A DNA stretch of 64,000 bases. It comes from Halalkaliarchaeum sp. AArc-CO. Its GTDB lineage: Archaea > Halobacteriota > Halobacteria > Halobacteriales > Haloferacaceae. Of this stretch, positions 1-64,000 are shown piece by piece. The stretch lies in the NCBI RefSeq assembly GCF_024972735.1, contig NZ_CP087723.1, positions 1,736,001-1,800,000 of the forward strand, given 5' to 3'. Each line of letters opens with the position of its first letter. Position 1 is the stretch's first letter. The notes beneath the pieces were generated by a model. The model saw nothing but the letters and a program-made list of their open reading frames with translations. It ran no database searches and was not told the origin of the DNA. The translations under genes were made by a program, and so were the position numbers.

Positions 1-318
1 GATCACCTGCTCACCGACTACTACACGGCGGGTCCGACGGGCGCCGTCGGCATCGGATTCTTCGCCGCGATCGGCGTCGTCGTCTTCCTCTCGGGGGAAC
101 GTGGCCGTGCAGATCCTCCGCTCGTGGCGGGGCTTTCGGTCGTGCTCGGAGTGGCGCTCGTCGCCCTCGCCGGCGTATGGCTCCTCTCGATCGACGAGAC
201 GCTCGTGTTTTCCTTCCCCGCCGAGTACGACTGGATCCAACACCACGGGCTCGCTGTACTGGCGCTCACGACACTGGTGCTCGGAGCCGCCACGGGATAC
301 GCCCGAGAGTACGTCTAG
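1..318 (+). CDS. Membrane protein, 5'-truncated by the window edge
   Basis: The frame is open from the first base and ends at a TAG at 316-318, giving at least 105 residues with no start inside the window. Three hydrophobic stretches are visible (around residues 11-34, 41-62 and 79-100), the second ending in VALVALAGVWLL, so this is the C-terminal part of a small integral membrane protein. No catalytic motif is visible and I do not recognise the family beyond its haloarchaeal character. The true start lies upstream of the window. Confidence 0.6.
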   Translation, partial: DHLLTDYYTAGPTGAVGIGFFAAIGVVVFLSGERGRADPPLVAGLSVVLGVALVALAGVWLLSIDETLVFSFPAEYDWIQHHGLAVLALTTLVLGAATGYAREYV

Positions 319-387
319 ACCCCGAACATCCGGCTCTACTGGCTCGGTCCCACTTGCTCGACTGGATCGGCCCCGCAGGCCCGATCC

Positions 388-431
388 CGCGACCCGACCG
401 CGACTCGACCGCGACTCGACCGCGACTCGAC
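388..431. repeat. Tandem repeat, four 11-base units
   Basis: Four head-to-tail units of the form CGCGACTCGAC (the first has one C for T) fill the short convergent space between the membrane protein stop and the end of the next gene. They lie outside both reading frames and look like slippage products. Confidence 0.85.
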
Positions 432-433
432 AG

Positions 434-820
434 TCACACCTCGACTGCCCACGCCGTGTACGACTCCGCTCGGCGGTACACCTCCCGAAACGCCCGATCC
501 ATGAACTCCGCGAGTCGGTTCGCGTCGGACCGTGCAGTGATCCGAACGTTGGTTCCGTCGGCGTTTTCCGGGCTCTCGAGTTCGTCGATCCGAAACTCCT
601 GGTATTCGTCGAGCATCGACTTCAACCGCTGTAATTCGGCGTCCGTACAGTCCATATTGAGGGTGTGTTCCGACAGCTGAATCCACGGTGCGATCTCTTC
701 GTCGTCGGTTTTCGGCGTCTCGACCGTGAGAAACGGACTGGCTCGCTGCCGGTGGGCGACGACGGCGTCGGCGAACAGTTTCCGTCGTTCCGTCGGCGTG
801 TCGGCGCTAAACCGGGTCAT
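434..820 (-). CDS. Conserved haloarchaeal protein of unknown function
   Basis: Encodes 128 residues starting [20 protein letters not shown]. It is soluble, has no signal peptide or cysteine cluster, and is mixed alpha/beta in character. Its C-terminal half ([19 protein letters not shown]) looks helical. The start at 820 is preferred over an in-frame ATG 39 bases upstream because the extra residues are not acidic or protein-like. It is divergent from adk, with about 90 bases between starts. I cannot assign a function. Confidence 0.7.
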
Positions 821-910
821 GCCACCACGTCGGAGCGCGGAAAGAAAAGTCGTTCCCACCGGACGAAGATCTTCAAGGCTTTAACCGTGGGCCCGAAGGG
901 TGGTAACGAG

Positions 911-1519
911 ATGAGCCAACGCGTGTTGTTGCTCGGTGCCCCCGGTGCCGGCAAAGGAACCCAGAGCAAGCGGCTCGCCGAAGCGTACGACCTCGAACAC
1001 GTCACGACGGGCGACGCGCTTCGGGCGAACAAGGACATGGAGACGGAACACGGAACGCCACGGGAGTATATGGAGGCCGGGGAGCTCGTTCCGGATCCCG
1101 TGGTAAACGAGATCGTCGAGGCCGCGATCGCGGAGACCGACGGCTTCGTTCTCGACGGCTATCCCCGCAATCTCTCGCAGGCGGAGTACCTCTCGGACAT
1201 CACGGAGCTAGACGTCGTCGTCTACCTCGACGTAAGCGAGGACGAACTCGTCCGCCGGCTGACCGGCCGGCGCGTCGATCCGGAGACGGGTGACATCTAT
1301 CACGTAGAATTCGACATACCCGACGACGAGGCAGTCCGCGAGCGGCTCGAGCAGCGCGACGACGACACCGAAGACGTCGTCAAGGAGCGACTCCGCGTCT
1401 ACGAGGAGAACACCGAACCGGTGATCGAGTTCTACCGCGAGCAGGGCGAACTCGTCGAGATCGACGGTGAGGCCTCACCCGACGAGGTTTTCGAGCGGCT
1501 GACTGAACTCCTCGAGTGA
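911..1519 (+). CDS. adk: Adenylate kinase
   Basis: A 202-residue protein that interconverts ATP + AMP and 2 ADP in the cytoplasm. The P-loop [10 protein letters not shown] lies near residue 8, the AMP-binding/core segment TTGDALR follows, and [13 protein letters not shown] is the typical NMP-kinase motif. The LID region ([15 protein letters not shown]) is short and lacks the four-cysteine zinc site of some bacterial enzymes. The ATG at 911 sits about 30 bases after a TTTAA box at 881-885, so the transcript is probably leaderless; upstream in-frame codons do not belong to the family. In many haloarchaea adk is followed by a DUF106 gene, as here. Confidence 0.97.
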
Positions 1520-1597
1520 GTGAACCGAAACGGGAGTGAGCCGAGAACCAGCTCCGAGTAAACAGGTTCTTAACTCCGCTTTTCCTACGGAGGCACA

Positions 1598-2500
1598 ATG
1601 AGTCGTATCGAACGGAGGGTCCGCAAGCTCGTCGCCGACGACGAGATGCGCGACGCCGTCGAGATCGTCCTCGAACGCGCCGAGGACGGGGAACTAAAGT
1701 GGATCGACGTCCGCGAGGACCTCACCAGCGGTCAGTGGGGTCGCCTCATCGAGCAGGAGATCCTGGTCGACGGGGAAGAAGGGTTCGAACTCGCCGATCC
1801 GGAGGCGACCCGAGACGGCCTCGAGGAGGACGAAAACGAGTTCACGTCGGGCAGCGACGTGGACGTCCCGGACACGACCTCCTGGACGCAGTGGGACAAA
1901 GGCGCCCTCGTGGCGACGCTTTTGTTCTTCGTCGGCTACACGTGGGGTCCGATCCGCGATCTGATCGGCAACGCGGTCCATCTGCTTTTGGGTCCGGTCA
2001 ACAACGTCCTGCCCTTCTATGCGGTGATCATGGTAATCGCGCTCGCGACCGGGCTCTACTCCACCCTGCTTCGGGCAGCGCTCATGGATATGGACAAGAT
2101 GTCGAAGTACCAGGAACGGATGAAAGACATCCAGGACCGCCGCAAGCAGGCCAAGGAGGCAGGCGACGACGAGGCGCTCGACGCCATCCAGGAGGAACAG
2201 ATGGAAGCGATGTCCGATCAGCTGGGAATGTTCAAAGAGCAGTTCCGGCCGATGGTGTGGATCATGTTCCTCACCATCCCGGCGTTCCTGTGGATGTACT
2301 GGATGGTCGGATTCCGCGGCAGCGACGCACACGGCACGTTCGAGTCAATCGTCATCCCGATTGCAGGCACCGTCGAGTGGACGACCGGCCTCATCGGCCC
2401 GATTCAGATCTGGATCATCTGGTACTTCCTGTGCTCGATGGCGTTCACCCAGATCATTCAAAAGAGCCTCAACATCCAGATGTCCCCGTCGACCTCGTGA
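1598..2500 (+). CDS. DUF106 family membrane protein (EMC3/TMCO1-like, Oxa1 superfamily)
   Basis: A 300-residue protein. Residues 1-90 are an acidic cytoplasmic domain. Membrane segments lie near 100-125, 133-160, 217-240 and 260-287, with a basic, charged helical hairpin (MDKMSKYQERMKDIQDRRKQ) between the second and third. This layout matches archaeal DUF106 proteins, relatives of EMC3/GET1/YidC that are thought to insert membrane proteins. A GGAGG sequence at 1590-1594 fits a Shine-Dalgarno site before the ATG. It lies 78 bases after adk. The role as an insertase is inferred from the family. Confidence 0.9.
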   Translation: MSRIERRVRKLVADDEMRDAVEIVLERAEDGELKWIDVREDLTSGQWGRLIEQEILVDGEEGFELADPEATRDGLEEDENEFTSGSDVDVPDTTSWTQWDKGALVATLLFFVGYTWGPIRDLIGNAVHLLLGPVNNVLPFYAVIMVIALATGLYSTLLRAALMDMDKMSKYQERMKDIQDRRKQAKEAGDDEALDAIQEEQMEAMSDQLGMFKEQFRPMVWIMFLTIPAFLWMYWMVGFRGSDAHGTFESIVIPIAGTVEWTTGLIGPIQIWIIWYFLCSMAFTQIIQKSLNIQMSPSTS

Positions 2501-2598
2501 CCGCAGAGAATCCTCGAGCCTCGCGACGGTTCCCGGTTGCGTCGTAACTCACCGCCATACGAACCCTTTTTAATATCCCGCTCCACCTACCGATACCC

Positions 2599-3000
2599 AT
2601 GCAAGACATTCTCGTGGGACGCTTGATGTCATCGCCCGTTCGAACGGTCTCCCCGGATACCCTCGTAGAGGACGCCGCGAACGTGATGCTCGATGAGGGC
2701 ATCGGTTCCGTCGTCGTTGCCGACGAGGACAACCAACTGTGTGGCATCCTCACGTCGACCGACTTCGTCCAGATCGTGGCCGAACGGAAGCCGAAAGATC
2801 AAACGCCCGTAGAGAAGTACATGACGACCGGCGTACTTACTGCGAGCGCACAAGACCCGATCGTCGAGGCCGCGGAAACGATGATCGAAAACGACATCCA
2901 CCACCTCCCGGTCGTGAGCGACGTCGACGGTGTCATCGGCATCGTCACGACGACGGATCTCGCCGCCTACGTCTCGAACCTGGAACCGGCGACTGCGTGA
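2599..3000 (+). CDS. Two-CBS-domain protein
   Basis: A 133-residue cytoplasmic protein made only of two CBS motifs. The first covers about residues 1-58 (LMSSPVRTVSPDTLVEDAA, then GILTSTDFVQIV) and the second about 70-128 (YMTTGVLTASAQDPIVEAA, then IGIVTTTDLAAYV). Stand-alone CBS pairs usually bind adenine nucleotides or SAM and regulate a partner; no partner is fused or adjacent here. A TTTTTAATA box at 2567-2575 lies 24-32 bases before the ATG and supports this start and a leaderless transcript. Confidence 0.93.
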   Translation: MQDILVGRLMSSPVRTVSPDTLVEDAANVMLDEGIGSVVVADEDNQLCGILTSTDFVQIVAERKPKDQTPVEKYMTTGVLTASAQDPIVEAAETMIENDIHHLPVVSDVDGVIGIVTTTDLAAYVSNLEPATA

Positions 3001-3072
3001 TCGATCCCGAACGGTGTCGGAGGCCGGCACCGAACGAGTGCGCTTATAGGTCCCCGCATCGGTAGTAGTGGT

Positions 3073-3750
3073 ATGTACGACGCCGTCCTGTTCGACAAGG
3101 ACGGGGTGTTGGTCGGCCGGACGCGTTACGACGCCCTCGTCGAGGCTGCCTGGCAGACGTTCGACGAGCTCGACGTCTCCGATCCCGCGCCCGAACACGT
3201 CGAATCGGTGATCGTCGACGTCGATCCCGCGGACGTCAGGAACGTCTGTTCGACCTACGACCTGGATCCGGAGACGTTCTGGTACACCCGCGACAGTGTC
3301 GCGAGCGAGATCCAGCGAGACGAGGCCACTGCCGGCCGAAAAACCCCGTACGAGGACGTCCGCGTCCTGCCAGAGTTCGACGTTCCGCTGGGCGTGGTCT
3401 CCTCGAACCAGCAGGCGACCGTCGAATTCGTCCTCGAGCACTTCGGACTCGACGGTCACTTCCGAACGCTGTACGGCCGGGAACCGACCGTGGAGAGCCT
3501 CCGGCTCAAAAAGCCCAACGCACACTATCTGGAACGGGCGCTCGAAGACCTCGGAGCCGATACCGCCCTGTTCATCGGCGACAACGAGTCGGACGTCGCC
3601 GCCGCCGACAACGCCGGAATCGACTCGGCGTTCATCCGTCGACCACACCGTCGTGACCACGAGCTCGACAGGGAGCCGACGTACGTCGTCGACGACCTCC
3701 ACGACCTGGTGAGTCTCACCCGTCGTGGACCCCGATACGGCAGCCAGTGA
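3073..3750 (+). CDS. HAD-superfamily hydrolase
   Basis: A 225-residue HAD phosphatase. Motif I is FDKDGVLV at residues 6-13 (nucleophile Asp first, DxDGV pattern), motif II is VVSSNQQATVEF, a catalytic Lys sits in LKKPNAHYL, and motif III is FIGDNESDVAAA. The cap is helical (C1 type), as in phosphoglycolate phosphatase-like enzymes. The substrate cannot be told from sequence. A CTTATAGG box at 3043-3050 lies just upstream of the ATG at 3073. The C-terminal tail is short and basic. Confidence 0.9.
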   Translation: MYDAVLFDKDGVLVGRTRYDALVEAAWQTFDELDVSDPAPEHVESVIVDVDPADVRNVCSTYDLDPETFWYTRDSVASEIQRDEATAGRKTPYEDVRVLPEFDVPLGVVSSNQQATVEFVLEHFGLDGHFRTLYGREPTVESLRLKKPNAHYLERALEDLGADTALFIGDNESDVAAADNAGIDSAFIRRPHRRDHELDREPTYVVDDLHDLVSLTRRGPRYGSQ

Positions 3751-3804
3751 GCCCGTTCGAGAGCCCGAGGAACACCTTTCCCCGTTCGTCCCTTAATCAG
3801 TTCG

Positions 3805-4230
3805 ATGACTGACCCCGAGCGGCCCGCGGACCACGGATCCGAACAGCTTCCCGAATCCGAATCAGAGTGGCGCGAACGACTCGACGAGGAGGCCTACCGG
3901 GTCCTCCGGGAACGAGGCACCGAGGCCCGGTTCAGCGGCGAGCACGTCGATCGCGACGACGATGGCATGTACCGGTGTAGAGGTTGTGGCACCGGCCTGT
4001 TCGACGCCACGACAAAGTACGACTCGGGCTGTGGCTGGCCGAGTTTCTACGCCGCCGAGGAGGAGCGTATCGAGACTGAAGTCGACACCAGACACGGGAT
4101 GTCACGAATCGAAGTAAAATGTAGCCGGTGTGACGGTCATCTCGGACACGTCTTCGACGACGGCCCGGAGCCGACCGGCAAGCGGTTCTGTATCAACTCC
4201 GTCGCCCTCGAGTTCGATCCCGCCGAGTGA
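3805..4230 (+). CDS. msrB: Peptide-methionine (R)-S-oxide reductase
   Basis: A 141-residue MsrB that reduces methionine-R-sulfoxide in oxidised proteins. The structural zinc cysteines are C58/C61 (CRGC) and C106/C109 (CSRC). The signature CGWPSFY is at about 76-82, HLGHVF is at about 112-117, and RFCINS places the catalytic Cys at 129. The length equals that of the catalytic domain plus a 40-residue acidic N-terminus typical of haloarchaea. It is a single gene, with no msrA next to it. Confidence 0.96.
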   Translation: MTDPERPADHGSEQLPESESEWRERLDEEAYRVLRERGTEARFSGEHVDRDDDGMYRCRGCGTGLFDATTKYDSGCGWPSFYAAEEERIETEVDTRHGMSRIEVKCSRCDGHLGHVFDDGPEPTGKRFCINSVALEFDPAE

Positions 4231-4256
4231 CGGGGCGGCGGGTGCGTTACGTCGCC

Positions 4257-4379
4257 TCAGAGGAGCAGCAGGATAAGCTGGTACAACAGCCCGATCGCAA
4301 AGCCCGCGATCAACAGGACCGTGGCGACCACGACGACCGGCGAGAGCATCCCTTCGTCGTCGAGGATGACGTCTTCCAT
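4257..4379 (-). CDS. Small single-span membrane protein (40 aa)
   Basis: A 40-residue frame starting MEDVILDDEGMLSPVVVV: eleven mostly acidic residues followed by one continuous hydrophobic segment to the C-terminus. It sits convergent to msrB and divergent from the asparaginase gene, with its ATG at 4377-4379. Small acidic-head/one-TM proteins of this kind are common in haloarchaea. The function is unknown. The long open frame on the same strand upstream of it is the shadow of the asparaginase gene. Confidence 0.6.
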   Translation of the reverse strand: MEDVILDDEGMLSPVVVVATVLLIAGFAIGLLYQLILLLL

Positions 4380-4466
4380 ACCGGATACACCGCGAGCAAC
4401 GGCAAACGCTTTTCGACTGAGGGCCGAACGTCGGCACATGATCCGACGAACTGGCGGTGGGCCGGT

Positions 4467-5474
4467 GTGACTACGCCCACCCTCGCGGTGTTGTCGTGTG
4501 GCGGAACGATCGCTGCCGAACCCGACGACGACGGGGCGGCACCCGCCAAATCCGGCGAACAGCTGCTGGGTTCGGTTCCGGCACTCGAGGGACGGGCTGA
4601 GTTCGAGATTCACGAGGTGTGCTCTCAGCCCGGATTCGACATGCGGTGGAGAGACGTGACCGCGGCCGCCGAACTGGCCGAAGCCGTCCAGTCGTCGGCC
4701 GACGGAATCGTGCTCACGCACGGGACGGACACGCTTGCAGACACCGCCTACGCGCTGGAACTGTTGGAAGACCTTCCGATTCCGGTGATCGTCACCGGCG
4801 CCCAGCGACGGCTCGACGAGACCTCCTCGGACGCGCCGGCGAACCTGCTGTCCGCGGTTCGGGCCGCAGCCGACGACCGGTTCGCTGCGGGCGTTCACGT
4901 CGCCTTCGATCAGGAGATCCACGCCGCACGGGACGTCGTCAAGGGCCACACGAGCGCCCTGGACACCTTCCGGTCGCCCGGGAAGGGTCCGGTCGCGACC
5001 CTGTCTCGCAGCGACGTGCGGATTCACCGAACCCCGCAGCGACGGGCGAACGTCCCACCGCTGGGAGCGGTAGCGCCGGAAACGATCCCCCGGGTTCCGA
5101 TCGTTCACTCGGGAACCGGAGTCGGTGCCGAGGAGCTCAATCGACTGATCCAGGCGGATGGCGCCAGCGATGAGGGCGCCAGCGAGAACGGCCATCCAGT
5201 CGGCGGCGTCGTGATCGAGGGGACCGGCCTCGGAAACGTGTCGGGGGCGCTCGGAGAAGCGATCGCGTCGGTGTCGGAGGAACTCCCGGTCGTCGTCGGT
5301 ACCCGGTGTTACGCCGGCGCGACCGAGCCGGTGTACGGGACTCCCGGCGGCGCCGTCACGCTGTCGGAGGCAGGGGTCGCGTTCGCCGGGGACCTCTCGA
5401 CGGCGAAAGCACGGGTGAAGCTGGCGCTGGGACTCGCAGCAGACGTCGACGTGGAGATGCTGTTTGCAGACTGA
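4467..5474 (+). CDS. L-asparaginase / Glu-tRNA(Gln) amidotransferase D-type amidase
   Basis: A 335-residue type I/II asparaginase-fold enzyme hydrolysing asparagine (or a related amide) to aspartate and ammonia. The first catalytic Thr is in LSCGGTIAAEP near the N-terminus and the second is in the HGTDTLADTAYAL motif; a downstream Lys lies in VVKGHTS. The only in-frame start near the first strand is the GTG at 4467, since no ATG precedes it in frame within the conserved part. It lacks the N-terminal domain of GatD, so a plain asparaginase is the better call. It is cytoplasmic, with no signal peptide. Confidence 0.88.
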   Translation: MTTPTLAVLSCGGTIAAEPDDDGAAPAKSGEQLLGSVPALEGRAEFEIHEVCSQPGFDMRWRDVTAAAELAEAVQSSADGIVLTHGTDTLADTAYALELLEDLPIPVIVTGAQRRLDETSSDAPANLLSAVRAAADDRFAAGVHVAFDQEIHAARDVVKGHTSALDTFRSPGKGPVATLSRSDVRIHRTPQRRANVPPLGAVAPETIPRVPIVHSGTGVGAEELNRLIQADGASDEGASENGHPVGGVVIEGTGLGNVSGALGEAIASVSEELPVVVGTRCYAGATEPVYGTPGGAVTLSEAGVAFAGDLSTAKARVKLALGLAADVDVEMLFAD

Positions 5475-5505
5475 AAAACGAATTCGGGGGAGGAAACACT
5501 GAGTG

Positions 5506-5973
5506 TCAGTCAAACCCGACCGGGGGATCCGCCAGCGTGTTCCGGTTGACCTGCAGTTCGTAGCTGTCTGCGCCACAGTCGTAGACGAGCCTGTCGATGG
5601 AAACGCCCGACGGAAGGTCGTCGACGCCAGTCACACACCGTGCGCGCGCACCGGGCAACAGCTCGATCGTCGAGTACCAATGCTCCGGGACGAACGAGGG
5701 ACTCGCCGGCGTCGAAGCGAAGTCGTCGACGCCGAGGTCGTACTCCCCGACGCCGTACTGGTAGCCCTCCCCGTCGAGGAACGCGTGTTCGTCGGCCCAC
5801 CAGGTCGTCCGGTCGGTGCCGGTGTTTTCTACCTCCAGAAAGAAGACTGTCGTTCGTCGATCCTCGCCCCACCCGAACGGACTTTCCTCCACCTCGACGT
5901 CGACGTCCTCGGCGATCGCTCGGAGTTCGACGTCGAAGTTCCGGCTCGACGTTCGGTTCGTCGTGTCAGACAT
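5506..5973 (-). CDS. Conserved haloarchaeal protein of unknown function
   Basis: 155 residues starting MSDTTNRTSSRNFDVELRAI. The predicted fold is all-beta, with a segment (TTVFFLEVENTGTDRTTWW) that resembles an immunoglobulin-like or DUF4352-like strand pair, but there is no signal peptide or lipobox. The ATG at 5973 is preferred over one 12 bases upstream. It is convergent with the asparaginase gene. No function can be assigned. Confidence 0.65.
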   Translation of the reverse strand: MSDTTNRTSSRNFDVELRAIAEDVDVEVEESPFGWGEDRRTTVFFLEVENTGTDRTTWWADEHAFLDGEGYQYGVGEYDLGVDDFASTPASPSFVPEHWYSTIELLPGARARCVTGVDDLPSGVSIDRLVYDCGADSYELQVNRNTLADPPVGFD

Positions 5974-6047
5974 ACGAACACCCATTCGACGAAGGAAGAA
6001 AAACGTTCGTCAGACATCGCCCCGGTGTCGTCGGCTACCGTCAACCG

Positions 6048-6863
6048 TCACAACCGAACGGGGACACCCCGCTCGTCGAGATACTCCTTTATCTCCTGGA
6101 TGGAGTACTCGCCGAAGTGGAATATCGAGGCAGCCAGCGCCGCGTCGGCGCCTGCTTCGGTGAACACCTCGTACATGTCTTCAGGTCCGCCACAGCCGGA
6201 GGAGGCGATCACGGGTGTAGAAACGGCCTCACACACCGCCGTCGTGAGCGGGACGTCGTAGCCGTCCTTCGTGCCGTCGGCGTCGATCGAGTTGACGAAC
6301 AGTTCGCCGGCCCCGCGGGACTCCGCCTCCCGCGCCCACTCGATCACGTCGGTTCCGGTCCCTTCACGGCCGCCTTTCTTCGTACATTCGAACCAGCAGG
6401 ACTCCCCGCCGACTTCGACGTAGTGTTCGCCCCCCTCGTCGTACCGCCGACGGGCGTCGACCGAGATGACGATACACTGGCTGCCGAACGCAGCCGCCCC
6501 CTCGTTTATGAGTTCGGGACGCTCGAGCGCCCCAGTCGTGATCGACACCTTGTCCGCCCCCGCACGGAGCGTCTCTTTGATGTCCGACTTCGTCCGGATG
6601 CCGCCACCCACCGTGAGCGGGATGAAACACTCGTCGGCGACAGCCGAAACCGTATCCAGCATCGTCTCGCGTCCCTCGGCGCTCGCGGTGATGTCCAGGA
6701 AGACGAACTCGTCTGCTCCAGCGTCGTTGTACGCCTTCGCCATCTCGACGGGATCGCCCGTGTACTGCAGGTCCTCGAAGTGAACGCCGGTGTACACCGC
6801 CGCGTTGCCCTCCTCGTCGAGGTCGACGTCGATACAGGGAATGATGCGTTTCGTGAGTGCCAT
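6048..6863 (-). CDS. hisF: Imidazole glycerol phosphate synthase subunit HisF
   Basis: A 271-residue TIM-barrel cyclase of histidine biosynthesis that uses ammonia from HisH to convert PRFAR into IGP and AICAR. Catalytic Asp residues are in IIPCIDVD near the N-terminus and in [13 protein letters not shown] mid-protein. The phosphate-binding loops PLTVGGGIR and [10 protein letters not shown] are intact. The start [10 protein letters not shown] at 6863 is family-typical; an upstream in-frame ATG adds five unsupported residues. hisH and other his genes are not adjacent, in keeping with scattered his genes in haloarchaea. Confidence 0.97.
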
Positions 6864-6915
6864 TCGATACGTCACCATCTCGGCGGGGGAGACTTAAAAA
6901 CGAGCGGATGACACC

Positions 6916-7734
6916 TCACTCGATCGAGAGCCCCGCATGCCACCGGTCCGTCCCGTGTTCCCGCTTTACCGCGTCCATCTTCCCGAGCAGTTTCACCGCG
7001 AGGCTGGCTGTTTCGGCCGCCCTCGATTCGCCTTCGGTACGGAACTCCCCGGTGATCCGGTTGGCGTAGACGGTACAGACCGCCCCCGCACGCAATCCGT
7101 AGATGTTCGCGAGCGTGAGGATGGCGCTGGCCTCCATCTCGATGTTCTTCACGTTCGCCTCGCGGAGCTCATCGACGAGTTCTTCGCTCCCCGCCGCGCG
7201 GAAGCCGCCGACCCCCGGGCGACCCTGGCCGGCGTAAAACGAGTCGGCACTCATCGTCGTCCCCACGTGATAGTCGTATCTCAGTCGCTCTGCGGCGGCG
7301 ACGAGCGCGGATACGACCTCCTGGTCGGCGACTGCCGGATAATCTTCTCGGACGTACTCGTCGCTCGTTCCCTCCTGACGGACTGCACCCGAGGTGATCA
7401 CGAGGTCGCCGACGTCCATCCCCTCCTGGATCGCTCCACACGAGCCGACCCGGATGAACGTCTCGGCGCCGACGCGGGCGAGTTCCTCGAGCGCGATCGC
7501 CGCCGACGGGGAGCCGATGCCCGTCGACGTCACCGAGATCGGCGACCCCTCGTAGCTCCCAGTGGCCGTGCGGTACTCCCGGTGGGAGGCGACCTCGCGG
7601 CTGTCGTCCCAAAGCGCCGTGATCTTGTCGACGCGTTCGGGGTTCCCCGGGAGCAACACCGCGTCTGCGACGTCGTCGGGACCGACTTCGAGGTGGTACT
7701 GGATATCGTCGTTCGGGTCCTCGGAGGTGGGCAT
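6916..7734 (-). CDS. Nucleoside phosphorylase (uridine/purine phosphorylase family)
   Basis: A 272-residue PNP/UDP-family enzyme that phosphorolyses nucleosides to base and ribose-1-phosphate. Features seen are VLLPGNPERVDKI (phosphate-binding Gly/Arg), FIRVGSCGAIQEGM, and NIEMEASAILTLANIYG, the metal/ribose-site Glu-Met-Glu motif typical of uridine phosphorylases. Substrate choice between uridine and purine nucleosides is not decided by sequence. The start at MPTSEDPNDD is supported by the divergent promoter gap to the thioredoxin-like gene. It lies 52 bases upstream of hisF on the same strand. Confidence 0.92.
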   Translation of the reverse strand: MPTSEDPNDDIQYHLEVGPDDVADAVLLPGNPERVDKITALWDDSREVASHREYRTATGSYEGSPISVTSTGIGSPSAAIALEELARVGAETFIRVGSCGAIQEGMDVGDLVITSGAVRQEGTSDEYVREDYPAVADQEVVSALVAAAERLRYDYHVGTTMSADSFYAGQGRPGVGGFRAAGSEELVDELREANVKNIEMEASAILTLANIYGLRAGAVCTVYANRITGEFRTEGESRAAETASLAVKLLGKMDAVKREHGTDRWHAGLSIE

Positions 7735-7824
7735 ACCGGTCGCGTTCGTCCGTCCGCGAGTTAGTTCCTTCGCGTCGGCGCCCGGGGCGGGCGGTTTAAC
7801 TCTCGCCCGACCGTACCGGGGGCC

Positions 7825-8253
7825 ATGAACCTCGGAGAATCGCAAAGTTCGAACGGTGAAACCCCCCCGACCCTGGAAACGATGGAGCCCGGATCCGACT
7901 GGGATCCGGCTTCACACGCCGACGTCGTCGAGATGCTTTCAACAGAAGGGCTCGCATTCAAGGTGTGGGGCGGGGACTGGTGTGGCGACTGTCGACGCCA
8001 GCTCCCGGCGCTCGGCGCAGCCCTTCAGGCGGCCGACGTCCCGCCCGAACGGATCGAACAGTACTCGGTCGAAAAGACCGAGGACGGGAAGAAAACGGGC
8101 CCGCGGATGTCCGAGTACGGCGTGGAGCTCATTCCGACCGTCGTCGTCGAACGCGACGGAACAGAGCTGGCCAGGTTCGTCGAAAGCGGCGAGAAACCGA
8201 TCCCGGAGGCGCTGTCTGCGCAGCTCGCCGACGAGATCAGCGGACGATCGTAA
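7825..8253 (+). CDS. Thioredoxin-family protein
   Basis: A 142-residue cytoplasmic thioredoxin-fold protein. The active site DWCGDCRRQ has Cys53 and Cys56, the cis-Pro motif is ELIPTVVVE, and a mostly acidic N-terminus of about 35 residues has no signal peptide. WCGDC differs from the classical WCGPC, with an Asp in place of Pro, which in related proteins changes redox potential; the substrate is unknown. It ends 17 bases inside the convergent uspA-type gene. Confidence 0.88.
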   Translation: MNLGESQSSNGETPPTLETMEPGSDWDPASHADVVEMLSTEGLAFKVWGGDWCGDCRRQLPALGAALQAADVPPERIEQYSVEKTEDGKKTGPRMSEYGVELIPTVVVERDGTELARFVESGEKPIPEALSAQLADEISGRS

Positions 8254-8668
8254 CCGGAACGTCGGCCTCGTCGACGACCCCTTTAGCGACGCTGCCGACC
8301 ATCTTCTCGCGTTTACTGGAGAGCCCGCGGTGACCGGTGAAGATCGCGTCAGCGCCGATCTCTGTGGCGTGATCGGCAATGGCGTGTGCGGGTCGTCCGG
8401 TGAGAAGCTGCGTGGAAACCCGGAACTCGCCCTGGTGGGATCCCACGGCCTCCCGTGCGATCGAGCTGGCCCGCTCGAGGACTGCCTCCCCGGTTTCCGT
8501 CCCCTCCAGTTCGTCCTCGAGGACCGCCTCCCCGTCGACCGACCGCGTTCGTGACGTCAGCACGTGAACGATCTCCAGCTGTGCGTCGAACGCCGCCGCC
8601 CGAGTCGCCGCGTATGCAACCGCATCGTCGCCCTGCGGGGAACCGTCTGTCGCAACGAGATATCGCAT
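8237..8668 (-). CDS. Universal stress protein (UspA domain)
   Basis: A 143-residue single UspA domain. It starts MRYLVATDGSPQGDDAVAYA and ends with the nucleotide-binding signature: IFTGHRGLSSKREKMVGSVA, then VPVTIVR. The G-2x-G-9x-G-S/T pattern of ATP-binding Usp proteins is present in altered form (GHRG...GS). It overlaps the convergent thioredoxin-like gene by 17 bases. It is a typical stress protein of haloarchaea, which carry many paralogues. Confidence 0.93.
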   Translation of the reverse strand: MRYLVATDGSPQGDDAVAYAATRAAAFDAQLEIVHVLTSRTRSVDGEAVLEDELEGTETGEAVLERASSIAREAVGSHQGEFRVSTQLLTGRPAHAIADHATEIGADAIFTGHRGLSSKREKMVGSVAKGVVDEADVPVTIVR

Positions 8669-8717
8669 ACCTGTAGCTCGTGGGCGAGCCGGCAAAACCT
8701 TTGTCCGTCCGCGAAAA

Positions 8718-9386
8718 TCAGTCGCCCCGAACGAGATTGCGCTCCTCGCGGGCACCGTGCTCCGCGCGGAACAGTTCGGTGACGAGTTTGGATTCGACTG
8801 CCCCGAGACGCTGAGAGACCGCAGAGCGGGAGACGTCCAGTTTCTCCGCGAGATCGCCGAGGTCCGCCCGACGCGGCGTCTCGTAGTAGCCGCATTCGAT
8901 CGCCGTCCGGACAGCCTCGCGCTGTTTTTCTGTGATCCCACTGGCCTCGAGTTCGAGAACGCTTTCCTCACTCTCGGAGGAGGACTTGGTGAGTCGGTCA
9001 AGCTGAACCGCCGCTCCGACTTCTCGCAGTTCGGAGACGATCTCCGTCAGTTCCTCACGGTCGGGGAGGATGAGAGAAACGACGAGTTCCGCGCCGTCGA
9101 ACGATTCGATGGAGGGCAGACAGTCGTATCGGCGAAACACCGGGCAGATACACCGATCGTTGACATCGCCGGCGACGAACTGCCGCGTCGAACCGCTGGA
9201 GACCTGAATCTCCGCACGACACTCGCAGTTCACGCAGTCGGCGTCCCAACAGACGAGATCGTGAGTCACGTCGTCCCCCTCCTCGCCGATCTGCGCGACG
9301 AAACAGCCGGCTTCTGGGTGTGGTTCCACCCGGAGAACTGCGCGAAGGTGTCCGGTTGGCTCTGGAACAGTCCGTTGAATACTCAT
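8718..9386 (-). CDS. Bat/DmsR-like HTH_10 transcriptional regulator with Cys-rich sensor region
   Basis: A 222-residue regulator. The C-terminal HTH_10 domain (about residues 158-215, ITEKQREAVRTAIECGYYET and SRSAVSQRLGAVESKL) is the Bat-type DNA-binding fold found only in haloarchaea and relatives. The N-terminal half carries a dense set of Cys (CWDADCVNCEC, then RCICPVFRRYDC) able to bind metal or an Fe-S cluster. Bat-like regulators with such cysteines include DmsR, the DMSO/TMAO respiration regulator. It lies beside an NrfD-type respiratory module and a second Bat-like gene on the same strand, so control of that module is a reasonable inference. Confidence 0.85.
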   Translation of the reverse strand: MSIQRTVPEPTGHLRAVLRVEPHPEAGCFVAQIGEEGDDVTHDLVCWDADCVNCECRAEIQVSSGSTRQFVAGDVNDRCICPVFRRYDCLPSIESFDGAELVVSLILPDREELTEIVSELREVGAAVQLDRLTKSSSESEESVLELEASGITEKQREAVRTAIECGYYETPRRADLGDLAEKLDVSRSAVSQRLGAVESKLVTELFRAEHGAREERNLVRGD

Positions 9387-9507
9387 GTGACTGTAGCTTA
9401 CAGGTCCACCCTTTCAATAGTTGTAGTAGATTCCCGTAGAATTAGAATACTGTCGCTCGTTGACGTACGACTCGAGAGCCGAGTGAACCAAACCGCCGAA
9501 ACGCGAA

Positions 9508-9960
9508 CTACTGTTCGGTGGTGTGATCCAGCGGGATGCTCTGGAACATGGCCTGTACTAGTTTCCGTTCTGCCCCGTTGAGTCGCTGAGAAACCGCCGA
9601 TTTCGAAATCCCGAGTTCGGTGGCGAGTTCTTCGAGGGAGGTTCCACGGGGATTCTGGTAGTAGTCCATGGCGAAGGCCAGCTCCAGGGTCTCCCATTGC
9701 GTTTGCGTGAGCAGTCCAATGTCCACGTGGACGGGACACGTATCGGAGCTGCTCGGATCGATCACCCCGACGTTCTGGATGTCCAGATCGTTTTTCTGTC
9801 CACAGTTGAGGATAGTTATGACGTCGTCCGGCTCCGGAACTGAAAACGAGATCAACACGCGATCGTCTTCGGAAAACTCTCGGGCGAGTATCTCTCCGTT
9901 CCCGGCTCCTTCGTTCCGCTTCTCTATGACGTCTCCGTCGCTAGTGGCGTTTCCCGACAT
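9508..9960 (-). CDS. Short Bat-like HTH_10 transcriptional regulator
   Basis: A 150-residue protein with a C-terminal HTH_10 domain (LTQTQWETLELAFAMDYYQN, then ISKSAVSQRLNGAERKL). The N-terminal ~85 residues form a small domain with only two Cys and no GAF or PAS motif, making it shorter than the neighbouring regulator. Its 5' end faces the divergent ferredoxin-like lipoprotein gene across 301 bases. It probably regulates that operon; this is inferred from position only. Confidence 0.8.
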   Translation of the reverse strand: MSGNATSDGDVIEKRNEGAGNGEILAREFSEDDRVLISFSVPEPDDVITILNCGQKNDLDIQNVGVIDPSSSDTCPVHVDIGLLTQTQWETLELAFAMDYYQNPRGTSLEELATELGISKSAVSQRLNGAERKLVQAMFQSIPLDHTTEQ

Positions 9961-10261
9961 ACGTCACTCACCCCACATGGTCGATCGCGAACTCGGGGGA
10001 CCCGTGTCGCTTGCGGTCACCCGGGCAGTCACGCCGTGTGTTCGGATGGGTTCAGGGGAAAGCACTGGTACTCACTCACCTGTAGCTATTATCTCTCCCC
10101 TACTGTCATTACTTCTCAATATTGGAGCAATTTATCAGTAACCAGGAGAGATTCAGAACAGTCCAGTCTATTCTCGATTCGAGTCGGCGGGTCCGGTAAA
10201 AATGGCTGTATAATTGGCATAGATGACAAGCTCTATCAGCGTTCATCGTCGTACGGTAGCT
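9961..10261. promoter_or_regulatory. Divergent intergenic region with promoter for the exported ferredoxin gene
   Basis: No coding frame is supported in these 301 bases. The region is unusually AT-rich for this genome between about 10085 and 10215. It contains a near-palindrome CTCAATATTGGAG at 10115-10127 and a TATA-like TATAATT at 10209-10215, which would place the transcript start near 10235-10240 and argues for the ATG at 10262 rather than the in-frame ATG at 10223. Confidence 0.55.
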
Positions 10262-11128
10262 ATGGACCGAAAGCACCCGGAGGACGCGCGACCCGAACGA
10301 TGCTCGGGAGGCGGATGTGAAAACGGCAGGCAGTGTGACCGCTCCCCGTCGCAGACTCGACGGCGGAACCTCCTCGGAGTGGTCGCTACCGGCGGTTCAC
10401 TCGCGCTTGCGGGGTGTGTTGGACTGTTCCCCGAGCCAGAACGGCAGACTGTCCCGGAACCGGACGAGGACGACGGGGAAAACGACGAGGCTGATCCTGG
10501 CCCGTTCGACGTCGAGTATCTGGTACAGGAGGCGTCGATCGAAGTTGCGCGGGACGAGAACTTGCTGGAGGCCGGCGAGGAGCAGGGCTGGGAGCTCCCG
10601 TATCAGTGTCGCTCCGGCTTTTGTGGACAGTGTCTGGGACACGTGGACGGCGACGGCCACGAACTCGTCGAGATGACGAACAACGACTACGACCCGCTCG
10701 ACGACGACGCGATCGCCGACGGATACGTACTGACGTGTACCGGGCAGCCTCGGGGGGACTTCGCGCTGGAAACGGGTGTGGCGGGTGCGCTCACCGACGA
10801 GACTGACGAGGAGGACGAAGCGGACGACGAAACCGAGGACGCGGAAACACACGCCATCGAATACGTAAAGCAGGAAGCGACGATCGACGTCCCGGAAACC
10901 GAGAACCTGCTCGAAGCCGGCGAAGAGCAGGGCTGGGATCTCCCCTACCAGTGCCGCGTCGGCGTGTGTGGCCAGTGTACGGCCCGCGTCGACGGCGACG
11001 GACACGAACTCGTCGAAATGACCGACAACGACGTACTGAGCGACGACGAGATCGAAGACGGCTACGTGTTGACCTGTACGGGTCAGCCTCGGGCGGAGTT
11101 CTCCATCGAGACCGACGAGAGTCCCTGA
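10262..11128 (+). CDS. Tat-exported lipoprotein with two tandem [2Fe-2S] ferredoxin domains
   Basis: 288 residues. The N-terminus has a Cys-containing leader (Cys 14, 19, 25), a twin-arginine stretch TRRRNLLGVV at 32-41, and a lipobox ALAGC with Cys52, so it should cross the membrane folded and be lipid-anchored outside. Two homologous domains follow, each with the plant-type pattern Cx4Cx2C...C: C116/C121/C124 with C159, and C231/C236/C239 with C272 (motifs YQCRSGFCGQC and YQCRVGVCGQC). A very acidic linker (about 170-196) separates them. It heads a cluster with PsrB-like and NrfD genes. Exported [2Fe-2S] ferredoxins of this type are unusual; the likely role is electron transfer to or from the NrfD complex, which is inference. 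Confidence 0.85.
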   Translation: MDRKHPEDARPERCSGGGCENGRQCDRSPSQTRRRNLLGVVATGGSLALAGCVGLFPEPERQTVPEPDEDDGENDEADPGPFDVEYLVQEASIEVARDENLLEAGEEQGWELPYQCRSGFCGQCLGHVDGDGHELVEMTNNDYDPLDDDAIADGYVLTCTGQPRGDFALETGVAGALTDETDEEDEADDETEDAETHAIEYVKQEATIDVPETENLLEAGEEQGWDLPYQCRVGVCGQCTARVDGDGHELVEMTDNDVLSDDEIEDGYVLTCTGQPRAEFSIETDESP

Positions 11129-11149
11129 AAAGAGACTACTAAAGAACTG

Positions 11150-11178
11150 TATATTTAAGCCACCCATAGTTATGGGTG
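11150..11178 (+). promoter_or_regulatory. TATA box and perfect palindrome before the PsrB/NrfD genes
   Basis: TATATTTAA at 11150-11158 is followed at once by CACCCATAGTTATGGGTG (11161-11178), whose arms CACCCATA/TATGGGTG are a perfect 8-base inverted repeat around GT. It overlaps the expected transcription start, so a repressor or activator bound here could control the downstream genes. It could also fold as an RNA hairpin. Confidence 0.7.
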
Positions 11179-11213
11179 AATGAATAAGTAGGTAGCTACT
11201 ACTTGCAACGGGT

Positions 11214-12377
11214 ATGGCGGATCTACCACCGAAAAAAGGTGATCCGGAGTGGGAGGAGTGGGCAGAGGATATCCTCGACTCCACCGAGTTCGACACCGAT
11301 CTCGGGAAACGGATCTCGAAAGACGCGTTGCGCATCGCCGAGGGCGAACTCTCGAAAGCGGAGTTCCACGAGCGATACAGCGACGAGATGAAAGCGGAGT
11401 TCGGAGTCGACGAACGGCCGACGGAGCCCGCCCCCGAAACCGACACTGCGATGCCGAGGGTTCCAGGGGACCGAAACCAGACCCGCCGGAACGTGTTGAA
11501 AGCGATGGGCGGGGCGGCCGCCGCCGTAGGACTTGCGGGCTGTGTCGGCGCCAGCGCCGACGATGGTTCCGAAACCGGTGGGAACCCGGAACCGGACACG
11601 CAACTCGGGATGGCGATCGACACCGAGCGCTGTATTGCCTGTCTCCAGTGCTCGGAAGCCTGCAAGGAGGAGAACAACACCGACATCGGCGTCCACTGGC
11701 CGTACGTGTTCCGATACGAGGACGAACACGCCGGCGAAAACCGCGAAGACTTCCTCACCCGGCACTGCCAGCACTGTTCGGAGCCGTCCTGTACGTACGT
11801 CTGTCCGACCCAGGCGAGATACCGACGCACCGAAGACGGGCTGGTTCTCACCGATTACGACACGTGTGTCGGCTGCAAGTACTGTCAGGTGGCCTGCCCG
11901 TACGGCGTCAACTACCTCGGCAAGGACGAACCGAACGAAGTCGTCGGTAACGAGTTTGACGGGGACCGTGTCGGCCGCGACGGAAGAACTGTCGGAGGGA
12001 ACCCTCCGAAGGGCGTCATGGGGAAGTGTACGTTCTGTGTCCATCGTCAGGACTCCGACGACGAGGAGCTGCAGGGGACGACCGCTTGCGAACAGGCGTG
12101 TCCGGTCGACGCTATTCACTTCGGCGACATGAAGGACCGCGACAGCGACCCCCGGGAACATCTCCGGGAGAAGGAAGCCTCGAACCAGTACAAGCTGCTC
12201 GACGAGGTCGGAAACGAGCCGAACATCGTTTACATCGGCAAGCGTCCCTCGAAGGACGCCGAGCCGGTCCAAGGACCGGTCTCTTATGAACAGCTCAACA
12301 TGCGTGACGGGAACTACGACTACGTCGGGGCTCCCGAGGACGCGGCAGCCGAAAGCGAGGAGGGTGATGCCGCATGA
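11214..12377 (+). CDS. Four-cluster [4Fe-4S] electron-transfer subunit (PsrB/DmsB/HybA type) with internal Tat lipoprotein signal
   Basis: 387 residues. Residues 1-85 form an acidic, helical soluble domain. Only then comes a Tat motif TRRNVLKAMGG (Arg91, Arg92) and a lipobox ending at Cys110. The rest holds sixteen cluster ligands in ferredoxin order: CIACLQCSEAC, then HCQHCSEPSC with CP, then CVGCKYCQVACP, then CTFC with ACEQACP, matching the four-cluster subunits of NrfD-type quinone oxidoreductases. It overlaps the NrfD gene by four bases (ATGA), so the two are translationally coupled. It probably passes electrons between the membrane quinone subunit and an external partner. No molybdopterin catalytic subunit is present nearby. 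Confidence 0.9.
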   Translation: MADLPPKKGDPEWEEWAEDILDSTEFDTDLGKRISKDALRIAEGELSKAEFHERYSDEMKAEFGVDERPTEPAPETDTAMPRVPGDRNQTRRNVLKAMGGAAAAVGLAGCVGASADDGSETGGNPEPDTQLGMAIDTERCIACLQCSEACKEENNTDIGVHWPYVFRYEDEHAGENREDFLTRHCQHCSEPSCTYVCPTQARYRRTEDGLVLTDYDTCVGCKYCQVACPYGVNYLGKDEPNEVVGNEFDGDRVGRDGRTVGGNPPKGVMGKCTFCVHRQDSDDEELQGTTACEQACPVDAIHFGDMKDRDSDPREHLREKEASNQYKLLDEVGNEPNIVYIGKRPSKDAEPVQGPVSYEQLNMRDGNYDYVGAPEDAAAESEEGDAA

Positions 12378-13723
12378 GCGGCGTCGAGATCGACCCGGAA
12401 CGGGTGTTGAAACCGCTGAAAAACACCTCGAAACAGTATTACATACTCCTCGGACTGTTCACGCTCGCGCTGCTTTTGTTCCTCGAGGCGTGGGTCCACC
12501 AGATCACCTACGGCGTCGGTGCCGTGACGGGGATCGGCGACTGGGGGATCTCCGGTGGGGTCCCCTGGGGCCTGTACATCGGCGGCTTCGTCTGGTGGAT
12601 CGGGGTCGCTCACGGCGGGATCGCGATCTCCGCAGCGGTCCGGGTGATCAACCTCGACAAGTACCGGCCGATCGCACGGATCGCCGAAGTGCTCACCGTG
12701 CTCGCACTCGGGATGGCCGCGCTCAACATCGTGTTGAGCATGGGGCGACCGGACCGGATCTTCAACACGATCGTCCAGTGGCCGTTCACGGTGCATCACT
12801 CGCCGCTGGCGTGGGACATCGCGGTTATCTCGCTGTATCTGGTGCTCACGCTTACGTACATGACCCTCTCGCTACGGTCCGAGATCAGCGCGCTCCGTCA
12901 CCGGCTGCCGACGTGGCTCGCGCCGCTGTACGCGTTGATCACGCTGGGCTACCGCCCGGACGAAGACGAAAAGATCGAACAGATCCTCTGGTGGCTCGCT
13001 GTCGCGATCCTGGCGCTCGTGCCATTGCTTTCCGGCGGGGTCGTCCCCTGGCTGTTCAGCCTCATCGCCGCCCAGCCCGGGTGGTACGGTGCCGCAGCCG
13101 GGGCGGCGATGCTCACCGAGTCGATTACCAGCGCGCTCGCGCTCGTGCTCATCATGACCGTCGTGTTCAGATACGCCTACGGCTGGCACGACATGATCGA
13201 GGACGGCATCCTGCGTGATCTCACGATCGTGCTCGCGTTCCTCGCGCTGGCGACGATCTGGTTTACGATGCACGACGTGTTGACCGGCTACTACATCGCG
13301 CCGGTCAACATCGGCGCGCTCACTGCCGGAATGCTCGAGTTGAACTTCTTCTGGCTCGCGATCGGCGGCCTGGTGGTTTCGGTCGTTCTCCTGTTCGGGA
13401 TGATCGGCTGGCCGGAGTATTTCTTCAACACCCCACTGCTGGTGGGCGTCTCCGCACTGCTTGCGATAACGATCCTGAACAAGAAAGTGATGTTCGTCGT
13501 CGAGGGGCTCATGTACCCGACCCAGCCCCCGTTGACGAACCTCTATCCGACCGGCGTGTACTCGCCGACGCTCGTCGAGTGGATCCTGTTCCTCGGGACG
13601 ATCATGCTCGCCGGGTTCGGATTCCTCGTCATCTCGAAGCTGATCCCAATGATCGAACTCGAAAAGGAAGAACGAGAACTCCTCAGACCGAACGCTGAAA
13701 CCGACAAAACGGAGGTGGAATAA
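12374..13723 (+). CDS. nrfD: NrfD/PsrC-type membrane quinone-interacting subunit
   Basis: 449 residues with about nine to ten membrane segments and short loops, including GDWGISGGVPWGLYIGGFVW and HDVLTGYYIAPVNIG, which match polysulfide reductase NrfD/PsrC proteins that bind menaquinol in the membrane. It begins with a cytoplasmic acidic stretch and ends with a charged tail (LELEKEERELLRPN region). It is coupled by an ATGA overlap to the Fe-S subunit and by one base to the small membrane gene downstream. Confidence 0.93.
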   Translation: MSGVEIDPERVLKPLKNTSKQYYILLGLFTLALLLFLEAWVHQITYGVGAVTGIGDWGISGGVPWGLYIGGFVWWIGVAHGGIAISAAVRVINLDKYRPIARIAEVLTVLALGMAALNIVLSMGRPDRIFNTIVQWPFTVHHSPLAWDIAVISLYLVLTLTYMTLSLRSEISALRHRLPTWLAPLYALITLGYRPDEDEKIEQILWWLAVAILALVPLLSGGVVPWLFSLIAAQPGWYGAAAGAAMLTESITSALALVLIMTVVFRYAYGWHDMIEDGILRDLTIVLAFLALATIWFTMHDVLTGYYIAPVNIGALTAGMLELNFFWLAIGGLVVSVVLLFGMIGWPEYFFNTPLLVGVSALLAITILNKKVMFVVEGLMYPTQPPLTNLYPTGVYSPTLVEWILFLGTIMLAGFGFLVISKLIPMIELEKEERELLRPNAETDKTEVE

Positions 13724-13935
13724 TGGCACACGAAACCATTCACATCGGGCTGTACGTGATCTTCGGTATCATCATGCTGCCGGTGTACGTGATGATCCTC
13801 GGCTGGTTCCTCGGAAAACCCCGAGACTTCCGATCGATCGCGTTGACGTTCGGCTACATGCTGGCGTTCATCGGCGCGCTTGTAGCCGGGCTGTTCGTCA
13901 TCGGAACGTCAATCTCGCTGCTCACGCCGTACTGA
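13723..13935 (+). CDS. Small two-span membrane subunit of the NrfD module
   Basis: 70 residues with two membrane helices (about 8-28 and 40-63) joined by the charged loop LGKPRDFRS. The start overlaps the nrfD stop by one base, so it is the last gene of the operon. It resembles no family I can name; position suggests an accessory subunit of the NrfD complex. Confidence 0.75.
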   Translation: MAHETIHIGLYVIFGIIMLPVYVMILGWFLGKPRDFRSIALTFGYMLAFIGALVAGLFVIGTSISLLTPY

Positions 13936-13978
13936 GCAGCTCCCGACAGCGCTATCCACGATCCGTTTTCAGTTCCAG

Positions 13979-14572
13979 TCAGATCTCGAGAACCCCTTCA
14001 CGCTCCGCGAGCAGCAGCCCTTCCAGCGTGGCGTCGTTCGTCGATCCCTCACGCACCCGCGGAACCGCCTCTGCGATCGGGAGCGCCCGCGGAGCGAGAA
14101 ACTCGTTCGAATCGAGTTCACGATCCCCCGGTTCCAGTCCGTCCGCGTATACGTACGCCCGTCGGTGACGTAACAGCCCTGTAGAGCACCACACCGTCTC
14201 CAGAACCGCCGTCGACGACGGACGGAACCCGGTTTCTTCCTCGAGTTCCCGGATGGCCGCACCGGTAAACGATTCCCCCTCCTCGACGATACCGGCGGGC
14301 AGTTCCAGTTGCGTCTCGCGGATGGTCGGTCGGTACTGTTCGACAAACAGCAGCTCGTCGCCAGCCCTCGCGACGACGACTACCGCGGGGGGAAGCTCCG
14401 CCCAGTAGTAGCGTTTCCGCGTTCCGTCCGGCTGTTCGACAAGGTCGTAGCCGCCGAGGAACCAGTCGGTCTCGTACTCGATTCGCGACTCGAGAACGGG
14501 CCACTCCGGCTCCCCCGGGAGTTCGACTCGCCGACGGTCGAGGGTTTCGGGCTCGTCGTTCCCGTCGGTCAT
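13979..14572 (-). CDS. NUDIX hydrolase
   Basis: 197 residues. The full NUDIX box is present: GIVEEGESFTGAAI followed by RELEEETGF, matching Gx5Ex7REUXEEXGU. FVEQYRP before it and the beta-rich flanks recall ADP-ribose pyrophosphatases (NudF type), which hydrolyse ADP-ribose to AMP and ribose-5-phosphate; the substrate is not proven. Its ATG overlaps the stop of the upstream small membrane protein gene by four bases, so the two form an operon. Confidence 0.92.
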   Translation of the reverse strand: MTDGNDEPETLDRRRVELPGEPEWPVLESRIEYETDWFLGGYDLVEQPDGTRKRYYWAELPPAVVVVARAGDELLFVEQYRPTIRETQLELPAGIVEEGESFTGAAIRELEEETGFRPSSTAVLETVWCSTGLLRHRRAYVYADGLEPGDRELDSNEFLAPRALPIAEAVPRVREGSTNDATLEGLLLAEREGVLEI

Positions 14573-14955
14573 TCGCGAATTACCTCCGCGTAGTATCGCC
14601 GGTCGTCCGTCTCGATGCGCACGCGACCATCCGCCGCTTCAGCCGCTGGAACGCGGTGGGCGAGCGCGCTCACCTCGTCGAACGGCGTGTGGGTAAAGTG
14701 CTCTTTGAGTCCGTAAGGGCCCTCCTGGTACGGGTCCGACCGCAGATCGTCACTCGCCAAAGCCCCCGTTAGATACGGGTATCGCCGTTCCGAGACGTCG
14801 CTCACGTCGACAGCGGTTCCATCGTCGTCAGTTTCTTCGAGAACCAGATAGTACGGATCGCCGCTTCCGAGATAGCCCGGTAGTGCGCCGAGCGCGAGCA
14901 GTCCGACGAGAACGACCCCGACGAGCAGAACGGCGTTCCGGGTGACCGAGCGCAT
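14569..14955 (-). CDS. Membrane-anchored protein of unknown function
   Basis: 128 residues starting MRSVTRNAVLLVGVVLVGLL: one N-terminal membrane anchor or uncleaved signal, then an acidic soluble domain of about 100 residues with several Tyr (RYPYLTGAL, GDPYYLVLEE). It lacks a lipobox. It overlaps the NUDIX hydrolase gene by four bases. Family unknown to me. Confidence 0.7.
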   Translation of the reverse strand: MRSVTRNAVLLVGVVLVGLLALGALPGYLGSGDPYYLVLEETDDDGTAVDVSDVSERRYPYLTGALASDDLRSDPYQEGPYGLKEHFTHTPFDEVSALAHRVPAAEAADGRVRIETDDRRYYAEVIRE

Positions 14956-15075
14956 GACTGGGATACGGGTTCGCCGGGGATACGGGTTTCGTCGCACGTT
15001 GCTACCGTCGGCAGACCGTCGACGTCCTGGGACGCGCCGACCGGTTTATGCGTGCGCAACCCCTGAACTCCGACG

Positions 15076-16086
15076 ATGGACGAGTTCCGGTTCGAGCTCG
15101 CATTGTGTTCGTACCTGGAGTCCGAAACCGGGGCGATCGTCGCCAGACAGCTCGGCGGGGCGGTCGCCGAACCGGGCGCACGGATCGTCGACGTCGTCGT
15201 CCTGCAGCCGGGAACTGCGTTCGAAAAGCGGGCTCGGCTGTCCCCGAAAGCGATCCCGACGCGGGCGATCGAAAGCGACGTCGGGGCGGGACAGGCAGTA
15301 CCGCGACGGAACGTGTTCGAGGGGACCTCCCGCGGCCGCCGAATCGTCGAAACGGCGGTCGAGGCCGGCTACTTTCAGCTCGAACGCCGAGACGGCAAGG
15401 ACTGGGTGCGAGCGACCGCGAGATATCCGGACGACTGGTACGATCGGTTGACGGCGATCGAAAACAAGCCGGATCTCGGGTCGCCCGGCGATCTCGACGA
15501 TCAGATCACACACGACGTGGCGCTGGGACTGTTCGACGAGGTCGTGCTGGCGACCGCCTCCTACGTCACCCGTGCCCACCTCAACAGGCTCCCAGAACCG
15601 GTCGGCGTCTGGCAGTTCGACCCGGAGACGGGGGAACGAACTGTCGTGCGAGAACCGTCGCGATTGCCCGTCGACGACCCCGGAATCGAGCCCACAGACC
15701 GGCATCCCCTCCGGACCGACGTCGCGGTCGTCGCCCCGGGAGAGAAGCGACGAAAACGGCTCACGATCGCCGAACGCGCCTACGGGAAAGGGTGGCGGCC
15801 GTCACTGGAAGCGTATCCCGCGTGTGCACACGCCGACGCGACCGGGGACTGTCGGCCATACTGCGGTCAGTTCGGGCACGTCGTCGACCCGGGAACGGAC
15901 TGTGGAACGGACTGTCCGTCGTTCACTCCCGGGAGTCGACCGACGTGTGATCCGACCGAAGTCAGGGCGGACCGCTCACCGTGGATCGCCGACCCACCGG
16001 GAGCGGTCCGTAAGCAGGCGGGACTGGATCGGTTCATCCCGCGAGAGGGCGATCCCGGAGACGAACGCTTATCGAAGTCAAATTAA
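15076..16086 (+). CDS. DUF5787 family protein, possible restriction-fold nuclease
   Basis: 336 residues. Residues 1-140 are rich in charged motifs: RIVDVVVLQ, then TAIENKPDLGSPGDLDDQI and a helix DVALGLFDEVVLATASYV. The D...ExK arrangement (IVDVVV plus IENK) resembles the core of PD-(D/E)xK nucleases. A C-terminal segment carries several Cys (CAHADATGDCRPYC, then CGTDCPSF) that could bind zinc. I recognise it as the haloarchaeal DUF5787 type; nuclease activity is an inference. It is monocistronic, with the DUF5807 gene starting 22 bases later. Confidence 0.82.
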   Translation: MDEFRFELALCSYLESETGAIVARQLGGAVAEPGARIVDVVVLQPGTAFEKRARLSPKAIPTRAIESDVGAGQAVPRRNVFEGTSRGRRIVETAVEAGYFQLERRDGKDWVRATARYPDDWYDRLTAIENKPDLGSPGDLDDQITHDVALGLFDEVVLATASYVTRAHLNRLPEPVGVWQFDPETGERTVVREPSRLPVDDPGIEPTDRHPLRTDVAVVAPGEKRRKRLTIAERAYGKGWRPSLEAYPACAHADATGDCRPYCGQFGHVVDPGTDCGTDCPSFTPGSRPTCDPTEVRADRSPWIADPPGAVRKQAGLDRFIPREGDPGDERLSKSN

Positions 16087-16108
16087 GTCGTCGGCGTCTC
16101 GCTCGGAT

Positions 16109-16555
16109 ATGAGCAAGCTCGATGCGTTCCTCGCCGGGAAGCGACTCGACGACGTCGCGATCTTCGTCAGCGACGCCCACCTCGCGGGTTCGGATCGCCT
16201 CACAGAGCTCGGCGAGAGCGTCGACGGCGGCGTCGTGATCGTGGTGGCCGGTGAAAAGGGCAGGCAAGCGTTTTCCGCCGGGACCGGCATGGACGCGATG
16301 GCGTTCGCAAAGGAGGCGATGGGAACGGAGGGGACGATCGCCCCGCGGCTCGACGCCGGCGTCTGTCCGGTAGCCGACGGGACGGAGGGAACCGAAGCCG
16401 ACCACGAACCCGAGTTCGTGTTCGCGTTCGCAGAAGAGAAAAACGAGGAGGTCGGCGGCCTGTACGCGGAAGGGGACGTGATCCACGCGTACGCCCGGTG
16501 TTCCTGCGGCGAGTCGTACTCCCACAAGTGGGTCGTCGGCGATCGGGGCGTCTGA
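16109..16555 (+). CDS. DUF5807 family protein
   Basis: 148 residues starting MSKLDAFLAGKRLDDVAIFV. It is a compact cytoplasmic protein with a Cys pair near the end (RCSCGESYSHKW) that looks like half of a zinc knuckle. The ATG at 16109 matches the acidic, conserved N-terminus; longer frames are non-protein-like. I place it in the haloarchaeal DUF5807 group from its overall sequence; the function is unknown. Confidence 0.8.
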   Translation: MSKLDAFLAGKRLDDVAIFVSDAHLAGSDRLTELGESVDGGVVIVVAGEKGRQAFSAGTGMDAMAFAKEAMGTEGTIAPRLDAGVCPVADGTEGTEADHEPEFVFAFAEEKNEEVGGLYAEGDVIHAYARCSCGESYSHKWVVGDRGV

Positions 16556-16595
16556 GTTACCGTGCGGCAAAAAGCTGGGAGTTACCGTGCGGCAA
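16554..16595. repeat. Two direct copies of a 17-base sequence
   Basis: GAGTTACCGTGCGGCAA occurs at 16554-16570 and again at 16579-16595, separated by eight bases. The first copy overlaps the DUF5807 stop codon. A T-run (TCTTTTTGGG) follows at about 16611-16620 and may act in transcription termination. Confidence 0.8.
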
Positions 16596-16639
16596 GAAAA
16601 GACGACGGGTCTTTTTGGGTGTAGATGAGAACTCTATAT

Positions 16640-16861
16640 ATGAGCACGCAGACGAAACCGTCAGTGTTCGGCGATCCCGAAGCGCTGATACAGGTAATCG
16701 GCGCCGTACTGGCGATCGTGGCCGTACTGCTGGTGATTTTAGTCGTGGCGCTTTCGGTCCCGGCCCCGGCGTTCCTTTCGGTGTCCGGACTCGCAGTTGC
16801 GGCCGTGGTTTTCTGGGGCGCACTCGTCGCGCTGCTTTACGGCATGTACCGACTGCGGTGA
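16640..16861 (+). CDS. Small two-span membrane protein
   Basis: 73 residues starting MSTQTKPSVFGDPEALIQV. Two hydrophobic helices (about 17-38 and 44-68) are joined by a short loop PAPAFLS, with a basic C-terminus YRLR. An in-frame ATG 15 bases upstream is also possible. It is conserved in style with haloarchaeal small membrane proteins; no function can be assigned. Confidence 0.65.
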   Translation: MSTQTKPSVFGDPEALIQVIGAVLAIVAVLLVILVVALSVPAPAFLSVSGLAVAAVVFWGALVALLYGMYRLR

Positions 16862-16955
16862 AGCGACACCTCTGCCTTCGAACGTACGCTCCGGCGCAGC
16901 GCTCTTGTTTCGACCGTGCACAAGTGTTTTGACGGAGGGTCGCCTATCGCCGGGT

Positions 16956-17360
16956 ATGCCGGAATCACTCAGCGAGATGCTCCGTCGGGACATGGAGTGT
17001 GAGGGAGTTCTCGACTGCTTTCACGGTCTGACGGAGTTGGACAGGAACTGCTTTCGGGTACTCGTCGAGAGCGACGAGCCGATGACCGTCGACGAGGTGG
17101 CCGCGGAGGTCGACCGCGAGCGATCCACCGCGTACCGTTCGGTAAAACGGCTCTTGCAGGCCGGATTCGTCCAGAAAGAACAGAAAAACTACGACCAGGG
17201 CGGCTACTACTTCGTCTATCGCCCGGTCGACGGCGAGGAGATCGCCGACGACATGCAGCGGATGTTGAACGACTGGTACGCCAAGATGGGGCAGCTCATC
17301 GACGAGTTCCGCGAGAAGTACGAACAGCCGGCCGCCGAACCCGTCGACGCCGAGCAGTAG
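16956..17360 (+). CDS. HTH transcriptional regulator (TrmB/MarR-like winged helix)
   Basis: 134 residues. A winged-helix domain lies at about residues 22-85 (LTELDRNCFRVLVESDEPMT, DEVAAEVDRERSTAYRSVKR), followed by QGGYYFVYRP as the wing and a C-terminal helical segment (MQRMLNDWYAKMGQLIDEF) likely used for dimerisation. It is convergent with cysE. No ligand-binding domain is present, so it is shorter than sugar-sensing TrmB proteins. Its target is unknown. Confidence 0.85.
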   Translation: MPESLSEMLRRDMECEGVLDCFHGLTELDRNCFRVLVESDEPMTVDEVAAEVDRERSTAYRSVKRLLQAGFVQKEQKNYDQGGYYFVYRPVDGEEIADDMQRMLNDWYAKMGQLIDEFREKYEQPAAEPVDAEQ

Positions 17361-17375
17361 TTCCGGACGACAACG

Positions 17376-18260
17376 TCACTCCCGGTGTTTTCTGACCTGT
17401 TTCGGGTGCTCCGCGACGATAACTTTGGTGTGGTCCGGAATGTCTTCGGTGATCCAGGAGTTCGCGCCGATGCTCACGTGATCGCCGACCGTGACGGGCC
17501 CGAGTACGTTCGTCCCGGCGCCGATCACGACGTGGCTCCCGATGTCCGGGTGTCGCTTGTACCCTTTCTTCAGCATGTGCTCTTCGCTTTCTTCCTCCTC
17601 GAAGTGGAGCGCACCCAGCGTGACGTTCTGATAGAGCCGGACCCAGTCGCCCACAGTGGCGGTTTCGCCGATCACGACGCCGGTGCCGTGGTCGACGAAG
17701 AAGTACTCGCCGATTTCCGCACCGGGATGGATGTCGATCCCGGTTTCGGTCTTGGCGTACTCGGTCAGCTCTCGGGCGTACTCGGGGGAGCCCTCCTCGT
17801 AGAGGACGTGTCCGAACCGGTACACCAGGGCGGCGTGGACCCCCGGATACGACCGGACGACCTCGAGGTAGCTCTTCGCGGCAGGGTCCCCTTTGTAGGC
17901 AGCCTCGACGTCCTTTTTCACCGCCTCCCGGATCTCGGGCAGTCGGTCGAGCACCGCATCGGCGATCGCGTCGGGGTTCCCCGAACTGTGGGAGAGTTCG
18001 TCCGTCACGTACGGACTGATCCCCGAACAGCAGATCGAGCCGAGTTCCGTAAGCGCAGCGCGGGTGGCCTCCTCGTCGTCGGTGAGCGACCCGGCGTTCC
18101 AGCACCGCGGGAACACCAGCTTCTTCAAAAGGACGACCTCGTCCCGGAGGTGATCCCGGCGCGGGAACCCGGGCGAGTCACACGTCGGAAACGGGCTCTC
18201 GTCCGCCTCGTAGGACTCCACGAGTCGCCGGTGTGCGTCCCCGGAGTAGCTGTAGTCCAT
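17376..18260 (-). CDS. cysE: Serine O-acetyltransferase
   Basis: A 294-residue EpsC/CysE-type enzyme that acetylates L-serine with acetyl-CoA for cysteine synthesis. An N-terminal helical domain (about 1-140) precedes a left-handed beta-helix of hexapeptide repeats (IDIHPGAEIGEYFFVDHGTG, then VVIGETATVGDWVRLYQNV). The catalytic His is in the DHGTGVVIGE motif and the acetyl-CoA region follows (RHPDIGSHVVIGAG). The start MDYSYSGDAH at 18260 is chosen over an upstream ATG because of the promoter spacing. Confidence 0.95.
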   Translation of the reverse strand: MDYSYSGDAHRRLVESYEADESPFPTCDSPGFPRRDHLRDEVVLLKKLVFPRCWNAGSLTDDEEATRAALTELGSICCSGISPYVTDELSHSSGNPDAIADAVLDRLPEIREAVKKDVEAAYKGDPAAKSYLEVVRSYPGVHAALVYRFGHVLYEEGSPEYARELTEYAKTETGIDIHPGAEIGEYFFVDHGTGVVIGETATVGDWVRLYQNVTLGALHFEEEESEEHMLKKGYKRHPDIGSHVVIGAGTNVLGPVTVGDHVSIGANSWITEDIPDHTKVIVAEHPKQVRKHRE

Positions 18261-18343
18261 GTCTGTGTGTCTTTGGGGGGAGAAATATAAATGGGTCAGC
18301 ATTCGACCCCCGAGTCACCAGCGACAGTGTTCCGAACGTCCGA

Positions 18344-18691
18344 CTACGCCCAGACTGTGTCGTCCTCGGTCAGATTTACCTTGAACACGAGGATTCGGAA
18401 CGGCCGATCCGACTCGTTTGTGACCTCGTGGACGTCCCCCGGTTCGCAGATGATCACCTCGCCCTCCTCGGGTTCGATCTCCGTGTCGTCGATCACGAGC
18501 GTCCCGCCGGATTGGAGGACGTAAAACACCTCCTCGGTTTCACGGTGGTAGTGTGGCTCGACGTGTTCGCCGGGCGGGATCTCGACCACCTGCAGGAGGT
18601 TCCCGTCGAAGCCGATCTCCTCCTCAGTCGCGAGGATCTGCTTGCGGTAGCTGTCGCGGTCCTTCCACTCGGACGGCGCGGGTCGTTTCAT
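18344..18691 (-). CDS. Cupin-domain protein
   Basis: 115 residues forming one small cupin barrel. Metal-site motif 1 is PGEHVEPHYHRETEEVFYVL (His, His, Glu) and motif 2 is EPGDVHEVTNESDRPF (His). Such single-domain cupins bind a divalent metal and act as isomerases, dioxygenases or sensors; the substrate here is unknown. The start MKRPAPSEWK is favoured over an ATG 42 bases upstream. Confidence 0.88.
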   Translation of the reverse strand: MKRPAPSEWKDRDSYRKQILATEEEIGFDGNLLQVVEIPPGEHVEPHYHRETEEVFYVLQSGGTLVIDDTEIEPEEGEVIICEPGDVHEVTNESDRPFRILVFKVNLTEDDTVWA

Positions 18692-18824
18692 CGCCTGGAG
18701 GTTTCCGGACGAGCCGTTTGAATCTTTTCTCACGTGCGACCGACGGACGCGGTTGAAAGTTAGGGGGACGACTCGACGCGGATTCGCGGACCGTTTTTAT
18801 CCCCGGCAACACAGAACTCTGGAC

Positions 18825-19229
18825 ATGAACCGTCGCGCCGTCCTTGCCGGCACCGGGGTCGCCCTCCTGTCGGGATGTCTGGGCCTTCGCGAAGATACCG
18901 TCCGACTCTGTGAACTCAGCGTCCACAACCACACTGACTCCGTTCACACCGTCGAACTGCAACTCCTCGACGGCGAAAAAGTCGTGTACGACGAGAAGCA
19001 CGTACTCGGACCTCCCACAGAGGGATACGAAAAGGAAGTGTACGTCCTCGGATCGGAGCTCGAGTCACGGGAGGGGGAGTTCTCACTTCGGGTCAGACGT
19101 GACGACGCAGACTGGCGAACGGCATCCCTCGCGGACCGCGGCGACTCGCTAACGGTCCGAATATTCACGCGGGAAGCAGAACGGCTTCCGGAGCTCGAAA
19201 TCGGGTACATTCACAATCCCGACTGTTGA
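18825..19229 (+). CDS. Small exported lipoprotein
   Basis: 134 residues. The N-terminus MNRRAVLAGTGVALLSGC has a twin-arginine pair and a lipobox ending in Cys18, predicting Tat export and lipid anchoring. The mature part is beta-rich (LSVHNHTDSVHTVELQLL, GEFSLRVRRDDADW) and resembles a small immunoglobulin-like domain. It has three further Cys in total, including Cys at the C-terminus. The function is unknown. Confidence 0.82.
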   Translation: MNRRAVLAGTGVALLSGCLGLREDTVRLCELSVHNHTDSVHTVELQLLDGEKVVYDEKHVLGPPTEGYEKEVYVLGSELESREGEFSLRVRRDDADWRTASLADRGDSLTVRIFTREAERLPELEIGYIHNPDC

Positions 19230-19304
19230 CACCGGCCACCAGTCGCTCAAAAACGGCGTCGGAACCACGCGAGATTCGCCTAGAAGCAGCCGACGAAGGA
19301 TCGC

Positions 19305-19895
19305 TCAGCCAGTCGTCGAGAGGTAGAACCACCGATTAGTCCACAGCTGGTACAGCGTCACGACAGCGAACAGTGCCAGGAAGCCACTGGTGAGCAAGAG
19401 CGGATCGATCGCGGAGAGTCCCGGAACCGAAAGCAGACTCGCGAGGATGGTCAAAAGCGAAAGGATCCCGAGTCCCTGATAGAACTCCGACCAGGTGATC
19501 CCGTGGCGCGTGACGACCTCCATGTACAGGTCGACGTTGCGGGCGTTCTGTTTGAGGTGAATCTCCTTCGTCTCGCGGTCGTACTCGACGACCTCGAGGT
19601 CGTGGAGCTTCGGGAGGTGCGTCTGGTGAAGCGAGATGTAGACGCTTTCTCTGACGTTCTTCGGGGGTGGCGACTCCCCGGTTTCGTGTTCGGCGATCAA
19701 ATGCGAGAGTTCGTTGACCGTGATCGACCCGCCCGCGAGATACAGGTGTCGCAGCGCCCGCGTGCGCCGGGGGTTCGAGAGGATCGCGTGAATCTGACTT
19801 TCCGGAAGATCGGTTGTGCGTAGCTGCATTGATAGCTCACCACCAGAGGCCGCCGGTGTTCTAGACGAGAGTTCGTCGGACGAGGGTATAGACAT
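19305..19895 (-). CDS. DUF7344-type HTH protein with two membrane segments
   Basis: 196 residues. After a short Ser-rich N-terminus, a winged-helix domain (about 25-125: IHAILSNPRRTRALRHLYLA, SLHQTHLPKLHDLEVVEYD) is followed by two membrane helices (about 140-162 and 165-186). Membrane-tethered HTH proteins of this haloarchaeal type are often found beside SipW-dependent surface genes. It is divergent from the TasA-like operon and so a candidate regulator of it, which is inferred from position. The start at 19895 (MSIPSSDELS) is preferred; the frame stays open further upstream through a 21-base repeat. Confidence 0.8.
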   Translation of the reverse strand: MSIPSSDELSSRTPAASGGELSMQLRTTDLPESQIHAILSNPRRTRALRHLYLAGGSITVNELSHLIAEHETGESPPPKNVRESVYISLHQTHLPKLHDLEVVEYDRETKEIHLKQNARNVDLYMEVVTRHGITWSEFYQGLGILSLLTILASLLSVPGLSAIDPLLLTSGFLALFAVVTLYQLWTNRWFYLSTTG

Positions 19896-20198
19896 GGACC
19901 GACTACCGGCGTGATTGCGTTCGAACAAATTATCACCGACAATCGATGGTGAAAGTAGGAACGTCAAACCGGTTGGTAGGTCCGCCGATCCGGACGGTAG
20001 GACCGCCCATCCGGGCGGTAGGGACGTCGATCCGGTGCGTCTAAGCACTCCGTAGACGGGTCTATTCGGCCGTTAGACGATTCTGGGCGATTATTAGCCG
20101 GTGGCGTGGGTGCTCGTAACTATCCCCATAGGGGGGACAGTATCAGTCGTACCGGCACAGGGCCATCACGGGTGGCGATGTACCGGGGAGAAAAACCA
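19896..20198. promoter_or_regulatory. Divergent control region of the TasA-like operon
   Basis: These 303 bases hold no convincing gene. From left to right there is an AT-rich stretch for the leftward promoter (near 19926-19934, CAAATTATC), three 21-base repeats (19975-20037), a TATTA box at about 20092-20096 for the rightward promoter, and a short CCCC-ATA-GGGG hairpin at about 20127-20137 before the first ATG. Confidence 0.5.
19975..20037. repeat. Three 21-base tandem repeats (possible operator iterons)
   Basis: Units begin at 19975, 19996 and 20017, each starting GGTAGG and carrying the core ATCCGG (CCGCCGATCCGGAC, CCGCCCATCCGGGC, CGTCGATCCGGTG). The 21-base period equals two helical turns, which suits a protein binding one face of DNA. 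It also keeps the leftward frame open, so coding repeats cannot be fully excluded. Confidence 0.75.
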
Positions 20199-21740
20199 AT
20201 GACGGACAAAGAATTCGGACTCTCGCGCCGCAAAGTGCTCGCCGGCCTCGGCATGGTCGGGGTCGCGAGCGCGGGCGCGGGCCTGGGAACGACTGCGTAC
20301 TTCAGCGACGAGGAGAGCTTCGAGGGGAACACGCTCACTGCTGGCGAGTTCGACCTCAAGATGGACTACCGGATGACGTACCGTGGCGGTCACGGCCGTC
20401 TCGAGGAGCTCCAGCAGAACTACCCGAACGCGACGTTCGTGGACGAGGACATGGAGCCGACCGACGAGGACACCGGCGTGTATCTCCTCGATCAGGTCCC
20501 TGGCCTGGACAACTACCCGGGTGCGGGGGACTGGGTCCGCGGCGCGAACGGCATCTTCGACCCCGAAACCGGAGAGGGCGAGGGCTTCCAACGAGATGAG
20601 CTCATCGACGCGGATGATCTCGAGGAGGCACTCATTCGAATCGGCGACGTCAAGCCCGGCGACTACGGTGAAGTCACCTTCAGCACCCACCTGTACGACA
20701 ACCCCGGATACATGTGGATCGGTGGGGCGTTGACCGGCAACCACCAGAACGGTTACACTGGTCCTGAGATCGAGGCGCTCGAAGAGATGGGGATCCCCAC
20801 GGACGACCCGGACGGAGAGGGCCAGCTCGCGGACGCCATCGAGGCGAAGATCTGGTACGACGACAACTGTGACAATATCCACCAGGAGAGAGGTGAAGAG
20901 GAAGGAGAGGGCGTCGACGTGATGCTCGTCATCGACACCTCTGGTTCGATGAGTGGTAGCCGGATCGTAAACGCGAGAAACGCGGCCAGTCAGTTCATCC
21001 AGAATCTCGGCGCCGACGACCGCGTCGGGCTCGCAACGTTCGACACCAACTCCCGTCTCGACGAGGAGTTGACCTTCGACCACGGTGACGTCGATACCAC
21101 AGTCCAGGGACTCGGAGTAGGCGGCTGGACACAGATGGACGGCGGCGTCGACGTCGCCAAGCAGGAATTAGACGACAAGGATCGCGGTGTCGACCGAGTG
21201 ATCATCCTGCTGGGGGACGGCGAACCGAACCGCTCGTCGCGAGGGCAGGATAGCGATGCTGTACAGAACGCGATCGCAGCCGCCCAGGACGCCAAAGACG
21301 ATGGAATCACCGTCATCACCATCGGGTTGGCAGTCAGCGGGACTGCACAGAACACGCTCATCCAGATGGCAAGCGGCAGCAACGGCACCACGCTCTACTA
21401 CGACTCACCGACGGGTGATGATCTGGACGAGATCTACGCACAGATCGCTGCGGTCGTACTCACCGGCGAGGCCGTGATCGTCGAGGGCACACTTCGGGAA
21501 GTGATGAAGGCACTTGAAGGAGGCATTCCACTGGACGCCAACCTCCAAGAGGAAGATCGCGTCTGCTTCACTAACTCCGTGACCCGCTGTTTCGGCTTCG
21601 AGTGGGAACTGCCCACCGACGTCGGAAACGAGGTCCAGACGGACTCCGTCGAGTTCGCGATCGGCTTTGCCGCCGAACAGTGCCGCCACAACGACGGCGA
21701 AACCAACCCATTCGCTCCCGAAGTGAACGGCTCCGCATAG
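20199..21740 (+). CDS. TasA/camelysin-like exported protein with inserted von Willebrand A domain
   Basis: 513 residues. The signal combines a twin-arginine pair (LSRRKVLAGLG, Arg10/Arg11) with a SipW-type cleavage region TTAYFSDEESFEGNTLTAGE. The TasA-like beta-sandwich begins there, including DVKPGDYGEVTFSTHLYDN. A vWA domain is inserted at about 240-425: MIDAS DTSGSMSGS, a Thr loop GGWTQMDGG and LLGDGEPNRSS. The TasA fold then resumes (GTLREVMKALEGGIPLDA, then AEQCRHNDGETNPF). It is first of an operon ending with SipW. It probably forms or decorates a surface fibre or cell-contact structure; this role is inference from TasA. The start ATG 20199 is chosen because it matches the paralogues. 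Confidence 0.88.
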   Translation: MTDKEFGLSRRKVLAGLGMVGVASAGAGLGTTAYFSDEESFEGNTLTAGEFDLKMDYRMTYRGGHGRLEELQQNYPNATFVDEDMEPTDEDTGVYLLDQVPGLDNYPGAGDWVRGANGIFDPETGEGEGFQRDELIDADDLEEALIRIGDVKPGDYGEVTFSTHLYDNPGYMWIGGALTGNHQNGYTGPEIEALEEMGIPTDDPDGEGQLADAIEAKIWYDDNCDNIHQERGEEEGEGVDVMLVIDTSGSMSGSRIVNARNAASQFIQNLGADDRVGLATFDTNSRLDEELTFDHGDVDTTVQGLGVGGWTQMDGGVDVAKQELDDKDRGVDRVIILLGDGEPNRSSRGQDSDAVQNAIAAAQDAKDDGITVITIGLAVSGTAQNTLIQMASGSNGTTLYYDSPTGDDLDEIYAQIAAVVLTGEAVIVEGTLREVMKALEGGIPLDANLQEEDRVCFTNSVTRCFGFEWELPTDVGNEVQTDSVEFAIGFAAEQCRHNDGETNPFAPEVNGSA

Positions 21741-21752
21741 ATAACTGACCAC

Positions 21753-21843
21753 GAGCGGCCACGCCGCTCTCCCCACTCGAGCCCTCAAAAGGGTGGCCGA
21801 CGAGGCGGTTCGACGCCGCCGGTGGGAGTTCCCCGTACGGGGA
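21753..21843 (+). promoter_or_regulatory. Structured spacer element 1 with tRNA T-arm mimic
   Basis: A 91-base element fills the spacer. Hairpin P1 is GAGCGGC-CAC-GCCGCTC at 21753-21769. A CCCCACT strand (21771-21777) can pair with GGTGGGA (21821-21827). P2 is GCCCT/AGGGT around CAAA (21781-21794). P3 is GGCGG-TTCGACG-CCGCC at 21804-21820, close to a T-arm (5-bp stem, 7-base loop). P4 is TCCCC-GTAC-GGGGA at 21830-21843, eight bases before the next ATG. Confidence 0.7.
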
Positions 21844-21851
21844 TGATACAA

Positions 21852-23150
21852 ATGCAAGACGACAACATCGGTCTGTCTCGACGGAAAGTACTGGTCGGTC
21901 TCGGAGCCGTCGGCGTCGCCTCGGCAGGCGCGGGGCTCGGCACCACGGCGTATTTCAGCGACGAGGAGAGCTTCCTCGGCAACACCCTCACCGCAGGTGA
22001 ACTCACCCTGTACGTCAACTACCACGCGTACGCGGATCAGGGCGAATACCTCGGCGAGTACCTGATGGAAGGTATCGCAGGCGAGGGCGAAAGCGAGGTC
22101 GAACACAGCTTCGAACTCGACGACGTCAAGCCCGGCGACAGCGGCCGCAAGAAGTTCTGCTTCTCGGTGGTCGACAACCCGGCGTACCTGTGGGGATGTG
22201 GGATGCTCACCGGCGAAGTGGCGGGAACCGGCGGTGGCCAGCTCGCGGACTACCTCACTGCAACTCTTCGCTACTGTCCGGTGGAAGACAGTGAACCAAA
22301 CGGTGCCCCAGGCGAAGTTGTCGACGGTGACGTTATCGTCGACGGTTCGTTCCGGGATGTGCTTTCGGCGCTCCGGAACGGCGTTCCCCTCGATGCAAAC
22401 GGCGACGGCGAGGTGCCAATCGAAGACCGTGCCTGCTTCGACGGCTCCGAGAGTCTCGAGGATTTCCAGGAAACGTGCCTCTGTCTGGACTGGGAATTCC
22501 CAATCCGGTCCCGGGATCCCGATGCAGAGTTGGACAACAACGACGCCCAGGCGGCCTCGATGGAATTCGACCTCACGTTCTACGCGGAACAGTGCCGCCA
22601 CAACGACGGCCTGACGAACCCCTGCGTTACGACCCGCGAAGGCGAAGGCTGGGGCAAGGCCGAAGGAGAACTCGAAAACCCCAGCTGGCACGCCCGCGGT
22701 ATCTTCGGTGACGGCGGTGGCGCCGCGAACCGCGAACTCGACATTCGAGATCCCGGCGACGACCCGATCCACACCGGCGACGAGAACTACGCGTGGCCCA
22801 ACGGCGAGGCAGTTCCGTTCTCGCTCACTATCGACGGCGGCGACGCGAAGTGGACCGTCGGTGGTAACGAAGTCATGGTCGAGGACGCACCGCTCCCAGT
22901 CGCGGATGGCGTCGGTGTGACGGTCAAGACGCGCGATGCGGACGCAAGCATCACAGTCGAGGACGTCACGCTGAACGGGTCGAGCCCGACCGGCGCCGAT
23001 TCCGTCTCCGCGTCGGGCAGCTCGGCGACGAACTACCTGATGCTCGAAGGCGCGACGCTCCAGGAGGGCGACGTCGTCTCCGGCTTGGTGACCATGTCCT
23101 GGAACGCCACACCGGGTCGAGAGGACATCGGGTTCCGCATCGACGTCTGA
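21852..23150 (+). CDS. TasA/camelysin-like exported protein with extra C-terminal domain
   Basis: 432 residues. The signal is LSRRKVLVGLG (twin Arg) with TTAYFSDEESFLGNTLTAGE. A TasA-like sandwich runs to about residue 262 (ELDDVKPGDSGRKKFCFSVV, DGSFRDVLSALRNGVPLDA, AEQCRHNDGLTNPC) without a vWA domain. A second domain of about 165 residues follows (WHARGIFGDGGGAANREL, then VGVTVKTRDADASITVEDV), beta-rich and ending RIDV. Its layout resembles the haloarchaeal choice-of-anchor repeats, but I am not certain of the family. The start at 21852 rather than 21843 is supported by the position of the P4 hairpin, which uses the first base of the upstream ATG. Confidence 0.87.
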   Translation: MQDDNIGLSRRKVLVGLGAVGVASAGAGLGTTAYFSDEESFLGNTLTAGELTLYVNYHAYADQGEYLGEYLMEGIAGEGESEVEHSFELDDVKPGDSGRKKFCFSVVDNPAYLWGCGMLTGEVAGTGGGQLADYLTATLRYCPVEDSEPNGAPGEVVDGDVIVDGSFRDVLSALRNGVPLDANGDGEVPIEDRACFDGSESLEDFQETCLCLDWEFPIRSRDPDAELDNNDAQAASMEFDLTFYAEQCRHNDGLTNPCVTTREGEGWGKAEGELENPSWHARGIFGDGGGAANRELDIRDPGDDPIHTGDENYAWPNGEAVPFSLTIDGGDAKWTVGGNEVMVEDAPLPVADGVGVTVKTRDADASITVEDVTLNGSSPTGADSVSASGSSATNYLMLEGATLQEGDVVSGLVTMSWNATPGREDIGFRIDV

Positions 23151-23163
23151 GAAGACAACCGAC

Positions 23164-23254
23164 GAGCGGCGACCCCGCTCATCCCATTCGGACCCCTTCG
23201 GGGGTGGCCGACGAGGCGGTTCGACTCCGCCGGTGGGACTTCCCCGGATGGGGA
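23164..23254 (+). promoter_or_regulatory. Structured spacer element 2 with tRNA T-arm and acceptor-like stem
   Basis: A 91-base element that aligns without gaps to element 1. P1 is GAGCGG/CCGCTC (23164-23180). TCCCATT (23182-23188) pairs over all seven positions with GGTGGGA (23232-23238), with two G-U pairs. P2 is ACCCC-TTCG-GGGGT (23192-23205). P3 is GGCGG-TTCGACT-CCGCC (23215-23231), and the loop matches the tRNA TTCRANY consensus. P4 is TCCCC-GGAT-GGGGA (23241-23254), seven bases before the ATG. Confidence 0.75.
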
Positions 23255-23261
23255 GACAATC

Positions 23262-25073
23262 ATGACGCAAGACAACCAATCATTCGGACTCTCGCGCCGC
23301 AAAGTGCTCGCCGGCCTCGGCATGGTCGGTGTCGCAAGCGCTGGCGCGGGGCTCGGGACGACAGCCTACTTCAGCGACGAGGAGTCGTTCGACGGGAACA
23401 CGCTCACTGCGGGAGAGCTGGATCTCCTGATGGATTACCGGATCACCTACAACGGTGGGCCCGGTCGTCTCGAGGAGCTCCAGACACTGTACGACGATGA
23501 TCCGAACTACAATCCAGATGTCAAGGTGAAGGAATACCCTGAGGGGTCCGGAAATTACGTGCTCGATCAGGTGCCGCGTCGCCCGGACTACCCTGGCCCG
23601 GAGGGCTGGGTCGAGGCAGCCAACGTGGGTGTTGGCGAAAACGGCAACATCACTGGCTTCGAGCGCGAGGAACTGACCGACGCCGGCTTCCCGCTGTTCA
23701 AACTCGAAGACGTAAAGCCAGGCGACTACGGCGAAGCCACGATCAGCTTCCACCTCTTCGACAACCCGGCGTACATGTGGATGGGCGGCGGCCTCCGCCG
23801 CAACGCCAACAACGGCGTCAACGAACCAGAACAGGCGACGCTCGACGATCTCGGATACGAAGAAACCACTAGCGACGACCCCGAAGACTTCGCCTCGTGG
23901 GCAGAGGACGATGCCCGTTATTACAACGTCGACGGCGACTGGGGTGGCCAGCTCGCCGACGCGATCGAGGCACGGGTCTGGTACGACGACAACTGTAACA
24001 ACATCTTCGACGAAGGCGGGGATGGAGAGCCAGTCGACATCTCGCTCGTCATCGACGTCTCCGGTTCGATGACCTACGAGATCGGCAATCCGGACAACGT
24101 CATCGGCCAGGGTGACGGATCTCGAATCGCCGAGGCGAGAAAGGCGGCGATCGCGCTCGCAAATAACCTTCGCGAGGACGTCGGTGGAACCGGTCTCGAC
24201 GACCGGCTTGGCGTCGTGACGTTCGGCGGTATCGACGAAGAGGAGTTCGGGCTCACAGACGCGTCCGACGTCAATACTCTCGTAGACGCCCTGGAAGACC
24301 TGGAATCGTATGAAGTCGGTCAGGACGATCCGCCGGACGCGCCGTTCGGTATCTCCGGCACGAACATCGGCGCCGGGCTGTACGGCGGACGGTACATGCT
24401 CGATACCCAGGGGACAGCCGACAGACGTCCCGTGATAATCGTTCTCGGCGACGGCGCACCAACGTGGTCTTACGAATCTGAACAGGTTGACGGCAGCCCC
24501 GAAAGTGGATTCCCGAGTTACAGCGAGTGGCAAGGATGGGATCGTGATGACAAGCTGGATGCGATGGCCGACGTGAACGACACCGTTGCTGCAAATGACA
24601 CGATCGCAGTAGCCGACGAAATCAAAAATCAAACCGACTACCTCATCATCACGATTGGATTCGGACTCGAGGAGGTTCCGGGAACCGGTCTCGCACGGAC
24701 GACACTCGTCGAGATCGCCTCACCCGGCGACGGGGACGACGGCAACAAGCTGTTCTTCGAATCGCCAGCAGATGTCGATCTCGTCGCAATCTTCGCCCAG
24801 ATCGCCCAGGTGGTGTTCGGCGAGAAGGTAATCGCGGAAGGATCGCTTCGGGAGGTCATGGCCACACTGGAGGAGGGCTACGCGCTCGATGCCAACCAGT
24901 TCACGGAGGGACAGGACTGCTTCCCGCCGTTGCTCACCCGCTGTGTCGGCTTCGAGTGGTGGCTCCCGACCGACGTCGGCAACGAGGTCCAGACGGACTC
25001 CGTGGAGTTCGACATCTCGTTCTTCGCGGAACAGTGCCGCCACAACGACGACCCGCAGAATCCGTACGCCTGA
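23262..25073 (+). CDS. TasA/camelysin-like exported protein with inserted von Willebrand A domain (paralogue)
   Basis: 603 residues. The signal has LSRRKVLAGLG and TTAYFSDEESFDGNTLTAGE. The TasA-like part includes EDVKPGDYGEATISFHLFDN. The vWA insertion spans about 258-520 and is longer than in the first gene: MIDAS DVSGSMTYEIG, a Thr loop SGTNIGAGL and VLGDGAPTWS, with an extra ~60-residue segment after the third motif. The TasA fold resumes with EGSLREVMATLEEGYALDA and ends AEQCRHNDDPQNPYA. DNA around the signal peptide is nearly identical to the paralogues, suggesting recent duplication or gene conversion. Metal-dependent ligand binding is expected from the intact MIDAS. Confidence 0.88.
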   Translation: MTQDNQSFGLSRRKVLAGLGMVGVASAGAGLGTTAYFSDEESFDGNTLTAGELDLLMDYRITYNGGPGRLEELQTLYDDDPNYNPDVKVKEYPEGSGNYVLDQVPRRPDYPGPEGWVEAANVGVGENGNITGFEREELTDAGFPLFKLEDVKPGDYGEATISFHLFDNPAYMWMGGGLRRNANNGVNEPEQATLDDLGYEETTSDDPEDFASWAEDDARYYNVDGDWGGQLADAIEARVWYDDNCNNIFDEGGDGEPVDISLVIDVSGSMTYEIGNPDNVIGQGDGSRIAEARKAAIALANNLREDVGGTGLDDRLGVVTFGGIDEEEFGLTDASDVNTLVDALEDLESYEVGQDDPPDAPFGISGTNIGAGLYGGRYMLDTQGTADRRPVIIVLGDGAPTWSYESEQVDGSPESGFPSYSEWQGWDRDDKLDAMADVNDTVAANDTIAVADEIKNQTDYLIITIGFGLEEVPGTGLARTTLVEIASPGDGDDGNKLFFESPADVDLVAIFAQIAQVVFGEKVIAEGSLREVMATLEEGYALDANQFTEGQDCFPPLLTRCVGFEWWLPTDVGNEVQTDSVEFDISFFAEQCRHNDDPQNPYA

Positions 25074-25377
25074 TCGCCCATTTCAAGTAAAATTTGGAAG
25101 GCAGGCACCCCATACCGCTCCAGAACGCCCGGAACGGGCGTCTGGCGTCCTCGAAAACGAAGCGAGACGAGCGCGGTAGCAACACCCTGACGGCGAGGCG
25201 CGTAACGGTACGCGACTCATACATATCCCCTTAAAAGGGGTATCTACAGGCGACAACCCACGTCGGCACCGAGCCCTTCCTCTCGAAGGTCTCGAACCGC
25301 GGCACTGCCGCGGGACGGCGGTTCGACTCCGCCGGTGGGAATCCCCCGGGAGGAACCCTCCACGAGGGAAGCACATC
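25074..25377 (+). promoter_or_regulatory. Long structured spacer element 3
   Basis: No gene is supported in these 304 bases. A strong hairpin ACGCCCG-GAA-CGGGCGT (25125-25141, extended by CCAG/CTGG) follows the stop by about 50 bases, then CCCCT-TAAA-AGGGG (25227-25240). The T-arm block follows: CCCAC (25257-25261) able to pair with GTGGG, P2 CCGCGGC-ACT-GCCGCGG (25297-25313), P3 GGCGG-TTCGACT-CCGCC (25317-25333), GGTGGGA, and P4 CCCTC-CAC-GAGGG (25356-25368) ten bases before the ATG. A second promoter inside the spacer is possible. Confidence 0.65.
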
Positions 25378-26775
25378 ATGACAACCGAATCGAACAACTA
25401 CGAAACGAACGCGATGGGGATCTCCCGCCGCAAAGTGCTCGCCGGCCTCGGCATGGTCGGGGTTGCCTCCGCGGGCGCCGGCTTCGGGACGACGGCGTAC
25501 TTCAGCGACGAGGAGACCTTCGAGGGAAACACCCTCACCGCCGGGCAGCTCGAACTGAGCGTCACCTGGCAGCAGCTCTACTACGGTGGTCCGCAGTCGA
25601 GCCGGTCACAAGATTACGGCACGGCGATGCGGCCGTTCGTCAACGCGTACCCGGATCACGACGGCGACGGGCTCCAGTCGTTCGAGCGGGACGACGGCGT
25701 CCACGAATACGTCGACCTCGACGGCTACGAGGATCACGAACAGGCAGCAAAAGAGGGGCGGAACCTCGAGTTCGCCTGCGAGGAGATCGCGACCTTCGAC
25801 GAGCCGTCGTTCGCTCCGAACGAGGAGAGCCTCATCGAACTCGACGACGTCAAGCCGGGTGACTGCGGTGAGATCACCTTCGGTACCAAACTGTGTGACA
25901 ACCCGGGCTACATCTGGCTCCACGGCGTGTTGACCGACGAGTCGGACGGCGGACACGCGGAAAGTGGCGGTGCCGAACTCGCCGACAAGATCGTCGCCCG
26001 CGCGTGGTACGACGACGGCGACAACGTGTTCCAGGAAGATGAACCTCAGATCGCCGCAGGCTCGCTCCGTGAAGTGCTCGAGGAACTGAACGAGGGGCTT
26101 CTACTCCAGTACGACCCAGTCGTCATCGGGGAGTCAGAGGAGGAAATCGAACCTGGCGACCTCGAGGGAGACTGTATTGCACTTCCGAAAGAAGACGACG
26201 ACGTCATCGCAAACCTCGCGGAGGGTGACGAATTCACCTACGATGTCGACGGAGAAACCATCGTCATCACCATCGAAGAGGTGTTTTACAAGGACGACGA
26301 GCCGACCGGCTTCTCGTGGTCCAGTAACGTCCCGATCTGTCAGGTGACACTGAAGGGCGGGCCCGACGGGATCGCACCCGGCGAAGGTCTCCCGACGGTC
26401 TACCCGTGTGCCTACGAGGGTACAGTCAACACGGAGATCAACCCGAACAACAACCAGCCGTACGGGATCAGCAACTTCCGGTTCTTCTACTGTGACGTAG
26501 ACAACGGGAACGGCGACATCCCGGTCGAGGAGAACGGTGGGCTCTGCTTCCAGCCGTCGAACACCCGGTTCATCGGCTTCGAGTGGTGCCTCCCGACTAA
26601 TGTCGGCAACGAGGTGCAGGGCGATTCGGTGTCGTTCGATCTGTCGTTCTACACCGAACAGTGCCGCCACAACCCTGACCCCGTGAACCCGTTCGCGGAA
26701 GAAAACGGCAACGACGACGAAAACGGCGACAACGGCAACGAAAGAGACGGTGATATCGACGGCGATCAGTCGTAG
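25378..26775 (+). CDS. TasA/camelysin-like exported protein with Asn/Asp-rich tail
   Basis: 465 residues. The signal is ISRRKVLAGLG with TTAYFSDEETFEGNTLTAGQ. The TasA-like fold shows DDVKPGDCGEITFGTKLCDN and AGSLREVLEELNEGLLL. In place of a vWA domain it carries an insertion at about 245-370 (TIVITIEEVFYKDDEPTGF, then ICQVTLKGGPDGIAP) with several Cys. The fold ends TEQCRHNPDPVNPFAEEN and runs into a low-complexity tail of Asn, Asp, Glu and Gly (about 30 residues). There are more Cys than in its paralogues. It is likely another subunit of the same surface structure. Confidence 0.86.
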   Translation: MTTESNNYETNAMGISRRKVLAGLGMVGVASAGAGFGTTAYFSDEETFEGNTLTAGQLELSVTWQQLYYGGPQSSRSQDYGTAMRPFVNAYPDHDGDGLQSFERDDGVHEYVDLDGYEDHEQAAKEGRNLEFACEEIATFDEPSFAPNEESLIELDDVKPGDCGEITFGTKLCDNPGYIWLHGVLTDESDGGHAESGGAELADKIVARAWYDDGDNVFQEDEPQIAAGSLREVLEELNEGLLLQYDPVVIGESEEEIEPGDLEGDCIALPKEDDDVIANLAEGDEFTYDVDGETIVITIEEVFYKDDEPTGFSWSSNVPICQVTLKGGPDGIAPGEGLPTVYPCAYEGTVNTEINPNNNQPYGISNFRFFYCDVDNGNGDIPVEENGGLCFQPSNTRFIGFEWCLPTNVGNEVQGDSVSFDLSFYTEQCRHNPDPVNPFAEENGNDDENGDNGNERDGDIDGDQS

Positions 26776-26787
26776 CTAAAAAACCAA

Positions 26788-26854
26788 TCCACGCCGGCGC
26801 TTCGCGACGGTTCGACTCCGTCGGTGGACCTGTGCTCGCGGACTCCGTCCGCGA
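26788..26854 (+). promoter_or_regulatory. Structured spacer element 4 with compensatory T-arm change
   Basis: TCCAC (26788-26792) pairs with GTGGA (26824-26828). A small CGC-TTC-GCG hairpin (26798-26806) follows. The T-arm block is GACGG-TTCGACT-CCGTC (26806-26822): relative to the other copies one base on each side of the stem is changed, keeping all five pairs, and the loop is identical. A hairpin TCGCGGAC-TCC-GTCCGCGA (26836-26854) takes the P4 place, but the next ATG is about 120 bases further on. Confidence 0.7.
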
Positions 26855-26976
26855 CGCGTGACCGGTGTCACGCGCGCGAGCGGTACGCGACTCACAGTAC
26901 CCCCGTTCGAGAGACGGGGAGAAGCGACCGACTGCTCCGGTCCGATCGGGCCGAAAACGTTGGGGGATCACACCAC

Positions 26977-27837
26977 ATGACGAATCAATCGAAAACCGAA
27001 CTGAAACGCCGAACGCTCCTCGCGGGTATCGGCGGACTCGGCGTCGCCGGCATCGGCTACGGCCAGTTCCGCACCGTAAACCGCCAGCGTGCGTATACAC
27101 ACTACACGTACGCCCAGCCGGACGGCACAGCCCGGGAGAACGGACGCGGACCGATCGCCATCAGCGACGCCGAGGGACCCCGGATCCGGGTGTCCTGGTA
27201 CAGCACGTACAACGGCCACCTTCTCACCGGCACCCCGACCACGACGACCAATTCCGAGGAGACGTGGGATTACGACACCGAGGACGGCTACGTCGCCGAC
27301 GTCGACGGCCCGGTCATCCACGTCGACAACGTGCTTCCGGGCGACACCGGCACGGCGAGTATCGGTCTCCTGGCGGAGGAGGCCGACGCACGGGTCTGGC
27401 TCCGGATTTCGGCCACGTGTGACGCAAACGACGGTGGGGACGGCTGTCCCCCGCTCGCGGAAAACCCTCTGGCGAACGCCATCGAAACCGAACTGTGGTA
27501 CGACACCGGAATTTTCGGACTGTTCGGCTGCCAGGGGGCCGAGGAGGGCTCTTTCGGCGAGCCGATCGCCGAGGGCGTCCTGGCCGAGATGCCAACCGCG
27601 AACGGCGTCGACGGGTCCGTTTCGGAGGGTCTCGAACTGAACCCGGGTGTGTTGAACAACAGTGTCCTCGAGGAGGGCGACCGACTCTGTCTGGCGCTGG
27701 CGTGGGCGTTCCCGACCAACCTGGAGAACGCCAACGATCTCCAGGGAGCCGCGGTCGCGTTCGACGTGGAGTTCCGGGCGGTCGCCGCGGATGATCCGAA
27801 CAATCCGTTCGCGGTCGAAACCGAGGTGCAGGCATGA
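26977..27837 (+). CDS. TasA/camelysin-like exported protein (divergent)
   Basis: 286 residues. The signal KRRTLLAGIGGLGVAGIGYG has a twin-arginine-like pair but lacks the AYFSD cleavage sequence of the other paralogues. The mature part keeps DNVLPGDTGTASIGLLAEEA, a form of the PGDxG core, and ends AVAADDPNNPFAVETEV. Between these lies a variable region with three Cys. It overlaps the next gene by four bases (ATGA). It is probably a minor component of the same surface assembly. Confidence 0.8.
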   Translation: MTNQSKTELKRRTLLAGIGGLGVAGIGYGQFRTVNRQRAYTHYTYAQPDGTARENGRGPIAISDAEGPRIRVSWYSTYNGHLLTGTPTTTTNSEETWDYDTEDGYVADVDGPVIHVDNVLPGDTGTASIGLLAEEADARVWLRISATCDANDGGDGCPPLAENPLANAIETELWYDTGIFGLFGCQGAEEGSFGEPIAEGVLAEMPTANGVDGSVSEGLELNPGVLNNSVLEEGDRLCLALAWAFPTNLENANDLQGAAVAFDVEFRAVAADDPNNPFAVETEVQA

Positions 27838-29249
27838 CAGACGAACGTCGCTCGGAGGCCGAACGCCTCGCCGGGCTGAGTCGGCGACAGATCCTCGCCA
27901 GCGTCGGGGCGATCGGCATCGCCGGGGCGTTCACGGGCGCGGGAACCCACGCGTTGCTCACCGGCGAGCAGCGCGTCTCGGGACGGCTCGAAACCGGTGG
28001 CGTCGGCATCGGCGTCGAACTCGACTGTGACGGGAATCACTGTTCGGTCTCCCCGGACGGGAGGCTCGCCTTCGGATTCGACGGAATCGAACCCGGAGAC
28101 ACCGGTTCGGTGTCCATCGAACTGCGGGCCGAAGACAACCCCGCCAGGCTCTGGCTCGCGACCGACTGCCCGCCGTCGTACGATCCCCTCGGGGAGTCGC
28201 TCCGGGTGTGGATACAGCCGCGAAACTGGAACGGCGTCCCACAGATCCCCGAGCGGGGGACGTGGACCCTCTCCCAGCTAAAGCGGGAACTCCACGACGG
28301 GCTCCGGATCGGCGAGGGGTGTCTCGATCCGTCGGATCGCAGGGCAATCGAGCTCGTCCTCCGGTGGTCGTTCCCGTACGAGGACACGGAATCGCTTGCC
28401 GGCGAGACGACGGACCTGATGTTCCAGCTGCACGCCGATCAGTGCCGGCACGTGCCCGAGGAGTCGGCGCAAAATCCCTTCGCCGACCGCGCGCCGTGTC
28501 CGAACGCGTGTGAACCCTGCACGAGCAGGCTCTCGGAACTCACGATGGAATACGTCGGCACGGCGTCGGCCCAGGTAGCGGTGTACGTCCCGAGTGGGAA
28601 CGTGGAGGCGGTCGAGCAGCTGTACCCGACGGACGGTTCAGAATCAATCGGGCTGTCGCCTAGCACGCAGTTCACCGTTCCGCTCCCCACGTCCGGCCAG
28701 CCAGAAGCCGCGTTCTACGTCGACGGCGAGAAGAACGCCCAGCTCCACACGAGCTGTTCGGACCCGGTCGCCCCCGGAATCAGGGTCGGCGACTTCCGCC
28801 TTGTCGGCGCGAGAAACGCAGACGGCGTCCAGCTGTGTCACGACCTCGAATGTGTCGACTGTACCGACAGCAGCGACGTCGGCGGCCTGCTGGTCCAGTA
28901 CACCGGCGAGGAGGCCGACGTGCGGGCGTACTACCGGAAACAGGGTAGGCAAGGTCCAAACAGCGGACTTCAGGGACTGCTGTTCGAGGGACGGCTCTCC
29001 GAGGGGGACAAGTTCTTCCTCGAGGCCAGCGGCCGGGACGGAAGCTCGTCCAGCGGATCCACGTTCGAAAACACGCTGTACCTCCACGTCGACGACGACG
29101 AGCGGGAAGTGGAGATCCGGTGTGATCCCGGCCCGCTGTCGGTCGTCGATTCCGGGGATTCCGGCGATCTCGAGGACGACGCCAGCGACTTCGGACTCTT
29201 GGCCGCACACGATCCGTTCGGCTTCCCGTTCTGTGGAGGTGGGGCATGA
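27834..29249 (+). CDS. TasA-like exported protein with two C-terminal repeat domains
   Basis: 471 residues. The N-terminal signal LSRRQILASVGAIGIAGAF (Tat-like) is followed by a TasA-like domain to about 215 (IEPGDTGSVSIELRAEDNPA, then ADQCRHVPEESAQNPFADR). Two homologous beta domains of about 100 residues follow (LTMEYVGTASAQVAVYV with LHTSCSDPV; LLVQYTGEEADVRAYY with YLHVDDDEREVEIRC), preceded by CPNACEPC and CHDLECVDC. This domain type also occurs in bacterial surface proteins. It is coupled by ATGA overlaps to both neighbours, and the next gene is SipW. Confidence 0.82.
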   Translation: MTDERRSEAERLAGLSRRQILASVGAIGIAGAFTGAGTHALLTGEQRVSGRLETGGVGIGVELDCDGNHCSVSPDGRLAFGFDGIEPGDTGSVSIELRAEDNPARLWLATDCPPSYDPLGESLRVWIQPRNWNGVPQIPERGTWTLSQLKRELHDGLRIGEGCLDPSDRRAIELVLRWSFPYEDTESLAGETTDLMFQLHADQCRHVPEESAQNPFADRAPCPNACEPCTSRLSELTMEYVGTASAQVAVYVPSGNVEAVEQLYPTDGSESIGLSPSTQFTVPLPTSGQPEAAFYVDGEKNAQLHTSCSDPVAPGIRVGDFRLVGARNADGVQLCHDLECVDCTDSSDVGGLLVQYTGEEADVRAYYRKQGRQGPNSGLQGLLFEGRLSEGDKFFLEASGRDGSSSSGSTFENTLYLHVDDDEREVEIRCDPGPLSVVDSGDSGDLEDDASDFGLLAAHDPFGFPFCGGGA

Positions 29250-30325
29250 ACGTGACCGCTCGGCGGGTCGCAAGCATCCTCGGGGTGCTCCTGTTGATCG
29301 CTGTCGTAGCGCCGTTCGTCGTGTACGCGGTTCCCCAGACCGTCGGTGCCGACCACAGCTTCGTGGTGTTGACCGCGAGCATGACACCGGCGATCGCGCC
29401 CGGCGACGCGGTGATCGTGGCTGAACGCGATCCGGCCACGATCCAGGAGGGTGACGTGATCACCTTCCTGCGCGGGAACACCGAGGTTCCGGTGACCCAC
29501 CGGGTCGTCGGGGTAATAAATTCCGGAGACGGCATCGCCTTCGAGACGAAAGGCGACGCCAACGACGCCGTCGACGCCGGAGTCGTTTCCGCCGAGAACG
29601 TCCTGGGCGTCGTCGCCGTGACGATCCCGTACATCGGGTACGTCATCCAGTTTGCCAACTCCGAATACGGCTTCGTCGCCCTGATCGTCGTCCCGTTTGG
29701 TCTGCTCGCGTTAAACGAAGCCTGGACGTTCTACCGCCGGAGCAAGGCGTCGAATCCCCCCGACCTCGATGCGGACGACGAGAGCGTGCCGGACTCGGCG
29801 TCATCTCACGCCGCGGAGGGCACCGACGGTGCTGGGGTGGATTCCGAAAGCGAAACGGAGGGAATTGGGACGACGAACACGCAATCGGCGAACACGCAAA
29901 TGGCGGAGGCGGATACGGCCGCGAACGCCCCGTTCGTCATGACGCTTCGGACGTTCGAAGGGGCATTCCTCGCGCTGGCGGTGTTTACACCGTACAGCGC
30001 CTACGTCGCCTACAATTTGCAGACGACGCTATCGGTTACTGTCGCGATCGCCTCGGGAATGACGCTCCTGGCGGTCACGGCGACGCTGCTTCCCGTCTGG
30101 ATTCGCCGTGACGCGCGGGGGACGTCCGAATCTGTAGACGTGACCGCGAACTCGGATCTCGGTGACGAGGAATCGCCGGATTCGGACATCGCAATCGGGT
30201 TCGACGGTGGCACAACTGTGAGGGACGACGAGCCGGAATCCGAGTGGGTTCCGGCGATGGAATCGGCGGTCCCCGCCGCGGACGGATCCGCGGTTGACGG
30301 GGAGGTGAAAGACGATGACAACTAG
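29246..30325 (+). CDS. sipW: SipW-type signal peptidase I with extended C-terminus
   Basis: 359 residues. An N-terminal membrane anchor (about 8-30) is followed by the ER/archaeal-type Ser-His catalytic domain: Ser45 in TASMTPAI, His85 in VPVTHRVVGV, and Asp in KGDANDAVD. Another membrane helix (about 128-160) follows. Unlike short archaeal peptidases, it then has an acidic Ser/Thr/Glu-rich linker, two more membrane helices (about 235-255 and 260-282) and an acidic tail. It should release the TasA-like precursors encoded upstream. It overlaps the preceding gene by four bases. Confidence 0.92.
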   Translation: MNVTARRVASILGVLLLIAVVAPFVVYAVPQTVGADHSFVVLTASMTPAIAPGDAVIVAERDPATIQEGDVITFLRGNTEVPVTHRVVGVINSGDGIAFETKGDANDAVDAGVVSAENVLGVVAVTIPYIGYVIQFANSEYGFVALIVVPFGLLALNEAWTFYRRSKASNPPDLDADDESVPDSASSHAAEGTDGAGVDSESETEGIGTTNTQSANTQMAEADTAANAPFVMTLRTFEGAFLALAVFTPYSAYVAYNLQTTLSVTVAIASGMTLLAVTATLLPVWIRRDARGTSESVDVTANSDLGDEESPDSDIAIGFDGGTTVRDDEPESEWVPAMESAVPAADGSAVDGEVKDDDN

Positions 30326-31142
30326 AGAACTGTTGTCGATCGTGGCCGTGGTGGGTCTGGTGTTCGCGGTCGCCGCGAGCGGCGGGTTCTACACGGCCGC
30401 GTTCTTCAACGCAGAGGAGAGGATAGAGGGAACGTTCTCGACGAACGAGACGTTCCAGACGGTCGAAACCGTCGAAACAACCACGAGTAACGAAACGGCA
30501 AGCGATTCGAACGGATCGAACGCGAACGACCCCGGAGCTGACGCTCCAGGAACGGGACCGACTGCTTCCGATGCATCCGAACTGGCCGGATCCGACACCG
30601 CCGAGACGGGGACGGATGAGCCTTCGTCTACCGATGAACGAGAGGAGTCAGCTCCGCAGACGGATGGCTCTGACATCGAAGGCGACCAGAACGACTCCGA
30701 GGACGAACCAGATGGTGTCGAATCTGACGGCGACGCCCAAGAAGACAATGCTGGCGACGACGAGGAAGTCAGTGCTGGCGACGACGACGAATCAGAATCG
30801 CAGACCGATCGTGAAAGCGACGCTGAAGGAGACCAGGAGGACGACACTGCTACCGAGGACGACGTCGCTGTCGACGAGAACGAAGACGATGTCGGCGACG
30901 AGGAGACTGACGCCGAAATCGAAGACGGTGGCGACGGAACTGAAGGTTCGACGTCCGAGTTCGAGGACGGCGAGGATGCACACTCCGAAACGGCATCCGA
31001 TGAAACGGACAGCACCGACGACGGCACTGCCGACAGTAGCGATGATAGCAGCGACGACAACACCACAGACGGAGACGGCGAGGTGACAGACACCGACGAC
31101 GGGGACGATGATACAGGCGATGGCGATGCCGACGCCGAATAG
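30315..31142 (+). CDS. Exported or membrane-anchored, extremely acidic low-complexity protein
   Basis: 275 residues. The N-terminal hydrophobic signal (LLSIVAVVGLVFAVAASGG) ends in FYTAAFFNAEERIEGTFSTN, which recalls the SipW cleavage region. The remaining ~230 residues are almost only Asp, Glu, Ser, Thr, Asn and Gly, with no aromatic core. It overlaps sipW by 11 bases, so it belongs to the operon. It could be a disordered, heavily glycosylated or cation-binding cell-surface spacer; this is inference. Confidence 0.8.
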   Translation: MTTRELLSIVAVVGLVFAVAASGGFYTAAFFNAEERIEGTFSTNETFQTVETVETTTSNETASDSNGSNANDPGADAPGTGPTASDASELAGSDTAETGTDEPSSTDEREESAPQTDGSDIEGDQNDSEDEPDGVESDGDAQEDNAGDDEEVSAGDDDESESQTDRESDAEGDQEDDTATEDDVAVDENEDDVGDEETDAEIEDGGDGTEGSTSEFEDGEDAHSETASDETDSTDDGTADSSDDSSDDNTTDGDGEVTDTDDGDDDTGDGDADAE

Positions 31143-31251
31143 GTGTTCGAAAGAAGAGTCCCGGGCCGGGCGACGTCCTCGCACTCGGCGGTTCGAACGA
31201 CCCGCGATTTATATCCTCCCCGGCTTTTACCCGGGCGCGATCAAGCGTAAC

Positions 31252-31320
31252 GTGTTGGTCGCACTGCTGTATCTGCTCGGTTTCTCGCTCGGGGTCGGCT
31301 ATCTATCGACTCTTTGGTGA
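31252..31320 (+). CDS. Possible small hydrophobic peptide
   Basis: A 22-residue frame from a GTG start, LLYLLGFSLGVGYLSTLW at its end, made of one membrane helix. A TTTATAT box at 31207-31213 would direct a short transcript. The frame remains open upstream, so the start is uncertain. It may be a small membrane protein or chance. Confidence 0.3.
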   Translation: MLVALLYLLGFSLGVGYLSTLW

Positions 31321-31325
31321 TTCCA

Positions 31326-32036
31326 CTAGCCACCCGTGTCCGGTACCGGTTCGATACTGTTGCGTCGACCGTCGAGCACGGTGAACCGCTCGTCCCGACG
31401 CTGTTCGAGCCAGCGTAACAAGCGTTCCGCCCACCGGAGTTTTCTGGCTTTCTGCGGACCGACATCGGGGTCGTCGAACTCCCAGCCGACGAATCGGAGC
31501 TCCCCGGCCCCCAGCACGTCCGCTAGAAAGGCCGCGCGATCACCGTCTGTAAACCCACCGGGATTGTACACGGCGTCGACCGGTTCGGCCTGTGTGGTCA
31601 CGAGCGTCGAGGCGGCGTCGAACTCCGGGAGAAATCGTCGAATCAGCTCGACGTTGTCCCCGTGGGCGTGGGCGGCGACACGTGTTCCCTCCCGTGTCAA
31701 TCGCGCTGCAGTCTCCGGATTTTTGTCGAGGTCTGTCACCAGACAGTCGACCGGAAGGTCCACGTCCCGGAGTGTGTCACCCGCAGTCGAGGCGGCGAAC
31801 ACGGCGTCGACCGTCTCCGGATCGAAGGTGCCGAGTTCGGCCGGAAGCGATGGGGCCGCGCCGACAATTGCCGCTGTACCGCCTCCGGCGACGCCCACGT
31901 CTGTCGCCAGCGCGTCGAAATCGACGGGGGTCGCGAACCTGGTGGCCAGGTCCCGGGCCCGCTCGTCGGCCGCCCTGTCGAACCCGAAGTCCGCGAGGAT
32001 TGCCTCGTACACCGGCTCCCACTCGGAGAACTCCAT
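31326..32036 (-). CDS. mptE: 6-hydroxymethylpterin pyrophosphokinase, MptE-like (DUF115)
   Basis: A 236-residue DUF115 protein thought to transfer pyrophosphate from ATP to 6-hydroxymethyl-7,8-dihydropterin in archaeal pterin (folate/methanopterin) biosynthesis. Conserved motifs are AAIVGAAPSLP, CLVTDLDKNPE, VAAHAHGDN and NPGGFTDGDRA. The length fits the family. It is convergent to the surface operon and divergent from the next gene. The C-terminal tail is polar. Confidence 0.9.
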   Translation of the reverse strand: MEFSEWEPVYEAILADFGFDRAADERARDLATRFATPVDFDALATDVGVAGGGTAAIVGAAPSLPAELGTFDPETVDAVFAASTAGDTLRDVDLPVDCLVTDLDKNPETAARLTREGTRVAAHAHGDNVELIRRFLPEFDAASTLVTTQAEPVDAVYNPGGFTDGDRAAFLADVLGAGELRFVGWEFDDPDVGPQKARKLRWAERLLRWLEQRRDERFTVLDGRRNSIEPVPDTGG

Positions 32037-32284
32037 ACCCGGGGTTCGTTCGGGACGCTAATGGCTCTCACGGATCGGTCGCGCCGCTTTCGGTGAGTAA
32101 CCGTGTGCGCCGGAGTGGCAGCAAGTACCCCTACCCGCGTGCCCTTCCGGCGTCCAAACATTCGTTTAGGGGCACTTGGCATAAGTTTTCTCGTTGTTCC
32201 CCTCCACATCTCGGCGCAGTCGCGGGGTCCGAACGGGAGCTCCGAGCACGCCGTTTTTATCCGCTGGCGCGTTACGCCCACTCA

Positions 32285-32806
32285 ATGGCCAAAGTGAGCG
32301 TGGGGCTTCGCGGCTGGCGGTTCGAGGAAGCCGAGATCTTCGACGAGGACGGGGAGTTCAAGCCACTGGATGAGATACCCGACGACGCGAGCGAACGGCT
32401 CGTCCGGCTGCTGGCGCTGGTCGAGGAGCCGTGTGACGCGTGTTACCTCGTTCACGGCGAGGCGGATATTTCGAACTGTCGTCCCGCAGAGATCGTCTAC
32501 GGCGAGCCGGGAGCCGAAGTGTTGCTGTGTGGCGTCCACGAACCCGATTTCCTCTACTGGTTCAGGGAGGCGGGCGGCAGCGACCTGAAAGGAACTGAGG
32601 AACTACAGGACGCCTTCCACGAGTGGTTCGCCGACGGGAACCGTGCTCCGGACGACTACGGCGGCCTCGAACACGTCGAAACGGCCCCCGAGGAACTCCC
32701 GGAACCGCCCAGTCCCCAGGAGATTCAGGACCGCCTCGACGCCCAGCGAGAGGGACATCGCATCGACATCAAGGAACTCGCCAGCGACGCGTCCGCGGAG
32801 GAGTGA
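32285..32806 (+). CDS. Conserved haloarchaeal protein of unknown function
   Basis: 173 residues starting MAKVSVGLRGWRFEEAEIFD. A cluster of Cys and His (CDACYLVHG, then ISNCRPAE and LLCGVHEPD) at about 50-80 suggests a zinc site. The C-terminal third is acidic and helical. It lies 3 bases upstream of the trmJ-like gene and is surely cotranscribed, which may link it to RNA modification. The upstream TTTTTAT at 32252-32258 fits a promoter. Confidence 0.75.
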   Translation: MAKVSVGLRGWRFEEAEIFDEDGEFKPLDEIPDDASERLVRLLALVEEPCDACYLVHGEADISNCRPAEIVYGEPGAEVLLCGVHEPDFLYWFREAGGSDLKGTEELQDAFHEWFADGNRAPDDYGGLEHVETAPEELPEPPSPQEIQDRLDAQREGHRIDIKELASDASAEE

Positions 32807-32809
32807 TCG

Positions 32810-33682
32810 ATGACGCCGCCAGGCGACCCCGACGGGGCCAACGGCGCCTCTCTGAGCGAAGGGGCGAAACGAGCGTCGTTTACGGTGGTGGTCGTCGATC
32901 CACAGACCCCCGGAAACGTCGGGACGATCGCACGTGCCATGAAGAACTTCGGGCTCTCGGACCTCGCGTTAATAGATCCACCGCCGCTTCCGGAGGGTGG
33001 CGAGGCCTACGGCTTCGCCGGGCACGCCAGGGAGGACGTCCTCCCAAATGCAAGGGAGGTGACGTTCGACGAGGTGGTCGAAAACTACCACACGGTGGGC
33101 TGTACCGCCATCACGGGAGAGGACGCCAGACGCCACGTCCGGTTCCCGTTCCGGACCCCCGCGAAACTTCGCGACTCGCTTGCGACGGTAGAGACGGACA
33201 CCGCCCTGGTGTTCGGCCGGGAGGGCCGGGGGCTCGACAACGACGAACTCCGACGGCTCGACGAAGTGTGTTCGATCCCTGCGAGCCCGGAGTATCCGGT
33301 GTTGAACCTGGGCCAGGCGGCGACGATCGTGCTGTACGAACTCCGGGAGCTGTTTCTCGAGGACACGCAGTTACCCGACGTCGAACGAGAACGTGCAAAC
33401 GAGCCCGACATCGAGCGCGTCCACGACCAGTTCGACGACTTCCTCGACGCGGCGGGCTACTCGGGAACGCGGTTCGACCGGACCCGGACACTGTTCCGGC
33501 GCGTCCTGGGCCGGGCTCACCCGACGACACGGGAGGCTCACACCCTTATCGGCGTGTTTCGCCGGGCCGCCGACCAGCTGAATCACCGCTGGGAGCTCGT
33601 CGAAAAATACGACGCCCCCGAGTGGCCGGCAACACGTGAGGCAGACGGCGACAAGGGGAGACACTCCGACGACGATCGGTAA
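32810..33682 (+). CDS. trmJ: SpoU-class RNA 2'-O-methyltransferase, TrmJ-like
   Basis: A 290-residue SPOUT enzyme that transfers methyl from SAM to a ribose 2'-OH in tRNA. Motif 1 is TPGNVGTIARAMKNFGL, motif 2 is LVFGREGRGLDNDEL, and motif 3 is PVLNLGQAATIVLYEL, forming the trefoil-knot SAM site. A C-terminal helical extension (about 195-260) is typical of TrmJ, which methylates position 32 of the anticodon loop. Exact specificity in this organism is inferred. Confidence 0.9.
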   Translation: MTPPGDPDGANGASLSEGAKRASFTVVVVDPQTPGNVGTIARAMKNFGLSDLALIDPPPLPEGGEAYGFAGHAREDVLPNAREVTFDEVVENYHTVGCTAITGEDARRHVRFPFRTPAKLRDSLATVETDTALVFGREGRGLDNDELRRLDEVCSIPASPEYPVLNLGQAATIVLYELRELFLEDTQLPDVERERANEPDIERVHDQFDDFLDAAGYSGTRFDRTRTLFRRVLGRAHPTTREAHTLIGVFRRAADQLNHRWELVEKYDAPEWPATREADGDKGRHSDDDR

Positions 33683-33694
33683 CCGGAATCGAAC

Positions 33695-34333
33695 TCACTC
33701 CTCGCGTGCGGCGAGTCCCGCGAGGTGGCCGATCTCGGGGAGAATGATCTCTTCGACGCCGAGGCGGACGGCGTTTTTCGATCCCGGGAGACAGAATATC
33801 GGCGTGCCGTCGTCGACGCCGGCCACGGCACGCGAGCCGATCGACCGCGTACCGATCTCCTCGTAGGACAGCTGGCGGAACAGCTCACCGAACCCCGGGA
33901 GTCGCTTGTCGAACAGCCCCTCGACGGCCTCCGGCGTGACGTCGTCGGGCGTGATCCCCGTGCCGCCGGTTGTAACGACGGCGTCGGTGTCCTCCCGCGA
34001 GGCGAGCCTGTCGACCGCCGACTGGACGTCGTCGAAGTCGTCCGGGACCAGCTCACGGATTGCGACCTCGTGGCCCGCCTCCTCGATCGCGGAAGCGATG
34101 TACTCGCCAGAAGGGTCCTCGTCCAGCGATCGCGAAGATGAGACCGTGAGCACGGCGACTGCAGCCGTCTCGACGTCGTGGGAGTGGTGGTCGTGGTCGT
34201 CGTGAGAGTGGTGGTCGTGGTCGTCGTGAGAGTGGTGGTCGTGGTCGTCGTGAGAGTGGTGGTCGTGGTCGTCGTGAGAGTGGTGGTCGTGGTCGTCGTG
34301 GGAGTGGTGGTCGTCGGGGGTCTGATCGCTCAT
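33695..34333 (-). CDS. moaB: MoaB/MogA-type molybdenum cofactor protein with His-rich N-terminal tail
   Basis: 212 residues. The C-terminal ~160 residues form a MoaB/MogA fold that adenylates molybdopterin: VTTGGTGITPDDVTPEA and CLPGSKNAVRLG are the signature loops. Residues 9-53 are a histidine tail of five HHSHDDHD repeats plus a partial one (23 His in the tail), encoded by 24-base repeats. The tail can plausibly bind Zn, Ni or Cu and is not needed for the MoaB fold. It ends 12 bases from the convergent trmJ-like gene. Confidence 0.92.
   Translation of the reverse strand: MSDQTPDDHHSHDDHDHHSHDDHDHHSHDDHDHHSHDDHDHHSHDDHDHHSHDVETAAVAVLTVSSSRSLDEDPSGEYIASAIEEAGHEVAIRELVPDDFDDVQSAVDRLASREDTDAVVTTGGTGITPDDVTPEAVEGLFDKRLPGFGELFRQLSYEEIGTRSIGSRAVAGVDDGTPIFCLPGSKNAVRLGVEEIILPEIGHLAGLAAREE
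34175..34309 (-). repeat. 24-base in-frame repeats coding the His-Asp tail
   Basis: Five nearly identical 24-base units lie within the moaB 5' end, each coding HHSHDDHD, followed by a partial copy. Near-identity at the DNA level suggests recent expansion by slippage, so copy number may vary between strains. Confidence 0.9.
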
Positions 34334-34406
34334 GGCGCTCTATTATAAACCCCGAGACAAAGTCGCTTCGGGACCGGACCGTAGCCGGCGTTCGGTCTTC
34401 GAGCGA

Positions 34407-34628
34407 TCAGTCCTCCGATCCGTCGGCCGGCGCCCCTGTAGCCTTATAAAGGCTGAGCGTGGCCAGCGCGACGATCGCGGCACCCTCGAGTTTCACGGCG
34501 TGGACGGTCCATTCGCGCGGTTCGAACCGGTCCGGTGAGCGGTAACAGAGGCGTCCGAACAGCCGAAGGACGGTGCGGGGCGCCAGCAGTTCGAACAAGC
34601 CGAACGCGACTGCGAGCAGGCGGTACAT
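34407..34628 (-). CDS. Small membrane protein
   Basis: 73 residues with an amphipathic N-terminal hydrophobic segment (MYRLLAVAFGLFELLAP) and a second one (about 44-62, KLEGAAIVALATLSLY), ending in a polar acidic tail. A TTATAAAT box lies just upstream (34653-34660). Family unknown to me, but composition and promoter support it being real. Confidence 0.65.
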   Translation of the reverse strand: MYRLLAVAFGLFELLAPRTVLRLFGRLCYRSPDRFEPREWTVHAVKLEGAAIVALATLSLYKATGAPADGSED

Positions 34629-34722
34629 GTCAGTGAAATTGTCCGGAATGGACTTATAAATGTAAGATCGGTCGAACGAAGGACCGTTCGGTGAGGTATC
34701 GAGACGGTCGGGCTCGCCGCGA

Positions 34723-36904
<2,182 letters not shown>

Positions 36905-37040
36905 GTCGGCGAGGATGTCTTTGTTTTACCCAAAACATTTTATCGAAATTGAAAACCTCTCCCTGACAATCATCCACGAATGACTCGCTCCCGGAGAGAA
37001 TCGCGCTCCGGAAATGACGCACGGCGTTCCTGGATGAACG

Positions 37041-38162
37041 TCACCAGGTTCCGTGGAACGTATCGAACTCGAGGGAGTCGAGCGGTTCGTTGCCGACCGC
37101 AATCTCGTACTCCCCGGGCGTCAACATCGGCTTGTGGAACTGCGGCCCGTCGTCGGTCGTGATCCGCGGACAGCCCGTGTTGACGTACGCGTCACAGCCG
37201 AAGTTACGCAGTCGGTCGGGGGTGATCTCGTCCATCGTGATCAGGTAGGCGTTCTCGTTGTTCTCGACGATTTCTGTCGCGGTCTCCCAGCGACCCTGCC
37301 CGATCTTCGTACAGTAGAGCACGCCCCAGGTGTCGGCGTCCATCGCCCGGTGAACCGCGCCGTACCGCTGTTTGATGAACTTCTCCGTGTCGGCGACGTC
37401 GACGACGTTGTTGACGGGGTCGGCGATCACGACGTGTTTGTCGGGGTGTTCCATCGCCAGCCCGAGGGGGTGGAACTTCCCGCCGCCGACGTACAGCACC
37501 GTCTCGGCGTCGACGTCGGCACTGGCGTAGTTGCAACCGAGCACTTGCCCCTCGTGGGTGAGACGATCGTCTCCGCGACGGGTCTCGACGACGTAGCCGC
37601 GCGCTTCGAGCCACTCCCGCATCTCTCCGAACTTGTTCATGTGCTGGGCGGTCGTCACGAGCCCGACAGCAGGACGGTCGTCAGCGGTGTCGACATCGGG
37701 TCGGTCGTCGACGTCCGAGTCGCCGGGTGTATCGACCTCCGGAAGCTCCGCGAGCGCCTCCTCCATGATCGGGAACGGGTCGACGTTCGAGAACAACGGC
37801 ACGTAGATGATCTTCTCCGACTCCTTCATCGGCGAGTGGCCGAAGTGGACGAACACGTCGGTTCGGCGCATCAACTCGGTGTCGAGATCGCAGGCGCCGT
37901 AACACGGCTGGCCGGAGATCAGCACACGAACGTCGTCGGTCAGTTCCCGGAGGTCGTCGGCGACCTTCGGCGCGCGCCGCTTGAGCCCCTCCGGGAACTG
38001 GAGCCCGACCGTCGTCGCGTCGCGTTCGTCGATCGCGTCGGTAATGCGGTCGAGTTCGTAATCCCACTCCCGGTCGCTTTTGAGCGACATACCCGTCCTG
38101 CGAAGGTCACCGGGGCGTCGATCGCTCCCGGCGTCGTCGCGCGCGTCCTGACTCATTGACAC
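37041..38162 (-). CDS. dph2: 2-(3-amino-3-carboxypropyl)histidine synthase (diphthamide biosynthesis)
   Basis: A 373-residue radical-SAM-like [4Fe-4S] enzyme that transfers the 3-amino-3-carboxypropyl group of SAM to a His of elongation factor 2, the first step of diphthamide. The three cluster cysteines, one per domain, are seen in GQPCYGACD, VLGCNYAS and NTGCPRI. The 25-residue N-terminal extension before MSLKSDREWD may be real or a later start may be used (38090). An acidic insertion (about 145-165) is haloarchaea-like. Confidence 0.94.
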   Translation of the reverse strand: MSMSQDARDDAGSDRRPGDLRRTGMSLKSDREWDYELDRITDAIDERDATTVGLQFPEGLKRRAPKVADDLRELTDDVRVLISGQPCYGACDLDTELMRRTDVFVHFGHSPMKESEKIIYVPLFSNVDPFPIMEEALAELPEVDTPGDSDVDDRPDVDTADDRPAVGLVTTAQHMNKFGEMREWLEARGYVVETRRGDDRLTHEGQVLGCNYASADVDAETVLYVGGGKFHPLGLAMEHPDKHVVIADPVNNVVDVADTEKFIKQRYGAVHRAMDADTWGVLYCTKIGQGRWETATEIVENNENAYLITMDEITPDRLRNFGCDAYVNTGCPRITTDDGPQFHKPMLTPGEYEIAVGNEPLDSLEFDTFHGTW

Positions 38163-38232
38163 CGTTTGCGGACGCGAACGGTTAAACGCCGCGTTCCGAC
38201 GACTTTACTTTCCTTGCCGACGAGGTTCGGCC

Positions 38233-38988
38233 GTGCGAATCGAGAACAGTTTTATCCCCGTTCACGGGGTCGGGGAACGGATCGAACGGCGGCTGTGGGA
38301 GGCCGGCGTCACGCGCTGGGAGGCGTTCGATCCGTCGGTTCCGGGCGTCGGGGAGACGACCGCAGACCGGATCGAGGCGTTCATCGACGAGGCGTCGACG
38401 CATCTCCAGCGCGGCGACGCGACCTACTTCGACCGGCAGTTCCCCAGCGGCGAGCGGTGGCGCCTCTACGAGAACTTCCGGGAGTCGACCTGCTTTTTCG
38501 ACATCGAGACCTCCGGGTTGGATCAGCGCCGGGACCGAGTGACGACCGTCAGCTTCCACCGGGAGGGGGAGACCACGACGCTCGTCCGGGGCCACGACCT
38601 CACCGAAGACAGGCTCCGCCGGGAGTTCGAGTCCGCCGACATGCTGGCGACGTTCAACGGCGCACGGTTCGACGTCCCGTTCCTGGAGGAGTCGTTCGGG
38701 CTCGAGGTGACGACTCCCCACCTGGATCTGATGTATCCGTGCCGGAAGATCGGTCTCACCGGCGGCCTGAAGCCGATCGAACGGGAGCTGGGGATCGAAC
38801 GCGAACTCCCGGACGTCGACGGCCGGGAGGCGGTCCGGCTGTGGCACCGATACGAGGACGGCGACGAGGACGCTCTCGATCGACTGATCGCGTACAACCG
38901 CGAGGACGCCGTCAATCTGCGGCGTCTGGCAGATCTGGTGACCGGAAACCTTCACGAACGGACGTTCCCCGCCGACACCGACGCCTGA
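38233..38988 (+). CDS. RNase H-fold 3'-5' exonuclease-like protein (YprB type)
   Basis: 251 residues. Residues 1-50 contain a helix-hairpin-helix-like sequence (VPGVGETTADRIEAFI), which may bind DNA. The DEDD-type nuclease core follows: FDIETSGLDQ, FNGARFDVPFLEES, HLDLMYPCR and YNREDAVNLRRL, giving acidic metal ligands. It starts at GTG 38233. It is divergent from dph2. DNA repair or RNA processing is possible; the substrate is unknown. Confidence 0.85.
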   Translation: MRIENSFIPVHGVGERIERRLWEAGVTRWEAFDPSVPGVGETTADRIEAFIDEASTHLQRGDATYFDRQFPSGERWRLYENFRESTCFFDIETSGLDQRRDRVTTVSFHREGETTTLVRGHDLTEDRLRREFESADMLATFNGARFDVPFLEESFGLEVTTPHLDLMYPCRKIGLTGGLKPIERELGIERELPDVDGREAVRLWHRYEDGDEDALDRLIAYNREDAVNLRRLADLVTGNLHERTFPADTDA

Positions 38989-38999
38989 CCGACGCGGAC

Positions 39000-39884
39000 T
39001 CACTCTTCTTCTCGTCCGTCGTCGGGCCGGACGAGCTTCATCTCGCCGCGAGCCCTGAGGGAGCCGTCTACCTCGGCACCCTCGTAGATCACCAGATCCC
39101 TGCCGGCGACGTCTCCGAGCACTCTGGCCCCCGACGCGACGGTAACGGTCCCGTTTCGGGTCGTCACGTCGCCGTGGATCCGCGTGCCAGTGCCGACGGT
39201 GACGTCCTCTCGAGCCCGGAGGCTGCCGAACACGTTGTTGTCCTCGCCCACGTCGATCGATTCCGCCCGGACGTTGCCGTGGATGCGGCAGTCGTCGCCG
39301 ATCCGTGCCGGCGTCGACACCTGCCAGGCGTCGTCGGAGATGCTCGCACCACGCGGGATGACGAGCGTCTCCCGGACGTCCCCGCCGTCGCCGGCCAGCG
39401 CCTCAGCAAACCCTTCCGCCGCCTCCTGTTCCCCCACCCGGAGCAGCTGTGAGAGGACGATGAAGTAGAAGACGATCGTCGGCATCGGGTTCCGGATGAC
39501 GATCCAGCCGTTCGCCTCGAACCCCTCGTCGATCGAGACGTCGTCGCCGATGTCCAGGTCGCCGGAAACCATCAGTCGGCCATCGACGTGCACCCGCTCG
39601 CCGAGGTAGGCGTCGGTCCCGACGAGGACATTGCCGTCGACCTCACACCACATGTCCAGCCGGCAGTCCCCGTCGGCCTCGATGTCGCCGCCGAAACTGA
39701 CGCGCTCGCCCGCCAGGACGTTTTGCCCCCGTACCCCGAAGGAAACCGTCGACTGTCCGCCGACGAGGACATCGCCGTCGACGACGACGTCGTGTTCCTC
39801 CACGGTCGTTCCGTCGGGGATCGACAGTTCCTCGAGAGGGTCTCCTGCCAGTGACACGCCAGAAGTGAGTACGCCCCGAAACAT
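39000..39884 (-). CDS. Bactofilin-like polymer-forming protein with central membrane segment
   Basis: 294 residues. Two runs of short beta-helix repeats (VDGDVLVGGQSTVSFGV, VEVDGNVLVG-like; and RIGDDCRIHGNVRAESIDV) flank a central hydrophobic segment (about 133-148, MPTIVFYFIVLSQLL). The repeat type matches bactofilin/polymer-forming cytoskeletal proteins. A membrane segment between two beta-helices is uncommon; it could place one or both halves at the membrane. It ends 11 bases from the convergent nuclease gene. Confidence 0.85.
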   Translation of the reverse strand: MFRGVLTSGVSLAGDPLEELSIPDGTTVEEHDVVVDGDVLVGGQSTVSFGVRGQNVLAGERVSFGGDIEADGDCRLDMWCEVDGNVLVGTDAYLGERVHVDGRLMVSGDLDIGDDVSIDEGFEANGWIVIRNPMPTIVFYFIVLSQLLRVGEQEAAEGFAEALAGDGGDVRETLVIPRGASISDDAWQVSTPARIGDDCRIHGNVRAESIDVGEDNNVFGSLRAREDVTVGTGTRIHGDVTTRNGTVTVASGARVLGDVAGRDLVIYEGAEVDGSLRARGEMKLVRPDDGREEE

Positions 39885-39971
39885 AAGCGACCCGCCGGCG
39901 TCTGACGCCCGTCTTGCGGGGTTCGTGGATTGCCGTCTCGTGGTGCTCGCGGATCGAGAAAAGCCCGCCCG

Positions 39972-41057
39972 CTAGGAGTCCTCGTCGGTTCTCGCGTGGA
40001 GGGTGCTGTCGACGTCGATCGACCCCCACTCGTTTGCGACGTGTGCGCCCTCGCGGTCTCGGGCACTTTCGGCCACGCGGATGAACGTCGCCTTCTTGCG
40101 GGCCTCGGGGATCGTCTCCCCGCCGCAGTAGGAGAGCCCCGACCGGATCCCGGCGGAGAACTCCCGAGCCACCTCGACGACGGGACCCTTGTACGGCGTC
40201 CACCCCTCGACCCCCTCGTCGGCGTCGACGTTCTCTGCTTTGTCCGTTCGGTCCTCGGCGGCGGCGGTGGTCGCCATCCCCCTGGAGCGTTTGTACCGGA
40301 TCCCGTCGATCTCTCTGGTCTCGCCCGGCGACTCCGCGGTGCCGGCAAAGAGGCTCCCCATCATCACCGAGTCCGCACCCACCATCAACGCCTTCACCGC
40401 GTCGCCGGACGACCGGATGCCGCCGTCGGCGATCACGGTCAGTCCCCGCTCGTGGGCGACCTCAGCACAGTCGTCGACCGCGGTTAGCTGGGGAACGCCA
40501 GCGCCAGCGACTTTTCGCGTCGTGCAGTGGGATCCCGGACCGATCCCCACCTTCACCGCGTCGGCGCCCGCAGCCGCCAGATCGGCGACTCCGTCGGGCG
40601 TCGCCACGTTTCCGGCGACGAGTTCCACCTCCGGGAACGCGTCAGCGATCTCCCCGACGGCCTCAAGCGCGATCTCGAGGTGGCCGTGCGCGACGTCGAC
40701 GACGACCGCGTCGACGCCCGCGGCAGCAAGTGCCTCCGTACGGCGGAGATACGACTCGTTGATCCCGACTGCGGCGGCAACCGGGCCACCCGACTCTGCG
40801 GCGGCTTCGACTTCGGTGGCCTGTTCGTCGATCGTGAGGAACCGGTGTATGGTCCCGATTCCGCCCACCGACGCGAGTTCGGTCGCGAGCGCCGACTCCG
40901 TCACCGTGTCCATGGCTGCCGAAACCAGCGGCGTCTCGAGTTCGATACCGGGCGTAAACGCCGTCGACAGGTCGACGTCGTCTCGGCTGTCGACGGGCGA
41001 ACGCTGCGGGACGAGCAACACGTCGCCGTAGCTCAGTCCCGTTCGGATGTCATCCAT
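39972..41057 (-). CDS. guaB: IMP dehydrogenase/GMP reductase family protein without CBS domains
   Basis: 361 residues forming one TIM barrel. Catalytic Cys lies in GIGPGSHCTTRKVAGAGVPQ, NAD/IMP-binding loops are ADGGIRSSGDAV and MMGSLFAGTAESPGE, and the flap YKRSRGMATTAAAEDR is present. CBS domains typical of IMPDH are absent. The product may be an IMP dehydrogenase or a GMP reductase; the sequence alone does not decide. The start MDDIRTGLSY at 41057 is family-typical. Confidence 0.88.
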   Translation of the reverse strand: MDDIRTGLSYGDVLLVPQRSPVDSRDDVDLSTAFTPGIELETPLVSAAMDTVTESALATELASVGGIGTIHRFLTIDEQATEVEAAAESGGPVAAAVGINESYLRRTEALAAAGVDAVVVDVAHGHLEIALEAVGEIADAFPEVELVAGNVATPDGVADLAAAGADAVKVGIGPGSHCTTRKVAGAGVPQLTAVDDCAEVAHERGLTVIADGGIRSSGDAVKALMVGADSVMMGSLFAGTAESPGETREIDGIRYKRSRGMATTAAAEDRTDKAENVDADEGVEGWTPYKGPVVEVAREFSAGIRSGLSYCGGETIPEARKKATFIRVAESARDREGAHVANEWGSIDVDSTLHARTDEDS

Positions 41058-41155
41058 GACCGACCTACCTACGAGCGAGAACGTACTTAAGCCCGAGGAA
41101 TCTCTCGAGGCCACGGACGCCGGCATTTAACTGTAGTGCCGCCCCAGTACCGCCG

Positions 41156-43168
41156 ATGGACGTCGGCGAACTCCCGGTTCGAAGTCGGATCCGCGATCGG
41201 TTCCGACAGGAGGGGATCGAAACGCTGTACCCGCCCCAGCGGGCGGCAGTCGAGGCGGGCATCTGTGATGGTACCAACGTCGTCGCCGCCATCCCGACCG
41301 CGTCGGGGAAAACGCTGATCGCCGAACTCGCCATGGTGACCGCCGACGGGCCGAGCCTGTACATGTGTCCGCTCCGTGCGCTCGCCCGCGAGAAACACGA
41401 GACGTTCGACGCGCTCCCGGGCGTCGACGCCGGACTGGCGACCGGCGAATACGACTCCCCGGCCGAGGAACTCGCCACCTACGACGTCGTCGTCGCCACC
41501 AGCGAGAAGGTCGACTCGGCGATCCGGAACGGCGCCTCGTGGGTCGACGACCTCGCGTGTGTCGTCGTCGACGAGGTGCATCTGCTCGGTTCGGATCGCC
41601 GTGGTCCGACACTCGAGGTTACCGTCGCGACGCTCCGTCGTCGGGCTCCGGAAGCACAGCTCGTGGCGCTGTCGGCGACCGTTGCAAACCCCGAGGAGAT
41701 CGCGGAGTGGCTCGACGCCGAGCTGATCGAGTCGACGTGGCGACCCGTCGAACTCAGGACTGGAGTGTACGCCGACGGACGTGTCGCATTCGACGACGGA
41801 ACGGAACAGACCGTCGAGGTGGGGGGCGACCCCGGCGCCGACAACACCTCTACTGGCGACACCGACGCCGAGGAAAGACAGGGGGACCTGCCGACGAAGG
41901 CGACGATCGAACTGATCGAGGAAACCATCCAGAACGGCGGACAGTCGCTTTCGTTCGTTCGATCCCGCCGGGAGGCGGAGGCGCTCGCCGAGCGACTCGC
42001 CCGATCCGAGCTCGCAGGGAAACACTCGAACGGCGGGAACGACACCGCGGACGTTGCCGACGAGATCGCGGCGATCGACGGGACCGCGACGGGCGAAAGA
42101 TTGGCCGACTGTGTCCGGTCGGGGGTGGCGTTTCACCACGCCGGAGTGGGAAGCGAACACCGCGCCGCAGTCGAGACCGCGTTCCGGAACCGGGAGCTCG
42201 CGTGTCTGTGTGCGACACCGACGCTCGCGGCCGGCGTCAACCTCCCCGCGAGACGGGTCGTCGTCAGGGACCTGAAACGGTACACCGGCACCGCGATGGA
42301 GTGGCTTTCGGTACTGGAGGTCCACCAGATGTGCGGCCGTGCGGGACGCCCCCACCTCGATCCGTACGGGGAAGCGGTGCTGGTCGGCGACGGCGACTCC
42401 CCCGAAGAGCTCACCCGGCGATACGTCGAGGCTACTCCGGAAGCTGTGGCGTCGAACCTCGCCGATCGAAGCGCACTCCGGACGCATACGCTGTCGCTCG
42501 TCGCGACGGGGTTTGCGGACACGCCACGGGAGGTTCTCGACCGCTTCGACGGGACGTTTTACGCCTCCCGGACGCCGAGTCCGGACCTGTCCGGCGACGT
42601 CGCTGCGGTCATCGAAGATCTCGCCGAGATGGGACTCGTCCGTGCCTCTGGAACGAGTGCGGACGCCCAGCTTTCGGCCACGGAACTGGGAACGCAGGTA
42701 TCCAGACAGTACGTCCGACCGGAGACGGGTACCCGCATCGTGATGGGCGTCGAGACGATCGACCGAATGCAAACCGACGGACGAACCGTGACACCGCTTA
42801 CCGCTCTCGAGGTCGTCTGTGACACGCCGGACATGCAGGACACCTACCTCGGGAACCGGGAACGAGCCGACATGTACCGGTTCGCACGGCGGCGGTCCGA
42901 CGAACTGACCACCGGAATGAGCGACGCCGACGACTTCGAACGGTGGCTCGAGTCCGTGAAGACCGCACGGATCCTGGCCGAATGGATCGACGGGGCGTCC
43001 GTCGAAACGTTGGTCGACTCGTACCGGATCGGTCCGGGCGACCTCGAATCCCGGGTGAGTCGCGCGGAGTGGCTGCTGGGCGCCGCCGACGCGATCGCTG
43101 CGGTCGTGGACGTCGACACGTCGGTTTTCGAGTCCACGCGGCAGGGGCTCGTCGAACGACAGGAATGA
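41156..43168 (+). CDS. Hel308-like Ski2-type helicase lacking the C-terminal domain
   Basis: 670 residues. Helicase motifs are Q-motif-like YPPQRAAVEAG, Walker A PTASGKTLIA, DEVH in VVVDEVHLLG, LSATVANPEE and QMCGRAGRP, followed by the winged-helix and ratchet region of Hel308. It stops at residue 670, where Hel308 proteins normally continue with about 100 residues including a helix-hairpin-helix domain. The downstream bases hold no trace of it. It may unwind or remodel stalled forks, or be a paralogue with another role. Confidence 0.88.
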   Translation: MDVGELPVRSRIRDRFRQEGIETLYPPQRAAVEAGICDGTNVVAAIPTASGKTLIAELAMVTADGPSLYMCPLRALAREKHETFDALPGVDAGLATGEYDSPAEELATYDVVVATSEKVDSAIRNGASWVDDLACVVVDEVHLLGSDRRGPTLEVTVATLRRRAPEAQLVALSATVANPEEIAEWLDAELIESTWRPVELRTGVYADGRVAFDDGTEQTVEVGGDPGADNTSTGDTDAEERQGDLPTKATIELIEETIQNGGQSLSFVRSRREAEALAERLARSELAGKHSNGGNDTADVADEIAAIDGTATGERLADCVRSGVAFHHAGVGSEHRAAVETAFRNRELACLCATPTLAAGVNLPARRVVVRDLKRYTGTAMEWLSVLEVHQMCGRAGRPHLDPYGEAVLVGDGDSPEELTRRYVEATPEAVASNLADRSALRTHTLSLVATGFADTPREVLDRFDGTFYASRTPSPDLSGDVAAVIEDLAEMGLVRASGTSADAQLSATELGTQVSRQYVRPETGTRIVMGVETIDRMQTDGRTVTPLTALEVVCDTPDMQDTYLGNRERADMYRFARRRSDELTTGMSDADDFERWLESVKTARILAEWIDGASVETLVDSYRIGPGDLESRVSRAEWLLGAADAIAAVVDVDTSVFESTRQGLVERQE

Positions 43169-43258
43169 ACACGGGGCTGTCCCTGGAGATCGATCCCAAG
43201 ATCAGCAGAAACGTTCTCTCGCCGACAATTGCTTGGTTCTGCGGGTTCCCCAGTCGCC

Positions 43259-44311
43259 ATGGACGATTTCGAAGAAACCGCGAACGCGAAGCCGAAACCG
43301 TTCCGGTACGACAGCGAAGTGGACCCGGGTGAGAAAACGCACGTCCGGTACGAGGTCAGCGAGACGTATCTGGGGGATCCAATCGAGATTCCGGTGACCA
43401 TTATAAACGGGGAACGCCCCGGTCCGACGTGTTACATGACCGCCGCGATCCACGGAGACGAACTCAACGGGGTAAAGGTACTCCAGGAGGTCGCAGCCCG
43501 GTACACGCCCCAGGACATCCAGGGAACGCTCGTCTTGCTCCACGTCTGTAACGTCCCGGGCTACCTCGTCCAGGAGCGATACATCCCGATCTACGACCAG
43601 GACCTCAACCGGTCGTTTCCCGGACGGGAACGCTCCAACACGGCAGAGCGAATGGCCAACGTCATCTACGAACGGTTTATAACGCAGTGCGACTTCGGGC
43701 TGGATTTCCACACCTCGACGCGGAACCGGACGACGATGTATCACGTCCGGGCGAACATGGCGGACGAACGGGTTGCCCGACTCGCGAGAGCGTACGGCGC
43801 GAACCTGATCCTCTCGGGGGAAGCAGACGCCGGAAGCCTCAGGGCCGTCGCGACGGCCGCAGGGATCCCGACGATCACGATAGAGATGGGGAAGGCACAC
43901 CGGTTCCAGCCGGCACTCATCGAGCGGGCGCTGGAAGGGGTCGAGTCGGTACTTGCAGAGTACGACGTCCTCCCCCAGGAGGCGGTTCAGTGGCCCGGCT
44001 GGCGACGGGTAATCGACTCGGCGAACGACAAGACCTGGCTACGCGCGGACAAGGGCGGCCTCGTCGAAATGAAGTACGATCACCCGCTCGTGTACGAAGG
44101 AGAGACGATCTGTACGATCACAGATCACTTCAGCACCCGCGAGAAGATCGTCACCGCGCCGTTTACTGGGCTCCTTGTCGGCGTGCTGCAAAACCCCGTT
44201 GCCTCGCCGGGACATCCACTGTGTCACCTGGTGAGCGTCGGCGGCGAAACGCTCGCAGAGATCGAACGTGAGATCGAAAGTGGGGAGTTTTCCGAACAGC
44301 CCTGGGCGTGA
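43259..44311 (+). CDS. AstE/aspartoacylase-family zinc carboxypeptidase-like hydrolase
   Basis: 350 residues. Zinc ligands are seen in AAIHGDELNG (His and Glu) and LDFHTSTRNR (His), with catalytic Glu in TIEMGKAHRF. The C-terminal beta domain (KGGLVEMKYDHPLVYEGETI, then FTGLLVGVLQNPVASPG) is usual for the family. The real substrate is unknown; related genes sit beside ATP-grasp amide ligases in other archaea. The start ATG at 43259 follows the family; the upstream in-frame ATG adds ten residues. Confidence 0.9.
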   Translation: MDDFEETANAKPKPFRYDSEVDPGEKTHVRYEVSETYLGDPIEIPVTIINGERPGPTCYMTAAIHGDELNGVKVLQEVAARYTPQDIQGTLVLLHVCNVPGYLVQERYIPIYDQDLNRSFPGRERSNTAERMANVIYERFITQCDFGLDFHTSTRNRTTMYHVRANMADERVARLARAYGANLILSGEADAGSLRAVATAAGIPTITIEMGKAHRFQPALIERALEGVESVLAEYDVLPQEAVQWPGWRRVIDSANDKTWLRADKGGLVEMKYDHPLVYEGETICTITDHFSTREKIVTAPFTGLLVGVLQNPVASPGHPLCHLVSVGGETLAEIEREIESGEFSEQPWA

Positions 44312-44365
44312 TCCGGCGGGTCGTCGGACGATCCGGGGCGTCGGACTCTCCTTGGCCGAATCGAC

Positions 44366-44869
44366 TCACCGAACGCGATCGGCGATCCCCTGGAGGCGCT
44401 CGTACTGGTCGTGTCCGTACGCGATCACCCGCACGTCCGAGAGCGTGGCGGCGTCGTACGCCGCGATCGCCTCACAGACGATTCGGGCACCCTCCTCGAA
44501 GTCGAACCCGGCGGCACCGGTACCCAGTACCGGGACGACCACCGACTCGCACCCGCGTTCTTCGGCGGCCGAAAGCGCGTTCGTCGTGGCATCGCGGATG
44601 CTCTCTTCGGTTGCGAGTCCGTCGCCGTAGTGGGGCATCGCAGCGGCGTGGATCACGTAGTCGGCATTGAGGTCGAACGCGTCGGTGACTGCGACCACAC
44701 CGAGTTCAACTGGTCCCTTCTCGACGGCCGCCTGGTTGAGCCGTTCGCCGCCGACCCGCCTGAGCGCGCCGGCGACGCCCGATCCCATCCGGAGGCTGGT
44801 TCCGGCAGCGTTGACGAGCGCGTCGGCCTCCTGGGCTGCGATGTCACCCTGGATGACGCTGTACTCCAT
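44366..44869 (-). CDS. Macro-domain protein
   Basis: A 167-residue single macro domain that binds or hydrolyses ADP-ribose derivatives. Signatures are ALVNAAGTSLRMGSGVAGAL (Asn-Ala and Gly-rich loop) and VPVLGTGAAGFDFEEGA. Two possible catalytic residues flank them. It may remove ADP-ribose from proteins or process O-acetyl-ADP-ribose. Confidence 0.93.
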   Translation of the reverse strand: MEYSVIQGDIAAQEADALVNAAGTSLRMGSGVAGALRRVGGERLNQAAVEKGPVELGVVAVTDAFDLNADYVIHAAAMPHYGDGLATEESIRDATTNALSAAEERGCESVVVPVLGTGAAGFDFEEGARIVCEAIAAYDAATLSDVRVIAYGHDQYERLQGIADRVR

Positions 44870-44948
44870 GGCGGTCGTGCTTGGTCACGAACGAAAATAA
44901 AACCGATCCGGGCCACCGTTGAGAACCCGAGACAGACAGCCGGACGAA

Positions 44949-46034
44949 CTATCGGGGTTTCCCGCGTCGGTACTGCGGTGGCCATTCGAGGTCCACATCA
45001 AGCGCCTCGGCCGCGTGCAACGTCCAGTACGGGTTCCGGAGGAACTCCCGGCCCAGGATCGCGAGGTCGGCCCGGCCGTTGCGGACGAGTGCGTCGGCGT
45101 GCTCCGGCTCCGTGATCTTCCCGACGGCCCCGACGGCGACGTCCGTCCGGTCCCGGATCTCCTCGGCGTACGGCACCTGATAGCCGGGAGCGGCCTCGGG
45201 GACCGTCTGCTCGGGATGGATGCCGCCCGCCGAAACGTCGATCAGGTCGGCACCGGCCTCCGAAAGAAGCGGCGCGAGCCGGACCGAGTCCGAAAGCGTC
45301 CACGACTCCCGATCCGGCAGCCAGTCGGTCGCAGAGATGCGGACGAAGACAGGCTTGTCGTCGGGCCAGACCTCCCGAACCGCAGCCGTTACGTCCCTGA
45401 CGAGACGGGTTCGTCCCTCGAAGTCGCCCCCATAGGCGTCACTCCGGCGGTTCGTCACCGGCGAGAGGAACTCGTGGAGCAGATAGCCGTGGGCGGCGTG
45501 TACCTCGGCGATCTCGAAGCCGGCCCGACGGGCCCGCTCGGCGGCGGCGGCAAAGTCGTCGACCACGTTTTCGATCCCGTCCCGCGTGAGTCGGCGGAGC
45601 GGAACCGGATCCTCCTCGCGTGGCCACGGTTCGTCGCTGGGCGCGACCACGTCCCAGCCGCCGTCGGCGGGTGCGACCGGGCCGCCACCGTCCCAGGGCC
45701 GTTTCGTCGACGCCTTCCTGCCCGCGTGGGCCAGCTGGATCCCCGGAACCGATCCCTGGTCGGCGATAAAGCCAGCGATGTCGGCGAGCGCGTCGGCCTG
45801 GTCGGCGTTCCAGATGCCGAGGTCGTGTGGAGTGATCCGCCCTTCCGGTGATACTGCCGTCGCCTCCGACATCACGACGCCCGCGCCACCGACCGCCCGG
45901 CTACCCAGATGAACGAGATGCCAGTCAGTCGGCATGCCCTCGCTAGCGGAGTACTGACACATCGGTGACACCATCACGCGGTTCGGCAGTTCGGTGTCCC
46001 GCAACACGAGCGGATCGAACAGGGAATCAGTCAT
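44949..46034 (-). CDS. NADH:flavin oxidoreductase, Old Yellow Enzyme (YqjM class)
   Basis: A 361-residue FMN TIM barrel that reduces activated alkenes with NAD(P)H. The YqjM-type N-terminus (VMVSPMCQYSA) has the redox-tuning Cys. The catalytic His pair region and Tyr appear in HAAHGYLLHEFLSPVTNRRS, and FMN phosphate contacts are in GREFLRNPYW. Probable roles are detoxification or xenobiotic reduction. Confidence 0.93.
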   Translation of the reverse strand: MTDSLFDPLVLRDTELPNRVMVSPMCQYSASEGMPTDWHLVHLGSRAVGGAGVVMSEATAVSPEGRITPHDLGIWNADQADALADIAGFIADQGSVPGIQLAHAGRKASTKRPWDGGGPVAPADGGWDVVAPSDEPWPREEDPVPLRRLTRDGIENVVDDFAAAAERARRAGFEIAEVHAAHGYLLHEFLSPVTNRRSDAYGGDFEGRTRLVRDVTAAVREVWPDDKPVFVRISATDWLPDRESWTLSDSVRLAPLLSEAGADLIDVSAGGIHPEQTVPEAAPGYQVPYAEEIRDRTDVAVGAVGKITEPEHADALVRNGRADLAILGREFLRNPYWTLHAAEALDVDLEWPPQYRRGKPR

Positions 46035-46131
46035 CGATCGGAGTTCACCCGCCAGGATAAAACGACTGTTGAAAGCGACGCCGCCACGGCCGCAGCTTCA
46101 CCGCCCGCCTATGCGATTTCAAAAATAATTG

Positions 46132-46174
46132 TTTTCGATATAGAAAAGACAGTTTCCAAGAAACCAATCTTTAA
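46132..46174 (+). promoter_or_regulatory. dpsA promoter with two inverted repeats
   Basis: TTTTC-GATATA-GAAAA (46132-46147) and GTTTC-CAA-GAAAC (46152-46164) lie in tandem just upstream of a TATA-like TCTTTAAG at 46167-46174, about 30 bases before the dpsA ATG. The repeats are likely binding sites for an iron- or oxidation-responsive regulator. Confidence 0.6.
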
Positions 46175-46202
46175 GAGGAATGCGGCCGAATTTCCACTCG
46201 CA

Positions 46203-46751
46203 ATGAGCACCCAAAAGCACGTTCGACAGCAGTACGGCGAGGTCGAAGGAAGCGAATCTCTCCGGATCCCATCGGACAAAGCCGAGCAGATCGTCGACGC
46301 GTTGACGACCGACCTGGCGTCGACGTACGTCCTGTACCACCAGCTGAAAAAGCACCACTGGATCGTCGAGGGGGCGGAGTTCCGTGATCTCCATCTGTTC
46401 CTCGGCGAGGCCGCCGGCGACGCCGAGGAGGCGGCCGACGTGCTCGCCGAGCGCATCCAGGCGCTTGGCGGCGTCCCTCTCTCGGGCGGTGCAAACTTCG
46501 AAGAACACGCGACGGTGAGCCCGGAGGACACCGACGCCTACGACATCCGGTCCTCGTTGGAGAACGACATGGAGATGTACGGAGACGTCATCGAGTCGTT
46601 GCGCGAGCACATCCAGCTCGCGAACAATCTGGGCGATTACACGACCGAAGAGGAACTGCGCGAAATCCTCCAGACCACCGAGGAGCACGCCCACCACATC
46701 GAACACTATCTCGAAGACGATACGCTGGTGCTCGAATCCAGTACCCACTGA
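46203..46751 (+). CDS. dpsA: DNA-binding ferritin-like protein DpsA
   Basis: A 182-residue Dps protein that stores iron and protects DNA by oxidising Fe(II) with peroxide in a dodecamer. Ferroxidase residues are seen in LKKHHWIVEGAEFRDLHLFL (His, His) and GDAEEAADVLAERI (Asp, Glu). It has the acidic surface of haloarchaeal DpsA and a 20-residue N-terminal tail. Its own promoter has two inverted repeats, fitting regulation by iron or oxidants. Confidence 0.95.
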   Translation: MSTQKHVRQQYGEVEGSESLRIPSDKAEQIVDALTTDLASTYVLYHQLKKHHWIVEGAEFRDLHLFLGEAAGDAEEAADVLAERIQALGGVPLSGGANFEEHATVSPEDTDAYDIRSSLENDMEMYGDVIESLREHIQLANNLGDYTTEEELREILQTTEEHAHHIEHYLEDDTLVLESSTH

Positions 46752-46790
46752 CCGAAAGAAGCGACAACGGGACGCTGCTTTTTCGAGCGA

Positions 46791-48146
46791 TCAGTCGAGA
46801 TCGAACGGGTTTTCGCGAACGACCGTCTGCTCGCGGTTCGGACCGATGCCGACCGCGTACACCGGAACACCCACCTCCGTCGAGAGATACGAGAGGTACT
46901 CGCGTGCGGCCTCCGGCAGGGCGTCGTATCCCTCCTCGGCGACCGCATTCCAGTCCACTTCCGGCCACGGCTCGAACTCCCGGTACACCGGCTCGCAACG
47001 CGCCCACTCCTCGGTGGTCGTCGGCATCGTCTCGGTCGTCTCGCCGTCGAGTTCGTACGCGTGACCGACCTTCACCTCGTCGAGCCCCGCGAGCACGTCC
47101 ACGTGGTTGACGCCGATCCCCGTGAAGCCGTTCACGCGGGCGGCGTGTCGGAGCATCGGCACGTCGAGCCAGCCGATCCGACGCGGCCGACCTGTGACCG
47201 TTCCGAACTCGCCGCCGCGTTCCCGGATCTCGTCGGCGAGCGCCTCCTCGCGTGCGTCCCCGTCCAGTTCCGTGGGGAGCGGCCCGGTGCCGACGCGCGA
47301 GAGGTACGCCTTCACGACGCCGACGACCTCCCCGCGACCGATTACCGAGGGGCCGACGCCGGAGCCGACGCAGGCGCCCCCGGCGGTCGGGTTCGAGGAA
47401 GTGACGTACGGGTAGATCCCGTGATCGATGTCGATACTCGTACCCTGGGCCCCTTCGAACAGGAGGTTCTCGCCGTTCTCGCGTTTCTCCGCGAGGAATT
47501 CCCCGGCGTTTACCGTCATCTCCTCGCGCTCGAGACGTCGGCCGATCTCGCTGTACTCCTCGAACAGCGCCTCGACGTCGAACGCCTCCGCGTACTCGGC
47601 GTGTTCGTCGACGAGGTCGAGCCCGTACACTTCTGTCGCCAGCGTCCGCTTTTGCGGGACGACGTACTCGAGACGCTCCCGGAGCACGTCCGGATCGAGC
47701 AGATCGCCGACGCGAACGCCGCGACGGCCAGCCTTGTCCTCGTACGTTGGTCCGATCCCGCGGCCGGTGGTCCCCGCGTCCAGATCCGAGTCGGACTTGA
47801 CTTCCTCCTCGATCCCGTCGAGAACGCGGTGGAACGGGAGGATGACGTGCGCCCGTCGGGCGAGACGGACGTCCGGGTCGACGCCGCGCTCACGGAGATC
47901 GTCGATCTCGGAGAATAGCGTCCGGGGATTGACCACGCAGCCGTTTCCGAGCACCCCGGTTTTCCCCCGAATCGCCCCGCTTGGAACCAGCGAGAGTTTG
48001 TACTCGGTACCGTCGTGAACGACCGTGTGTCCCGCGTTGTCCCCGCCCTGGTACCGGACGACGACGTCGGCGTCGCCTCCCCAGATGTCGACGAGGGCAC
48101 CCTTGCCCTCGTCTCCGAGCTGGGAACCGACGATGGTGACTGTCAT
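46791..48146 (-). CDS. purA: Adenylosuccinate synthase
   Basis: 451 residues. It joins IMP and aspartate using GTP, the first committed step to AMP. Motifs are GSQLGDEGKGALVD (P-loop, catalytic Asp), GGDNAGHTVV, TTGRGIGPTYEDKAGRRGVR, and the 'switch' YVTSSNPTAGG. The length fits the family with a haloarchaeal insertion near the C-terminus. It is convergent with dpsA. Confidence 0.97.
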   Translation of the reverse strand: MTVTIVGSQLGDEGKGALVDIWGGDADVVVRYQGGDNAGHTVVHDGTEYKLSLVPSGAIRGKTGVLGNGCVVNPRTLFSEIDDLRERGVDPDVRLARRAHVILPFHRVLDGIEEEVKSDSDLDAGTTGRGIGPTYEDKAGRRGVRVGDLLDPDVLRERLEYVVPQKRTLATEVYGLDLVDEHAEYAEAFDVEALFEEYSEIGRRLEREEMTVNAGEFLAEKRENGENLLFEGAQGTSIDIDHGIYPYVTSSNPTAGGACVGSGVGPSVIGRGEVVGVVKAYLSRVGTGPLPTELDGDAREEALADEIRERGGEFGTVTGRPRRIGWLDVPMLRHAARVNGFTGIGVNHVDVLAGLDEVKVGHAYELDGETTETMPTTTEEWARCEPVYREFEPWPEVDWNAVAEEGYDALPEAAREYLSYLSTEVGVPVYAVGIGPNREQTVVRENPFDLD

Positions 48147-48266
48147 ACACTGGTGGTTCAGTACCCCCGAACAAACCCGTTACGGTCGGTCTCTCCCGGA
48201 CGAGGCCCCGGGGGAACCGGGATCAATGGAATAACTATATACGGTGTCCACGTATTGACAAGTGAA

Positions 48267-48353
48267 ATGAAGCGATCGAAACTCATCGCGGTGATAGCGA
48301 TCGTCGCTATCCTCGCCATCGTGGTATTGCGCAGTCGGTCGAACGACGAGTGA
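48267..48353 (+). CDS. Possible very small membrane protein (28 aa)
   Basis: 28 residues, MKRSKLIAVIAIVAILAI followed by a polar end. A TATATAC box at 48236-48242 precedes the ATG by about 27 bases, which supports expression. There is one membrane helix. The function is unknown. Confidence 0.45.
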   Translation: MKRSKLIAVIAIVAILAIVVLRSRSNDE

Positions 48354-48470
48354 TCTGTCGAGCCGCGGTATTGACCTGTCGAGCCGCCGTATGGCGGTTG
48401 CGAGTATCGGCTCCGATAACTGGCGTCCAACTTTTATGTGGAAACCGATCGAGGTCAACTCCGTGATCAG

Positions 48471-50132
48471 ATGTCCGGTCCAGTTTCTGTAGCGCATGTT
48501 CGAAGGAGTTACGGTGCGAAACTGTCGCTCGCTCTGGTTGGGTTGACGGCGCTGGTCGTGGGGTACGGGGCGTTGATCCACGTCAGGGCCACCGAACAGC
48601 TCGGCGCTGCGGGTGGAGAGATAACCTCGGGGATCGTCGCGTTGGTGTTTCTGATGGTGATCAGCTTCGGGCTGCTCGGCGTAACCATCGGATCGAACAC
48701 CGTGCTTTCGCTCCGCCAGTTGACCCGCAAGGCCGAGCGGATGGCGGACGGCGACCTCACTGTCGAGTTTCACTCTCCCAGGAAAGACGAGTTCGGACGG
48801 CTGTACGACGCGTTCGCGACGCTGCGGGACTCGCTTCGCGACCGGATCGAGGAGGCCGAAGCCGCCAGGGAAGAAGCAGAACAGGCCCGCAGGGAGGCGG
48901 AACGCACCCGCGACGAAGCGGAGGCGTACGCCGACGCCGTCGAAGCGAAAGCCACAGAGTACGAGGACGCGATGCGGGCCGTCGCGGAGGGTGATCTCAC
49001 CCGACAGGTCGATCCGGAAAGCGAAAGCGAGGCGATGGAGGACGTCGGACGGGCGTTCAACGAGATGGTGACTGCGCTTTCGGAGATCGTCGCGGACGTC
49101 GACGCGGTCGCCGACGACGTCGCGGAGGCTGCCGACGAGGTGGATTCCAGGGCCAACAGGCTGCAAACGTCGACGAGCGAGGTGGAGGAAGCCGCAGCCG
49201 AAATCGCCGACGGCGCCCGAAGCCAGCGGCAGGATCTCGAGGGCGCCACCGAGGAGGCCAGCGACCTATCGGCGAGCGCCGAGGAGGTCGCCGCCACTGT
49301 CGAAAACGTCGCACAGACGGCGGCCTCGGCCGCCGAAATCGGCGAGGAAGGCCGCAAAGCGGCGGAAACCGCGCTGGATCAGATGGCGACGATCCAGGAC
49401 GTCACCGACGAGACGGCCACGGAGGTCGAGTCGCTCGCCGCGGAGATCGACGAGATCGGCGGGATCGCGGATGCGATCTCGGAGATCGCCGAACAGACGA
49501 ACATGCTCGCGTTGAACGCGTCGATCGAGGCTGCCCGCGCCGGGGCCGACAGCGACGGCTTCGCGGTCGTCGCACAGGAGGTGAAATCTCTGGCCGAGGA
49601 CACGAAATCCGCTGCCGCGGAGATCGAAGGGCGGATCGAACGGGTACAGGAACGGACCGGCGATGCGGTCGACGCGATGCAGGAGACGGAACGCCGGATC
49701 GACGCCGGCGTCGAGACGGTGGAAACAAGCATCGACGCACTAGAGCGCCTCGCAGAGAGCGTTGAGGTAACCGACGCCAGTATGGACGAAATCGAGGAGG
49801 CCACCGATTCACAGGCGACATCGATAAACGGCGTGGTACAGCGGGTCGAAGACGTCGCCGCAATCAGCGAACAGACGGTCGACGCCGCCGAAGCCGTCAC
49901 TGTGGCCGTCGACGACCAGACGGCGACGCTCTCGGAGGTGACCGGCGCGGCCGAAGGGCTGGCCGCACGCGCCGACGAACTGCAACGCGCTGTCGACGGG
50001 TTCAGAGTCGAGACCGGGCACGTGCAACGGGGCCGCACCGGAAGCGAGGACACAGCGGTCGCCACCGACGGCTCGGGCGACGAGTTCGGCTGGGTAACCA
50101 CCCGCGATGACGACGCGGGGAGGAGGGAGTGA
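48471..50132 (+). CDS. htrII: Transducer of sensory rhodopsin II (methyl-accepting protein)
   Basis: 553 residues. Two membrane helices (about 17-38 and 52-75) are joined by a very short external loop of about 14 residues, so there is no external sensor domain. HAMP-like segments ([17 protein letters not shown], then [15 protein letters not shown]), a coiled coil and a full signalling hairpin ([20 protein letters not shown]) follow. Overlap with the downstream rhodopsin gene supports the pairing. The start at 48471 fits the TTTTATG box at 48432-48438. Confidence 0.9.
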
Positions 50133-50134
50133 CC

Positions 50135-50845
50135 ATGCCGGTCGACATGACGACGTGGGCTGGGCTCGGTGCTGCCGGCATGGCGGTCGGGACCGCCTAC
50201 CCCCTGTACGGGATGGCTCGCAATCCCGAAAAATATCGGTTCTACGGCGTACTCGCTTCGATCACTGGCATCGCCTTCGTTGCCTACGTGTTGATGGCAT
50301 TCAATATCGGAACGGTCACGGCGGCGGGATACGACCTCCCGCTTCCCAGGTATATCGACTGGCTGCTCACGACGCCGCTTTTGGTGTTGTATCTCGGCAT
50401 GCTGGTTCGGCCGGGACGCCGGCTGGTCGCGGCGCTTGTGGCGGTGAACGTCCCGATCATCGGGTTCGGGATCGGTGCGTCGCTCACTATCGGCCCGATC
50501 TCGTGGGCGATGTTCGGCCTCTCGTCGGTCGCGTACATCACGTTGCTGTGGATGCTCCTGTGGGAACTTCCGGCCCGGGCGACGATCCACGACGACCGCA
50601 TCGAAGTCGTGTTCGGAAAACTTCGGAACCTGACTGTCGTGCTGTGGACGCTGTACCCGATCGTCTGGCTCGCTGCCCCGACCGGCGCCGGACTCATGCT
50701 GCCCGCCGAGGAGATGGTCGCGTTCGTGTACCTCGACTTCATCAGCAAGGTGGCCTTCGTCGTGGTCGCGGTCAACGGTGCGGCCGCGCTGGATGCACTC
50801 TCGACTGCCGAAGGGCCGGCGGTCGACCCGACCCCCGCCGACTGA
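50135..50845 (+). CDS. sopII: Sensory rhodopsin II
   Basis: A 236-residue seven-helix retinal protein for blue-light-avoiding taxis. With the ATG at 50135 the numbering equals that of Natronomonas SRII: RYIDWLLTTP gives Arg72, Asp75 (counterion) and Thr79; Tyr86 fills the proton-donor site, excluding a pump. Tyr174 is in LYPIVW, Asp201 and Lys205 (retinal Schiff base) lie in YLDFISK. Position 204 is Ser instead of the signalling Thr, and position 189 is Leu. GTG at 50129 could also start. It is tightly linked to htrII. Confidence 0.92.
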   Translation: MPVDMTTWAGLGAAGMAVGTAYPLYGMARNPEKYRFYGVLASITGIAFVAYVLMAFNIGTVTAAGYDLPLPRYIDWLLTTPLLVLYLGMLVRPGRRLVAALVAVNVPIIGFGIGASLTIGPISWAMFGLSSVAYITLLWMLLWELPARATIHDDRIEVVFGKLRNLTVVLWTLYPIVWLAAPTGAGLMLPAEEMVAFVYLDFISKVAFVVVAVNGAAALDALSTAEGPAVDPTPAD

Positions 50846-50914
50846 CCCCGGTCCGGAAACGACCCTCGCCTCCGGCACCACATCCGTTTTTATCACAGAG
50901 ATCCGAGTGGCCGT

Positions 50915-51856
50915 ATGACCGATCAGCGAACCTCTATCGTGGATTCCATTCGCAAGGAGGAGTACACCGGCGAAAACCGGTGTCTCCCCTGTACAGTAGT
51001 CAACGTCGGCATCGCACTCCTTCTGGGCGCGGTTGCGGCGGTTCGCTCCCGCGGGGCGGCGGTCGTGGTCGTCGCCGTCTCCGTTGTGGCGATCTATCTC
51101 CGCGGGTATCTGGTCCCCGGTACCCCGGAGTTGACGAAACGGTACCTCCCCGAATGGGCGGCGCAGTATTTCGATCACCACCCGCTGGAGGACGCCTTTA
51201 CCGGAACGAAACCCACCGGTGAAACGGATGTAACCGTCGAAACAGAGACTACAGACGAGGACTCCACCGAATCGGAGTCGTTCGAAACCGTCGAGAAGAT
51301 ACAAAAACAGCGGCAGGAGGCGGTCGATCCCGAGCAGTTCCTGCTCGAGGTCGGCGCGACCACGGAAACCGAGGACGGAACCGACCTTCGTCTCACCGAG
51401 TCGTTTTCGGAGGCTGTCGACGAGGGAATCGCTTCGTTCGGGGGGGATCGGCCGGGGAACGCCGCAGTTGCGGACGTGTTCGACGCCGATCCCGCGGAGG
51501 TCGAGTTCAAGGACAGAACCTATCCTGCAGTCAAGGTGGGACGCCGAATCCGGAAGTGGCCCTCCGAGGGGGCACTCCTCGTCGACGTCGCGACTCACCG
51601 GGCGCTCGCGTCGCAAACCGACCGCTGGCGGTCGGTTCCGCTGGAACAGCGCGTGGGCATCCTCGAGTCGCTGCGAACGTTCCAGCTCCAGTGTCCCGTC
51701 TGTGACGGCGAGGTCGCGTTCGGCGACGCGGTCGTCGAATCCTGCTGTGCCACCTACGAGGTGATCTCCTACGAGTGTCTCGACTGTGGGCAACGACTCC
51801 TCGAACTGGATCCGGCAACGATCGACGAGGGCGACGGAACCGGGATCAGACCGTAG
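50915..51856 (+). CDS. Membrane protein with C-terminal zinc-ribbon-like region
   Basis: 313 residues. Cytoplasmic N-terminus (with CLPC), two membrane helices (about 27-45 and 47-66), an acidic Thr/Glu-rich linker, and a C-terminal domain with Cys pairs (QCPVCDGEVAF, ESCCATYEV, ECLDCGQRLLE) typical of a zinc ribbon. I do not recognise the family. It lies downstream of sopII but has its own TTTTTATC box (50886-50893), so it is probably separate. Confidence 0.75.
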   Translation: MTDQRTSIVDSIRKEEYTGENRCLPCTVVNVGIALLLGAVAAVRSRGAAVVVVAVSVVAIYLRGYLVPGTPELTKRYLPEWAAQYFDHHPLEDAFTGTKPTGETDVTVETETTDEDSTESESFETVEKIQKQRQEAVDPEQFLLEVGATTETEDGTDLRLTESFSEAVDEGIASFGGDRPGNAAVADVFDADPAEVEFKDRTYPAVKVGRRIRKWPSEGALLVDVATHRALASQTDRWRSVPLEQRVGILESLRTFQLQCPVCDGEVAFGDAVVESCCATYEVISYECLDCGQRLLELDPATIDEGDGTGIRP

Positions 51857-51857
51857 G

Positions 51858-52403
51858 CTACTCGGGGACGAGCCGGACCGTCGTCCGACTGTACAGCCCC
51901 TTGCCTTCGGCGTCCTCGACGTTGAGGCCGGCGCCGATGGCGTACTTGCCCGGACCGGCCGGCTCCCACTCGGACTCCGACACACGGAAGGTTCCCGTCC
52001 AGCGCTTCCTGAACACTTTCTCTTCTCCGCGTTCGAAGACGAACCCCCGTTGCTCGTCGGGCGGGTTCTTCAGATCGACGTGTGAGGCTTCCGTCACGCC
52101 GTCGACGTCCCACGTCCACAGCACCGGCGATCGGACCGGAACCGTCACCGGGAACGGCATCACGTTCCGCATCCGAACCACGAACGGAACGTCGGTTCCG
52201 ACAGGGTACTCGTTTCTGGGGGTCGTAACGTCGATCTTGATCGACCGATATCGGAGCCAGTGTGGAACGAACACGCGGCTCAGCCACGTGGAGGGGACCA
52301 TCTTGACCGCGAGCGGCTCGTGAGATCGGTCGCGCCGTTCTCCGGGGCTGAACGCGTCCTCCTCGTCCCGGCGAAGCGCCTCCGACTCGTAGATCCGACG
52401 CAT
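51858..52403 (-). CDS. Conserved haloarchaeal beta-rich protein of unknown function
   Basis: 181 residues with an acidic/basic N-terminus and a beta-sandwich-like core (IKIDVTTPRNEYPVGTDVPF, VVRMRNVMPFPVTVPV, KRWTGTFRVSESEWEPAG). It has no signal peptide. It ends 1 base from the convergent membrane protein gene. The function is unknown. Confidence 0.7.
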   Translation of the reverse strand: MRRIYESEALRRDEEDAFSPGERRDRSHEPLAVKMVPSTWLSRVFVPHWLRYRSIKIDVTTPRNEYPVGTDVPFVVRMRNVMPFPVTVPVRSPVLWTWDVDGVTEASHVDLKNPPDEQRGFVFERGEEKVFRKRWTGTFRVSESEWEPAGPGKYAIGAGLNVEDAEGKGLYSRTTVRLVPE

Positions 52404-52473
52404 CGTCGGACCAAGGGCCGCAACCGAGTAAAAGCGTTCGATCGACCGGACAACGGAGACGTCGGCGGACGGC

Positions 52474-52530
52474 GTTAGTCGTCCGCGTCGGTGTTAGTCG
52501 TCCGCGTCGGTGTTAGTCGTCCGCGTCGGT
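52474..52530. repeat. Three 19-base tandem repeats after an ABC ATPase gene
   Basis: GTTAGTCGTCCGCGTCGGT occurs three times head to tail (from 52474, 52493 and 52512) and continues as a diverged fourth copy into the last codons of the gene ending at 52532. It looks like duplication of the gene's 3' end, each unit reading D-A-D-D-stop on the minus strand. Confidence 0.9.
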
Positions 52531-52531
52531 G

Positions 52532-53905
52532 TTAGTCATCCGCGACGGCGTCGTCGGCGTCGGATCCGCTCGTTCCGACGGCACCGGGAGCGAACTCGGG
52601 CGGCGTGCCAGGGTAGCCGTCGTCGTAGAGCAGACACGCGATCCGGTGGCCGGATTCCGTCTCCGCAAGCGGTGGAACCGTCTCTTCGCAGGGGGTGGTG
52701 AGGTCCTCAGCGATGACCGCGGCCCCCTCCTCGAGTCCGTCCTCGTGGACCGTCCTGACGTATCGCGTGAGCGCCTCCTCGACTGTCGAATCCGAAAGCC
52801 GCTCGGGAAGTTCGAATTCCTCCCGGACGAGGCGTTCGAGTTCCTTCTGGGGCAGTTCCTCGTAACTTTCGAATCCCGACCCTGCCTCGCCTTCTTCGAC
52901 AGCGGTCACCGCGTGTATCGAATCCGCCGATCGGGCACGCTGCTTGAGGTTGAGCAGCGAGCGCCAGTGCTCCTGTTCGACGTCGATCGCGTCCGGCTGG
53001 ATGACCCGGGGACACCGGGTGTGGAACCGACACCCCGTCGGCGGATCGATCGGCGATGGGACCGCCCCGCGGAGGAAGATCTGTTCGCCCTCCCAGAGCG
53101 GATCGGGCTCCGGGATCGCCGACAAAAGCGCCTCCGTGTACGGATGATACGGCGGCGCGTACACGCTCTCGGTCGGGCCGATCTCGGCGACCTTGCCGAG
53201 ATACATCACGGCGACCCGGTCGGAGATGTGCTCGACGACGCTGAGGTCGTGCGCGATGAACACGTACGAGAGGTCGAACTGTTCTTGGAGATCCTCGAGG
53301 AGGTTGAGGATCTGCGCCTGGACGCTCACGTCCAGGGCGCTCACCGGCTCGTCACAGATGACGACTTCCGGGTCCACCGCCAGCGCGCGGGCGATCCCGA
53401 TGCGCTGCTTCTGGCCGCCGGAGAACTCGTGGGGGTACCGGTTCGCGTGGCTCGGATTGAGACCGACCGTGTCGAGCAGCTCGTACACCCGATCCTCGCG
53501 GTCCTCCGTTTCGCCGATCGAGTGGATCTCCAACGGCTCCCGGATGATGTCTCCGACGGTCATCCGGGGGTTCAAGCTCGAGTACGGATCCTGGAAGATG
53601 TACTGGATGTTCTTCCGGATGTCCCGGAGTCCACTGCTGGAAAGCTCCGTGAGATCCGTATCGCGGTAGTAGATCGAGCCACCCGTCGGCTCGATCAGCC
53701 GTATCATCGTCTGTCCAAGCGTCGACTTCCCGCAGCCGGATTCGCCGACGACGCCCAGGGTTTCCCCCTCCTGAAGCTCGAAACTGACGTCGTCGACCGC
53801 CTTCACCTTCTGGGACTCCCCCAGCAGCGTGTCGAGGAACCCTTCGCTCGTGTCGTAGTACTTTTCGAGGTTCTCGACCCGAACGATCGGCTCGTCGCTA
53901 CTCAT
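52532..53905 (-). CDS. dppF: Oligopeptide/dipeptide ABC transporter ATPase (DppF type)
   Basis: 457 residues. Walker A GESGCGKST, signature FSGGQKQRIGIA, Walker B VVICDEPVSALD and H-loop VFIAHDLS form a complete ATPase. The oligopeptide-type C-terminal extension GCRFHTRCP is followed by an unusually long acidic tail (about 120 residues, CLLYDDGYPGTPPEFAPG near the end). Overlaps the upstream dppD by eight bases; part of the five-gene leftward operon with the binding protein at 57019. Confidence 0.93.
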   Translation of the reverse strand: MSSDEPIVRVENLEKYYDTSEGFLDTLLGESQKVKAVDDVSFELQEGETLGVVGESGCGKSTLGQTMIRLIEPTGGSIYYRDTDLTELSSSGLRDIRKNIQYIFQDPYSSLNPRMTVGDIIREPLEIHSIGETEDREDRVYELLDTVGLNPSHANRYPHEFSGGQKQRIGIARALAVDPEVVICDEPVSALDVSVQAQILNLLEDLQEQFDLSYVFIAHDLSVVEHISDRVAVMYLGKVAEIGPTESVYAPPYHPYTEALLSAIPEPDPLWEGEQIFLRGAVPSPIDPPTGCRFHTRCPRVIQPDAIDVEQEHWRSLLNLKQRARSADSIHAVTAVEEGEAGSGFESYEELPQKELERLVREEFELPERLSDSTVEEALTRYVRTVHEDGLEEGAAVIAEDLTTPCEETVPPLAETESGHRIACLLYDDGYPGTPPEFAPGAVGTSGSDADDAVADD

Positions 53906-54974
53906 CGCTTTCACCTCCGGTTGCGGCGGCGGTCGGATCCGACGTTTCGTCCCGAACGACGATATCGTAGTCGAGCCCCTCGGAGAGGTCGCCCGAGTAC
54001 TCGAGACACGCCGCCCCACGCTCGGAGTCGACCGTCGTCCGCTCGCCGGTCTCGGGATCCAACAGACTCGGCTCCGTTCGGGCACACGCCTCCTCGGCGA
54101 ACGGACACCGAGGGTGGAAGCTACAGCCGGGGGGCAGTTCGATGAGGTCCGGCATGGTTCCCGGGATCGTCTGTAGACGATCGCGCTTGTCGCCGATCCG
54201 CGGGATCGAACTCATCAGTCCCACAGTGTACGGATGCTTCGGATCGTAGTAGAGGTCCTCGACGGGCGCCTTCTCTACGGGCTTGCCCGCGTACATCACC
54301 ATCACTCGGTCGCAGAACTCCGCGATGACGCCGAGGTCGTGGGTGATGAGCTGTACCGCTGTCCCCATGTCGTCGGCGAGTTCCTCGATGAGGTTGAGGA
54401 TCTTCGTCTCGATCGTCACGTCCAGCGCCGTCGTGGGTTCGTCGGCGATGATGAGTTCCGGGTCACACGACAACGCCATCGCGATGATCGCACGCTGTTG
54501 CATCCCGCCGGAGAACTCGTGGGGGTAATCGGAGTACCGCGTCTCTGCTTCGGGGATTCCGACCCTGTCGAGCAACTGTATCGTCCGTTCGCGGGCCTCC
54601 TCCTCGCTGTAGCCGAGGTGGTGTCTGACCGCTTCCCCGATCTGATCGCCGACCGTGTACACCGGGTTCAACGCGGTCTGTGCGTCCTGGAAGATCATTG
54701 CGATGTCGTTGCCACGAATCTTCCGAACCTCGGATTCGGACATCTCGAGGAGGTTCTCCCCTTTAAACAGGATCTCGCCGCTCTCGATCTGTCCGGGATT
54801 GTCGATCAACCGCATCAGCGAAAGCGCGCTCACGCTTTTGCCGGCACCCGACTCGCCGACGACACCGAACTTCTCGCCCCGTTCGATCCGGTACGAGAGG
54901 TTGTCGACCGCGGTGACGGCCCCTTCCTGGGTGTAGAAGCGAACCGTGAGGTCGTTGACTTCCAGTAGCGCCAT
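53898..54974 (-). CDS. dppD: Oligopeptide/dipeptide ABC transporter ATPase (DppD type)
   Basis: 358 residues. Walker A GESGAGKSV, signature FSGGMQQRAIIA, Walker B LIIADEPTTALD and H-loop LITHDLG are complete. The C-terminal PPGCSFHPRCPFAEEAC motif is the oligopeptide-family Cys motif. It shares one base with dppC upstream and eight with dppF downstream, so the ATPases are translationally coupled. Confidence 0.94.
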   Translation of the reverse strand: MALLEVNDLTVRFYTQEGAVTAVDNLSYRIERGEKFGVVGESGAGKSVSALSLMRLIDNPGQIESGEILFKGENLLEMSESEVRKIRGNDIAMIFQDAQTALNPVYTVGDQIGEAVRHHLGYSEEEARERTIQLLDRVGIPEAETRYSDYPHEFSGGMQQRAIIAMALSCDPELIIADEPTTALDVTIETKILNLIEELADDMGTAVQLITHDLGVIAEFCDRVMVMYAGKPVEKAPVEDLYYDPKHPYTVGLMSSIPRIGDKRDRLQTIPGTMPDLIELPPGCSFHPRCPFAEEACARTEPSLLDPETGERTTVDSERGAACLEYSGDLSEGLDYDIVVRDETSDPTAAATGGESDE

Positions 54975-56023
54975 TACTGGGCACCTCCAGCAGTGACGCT
55001 GGTCTCCTGTGCGTCCAGGGCGTCGTTGATTCCGTCACCGATCATGTTCATCGACATCACGAACACGAAGATCGCCAGCCCGGGGAAGACGGTCGCATGC
55101 CAGGGGATCCGGCCGCCCGGACCCTGGATCAGCGTCTCCCGGGTCTGGTCGAGCATGGTTCCCCACTCGGCGGTGCCGGGCGGCATGCCCAGCCCGAGGA
55201 AGCCGAGCGCGGCGACGCCGATCACGACGACGCCGATGTTGAGCGAGGCGACGACGAGCACCTCCGCCATCGCGTTCGGCAGCACGTGACGCATGATCAC
55301 CCGCCTGTCGCGGGCGCCCAGCGCCTTCGCCGCCTTCACGTACTCGCTTTCCTTGACAGACAGCACCTCCCCGCGCATGATGCGGGCGTAGCCGTTCCAG
55401 CCGAACAGCGAGAACGCCGCCACGAGCTGCCAGTAGCCGCCGCCGAAGATCGTCACGATGATCAGCGCCAGGACGATCCCGGGGAACGCGTAGATCGTGT
55501 CGACGATCCGCATCATTATCTCGTCGACCCAGCCGCCGTAGTAGCCGGAGATGCTTCCGTACACCATCCCGACGCTGGCGGTCAGCATGACCACGACGAA
55601 CCCGATCGAAATGCTGTATCGGCCGCCAAAGAGGATCCGGGAGAACAGGTCGCGCCCGCTCCCGTCGACCCCCATCCAGTAGTCAGTGGACGGCCAGTCG
55701 TACACGCTGACGCTGGGGTCTTCGGTCAGGTAGAGGATGGTCGTCGGATCGTACGGCGCGAGGGCGAACGGCTGGATCGTGACGCCCCAGACCGCGATCG
55801 GGCGAGCGAGAAACGCCGCAAGGCTCATGAGCAGAACGATCGCGAGCCCGATCAGCGCCGAGCGGTTCCGCATGAACCGCTTGTACGCGCGAACCCAACG
55901 GGTTTCGGTCTCCGCCTGTATTTCGCCCGTCCAGTCGGAGATCCGCTCCCGCTCGGTTACCCGCTCCGGGTCGAACCCGGTGACTTGAATCCGACCGCGC
56001 TGTGAGTGAGATCTGTCAGTCAT
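54974..56023 (-). CDS. dppC: Oligopeptide/dipeptide ABC transporter permease (DppC type)
   Basis: 349 residues with about six membrane helices, a cytoplasmic N-terminus and a large external loop after the first helix (IQPFALAPYDPTTILYLTED). The EAA loop is EYVKAAKALGARDRRVIMRH. The start MTDRSHSQRG at 56023 overlaps dppB by eight bases. Confidence 0.93.
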   Translation of the reverse strand: MTDRSHSQRGRIQVTGFDPERVTERERISDWTGEIQAETETRWVRAYKRFMRNRSALIGLAIVLLMSLAAFLARPIAVWGVTIQPFALAPYDPTTILYLTEDPSVSVYDWPSTDYWMGVDGSGRDLFSRILFGGRYSISIGFVVVMLTASVGMVYGSISGYYGGWVDEIMMRIVDTIYAFPGIVLALIIVTIFGGGYWQLVAAFSLFGWNGYARIMRGEVLSVKESEYVKAAKALGARDRRVIMRHVLPNAMAEVLVVASLNIGVVVIGVAALGFLGLGMPPGTAEWGTMLDQTRETLIQGPGGRIPWHATVFPGLAIFVFVMSMNMIGDGINDALDAQETSVTAGGAQ

Positions 56024-56972
56024 ATCTGATCCTCGGATCGAGTACTGCGTACATGATGTCCGCAACCAGGTTCGCGATGATGATCGCGACGCCCGTCACG
56101 AGCGTGATCGCCATGATGAGGTCGATCTCGTTTTGCGTCAGGGCGTTGATGAACTCCCGGCCGAGCCCGGGCCAGTTGAACACGACCTCGACGACGATCG
56201 ATCCGCTGACGATGCCCGCCGTGAGAAGCGCCGCGAGCGTCACGACGGAGATGAGCGAGTTGCGGAGCACGTGTTTCAACACGACCTTGCGTTCGGGGAG
56301 CCCTTTCGCCCGGGCTGCCGTCACGTAGTCTTTGTTCATCTCTTCGGCCATCGACGTGCGCATCACGCGCATGATCGCCGCCGCCGACGCCGTCCCGACG
56401 GTGACGCCCGGAAGGATGAGATACCACAGCATCTCCGGGCTGTACAGCGGCTGTCGAGAGGGCGGCAACACGGGCCAGAGATCCAGGATCAACGCGAAAA
56501 ACAGGATCAACATCAGCCCGAGCCAGAAGTTCGGGATCGAAATGCCCGAAAGCGCCAGGAACCGGCTGACGGTGTCGCCCAGCTGGTCCTTTTTGACTGC
56601 CGCATAGATACCCGTCGGGATCGCGATCCCCAGCGCGAACACCCAGCCAAAGATGCCCAGCGCGATCGTCTCGGGGAGCCGCATCAGGACGATGGAGCCG
56701 ACGTCACGGCCCGAACTGTACACCTGGCCGAAATCACCCTGTAACACGTTCGCAATCCAGTGGAAGTACTGCTCGTGGGCCGGCCGGTGGAGGCCGTACC
56801 GCCGCCGGATCGCCTGCTCTTCGGCGGCCGTCATGTCGGGGTTTAACCCGACCATCTGCTGGACGGGGTCCCCGGGCGTATAATGCACGAGTGCGAACGT
56901 GATCACCGACACACCGAACAGTATCGGGATGATCGCCAGAAACCGCTTGAGTATAAATCGTCGTAAGCTCAT
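56016..56972 (-). CDS. dppB: Oligopeptide/dipeptide ABC transporter permease (DppB type)
   Basis: 318 residues with six membrane helices. The classical N-terminus MSLRRFILKRFLAIIPILFG, the external loop typical of DppB (YTPGDPVQQMVGLNPDMTA), and an EAA loop (KDYVTAARAKGLPERKVVLK) are seen. It lies 46 bases downstream of the binding-protein gene in the same operon. Confidence 0.94.
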   Translation of the reverse strand: MSLRRFILKRFLAIIPILFGVSVITFALVHYTPGDPVQQMVGLNPDMTAAEEQAIRRRYGLHRPAHEQYFHWIANVLQGDFGQVYSSGRDVGSIVLMRLPETIALGIFGWVFALGIAIPTGIYAAVKKDQLGDTVSRFLALSGISIPNFWLGLMLILFFALILDLWPVLPPSRQPLYSPEMLWYLILPGVTVGTASAAAIMRVMRTSMAEEMNKDYVTAARAKGLPERKVVLKHVLRNSLISVVTLAALLTAGIVSGSIVVEVVFNWPGLGREFINALTQNEIDLIMAITLVTGVAIIIANLVADIMYAVLDPRIRYD

Positions 56973-57018
56973 CGTGTGGGAGGAGTTGCTGCCGATCGAC
57001 CGGCAGCACGGCGAGGGC

Positions 57019-58968
57019 TTATTCGTCGATGTAAATAACTTGTTCGTCCTGCGGCGCGAACAGGGCGTAGTTCAGGTAGCCCTCGTGGAACGGGAACTGC
57101 CCCCAGCCCTTCACGCTCTCGTGGCGGACGGAGGTCTGCAGGTCGAAGTGCGTGATCGCACTGGCTGCAAGCTCCTCGAGTTCGCGCCAGATCTCGTCGT
57201 ACCGCTCGCGGCGGAGGTCCGGGTCTTCGGCGACCTCGGCGCCGTACCTGGCGTTGTCAAGCATCTCGTCGAGCCAGTCGAAGCTGACGCCGCTCAGGTT
57301 ACAACACGCACCGTGGTTACTGCTGTGATGCAGCGCGTCACAGAAGCTGTGCGGGTTGAACGTGCCGGACAGGCCGATGCAGCCGATGACGCCACGCTCC
57401 GCGTACTCCGGATCGAGGACCCGAGCGACGTAGGTTGTCCACTCGAACGTCTCGATTTCAGTCTCGAACAGGCCGGTCTGTTCCATCGACTCGGCGACGA
57501 GCTCGACCATCTGGACACGGTCGTCGTTGTCGGCGTTGACCTCGAGAGTTACCTCGAGGGGCGCTTCGATGCCGTACTCGTCGAACACTTCCTGGGCGAG
57601 CTCTTCAGCCTGCTCGGGATCGTATTCGTTGTACGGGCGGAGCTCTTCTTCGAGCGCCTGGGCGTCGGTCGTCCCGGCGCCTTGCGCGAGTTCCGGAATC
57701 ATCGTCCACGCCGGACGGGCCCAGCCCGCCAGGACGTTCTCGACGATCTGTTCGCGGGGGACGAGGTGGTTGAACGCCTGCCGGAGCCGCTGGTCGTCCC
57801 ACGGCTCGACCCGGATCGGCGGCTGGAAGTACTCGTAGCCGCCGGTCTCGACGCCGGCGACCTCGAAGTCCTCGGAGGCGTCGAAGTCGTCCAGCGTCGC
57901 CCGGGTGAGGCCGGTCGTCACGTCGATTTCGTCGTTCTGCAGCGCGCCAGAACGGGTCGCGTCGTCCGGAATGATCTCCATTTCGATCCGGTCGATGACC
58001 GGCCCGTCCGGGAAGTCGTCGTCACCTTCGAACCAGTCGAGCGAATCGACGCCCATCTGCTCGACCCAGTAGTTGTCGTTCTTCTCGTACTCGACGTACT
58101 GCTCGTCCTCCATCTCGTCGAACACGTACGGGCCGGTACCGATCGGATCGTTACCCTGTCGGGGATCGAGATCGTTCGGTGGAAGTTCGGCCAGTTCCTT
58201 GGGATACACGTACATCGGCGGCAGCTCTCGTGCGCCTTCGGCGTCGGGGAGCTGACCGTAGATGTCGACGGTGTACTCGTCGATCGCCTCGTAGTACAGT
58301 GTCGAGTCGAAATACTGTGCGGCGTTGTCGGACAGCTTCAGCCTGTCGTAGGAGGCGATGACGTCCTCTGCGGTCATCTCCTCGCCGTTGTGGAACTCGA
58401 CGCCCTCCCGGAGGTTGTATCGGATCCGCATGCCGAAGACGCCGTCGTCGACGGCGTCTTCGGCGTCTTCGAACAGCAGCGTTCGAACCTCGTCACCTTC
58501 TTCTGGAACTGCGTCCTCCGGATGACGAATGATCTCCTGTTCCTCGATCGGAAGCGCACCCTCTTCGACGGCTTCGACCGTCCGCATGTACGGCTCGTAG
58601 TCGGTGCGCTCGATGTCTTGCGTTTCGGCGACCTCGAAGTCCTCCGCGAGCCACGGATAGAGGTTCCCCTCGCTGTCAGTAATGGTCAGCGACTCGAACA
58701 CGACACTCTGGACCAGCGTCGACGTCGTGTCGGTACTGTACGGGCCGTCGAACGAGTCAGCGTTGGCACCGATGCCGACGCGAAGGGTTCCGCCCTCCAC
58801 GATCTCGCCGGGATCGACGTCTTCCTCGCCGATACCCGTGTCGTCTTCTTCGGCAGGCTCGTCGCCTTCGAGACAGCCGGCCAGGCCGACGACGCCCGCT
58901 GCGCCGACACTCTGGAGGACTCGTCTTCGGTTAATACGTGGACTGGATATCTCGGTATCCTGTACCAT
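57019..58968 (-). CDS. dppA: Oligopeptide/dipeptide-type substrate-binding lipoprotein
   Basis: 649 residues. The N-terminus NRRRVLQSVGAAGVVGLAGC carries a Tat motif and lipobox (Cys 32), so the protein is anchored outside. A short acidic linker follows, then a family-5 solute-binding fold with DPRQGNDPIGTGPYVFDEM and RQAFNHLVPREQIVENVLAG. Pattern EALRYNLREGVEFHNGEEMT-like (IRYNLREGVEFHNGEEMTAE) is typical. It is slightly longer than average because of acidic insertions. A TATA-like element at 58992-58999 on the minus strand suggests a leaderless transcript. Confidence 0.93.
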   Translation of the reverse strand: MVQDTEISSPRINRRRVLQSVGAAGVVGLAGCLEGDEPAEEDDTGIGEEDVDPGEIVEGGTLRVGIGANADSFDGPYSTDTTSTLVQSVVFESLTITDSEGNLYPWLAEDFEVAETQDIERTDYEPYMRTVEAVEEGALPIEEQEIIRHPEDAVPEEGDEVRTLLFEDAEDAVDDGVFGMRIRYNLREGVEFHNGEEMTAEDVIASYDRLKLSDNAAQYFDSTLYYEAIDEYTVDIYGQLPDAEGARELPPMYVYPKELAELPPNDLDPRQGNDPIGTGPYVFDEMEDEQYVEYEKNDNYWVEQMGVDSLDWFEGDDDFPDGPVIDRIEMEIIPDDATRSGALQNDEIDVTTGLTRATLDDFDASEDFEVAGVETGGYEYFQPPIRVEPWDDQRLRQAFNHLVPREQIVENVLAGWARPAWTMIPELAQGAGTTDAQALEEELRPYNEYDPEQAEELAQEVFDEYGIEAPLEVTLEVNADNDDRVQMVELVAESMEQTGLFETEIETFEWTTYVARVLDPEYAERGVIGCIGLSGTFNPHSFCDALHHSSNHGACCNLSGVSFDWLDEMLDNARYGAEVAEDPDLRRERYDEIWRELEELAASAITHFDLQTSVRHESVKGWGQFPFHEGYLNYALFAPQDEQVIYIDE

Positions 58969-59047
58969 GGCCAGAATTGCGGGATCCCTACTAAAATATG
59001 TACTGCTTTGATCCCGCTGCCGTCGGGCGGTAAATATCTGTCAGAGT

Positions 59048-59066
59048 AAAACTATGATTCAGTTTT
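59048..59066. promoter_or_regulatory. Inverted repeat upstream of the binding-protein gene
   Basis: AAAACT-ATGATTC-AGTTTT has perfect 6-base arms with a 7-base centre. It lies in the AT-rich gap between the leftward permease gene and the binding-protein gene, about 80 bases before the latter's ATG, and may be an operator or a terminator for the upstream gene. Confidence 0.5.
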
Positions 59067-59108
59067 GAGCAATTTTTTACATCCGTGTCCAGATTCGGCC
59101 GGTACAGA

Positions 59109-60053
59109 TCACCGGGATCCGGCGTCGACGCGGGGATCCAGATAGCTGTACGAGAGGTCCTGAATGATGTTCCCGACAACTCCGAAACCGATGACCACGA
59201 TCGTGCTTCCCAGAAGAACCGGGAGATCACGGTTCTGTATGGCCTCGAGGAACAGCAGTCCGAACCCGTCGATCGCGAACAGCACTTCGATCACGAACAC
59301 TGCGAGAACGAGCAACGCGAGCGCTTCGGTAAACAGCATCGAGAACAGCGGGACTGCGGCGTTGCGTACCACGTGTTTCGCGACGAGAACTGGCCCAGCA
59401 CCCTTCGCTTTCACCAGCGTGATGAAGTCTGCAGACGCGTGTTCGATCGCGTACGCTCGCGTATAGCTCACGTATCCGCCAAGAATTGCTGCGGTGGCGA
59501 GACCGATCGGGAGTGCGTGGTCGAAAACCACCGGCGACCGTGAGATCACGTCGCCCTCCAGCAGCGAAACGAACATGCCGCCGATCCAGAAGCTCGGCAA
59601 CGCAAAAACCAGGTACGCGGTTCCCCGGCCGCCGTTTGCGAACCGGCTTTCCGGATTCAAGGCCGCATACAGACCGACCAGCATCCCGATCGAGAGCCCG
59701 AAAACGATCGCCGGGACGACGTACATCCCAGTCCGCAGTACCGCAGCGCCGACGAGTTCGAGGACGGGCTCGCCGGTCACTAACGACTCGCCCCACGATA
59801 GCGTCATCATGTCCCCCATCCAGTCGACGTACTGCTCCCATACCGGTCTGTCGAGACCTCTATCCGCGAGATATGCATCTAGACGAGCCTCGAGTTCCTC
59901 GCCGGTGATGCCGGCCAATCTGAGCTGCCCCTCCAACCCCTGTTTGACCCAGTCGTCCGTCATCGTAAAGCCGACGAACACGGCAGTCATAACAGCCCAC
60001 GCTGCAACGGCTCCGAGCGCGATGCGCTGGAGGAAAAGTCGGACGACGCTCAC
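59109..60053 (-). CDS. ABC transporter permease (DppB type) of second system
   Basis: 314 residues with six membrane helices. It begins MSVVRLFLQRIALGAVAAWA and carries the long external loop DWVKQGLEGQLRLAGITGEE, and an EAA loop (ASADFITLVKAKGAGPVLVA). It has no matching DppC on this strand; a DppC-type gene starts divergently at 60239. The stop is 140 bases upstream of the binding-protein ATG, leaving open cotranscription. Confidence 0.88.
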   Translation of the reverse strand: MSVVRLFLQRIALGAVAAWAVMTAVFVGFTMTDDWVKQGLEGQLRLAGITGEELEARLDAYLADRGLDRPVWEQYVDWMGDMMTLSWGESLVTGEPVLELVGAAVLRTGMYVVPAIVFGLSIGMLVGLYAALNPESRFANGGRGTAYLVFALPSFWIGGMFVSLLEGDVISRSPVVFDHALPIGLATAAILGGYVSYTRAYAIEHASADFITLVKAKGAGPVLVAKHVVRNAAVPLFSMLFTEALALLVLAVFVIEVLFAIDGFGLLFLEAIQNRDLPVLLGSTIVVIGFGVVGNIIQDLSYSYLDPRVDAGSR

Positions 60054-60176
60054 GAGCGATCACTCCGCGTCGGGATCCTGTAGACGACAGCTTTCGGTGC
60101 TCGTCGGGAGCTGACAGGGACCATGGAGGGCATACAATCTGGTTACCGACGGTCGATCTCAAAAACGTAACGGTTA

Positions 60177-60208
60177 TGGCACGTTCGTGAAAACCCATCC
60201 ACGTGCCA
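60177..60208. promoter_or_regulatory. Inverted repeat in the divergent promoter region of the second ABC system
   Basis: TGGCACG (60177-60183) and CGTGCCA (60202-60208) form perfect 7-base arms, 18 bases apart, between the divergent permease genes. The spacing fits a dimeric regulator that could control both directions. Confidence 0.5.
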
Positions 60209-60238
60209 CGATAACTGGTCCCGAAAGAGGTGCCCTCC

Positions 60239-61450
60239 ATGAGCGACAACGACGACCCTCCCCGGTTCGAGACAGTCGACTGGTCACAGTTGCAACGATC
60301 GAGACGAATCGTTACCCCTCAGCGTATTACCCTTCTGACCGGCGTTACGCTCGTCGCACTACTGTACCTTTACGACGTCATGTATGCCCACGTATACACG
60401 ATCGGCGAGTGGCGAGCCGAGCCGGTCGACTGGGTGTTCCTCCTTGCGTTGGTGACACTCGTCGCGTACGGTATCGTTCCCGCAGTACAGCATCGAGCTA
60501 CCGCGAGGCAGTTCCTGGAGGGCGTCGGTGCCAAACTATCGACGAAGCTTGCCGGCGGCTACCTCCTGCTGTTGGTGGCGATCGGTTTTCTCGCCCCACT
60601 GGTCTTTCCGAACCCGGGGCTCGCCTTTCAACACGCGTTTCATCCGCCGGTCGGATTTACCAGCCAGGTCACGGGCGTCGAGTGTCTCGGCGCCGTGACC
60701 GGCGAAATCTTCGACCAGCAATGCCATGGAACGTGGACGTATCCGCTCGGAACGAACGAGCGAGGCCATCCGATGGGATACCTGGTTGCCTCCGGTGCGC
60801 GGGTCGCGGTGTACGTGATGGCCATCACCGCGGTGTTCGTGATTCCTGCGGCGGCAGCCGTGGGCGTAATCGCCGGACTTCGCGGTGGCGCCGTCGACAG
60901 TCTGCTGATGTCGTACGTCGACGTCCAGCTGTCCATCCCCGCGATCGTGCTGTATTTCATCGGGTACACCTACTGGGGCCCGTCGTTGCTCGTGTTATTG
61001 CTCGCGTTCGGGCTGCTCAGCTGGGGCGGCATCGCGAGACTGGTTCGCAGCGAAGTGTTACAGCGTCGCGAGGACGGCCACGTCCTCGTTGCCCGGAGTC
61101 TCGGAGCGTCCGGGACGTATCTCGCCAAGCGCCACATTCTGCCGAACGTGACGAACACCCTGGTCCCGGCGGTGTTCCAGTTGCTCGCGCTGCTCGTACT
61201 GTTCGAGGCAGGCGTCGCCTTCCTCGGCTACCACGAGCTGCAGACGTACTCGTGGGGCGGGACAATAAGCGAAGGGATCAACGCGGAGGTCGCCGCAGGG
61301 ATGCAGACCAGGGCCGAACACCCCGCGTACATGATCTGGTGGGTGGCGACGCTTCCGGCGCTGGCGTTGACGGCGACGATCCTCTCGCTCAAGCTCGTCG
61401 GCGACGAACTCAGGGACGCGATGGATCCCCGACGGAGGGCGGGACGATGA
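60239..61450 (+). CDS. ABC transporter permease (DppC type) of second system
   Basis: 403 residues. Two extra N-terminal hydrophobic regions are seen before the permease core, with an external loop containing two Cys (CLGAVTGEIFDQQCHGTW). The EAA loop is DGHVLVARSLGASGTYLAKR. The start MSDNDDPPRF at 60239 is chosen over a codon 9 bases upstream. It overlaps the next ATPase gene by four bases (ATGA). Confidence 0.9.
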   Translation: MSDNDDPPRFETVDWSQLQRSRRIVTPQRITLLTGVTLVALLYLYDVMYAHVYTIGEWRAEPVDWVFLLALVTLVAYGIVPAVQHRATARQFLEGVGAKLSTKLAGGYLLLLVAIGFLAPLVFPNPGLAFQHAFHPPVGFTSQVTGVECLGAVTGEIFDQQCHGTWTYPLGTNERGHPMGYLVASGARVAVYVMAITAVFVIPAAAAVGVIAGLRGGAVDSLLMSYVDVQLSIPAIVLYFIGYTYWGPSLLVLLLAFGLLSWGGIARLVRSEVLQRREDGHVLVARSLGASGTYLAKRHILPNVTNTLVPAVFQLLALLVLFEAGVAFLGYHELQTYSWGGTISEGINAEVAAGMQTRAEHPAYMIWWVATLPALALTATILSLKLVGDELRDAMDPRRRAGR

Positions 61451-62517
61451 CCGACGAACCCGCAGAAAACGGGAGCAAACCGCTCCTTTCGGTCGAAAAC
61501 CTCCGCAGCCACATCCACGCGGACGGGGACACCGTCCACGCGGTAGACGGAGTGAGTTTCACCATCGGCTACGGGGAAACCGTCTGTCTGGTCGGCGAAT
61601 CCGGTAGCGGGAAAAGCGTCACCTGCGAGTCGCTCACCGGGATCGTGCCGCAGCCGCCGGCCGAGATCGTCGGTGGAACCGTCGACTTCGACGGTTTGTC
61701 GCTACTGGACGCCGACGATTCGACGCTGCGGTCGGTTCGTGGAAACCGGATCTCGCACGTGTTCCAGAACCCTCAGCAAGCACTGGACCCAGTGTACACC
61801 GTCGGAGAGCAACTCGTGGAGGCGATGACGATCCACGGTGCAGCCAACGACGCTGCGACCCGCAATCGTGCCGTCGACCTCCTGAGGCGAGTCGGGATCC
61901 CGCGGGCGAGCAAACGAGTCGACGACTACCCACACGAGTTCTCCGGCGGGATGGCTCAGCGGGTCGCAATCGCGATCGGTCTCGCGGCCGATCCGGAGCT
62001 TTTGATCGCCGACGAACCGACGACCGCCGTCGACGTCACCGTGCAGGCCCGCCTCATCGAACTGCTCAGAGGACTGACCGGGGGCGGCATGTCGCTGCTT
62101 TTGGTCACACACGATCTCCGGGTGGTCGCCGCCCTGGCGGATCGGGTCGTCGTGATGTTCGGCGGCACGGTGATGGAACAGGGACCGGTAGAGTCGGTGT
62201 TCGAACGCCCATCACATCCGTACACGCAGGCGTTGTTCGAAAGTTACGACGGACTGGACCGCCGGGGGGAACGGTCCGCGCGCGACGAGATCCCGACGGA
62301 CGGCTGTCGGTTCAGACAAGAGTGTCCCCACGCCGTCGACGCCTGCGAGGGTGGAACACAGCCCACGACGTATCCCGCAGGGGACAACAGCACGCACGTG
62401 GTCTCGTGTGTCCATTACGCGTCCGGACGGGATCCGGATCCGATTCTCGCGGATGCGAGGGCAGCCAGCCCGGGCGGGGAACCCGAGGCAGCCAACGGAG
62501 GGTCGGCCGATGAGTGA
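61447..62517 (+). CDS. Oligopeptide/dipeptide ABC transporter ATPase (DppD type) of second system
   Basis: 356 residues. Walker A GESGSGKSV, signature FSGGMAQRVAIA, Walker B LLIADEPTTAVD and H-loop LVTHDLR are complete, with a Cys motif GCRFRQECPHAVDACEGG. It overlaps the permease by four and the next ATPase by eight bases, so the three genes form one transcript. Confidence 0.94.
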   Translation: MTDEPAENGSKPLLSVENLRSHIHADGDTVHAVDGVSFTIGYGETVCLVGESGSGKSVTCESLTGIVPQPPAEIVGGTVDFDGLSLLDADDSTLRSVRGNRISHVFQNPQQALDPVYTVGEQLVEAMTIHGAANDAATRNRAVDLLRRVGIPRASKRVDDYPHEFSGGMAQRVAIAIGLAADPELLIADEPTTAVDVTVQARLIELLRGLTGGGMSLLLVTHDLRVVAALADRVVVMFGGTVMEQGPVESVFERPSHPYTQALFESYDGLDRRGERSARDEIPTDGCRFRQECPHAVDACEGGTQPTTYPAGDNSTHVVSCVHYASGRDPDPILADARAASPGGEPEAANGGSADE

Positions 62518-63778
62518 CGAGCCGCCAGTGCTCGGTGTCGACGGGCTGGAGAAGCACTACCCGATCAGGGAGGGGTGGCTGCGTCGCGAGGTCGGTCGGG
62601 TTCGCGCCGTCGACGGCGTGACCTTCCGGATCGACCGCGGCGAGGCACTCGGGCTCGTCGGCGAGTCCGGCTGCGGGAAATCCACGACTGCACTGTCGAT
62701 CCTCCGGCTCGAGGAGCCGACCGGTGGGGAGGTCAGGTTCGAGGGAACCCCGATCGAGGAACTCGCCGGGGAACAGCTTCGATCGTTCCGGCGACGGGCA
62801 CAGCTCATCGTCCAGGATCCGAACGAGGCGTTCAGCCCCAGGATGACCGTCGGAGAGGCGGTAGCGGAGCCGCTCCGCCTGCACGGCATGGACGATTCCG
62901 ACCGTCGACGGGAGATCGTCGCCGACGTGCTCGAACGCGTGGGGCTGTCCGCCGCCGACGTCGACCGCTACCCCCACGCGTTCTCCGGCGGCGAGAAACA
63001 GCGGATCGCGATCGCCCGTGCGCTCGTCGTGAATCCGGATCTAATCGTCGCCGACGAGCCCACCAGTGCACTCGACGGCCGGGTCCAGTCGGACGTGCTC
63101 GCCCTGCTGGACGAGATCCGGCGGGAGTTCGACATTGCAGTGCTTTTCATCAGTCACGACATCGACGTCGTGCGCCGGTTCTGTGATCGTATCGCGGTGA
63201 TGTATCTCGGGGAAATCGTCGAAAAGGGCCCAGTGGCGGAGGTACTCGACTCGCCTGCACATCCGTACACCCGCGTCCTGCTCGGATCGGTGCCGAGCCT
63301 CGATCCCGGACAGCGGGAGCTCGAACAACCGCTGACCGACACCGTGCCGGAGCCGGCGAACCCACCCGACGGCTGTCGGTTCCACACCCGGTGCCCCGAG
63401 GTGATATCGCCGGACGAGGTGGACGTCTCCACGGAGGAGTGGCGGGCGATTGCGGCACTCCGGTTCACCGTTGAAACCGGCGAACTCCCCGAACCGATCG
63501 CGCCGGATCGACAGGAGGAGTCGATCACGGCCGAAACGGTTCGCGAGGAGTTCGGAATCGCGGCGACACTATCGGATCCGGGCGCTGAACGGGCCGTGAC
63601 AGCGGCGACCGCAGCGGTCGCAGAGGGCAACCTCGAGGCGGCACAGCGGGAACTCGCCGAGGCGTTCCCGACGGTGTGTGAACGCGACGCGCCGACTGCA
63701 GTCGATCTCGACGGTCAGTCAGTCCGGTGTCATCGGTACGATCCTGAAACGGCCGCCGATCCGCTGCCCTGGAATTGA
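62510..63778 (+). CDS. Oligopeptide/dipeptide ABC transporter ATPase (DppF type) of second system
   Basis: 422 residues. Walker A GESGCGKST, signature FSGGEKQRIAIA, Walker B LIVADEPTSALD and H-loop FISHDID are complete. GCRFHTRCPEVISPDE follows, then an acidic C-terminal tail as in the first DppF (LGDxTVCERDAPTAVDLDGQ-like, ending RYDPETAADPLPWN). Similar tails in both DppF proteins suggest that they are related paralogues. Confidence 0.93.
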   Translation: MSDEPPVLGVDGLEKHYPIREGWLRREVGRVRAVDGVTFRIDRGEALGLVGESGCGKSTTALSILRLEEPTGGEVRFEGTPIEELAGEQLRSFRRRAQLIVQDPNEAFSPRMTVGEAVAEPLRLHGMDDSDRRREIVADVLERVGLSAADVDRYPHAFSGGEKQRIAIARALVVNPDLIVADEPTSALDGRVQSDVLALLDEIRREFDIAVLFISHDIDVVRRFCDRIAVMYLGEIVEKGPVAEVLDSPAHPYTRVLLGSVPSLDPGQRELEQPLTDTVPEPANPPDGCRFHTRCPEVISPDEVDVSTEEWRAIAALRFTVETGELPEPIAPDRQEESITAETVREEFGIAATLSDPGAERAVTAATAAVAEGNLEAAQRELAEAFPTVCERDAPTAVDLDGQSVRCHRYDPETAADPLPWN

Positions 63779-63831
63779 CGGCTTAGAAAAGACTGGAGAG
63801 TCGCGACCAACCCAAAACAGCCGGCCGGCCT

Positions 63832-64000
63832 TCACTCGAAGGCAACTTCAATCCGAATCACGACGACACGAAGCTGCTCTACGTCGTCGTACTCACACGA
63901 CACCAGCGTGAGACCGTCCTCGCCGGCTCCCGGTTCGGGGTCGTCACAGTCCAGCCCGCTGTCCTCCAGATATCTGCTCCAGGCCCCCGGGTTGTCCGTC
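63832..64000 (-). CDS. Partial protein of unknown function, cut by the window edge
   Basis: The last 55 codons of a leftward gene, ending VSCEYDDVEQLRVVVIRIE and a few more residues, stop at 63832-63834. The segment has a TLVSC motif, a spaced Arg and a beta-strand-like end. That pattern is seen near the active site of class B sortases, but too little is present for an assignment. The start lies beyond base 64000. Confidence 0.5.
   Translation of the reverse strand, partial: TDNPGAWSRYLEDSGLDCDDPEPGAGEDGLTLVSCEYDDVEQLRVVVIRIEVAFE

Follow-up and report, generated by a model that had tools for sequence, protein, structure and literature searches.

tRNA-like elements between the genes of a haloarchaeal surface-protein operon are related to the 5S rRNA t-element and may act as processing signals

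Each of the four spacers between successive genes of a surface-protein operon carries a compact tRNA-like fold that is related to the t-element of haloarchaeal 5S rRNA. These spacer elements are probably mRNA-borne t-elements serving as intercistronic processing signals, a reading given a probability of about 0.74; cleavage, the cut sites and an effect on expression are what we infer by analogy with the 5S element.

Four elements in one operon

Positions are those of the window, the whole 64,000-nt stretch of DNA that was analysed, and scores are those of the covariance model R1 described below. The genes and candidate t-elements are as follows:

20196..21740 (+), gene 1, SipW-dependent VWA-domain surface protein (Pfam VWA, NCBIfam TIGR04088); first gene of the operon, with no t-element upstream
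21772..21826 (+), t-element 1 in spacer 1 (from the sequence; R1 21.5 bits): acceptor CCCAC 21772-21776 / GTGGG 21822-21826; inserted arm TCG..CGA with GCCCT/AGGGT (subclass arm found by script); T-arm 21804-21820 with T-loop TTCGACG
21831..21842 (+), leader stem-loop CCCC-GTAC-GGGG, just 3' of element 1 and 9 nt before the ATG at 21852
21852..23150 (+), gene 2, SipW-dependent protein with choice-of-anchor W domain (NCBIfam NF041928, TIGR04088)
23183..23237 (+), t-element 2 in spacer 2 (R1 30.1 bits): acceptor CCCAT 23183-23187 / GTGGG 23233-23237, 7 bp as TCCCATT/GGTGGGA counting G-U; inserted arm TCGG..CCGA with ACCCC/GGGGT (subclass arm found by script); T-arm 23215-23231
23242..23253 (+), leader stem-loop CCCC-GGAT-GGGG, before the ATG at 23262
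23262..25073 (+), gene 3, SipW-dependent VWA-domain protein (Pfam/NCBIfam)
25257..25339 (+), t-element 3 in spacer 3 (from the fold; R1 33.5 bits): acceptor CCCAC 25257-25261 / GTGGG 25335-25339; GG 25265-25266; two inserted hairpins at about 25270-25294 and about 25297-25313; T-arm 25317-25333
25378..26775 (+), gene 4, SipW-dependent, camelysin/TasA-like protein (TIGR04088 above cut-off; Pfam Peptidase_M73 just below the family cut-off)
26788..26828 (+), t-element 4 in spacer 4 (pattern match; R1 61.6 bits, itself a row of the seed alignment): acceptor TCCAC 26788-26792 / GTGGA 26824-26828; GG 26796-26797; T-arm GACGG-TTCGACT-CCGTC 26806-26822
26977..27837 (+), gene 5, exported protein with RR-type signal (open reading frame; no family match in Pfam or NCBIfam), preceded by a long leader 3' of element 4, 149 nt from element to start
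29246..30325 (+), SipW-like/archaeal signal peptidase I (NCBIfam TIGR02228, Pfam Peptidase_S26); since this gene overlaps the preceding one, there is neither spacer nor element before it

The earlier note had described a T-arm in each of the four spacers of 21753-26854, and all were located where it placed them, with a 5 bp stem (GGCGG/CCGCC at 21804, 23215 and 25317; GACGG/CCGTC at 26806) and a T-loop of TTCGACT or TTCGACG. Its gap-free alignment of spacers 1 and 2 was also reproduced, each spacer being exactly 111 nt long, as were the 7 bp helix of element 2, which includes two G-U pairs and is stacked on the T-arm, and the hairpin before the ATG in elements 1-3, which ends 8-9 nt upstream. 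What had gone unseen is that an acceptor-like pairing of CCCAC with GTGGG (TCCAC with GTGGA in element 4) is common to all four elements; the 3' side of the T-arm continues into GTGGG or GTGGA, and the upstream partner is CCCAC, CCCAT or TCCAC. An intrinsic terminator would have a G+C hairpin with a T run behind it; judged by eye alone, the 3' acceptor strand is trailed by 0-3 T.

The pattern GNCGGTTCGACNCCGNCGGTGG, allowed up to 3 mismatches, occurs exactly 4 times in the window, where 0.26 occurrences would be expected, and 4 matches were reached in none of 100 shuffles of the window. Two further copies lie in the same genome, at C2:2540047 and C2:2540746; a near-match at C2:1496241 (27.9 bits) was rejected as chance, lying inside an open frame and having a degenerate T-loop. 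With a T-loop that ends in G, element 1 reaches only 21.5 bits, an E of 0.2 against this genome, and its assignment therefore depends on resemblance to element 2. R1 pairs a wrong 5' strand in elements 1-3, because the model was built from copies without an insert.

None of these elements is recognised as a tRNA: ARAGORN found 0 tRNA genes in the window, and the Rfam tRNA family had no match at 21700-27000 even at permissive E. At gathering score Rfam 15 had 0 matches in the window, and at 14 viral and bacterial loci it matched none of the elements; it contains no family for this element.

Covariation, distribution and placement

R1 has as its seed 16 spacers of this type with no rRNA sequence among them, these 16 other rows being used because a first alignment, A1, had misplaced the CCCACTCGGAG rows. 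The search of haloarchaeal genomes that the earlier note proposed found the element with R1 in 109 of 195 Halobacteria genomes, and the pattern was present in 88 of 294, with a reversed-pattern control giving 0 in each genome. Matches in 85k species genomes were nearly all haloarchaeal. Among 148 genomes drawn across the phylum R1 matched 16, all of them Halobacteria, and it had no match in the sampled genomes outside that class.

Both helices covary. In an alignment of 147 mRNA elements 98.8% of cells are paired, and 8 of the 10 base pairs show compensatory change on both sides. The covariation score of 0.243 was reached in 0 of 500 shuffles; shuffled alignments score 0.114 and slid versions at most 0.068. 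Furthermore, the outer T-stem pairs, which the pattern does not constrain, are paired in 333 of 339 cells against a shuffle maximum of 303, and the bases flanking the acceptor core pair more often than in shuffles. The core itself comprises 5 bp and an unpaired G, shorter than the 7 bp of a tRNA. The earlier note had named absence of covariation, or of the element from orthologous operons, as grounds for giving the idea up; that test was run and the element stood.

Integrases often use tRNA T-arms, there are several copies per operon and some related matches lie in prophages, as would suit the earlier suggestion of an attachment site or recombination repeat built on a T-arm sequence; this is nevertheless disfavoured to the point of being scarcely credible, given the compensatory differences between copies, an acceptor partner strand outside any short core site, the position of all copies at sense-strand gene junctions and the 5S copies in rRNA operons. 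The core DNA identity between copies by which an integrase attachment site would be recognised was not found, the variation being compensatory. Many cores are near-identical, as might be seen in a functionless repeat family spread by copying or in relics of tRNA genes, yet both helices covary, no full tRNA was found at the elements, acceptor stems differ between copies and the same placement recurs in dozens of genera, leaving such an origin very improbable.

The copies lie on the sense strand, a median of 33 nt past a stop codon and 25 nt ahead of the next start, and the downstream genes are mostly of SipW/TasA type or DUF1102. A GG, resembling that of a D-loop, stands 2-4 nt 3' of the 5' acceptor strand (CCAC) in 90 of 113 copies, and the T-loop, TTCRANY by the pattern, is strongly conserved. 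The linker ranges from 3 to 32 nt among copies, many of which contain inserted arms. For this long-insert subclass the MAFFT alignment, A5, is non-structural, so the arms were located by script; shuffle support for these arms in single sequences is weak (3-57 of 200). In 55 of the 59 leaders no more than 3 nt separate the predicted cut from the stem-loop, which contains a G-rich, Shine-Dalgarno-like sequence. A regex estimate of the share of SipW-type genes that carry an element (30 of 43, with 83 of 3000 on random pieces) was biased and was set aside, as the stretches had been preselected for the element and the window's own genes were missed.

The compact fold and strongly conserved loop could also be those of a small stable RNA, excised as the product itself and with the operon as its carrier, and RNase P and tRNase Z would remove its flanks. 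The variable linker and common inserts speak against this, and the strict placement in one kind of operon, together with the conserved leader hairpin, points to the mRNAs as the products; the small RNA is thus quite improbable.

Kinship to the 5S rRNA t-element and a proposed role in processing

Although its seed is free of rRNA, R1 matches both 5S t-elements of this genome. It also matches about two dozen 5S loci elsewhere, each match ending exactly at the 5S 5' end, and where 5S genes form tandem pairs both genes are matched. In Haloferax the 5S t-element is processed by tRNase Z to yield the 5S 5' end, and t-elements are substrates of RNase P and tRNase Z that still work after transfer to another RNA (PMC4326828, PMC4946936). 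Since the same model finds the 5S t-element, a documented substrate of both enzymes, the spacer elements are read as mRNA-borne t-elements.

The 5S t-element of haloarchaea, H. volcanii among them (Holzle et al. 2008, 2012; described in PMC4326828), likewise has an acceptor-like helix, a T-arm with the same loop and a loop with GG that lacks both D-stem and anticodon arm. The two differ in that the 5S acceptor is CCGAC/GTCGG or CCGAT/ATCGG and that of the mRNA element CCCAC/GTGGG; the former precedes an rRNA, whereas the latter lies between protein-coding genes, often contains inserted arms and has a leader stem-loop 3' of it.

None of the named matches in the 85k-species search is in Haloferax. 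For H. volcanii, Holzle et al. in 2012 (Biochimie) reportedly predicted additional tRNA-like elements, and those tested are said to have been uncleaved in vitro; they are probably different elements, because no Haloferax is among our named matches.

The earlier idea of processing by RNase P and RNase Z is well supported by the homology to the 5S t-element, while that of a splicing endonuclease found no support, a bulge-helix-bulge not being part of the shared fold. The t-element would be a minimal tRNA-like fold (an acceptor-like helix of 5-7 bp, a GG loop, a T-arm and sometimes an extra arm) transcribed within the polycistronic mRNA. If it behaves like the 5S element, tRNase Z would cut 1-3 nt beyond the 3' acceptor strand (GGTGGGNN|T...), with RNase P acting on the 5' side, just before CCCAC or within two bases of it. 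The operon mRNA would then fall into single-gene messages, the upstream one ending shortly past its stop codon and the downstream one having a leader of 20-40 nt with the stem-loop at its opening. A likely use would be to set stability and translation separately for each surface-fibre subunit.

Alternatively, in line with the earlier note's suggestion of translational tuning, the fold may be read uncut: by imitating a tRNA it would be bound by the ribosome or by a tRNA-binding protein and, with the leader stem-loop, tune translation of each subunit. The next start codon is close (median 25 nt), a leader hairpin with the Shine-Dalgarno-like sequence stands beside it with nearly every copy, and mimicry of the tRNA elbow could draw other tRNA-binding factors. 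Several copies are far from a start, however (149 nt for element 4), and the 5S t-element, the fold's closest kin with the same end position to the nucleotide, serves processing; a role of this kind is considered unlikely.

Comparison with other systems and with viruses

In mitochondrial polycistronic transcripts, tRNAs between coding genes mark the cuts of RNase P and RNase Z that free the mRNAs. The proposed haloarchaeal punctuation would work alike, the difference being that mitochondria use real tRNA genes and the spacer elements are minimal and unable to act as tRNAs. Bacterial RNase P sites in mRNA are not known to consist of a single conserved T-arm element that recurs from one junction to the next. 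RNase P does cleave within bacterial operon mRNAs, such as that of the his operon (Alifano 1994; Li and Altman 2003; cited in PMC11143913), and in this resembles the proposed case. Engineered t-elements release crRNAs in Haloferax (PMC4326828, PMC4946936); these likewise stand beside other RNAs but are artificial, whereas the spacer elements are natural and in mRNAs.

Little is understood of how archaea draw unequal protein amounts from a single operon mRNA. A comparative study that mapped processing in H. salinarum and H. volcanii reported no motif unifying the internal sites (PMC8303175), and in the open-licence literature no paper on mRNA t-elements was found. One conserved, recognisable element, present in dozens of genera and with cut sites predicted to a precision of a few bases, makes the matter testable by existing 5'-end sequencing and, if the cutting is real, would widen the role of archaeal RNase P and tRNase Z from tRNA and 5S rRNA to mRNA.

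BLAST in phages with 45-nt queries returned mostly tRNA T-arms, but it also led to HSTV-2, HRTV-7 and the mycobacteriophage Indlulamithi. The phage examples suggest wide use of the layout. That t-elements are a general punctuation of protein-coding operons, from haloarchaeal surface-fibre operons to tailed viruses of archaea and bacteria, is a tentative extension to which somewhat less than even odds are given. In Indlulamithi four consecutive spacers, with four unrelated acceptor sequences, each run from the stop through acceptor-GG-T-arm, stem-loop and ribosome site to the start, as in the haloarchaeal operons.

Repeated elements in the operon spacers

The T-arm-like hairpin that the earlier note described in four spacers of the window's surface-protein operon was found in all four, where it forms part of a t-element, a minimal tRNA-like fold with an acceptor-like helix, a GG-bearing loop and a T-arm.

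Elements of the operon (window coordinates; upstream acceptor partner, then the 3' strand directly after the T-arm)
21772-21826, + strand: element 1, CCCAC and G-GTGGG
23183-23237, + strand: element 2, CCCAT and G-GTGGG
25257-25339, + strand: element 3, CCCAC and G-GTGGG
26788-26828, + strand: element 4, TCCAC and G-GTGGA

The T-arm pattern gives four matches against 0.26 expected per window, and 0 of 100 shuffles reached four. The operon encodes SipW-dependent, TasA/camelysin-like and VWA proteins and a SipW-like signal peptidase. All 4 of its 4 real spacers carry the element; it is absent before the first gene, and the overlapping genes have neither spacer nor element. TIGR04088, the SipW-dependent signal family, was found nowhere in the whole genome but in four genes of this operon. 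A second operon (C2:2540047-2540790, outside the window numbering) carries two more elements in its spacers. Upstream of the first operon, degenerate repeats (ATCCGG..CGGTAGG; window 19975-20040) lie in the 5' part of a divergent DUF7344 gene.

Distribution and covariation

A first pattern, with linker and outer T-stem left free, matched in 88 of 294 Halobacteria genomes (32 of 79 genera), and its reversed control in none of the 294. A stricter pattern found 89 stretches across 85k species genomes, by title haloarchaeal almost throughout, with six from lactobacilli or pediococci and two on one Planctomycetaceae-labelled contig. Although TIGR04088 proteins occur in H. volcanii, no Haloferax is among the named genomes of that search, which may explain why studies of that model did not come across mRNA t-elements. 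At E 1e-3, R1, a covariance model trained on 16 short-linker spacer elements, has matches in 109 of 195 genomes of Halobacteria, a count that takes in 5S t-elements; in a phylum-wide draw of 148 genomes, the 16 with a match at E 1e-4 all belong to Halobacteria.

The outer three T-stem pairs, free in the pattern, are paired in 333 of 339 cells, where the best of 2000 shuffles gave 303. In 147 mRNA elements aligned by the model 98.8% of cells are paired, falling to 36-60% in slid-alignment controls; this alignment is biased towards the model, and the pattern-based T-stem test is the cleaner one. Compensatory, both-sided changes occur at 8 of the 10 pairs in the 147, and 0 of 500 shuffles reach the observed covariation scores. 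Acceptor variants include CCCAC/GTGGG, CCCGC/GCGGG and CCTGT/GCAGG. Judged from sequence, the element acts as RNA, not DNA.

Elements 1 and 2 are members of a subclass distinguished by an additional arm. The arm has an outer stem (TCGG/CCGA, TCGA/TCGA or CCGG/CCGG) and an inner stem (CCCC/GGGG, GCCC/GGGC or TTCC/GGAA), and a GG is conserved on its 3' side. That their stems P2 and P4 differ and still pair, as had been remarked, holds across the differing sequences of this subclass, with modest support from single-sequence shuffles.

Kinship, layout and proposed processing

This genome bears CCGATC-CA-GG-..-GACGG-TTCGAGT-CCGTC-GATCGG upstream of 5S rRNA. R1, which has no rRNA sequence in it, detects both 5S t-elements of the genome (24.4 and 23.1 bits), ranked directly behind five of the genome's six mRNA elements and a single near-match in coding sequence. 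About two dozen of 40 further loci have 5S t-elements (24.8-53.1 bits), each match running up to the base that precedes the Rfam 5S match, also at both members of tandem 5S genes; the other matches are of the mRNA type, and the gene that follows them is again mostly SipW-type or otherwise signal-bearing. The 5S set taken alone also covaries. Tandem 5S genes (L202, L203, L206, L207, L220) have one t-element per copy.

Around 85 named haloarchaeal copies, by heuristic gene calls, the median spacing is 33 nt after the upstream stop and 25 nt before the downstream start. Regex assigned 53 downstream genes to the SipW/TasA type, 12 to the GAFTSV type and 18 to 'other'; when inspected, several of the 18 turn out to be of the same kinds. 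DUF1102, another camelysin, is matched by several proteins of the GAFTSV and similar types. The bases next to the 5-bp acceptor pair more often than in shuffles (54 against 41.7, and 52 against 35.6, of 85), and the helix is therefore often 6-7 bp.

RNase P and tRNase Z both accept t-elements as substrates; in Haloferax tRNase Z processing of the 5S t-element makes the 5S 5' end, and foreign RNA with t-elements at its ends is released (PMC4326828, PMC4946936). Structure, kinship and layout point, with a probability of roughly three in four, to an mRNA processing signal: the operon mRNA would be cut at each t-element, yielding single-gene messages whose new 5' ends start with a stem-loop. Such a stem-loop opens 55 of 59 leaders (cut to ATG), at most 3 nt from the predicted tRNase Z cut. 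The element could instead act on translation with no cleavage at all, which we consider unlikely; processing is the reading we favour. No report of mRNA-borne t-elements was found in the open-licence papers searched, which is not proof of novelty.

Viral and prophage copies

Among the viral matches are prophages of lactobacilli and pediococci as well as haloviruses, and Rfam had no family for any viral copy tested. Four spacers in a row in Mycobacterium phage Indlulamithi, each 90-100 nt long, hold a t-element-like fold, with a different acceptor sequence in each, in the order acceptor, AACGG, T-arm, stem-loop, GAGAGG (ribosome site), start; R1 has several matches in this phage.

Indlulamithi spacers (within L241, NC_048824.1 34128-36562)
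897-988: first spacer
1175-1274: second spacer
1569-1661: third spacer
1902-1991: fourth spacer

Similar folds stand at gene junctions in the haloviruses HSTV-2 (L239, near 1165-1230, inside the 3' part of annotated CDS 68) and HRTV-7 (L240, near 1193-1236). In Lactobacillus/Pediococcus (pro)phage copies (L061, L064, L068, L102, L132, L139, L150, L151, L154, L157, L160, L161, L164) the stop codon is mostly 6-14 nt upstream, and nearby genes include superinfection-exclusion and MazE-like families. A 20.9 kb viral contig from IMG/VR (L155), which is listed a second time as a contig of a Planctomycetaceae MAG (L085/L130), has four near-identical t-elements before small genes.
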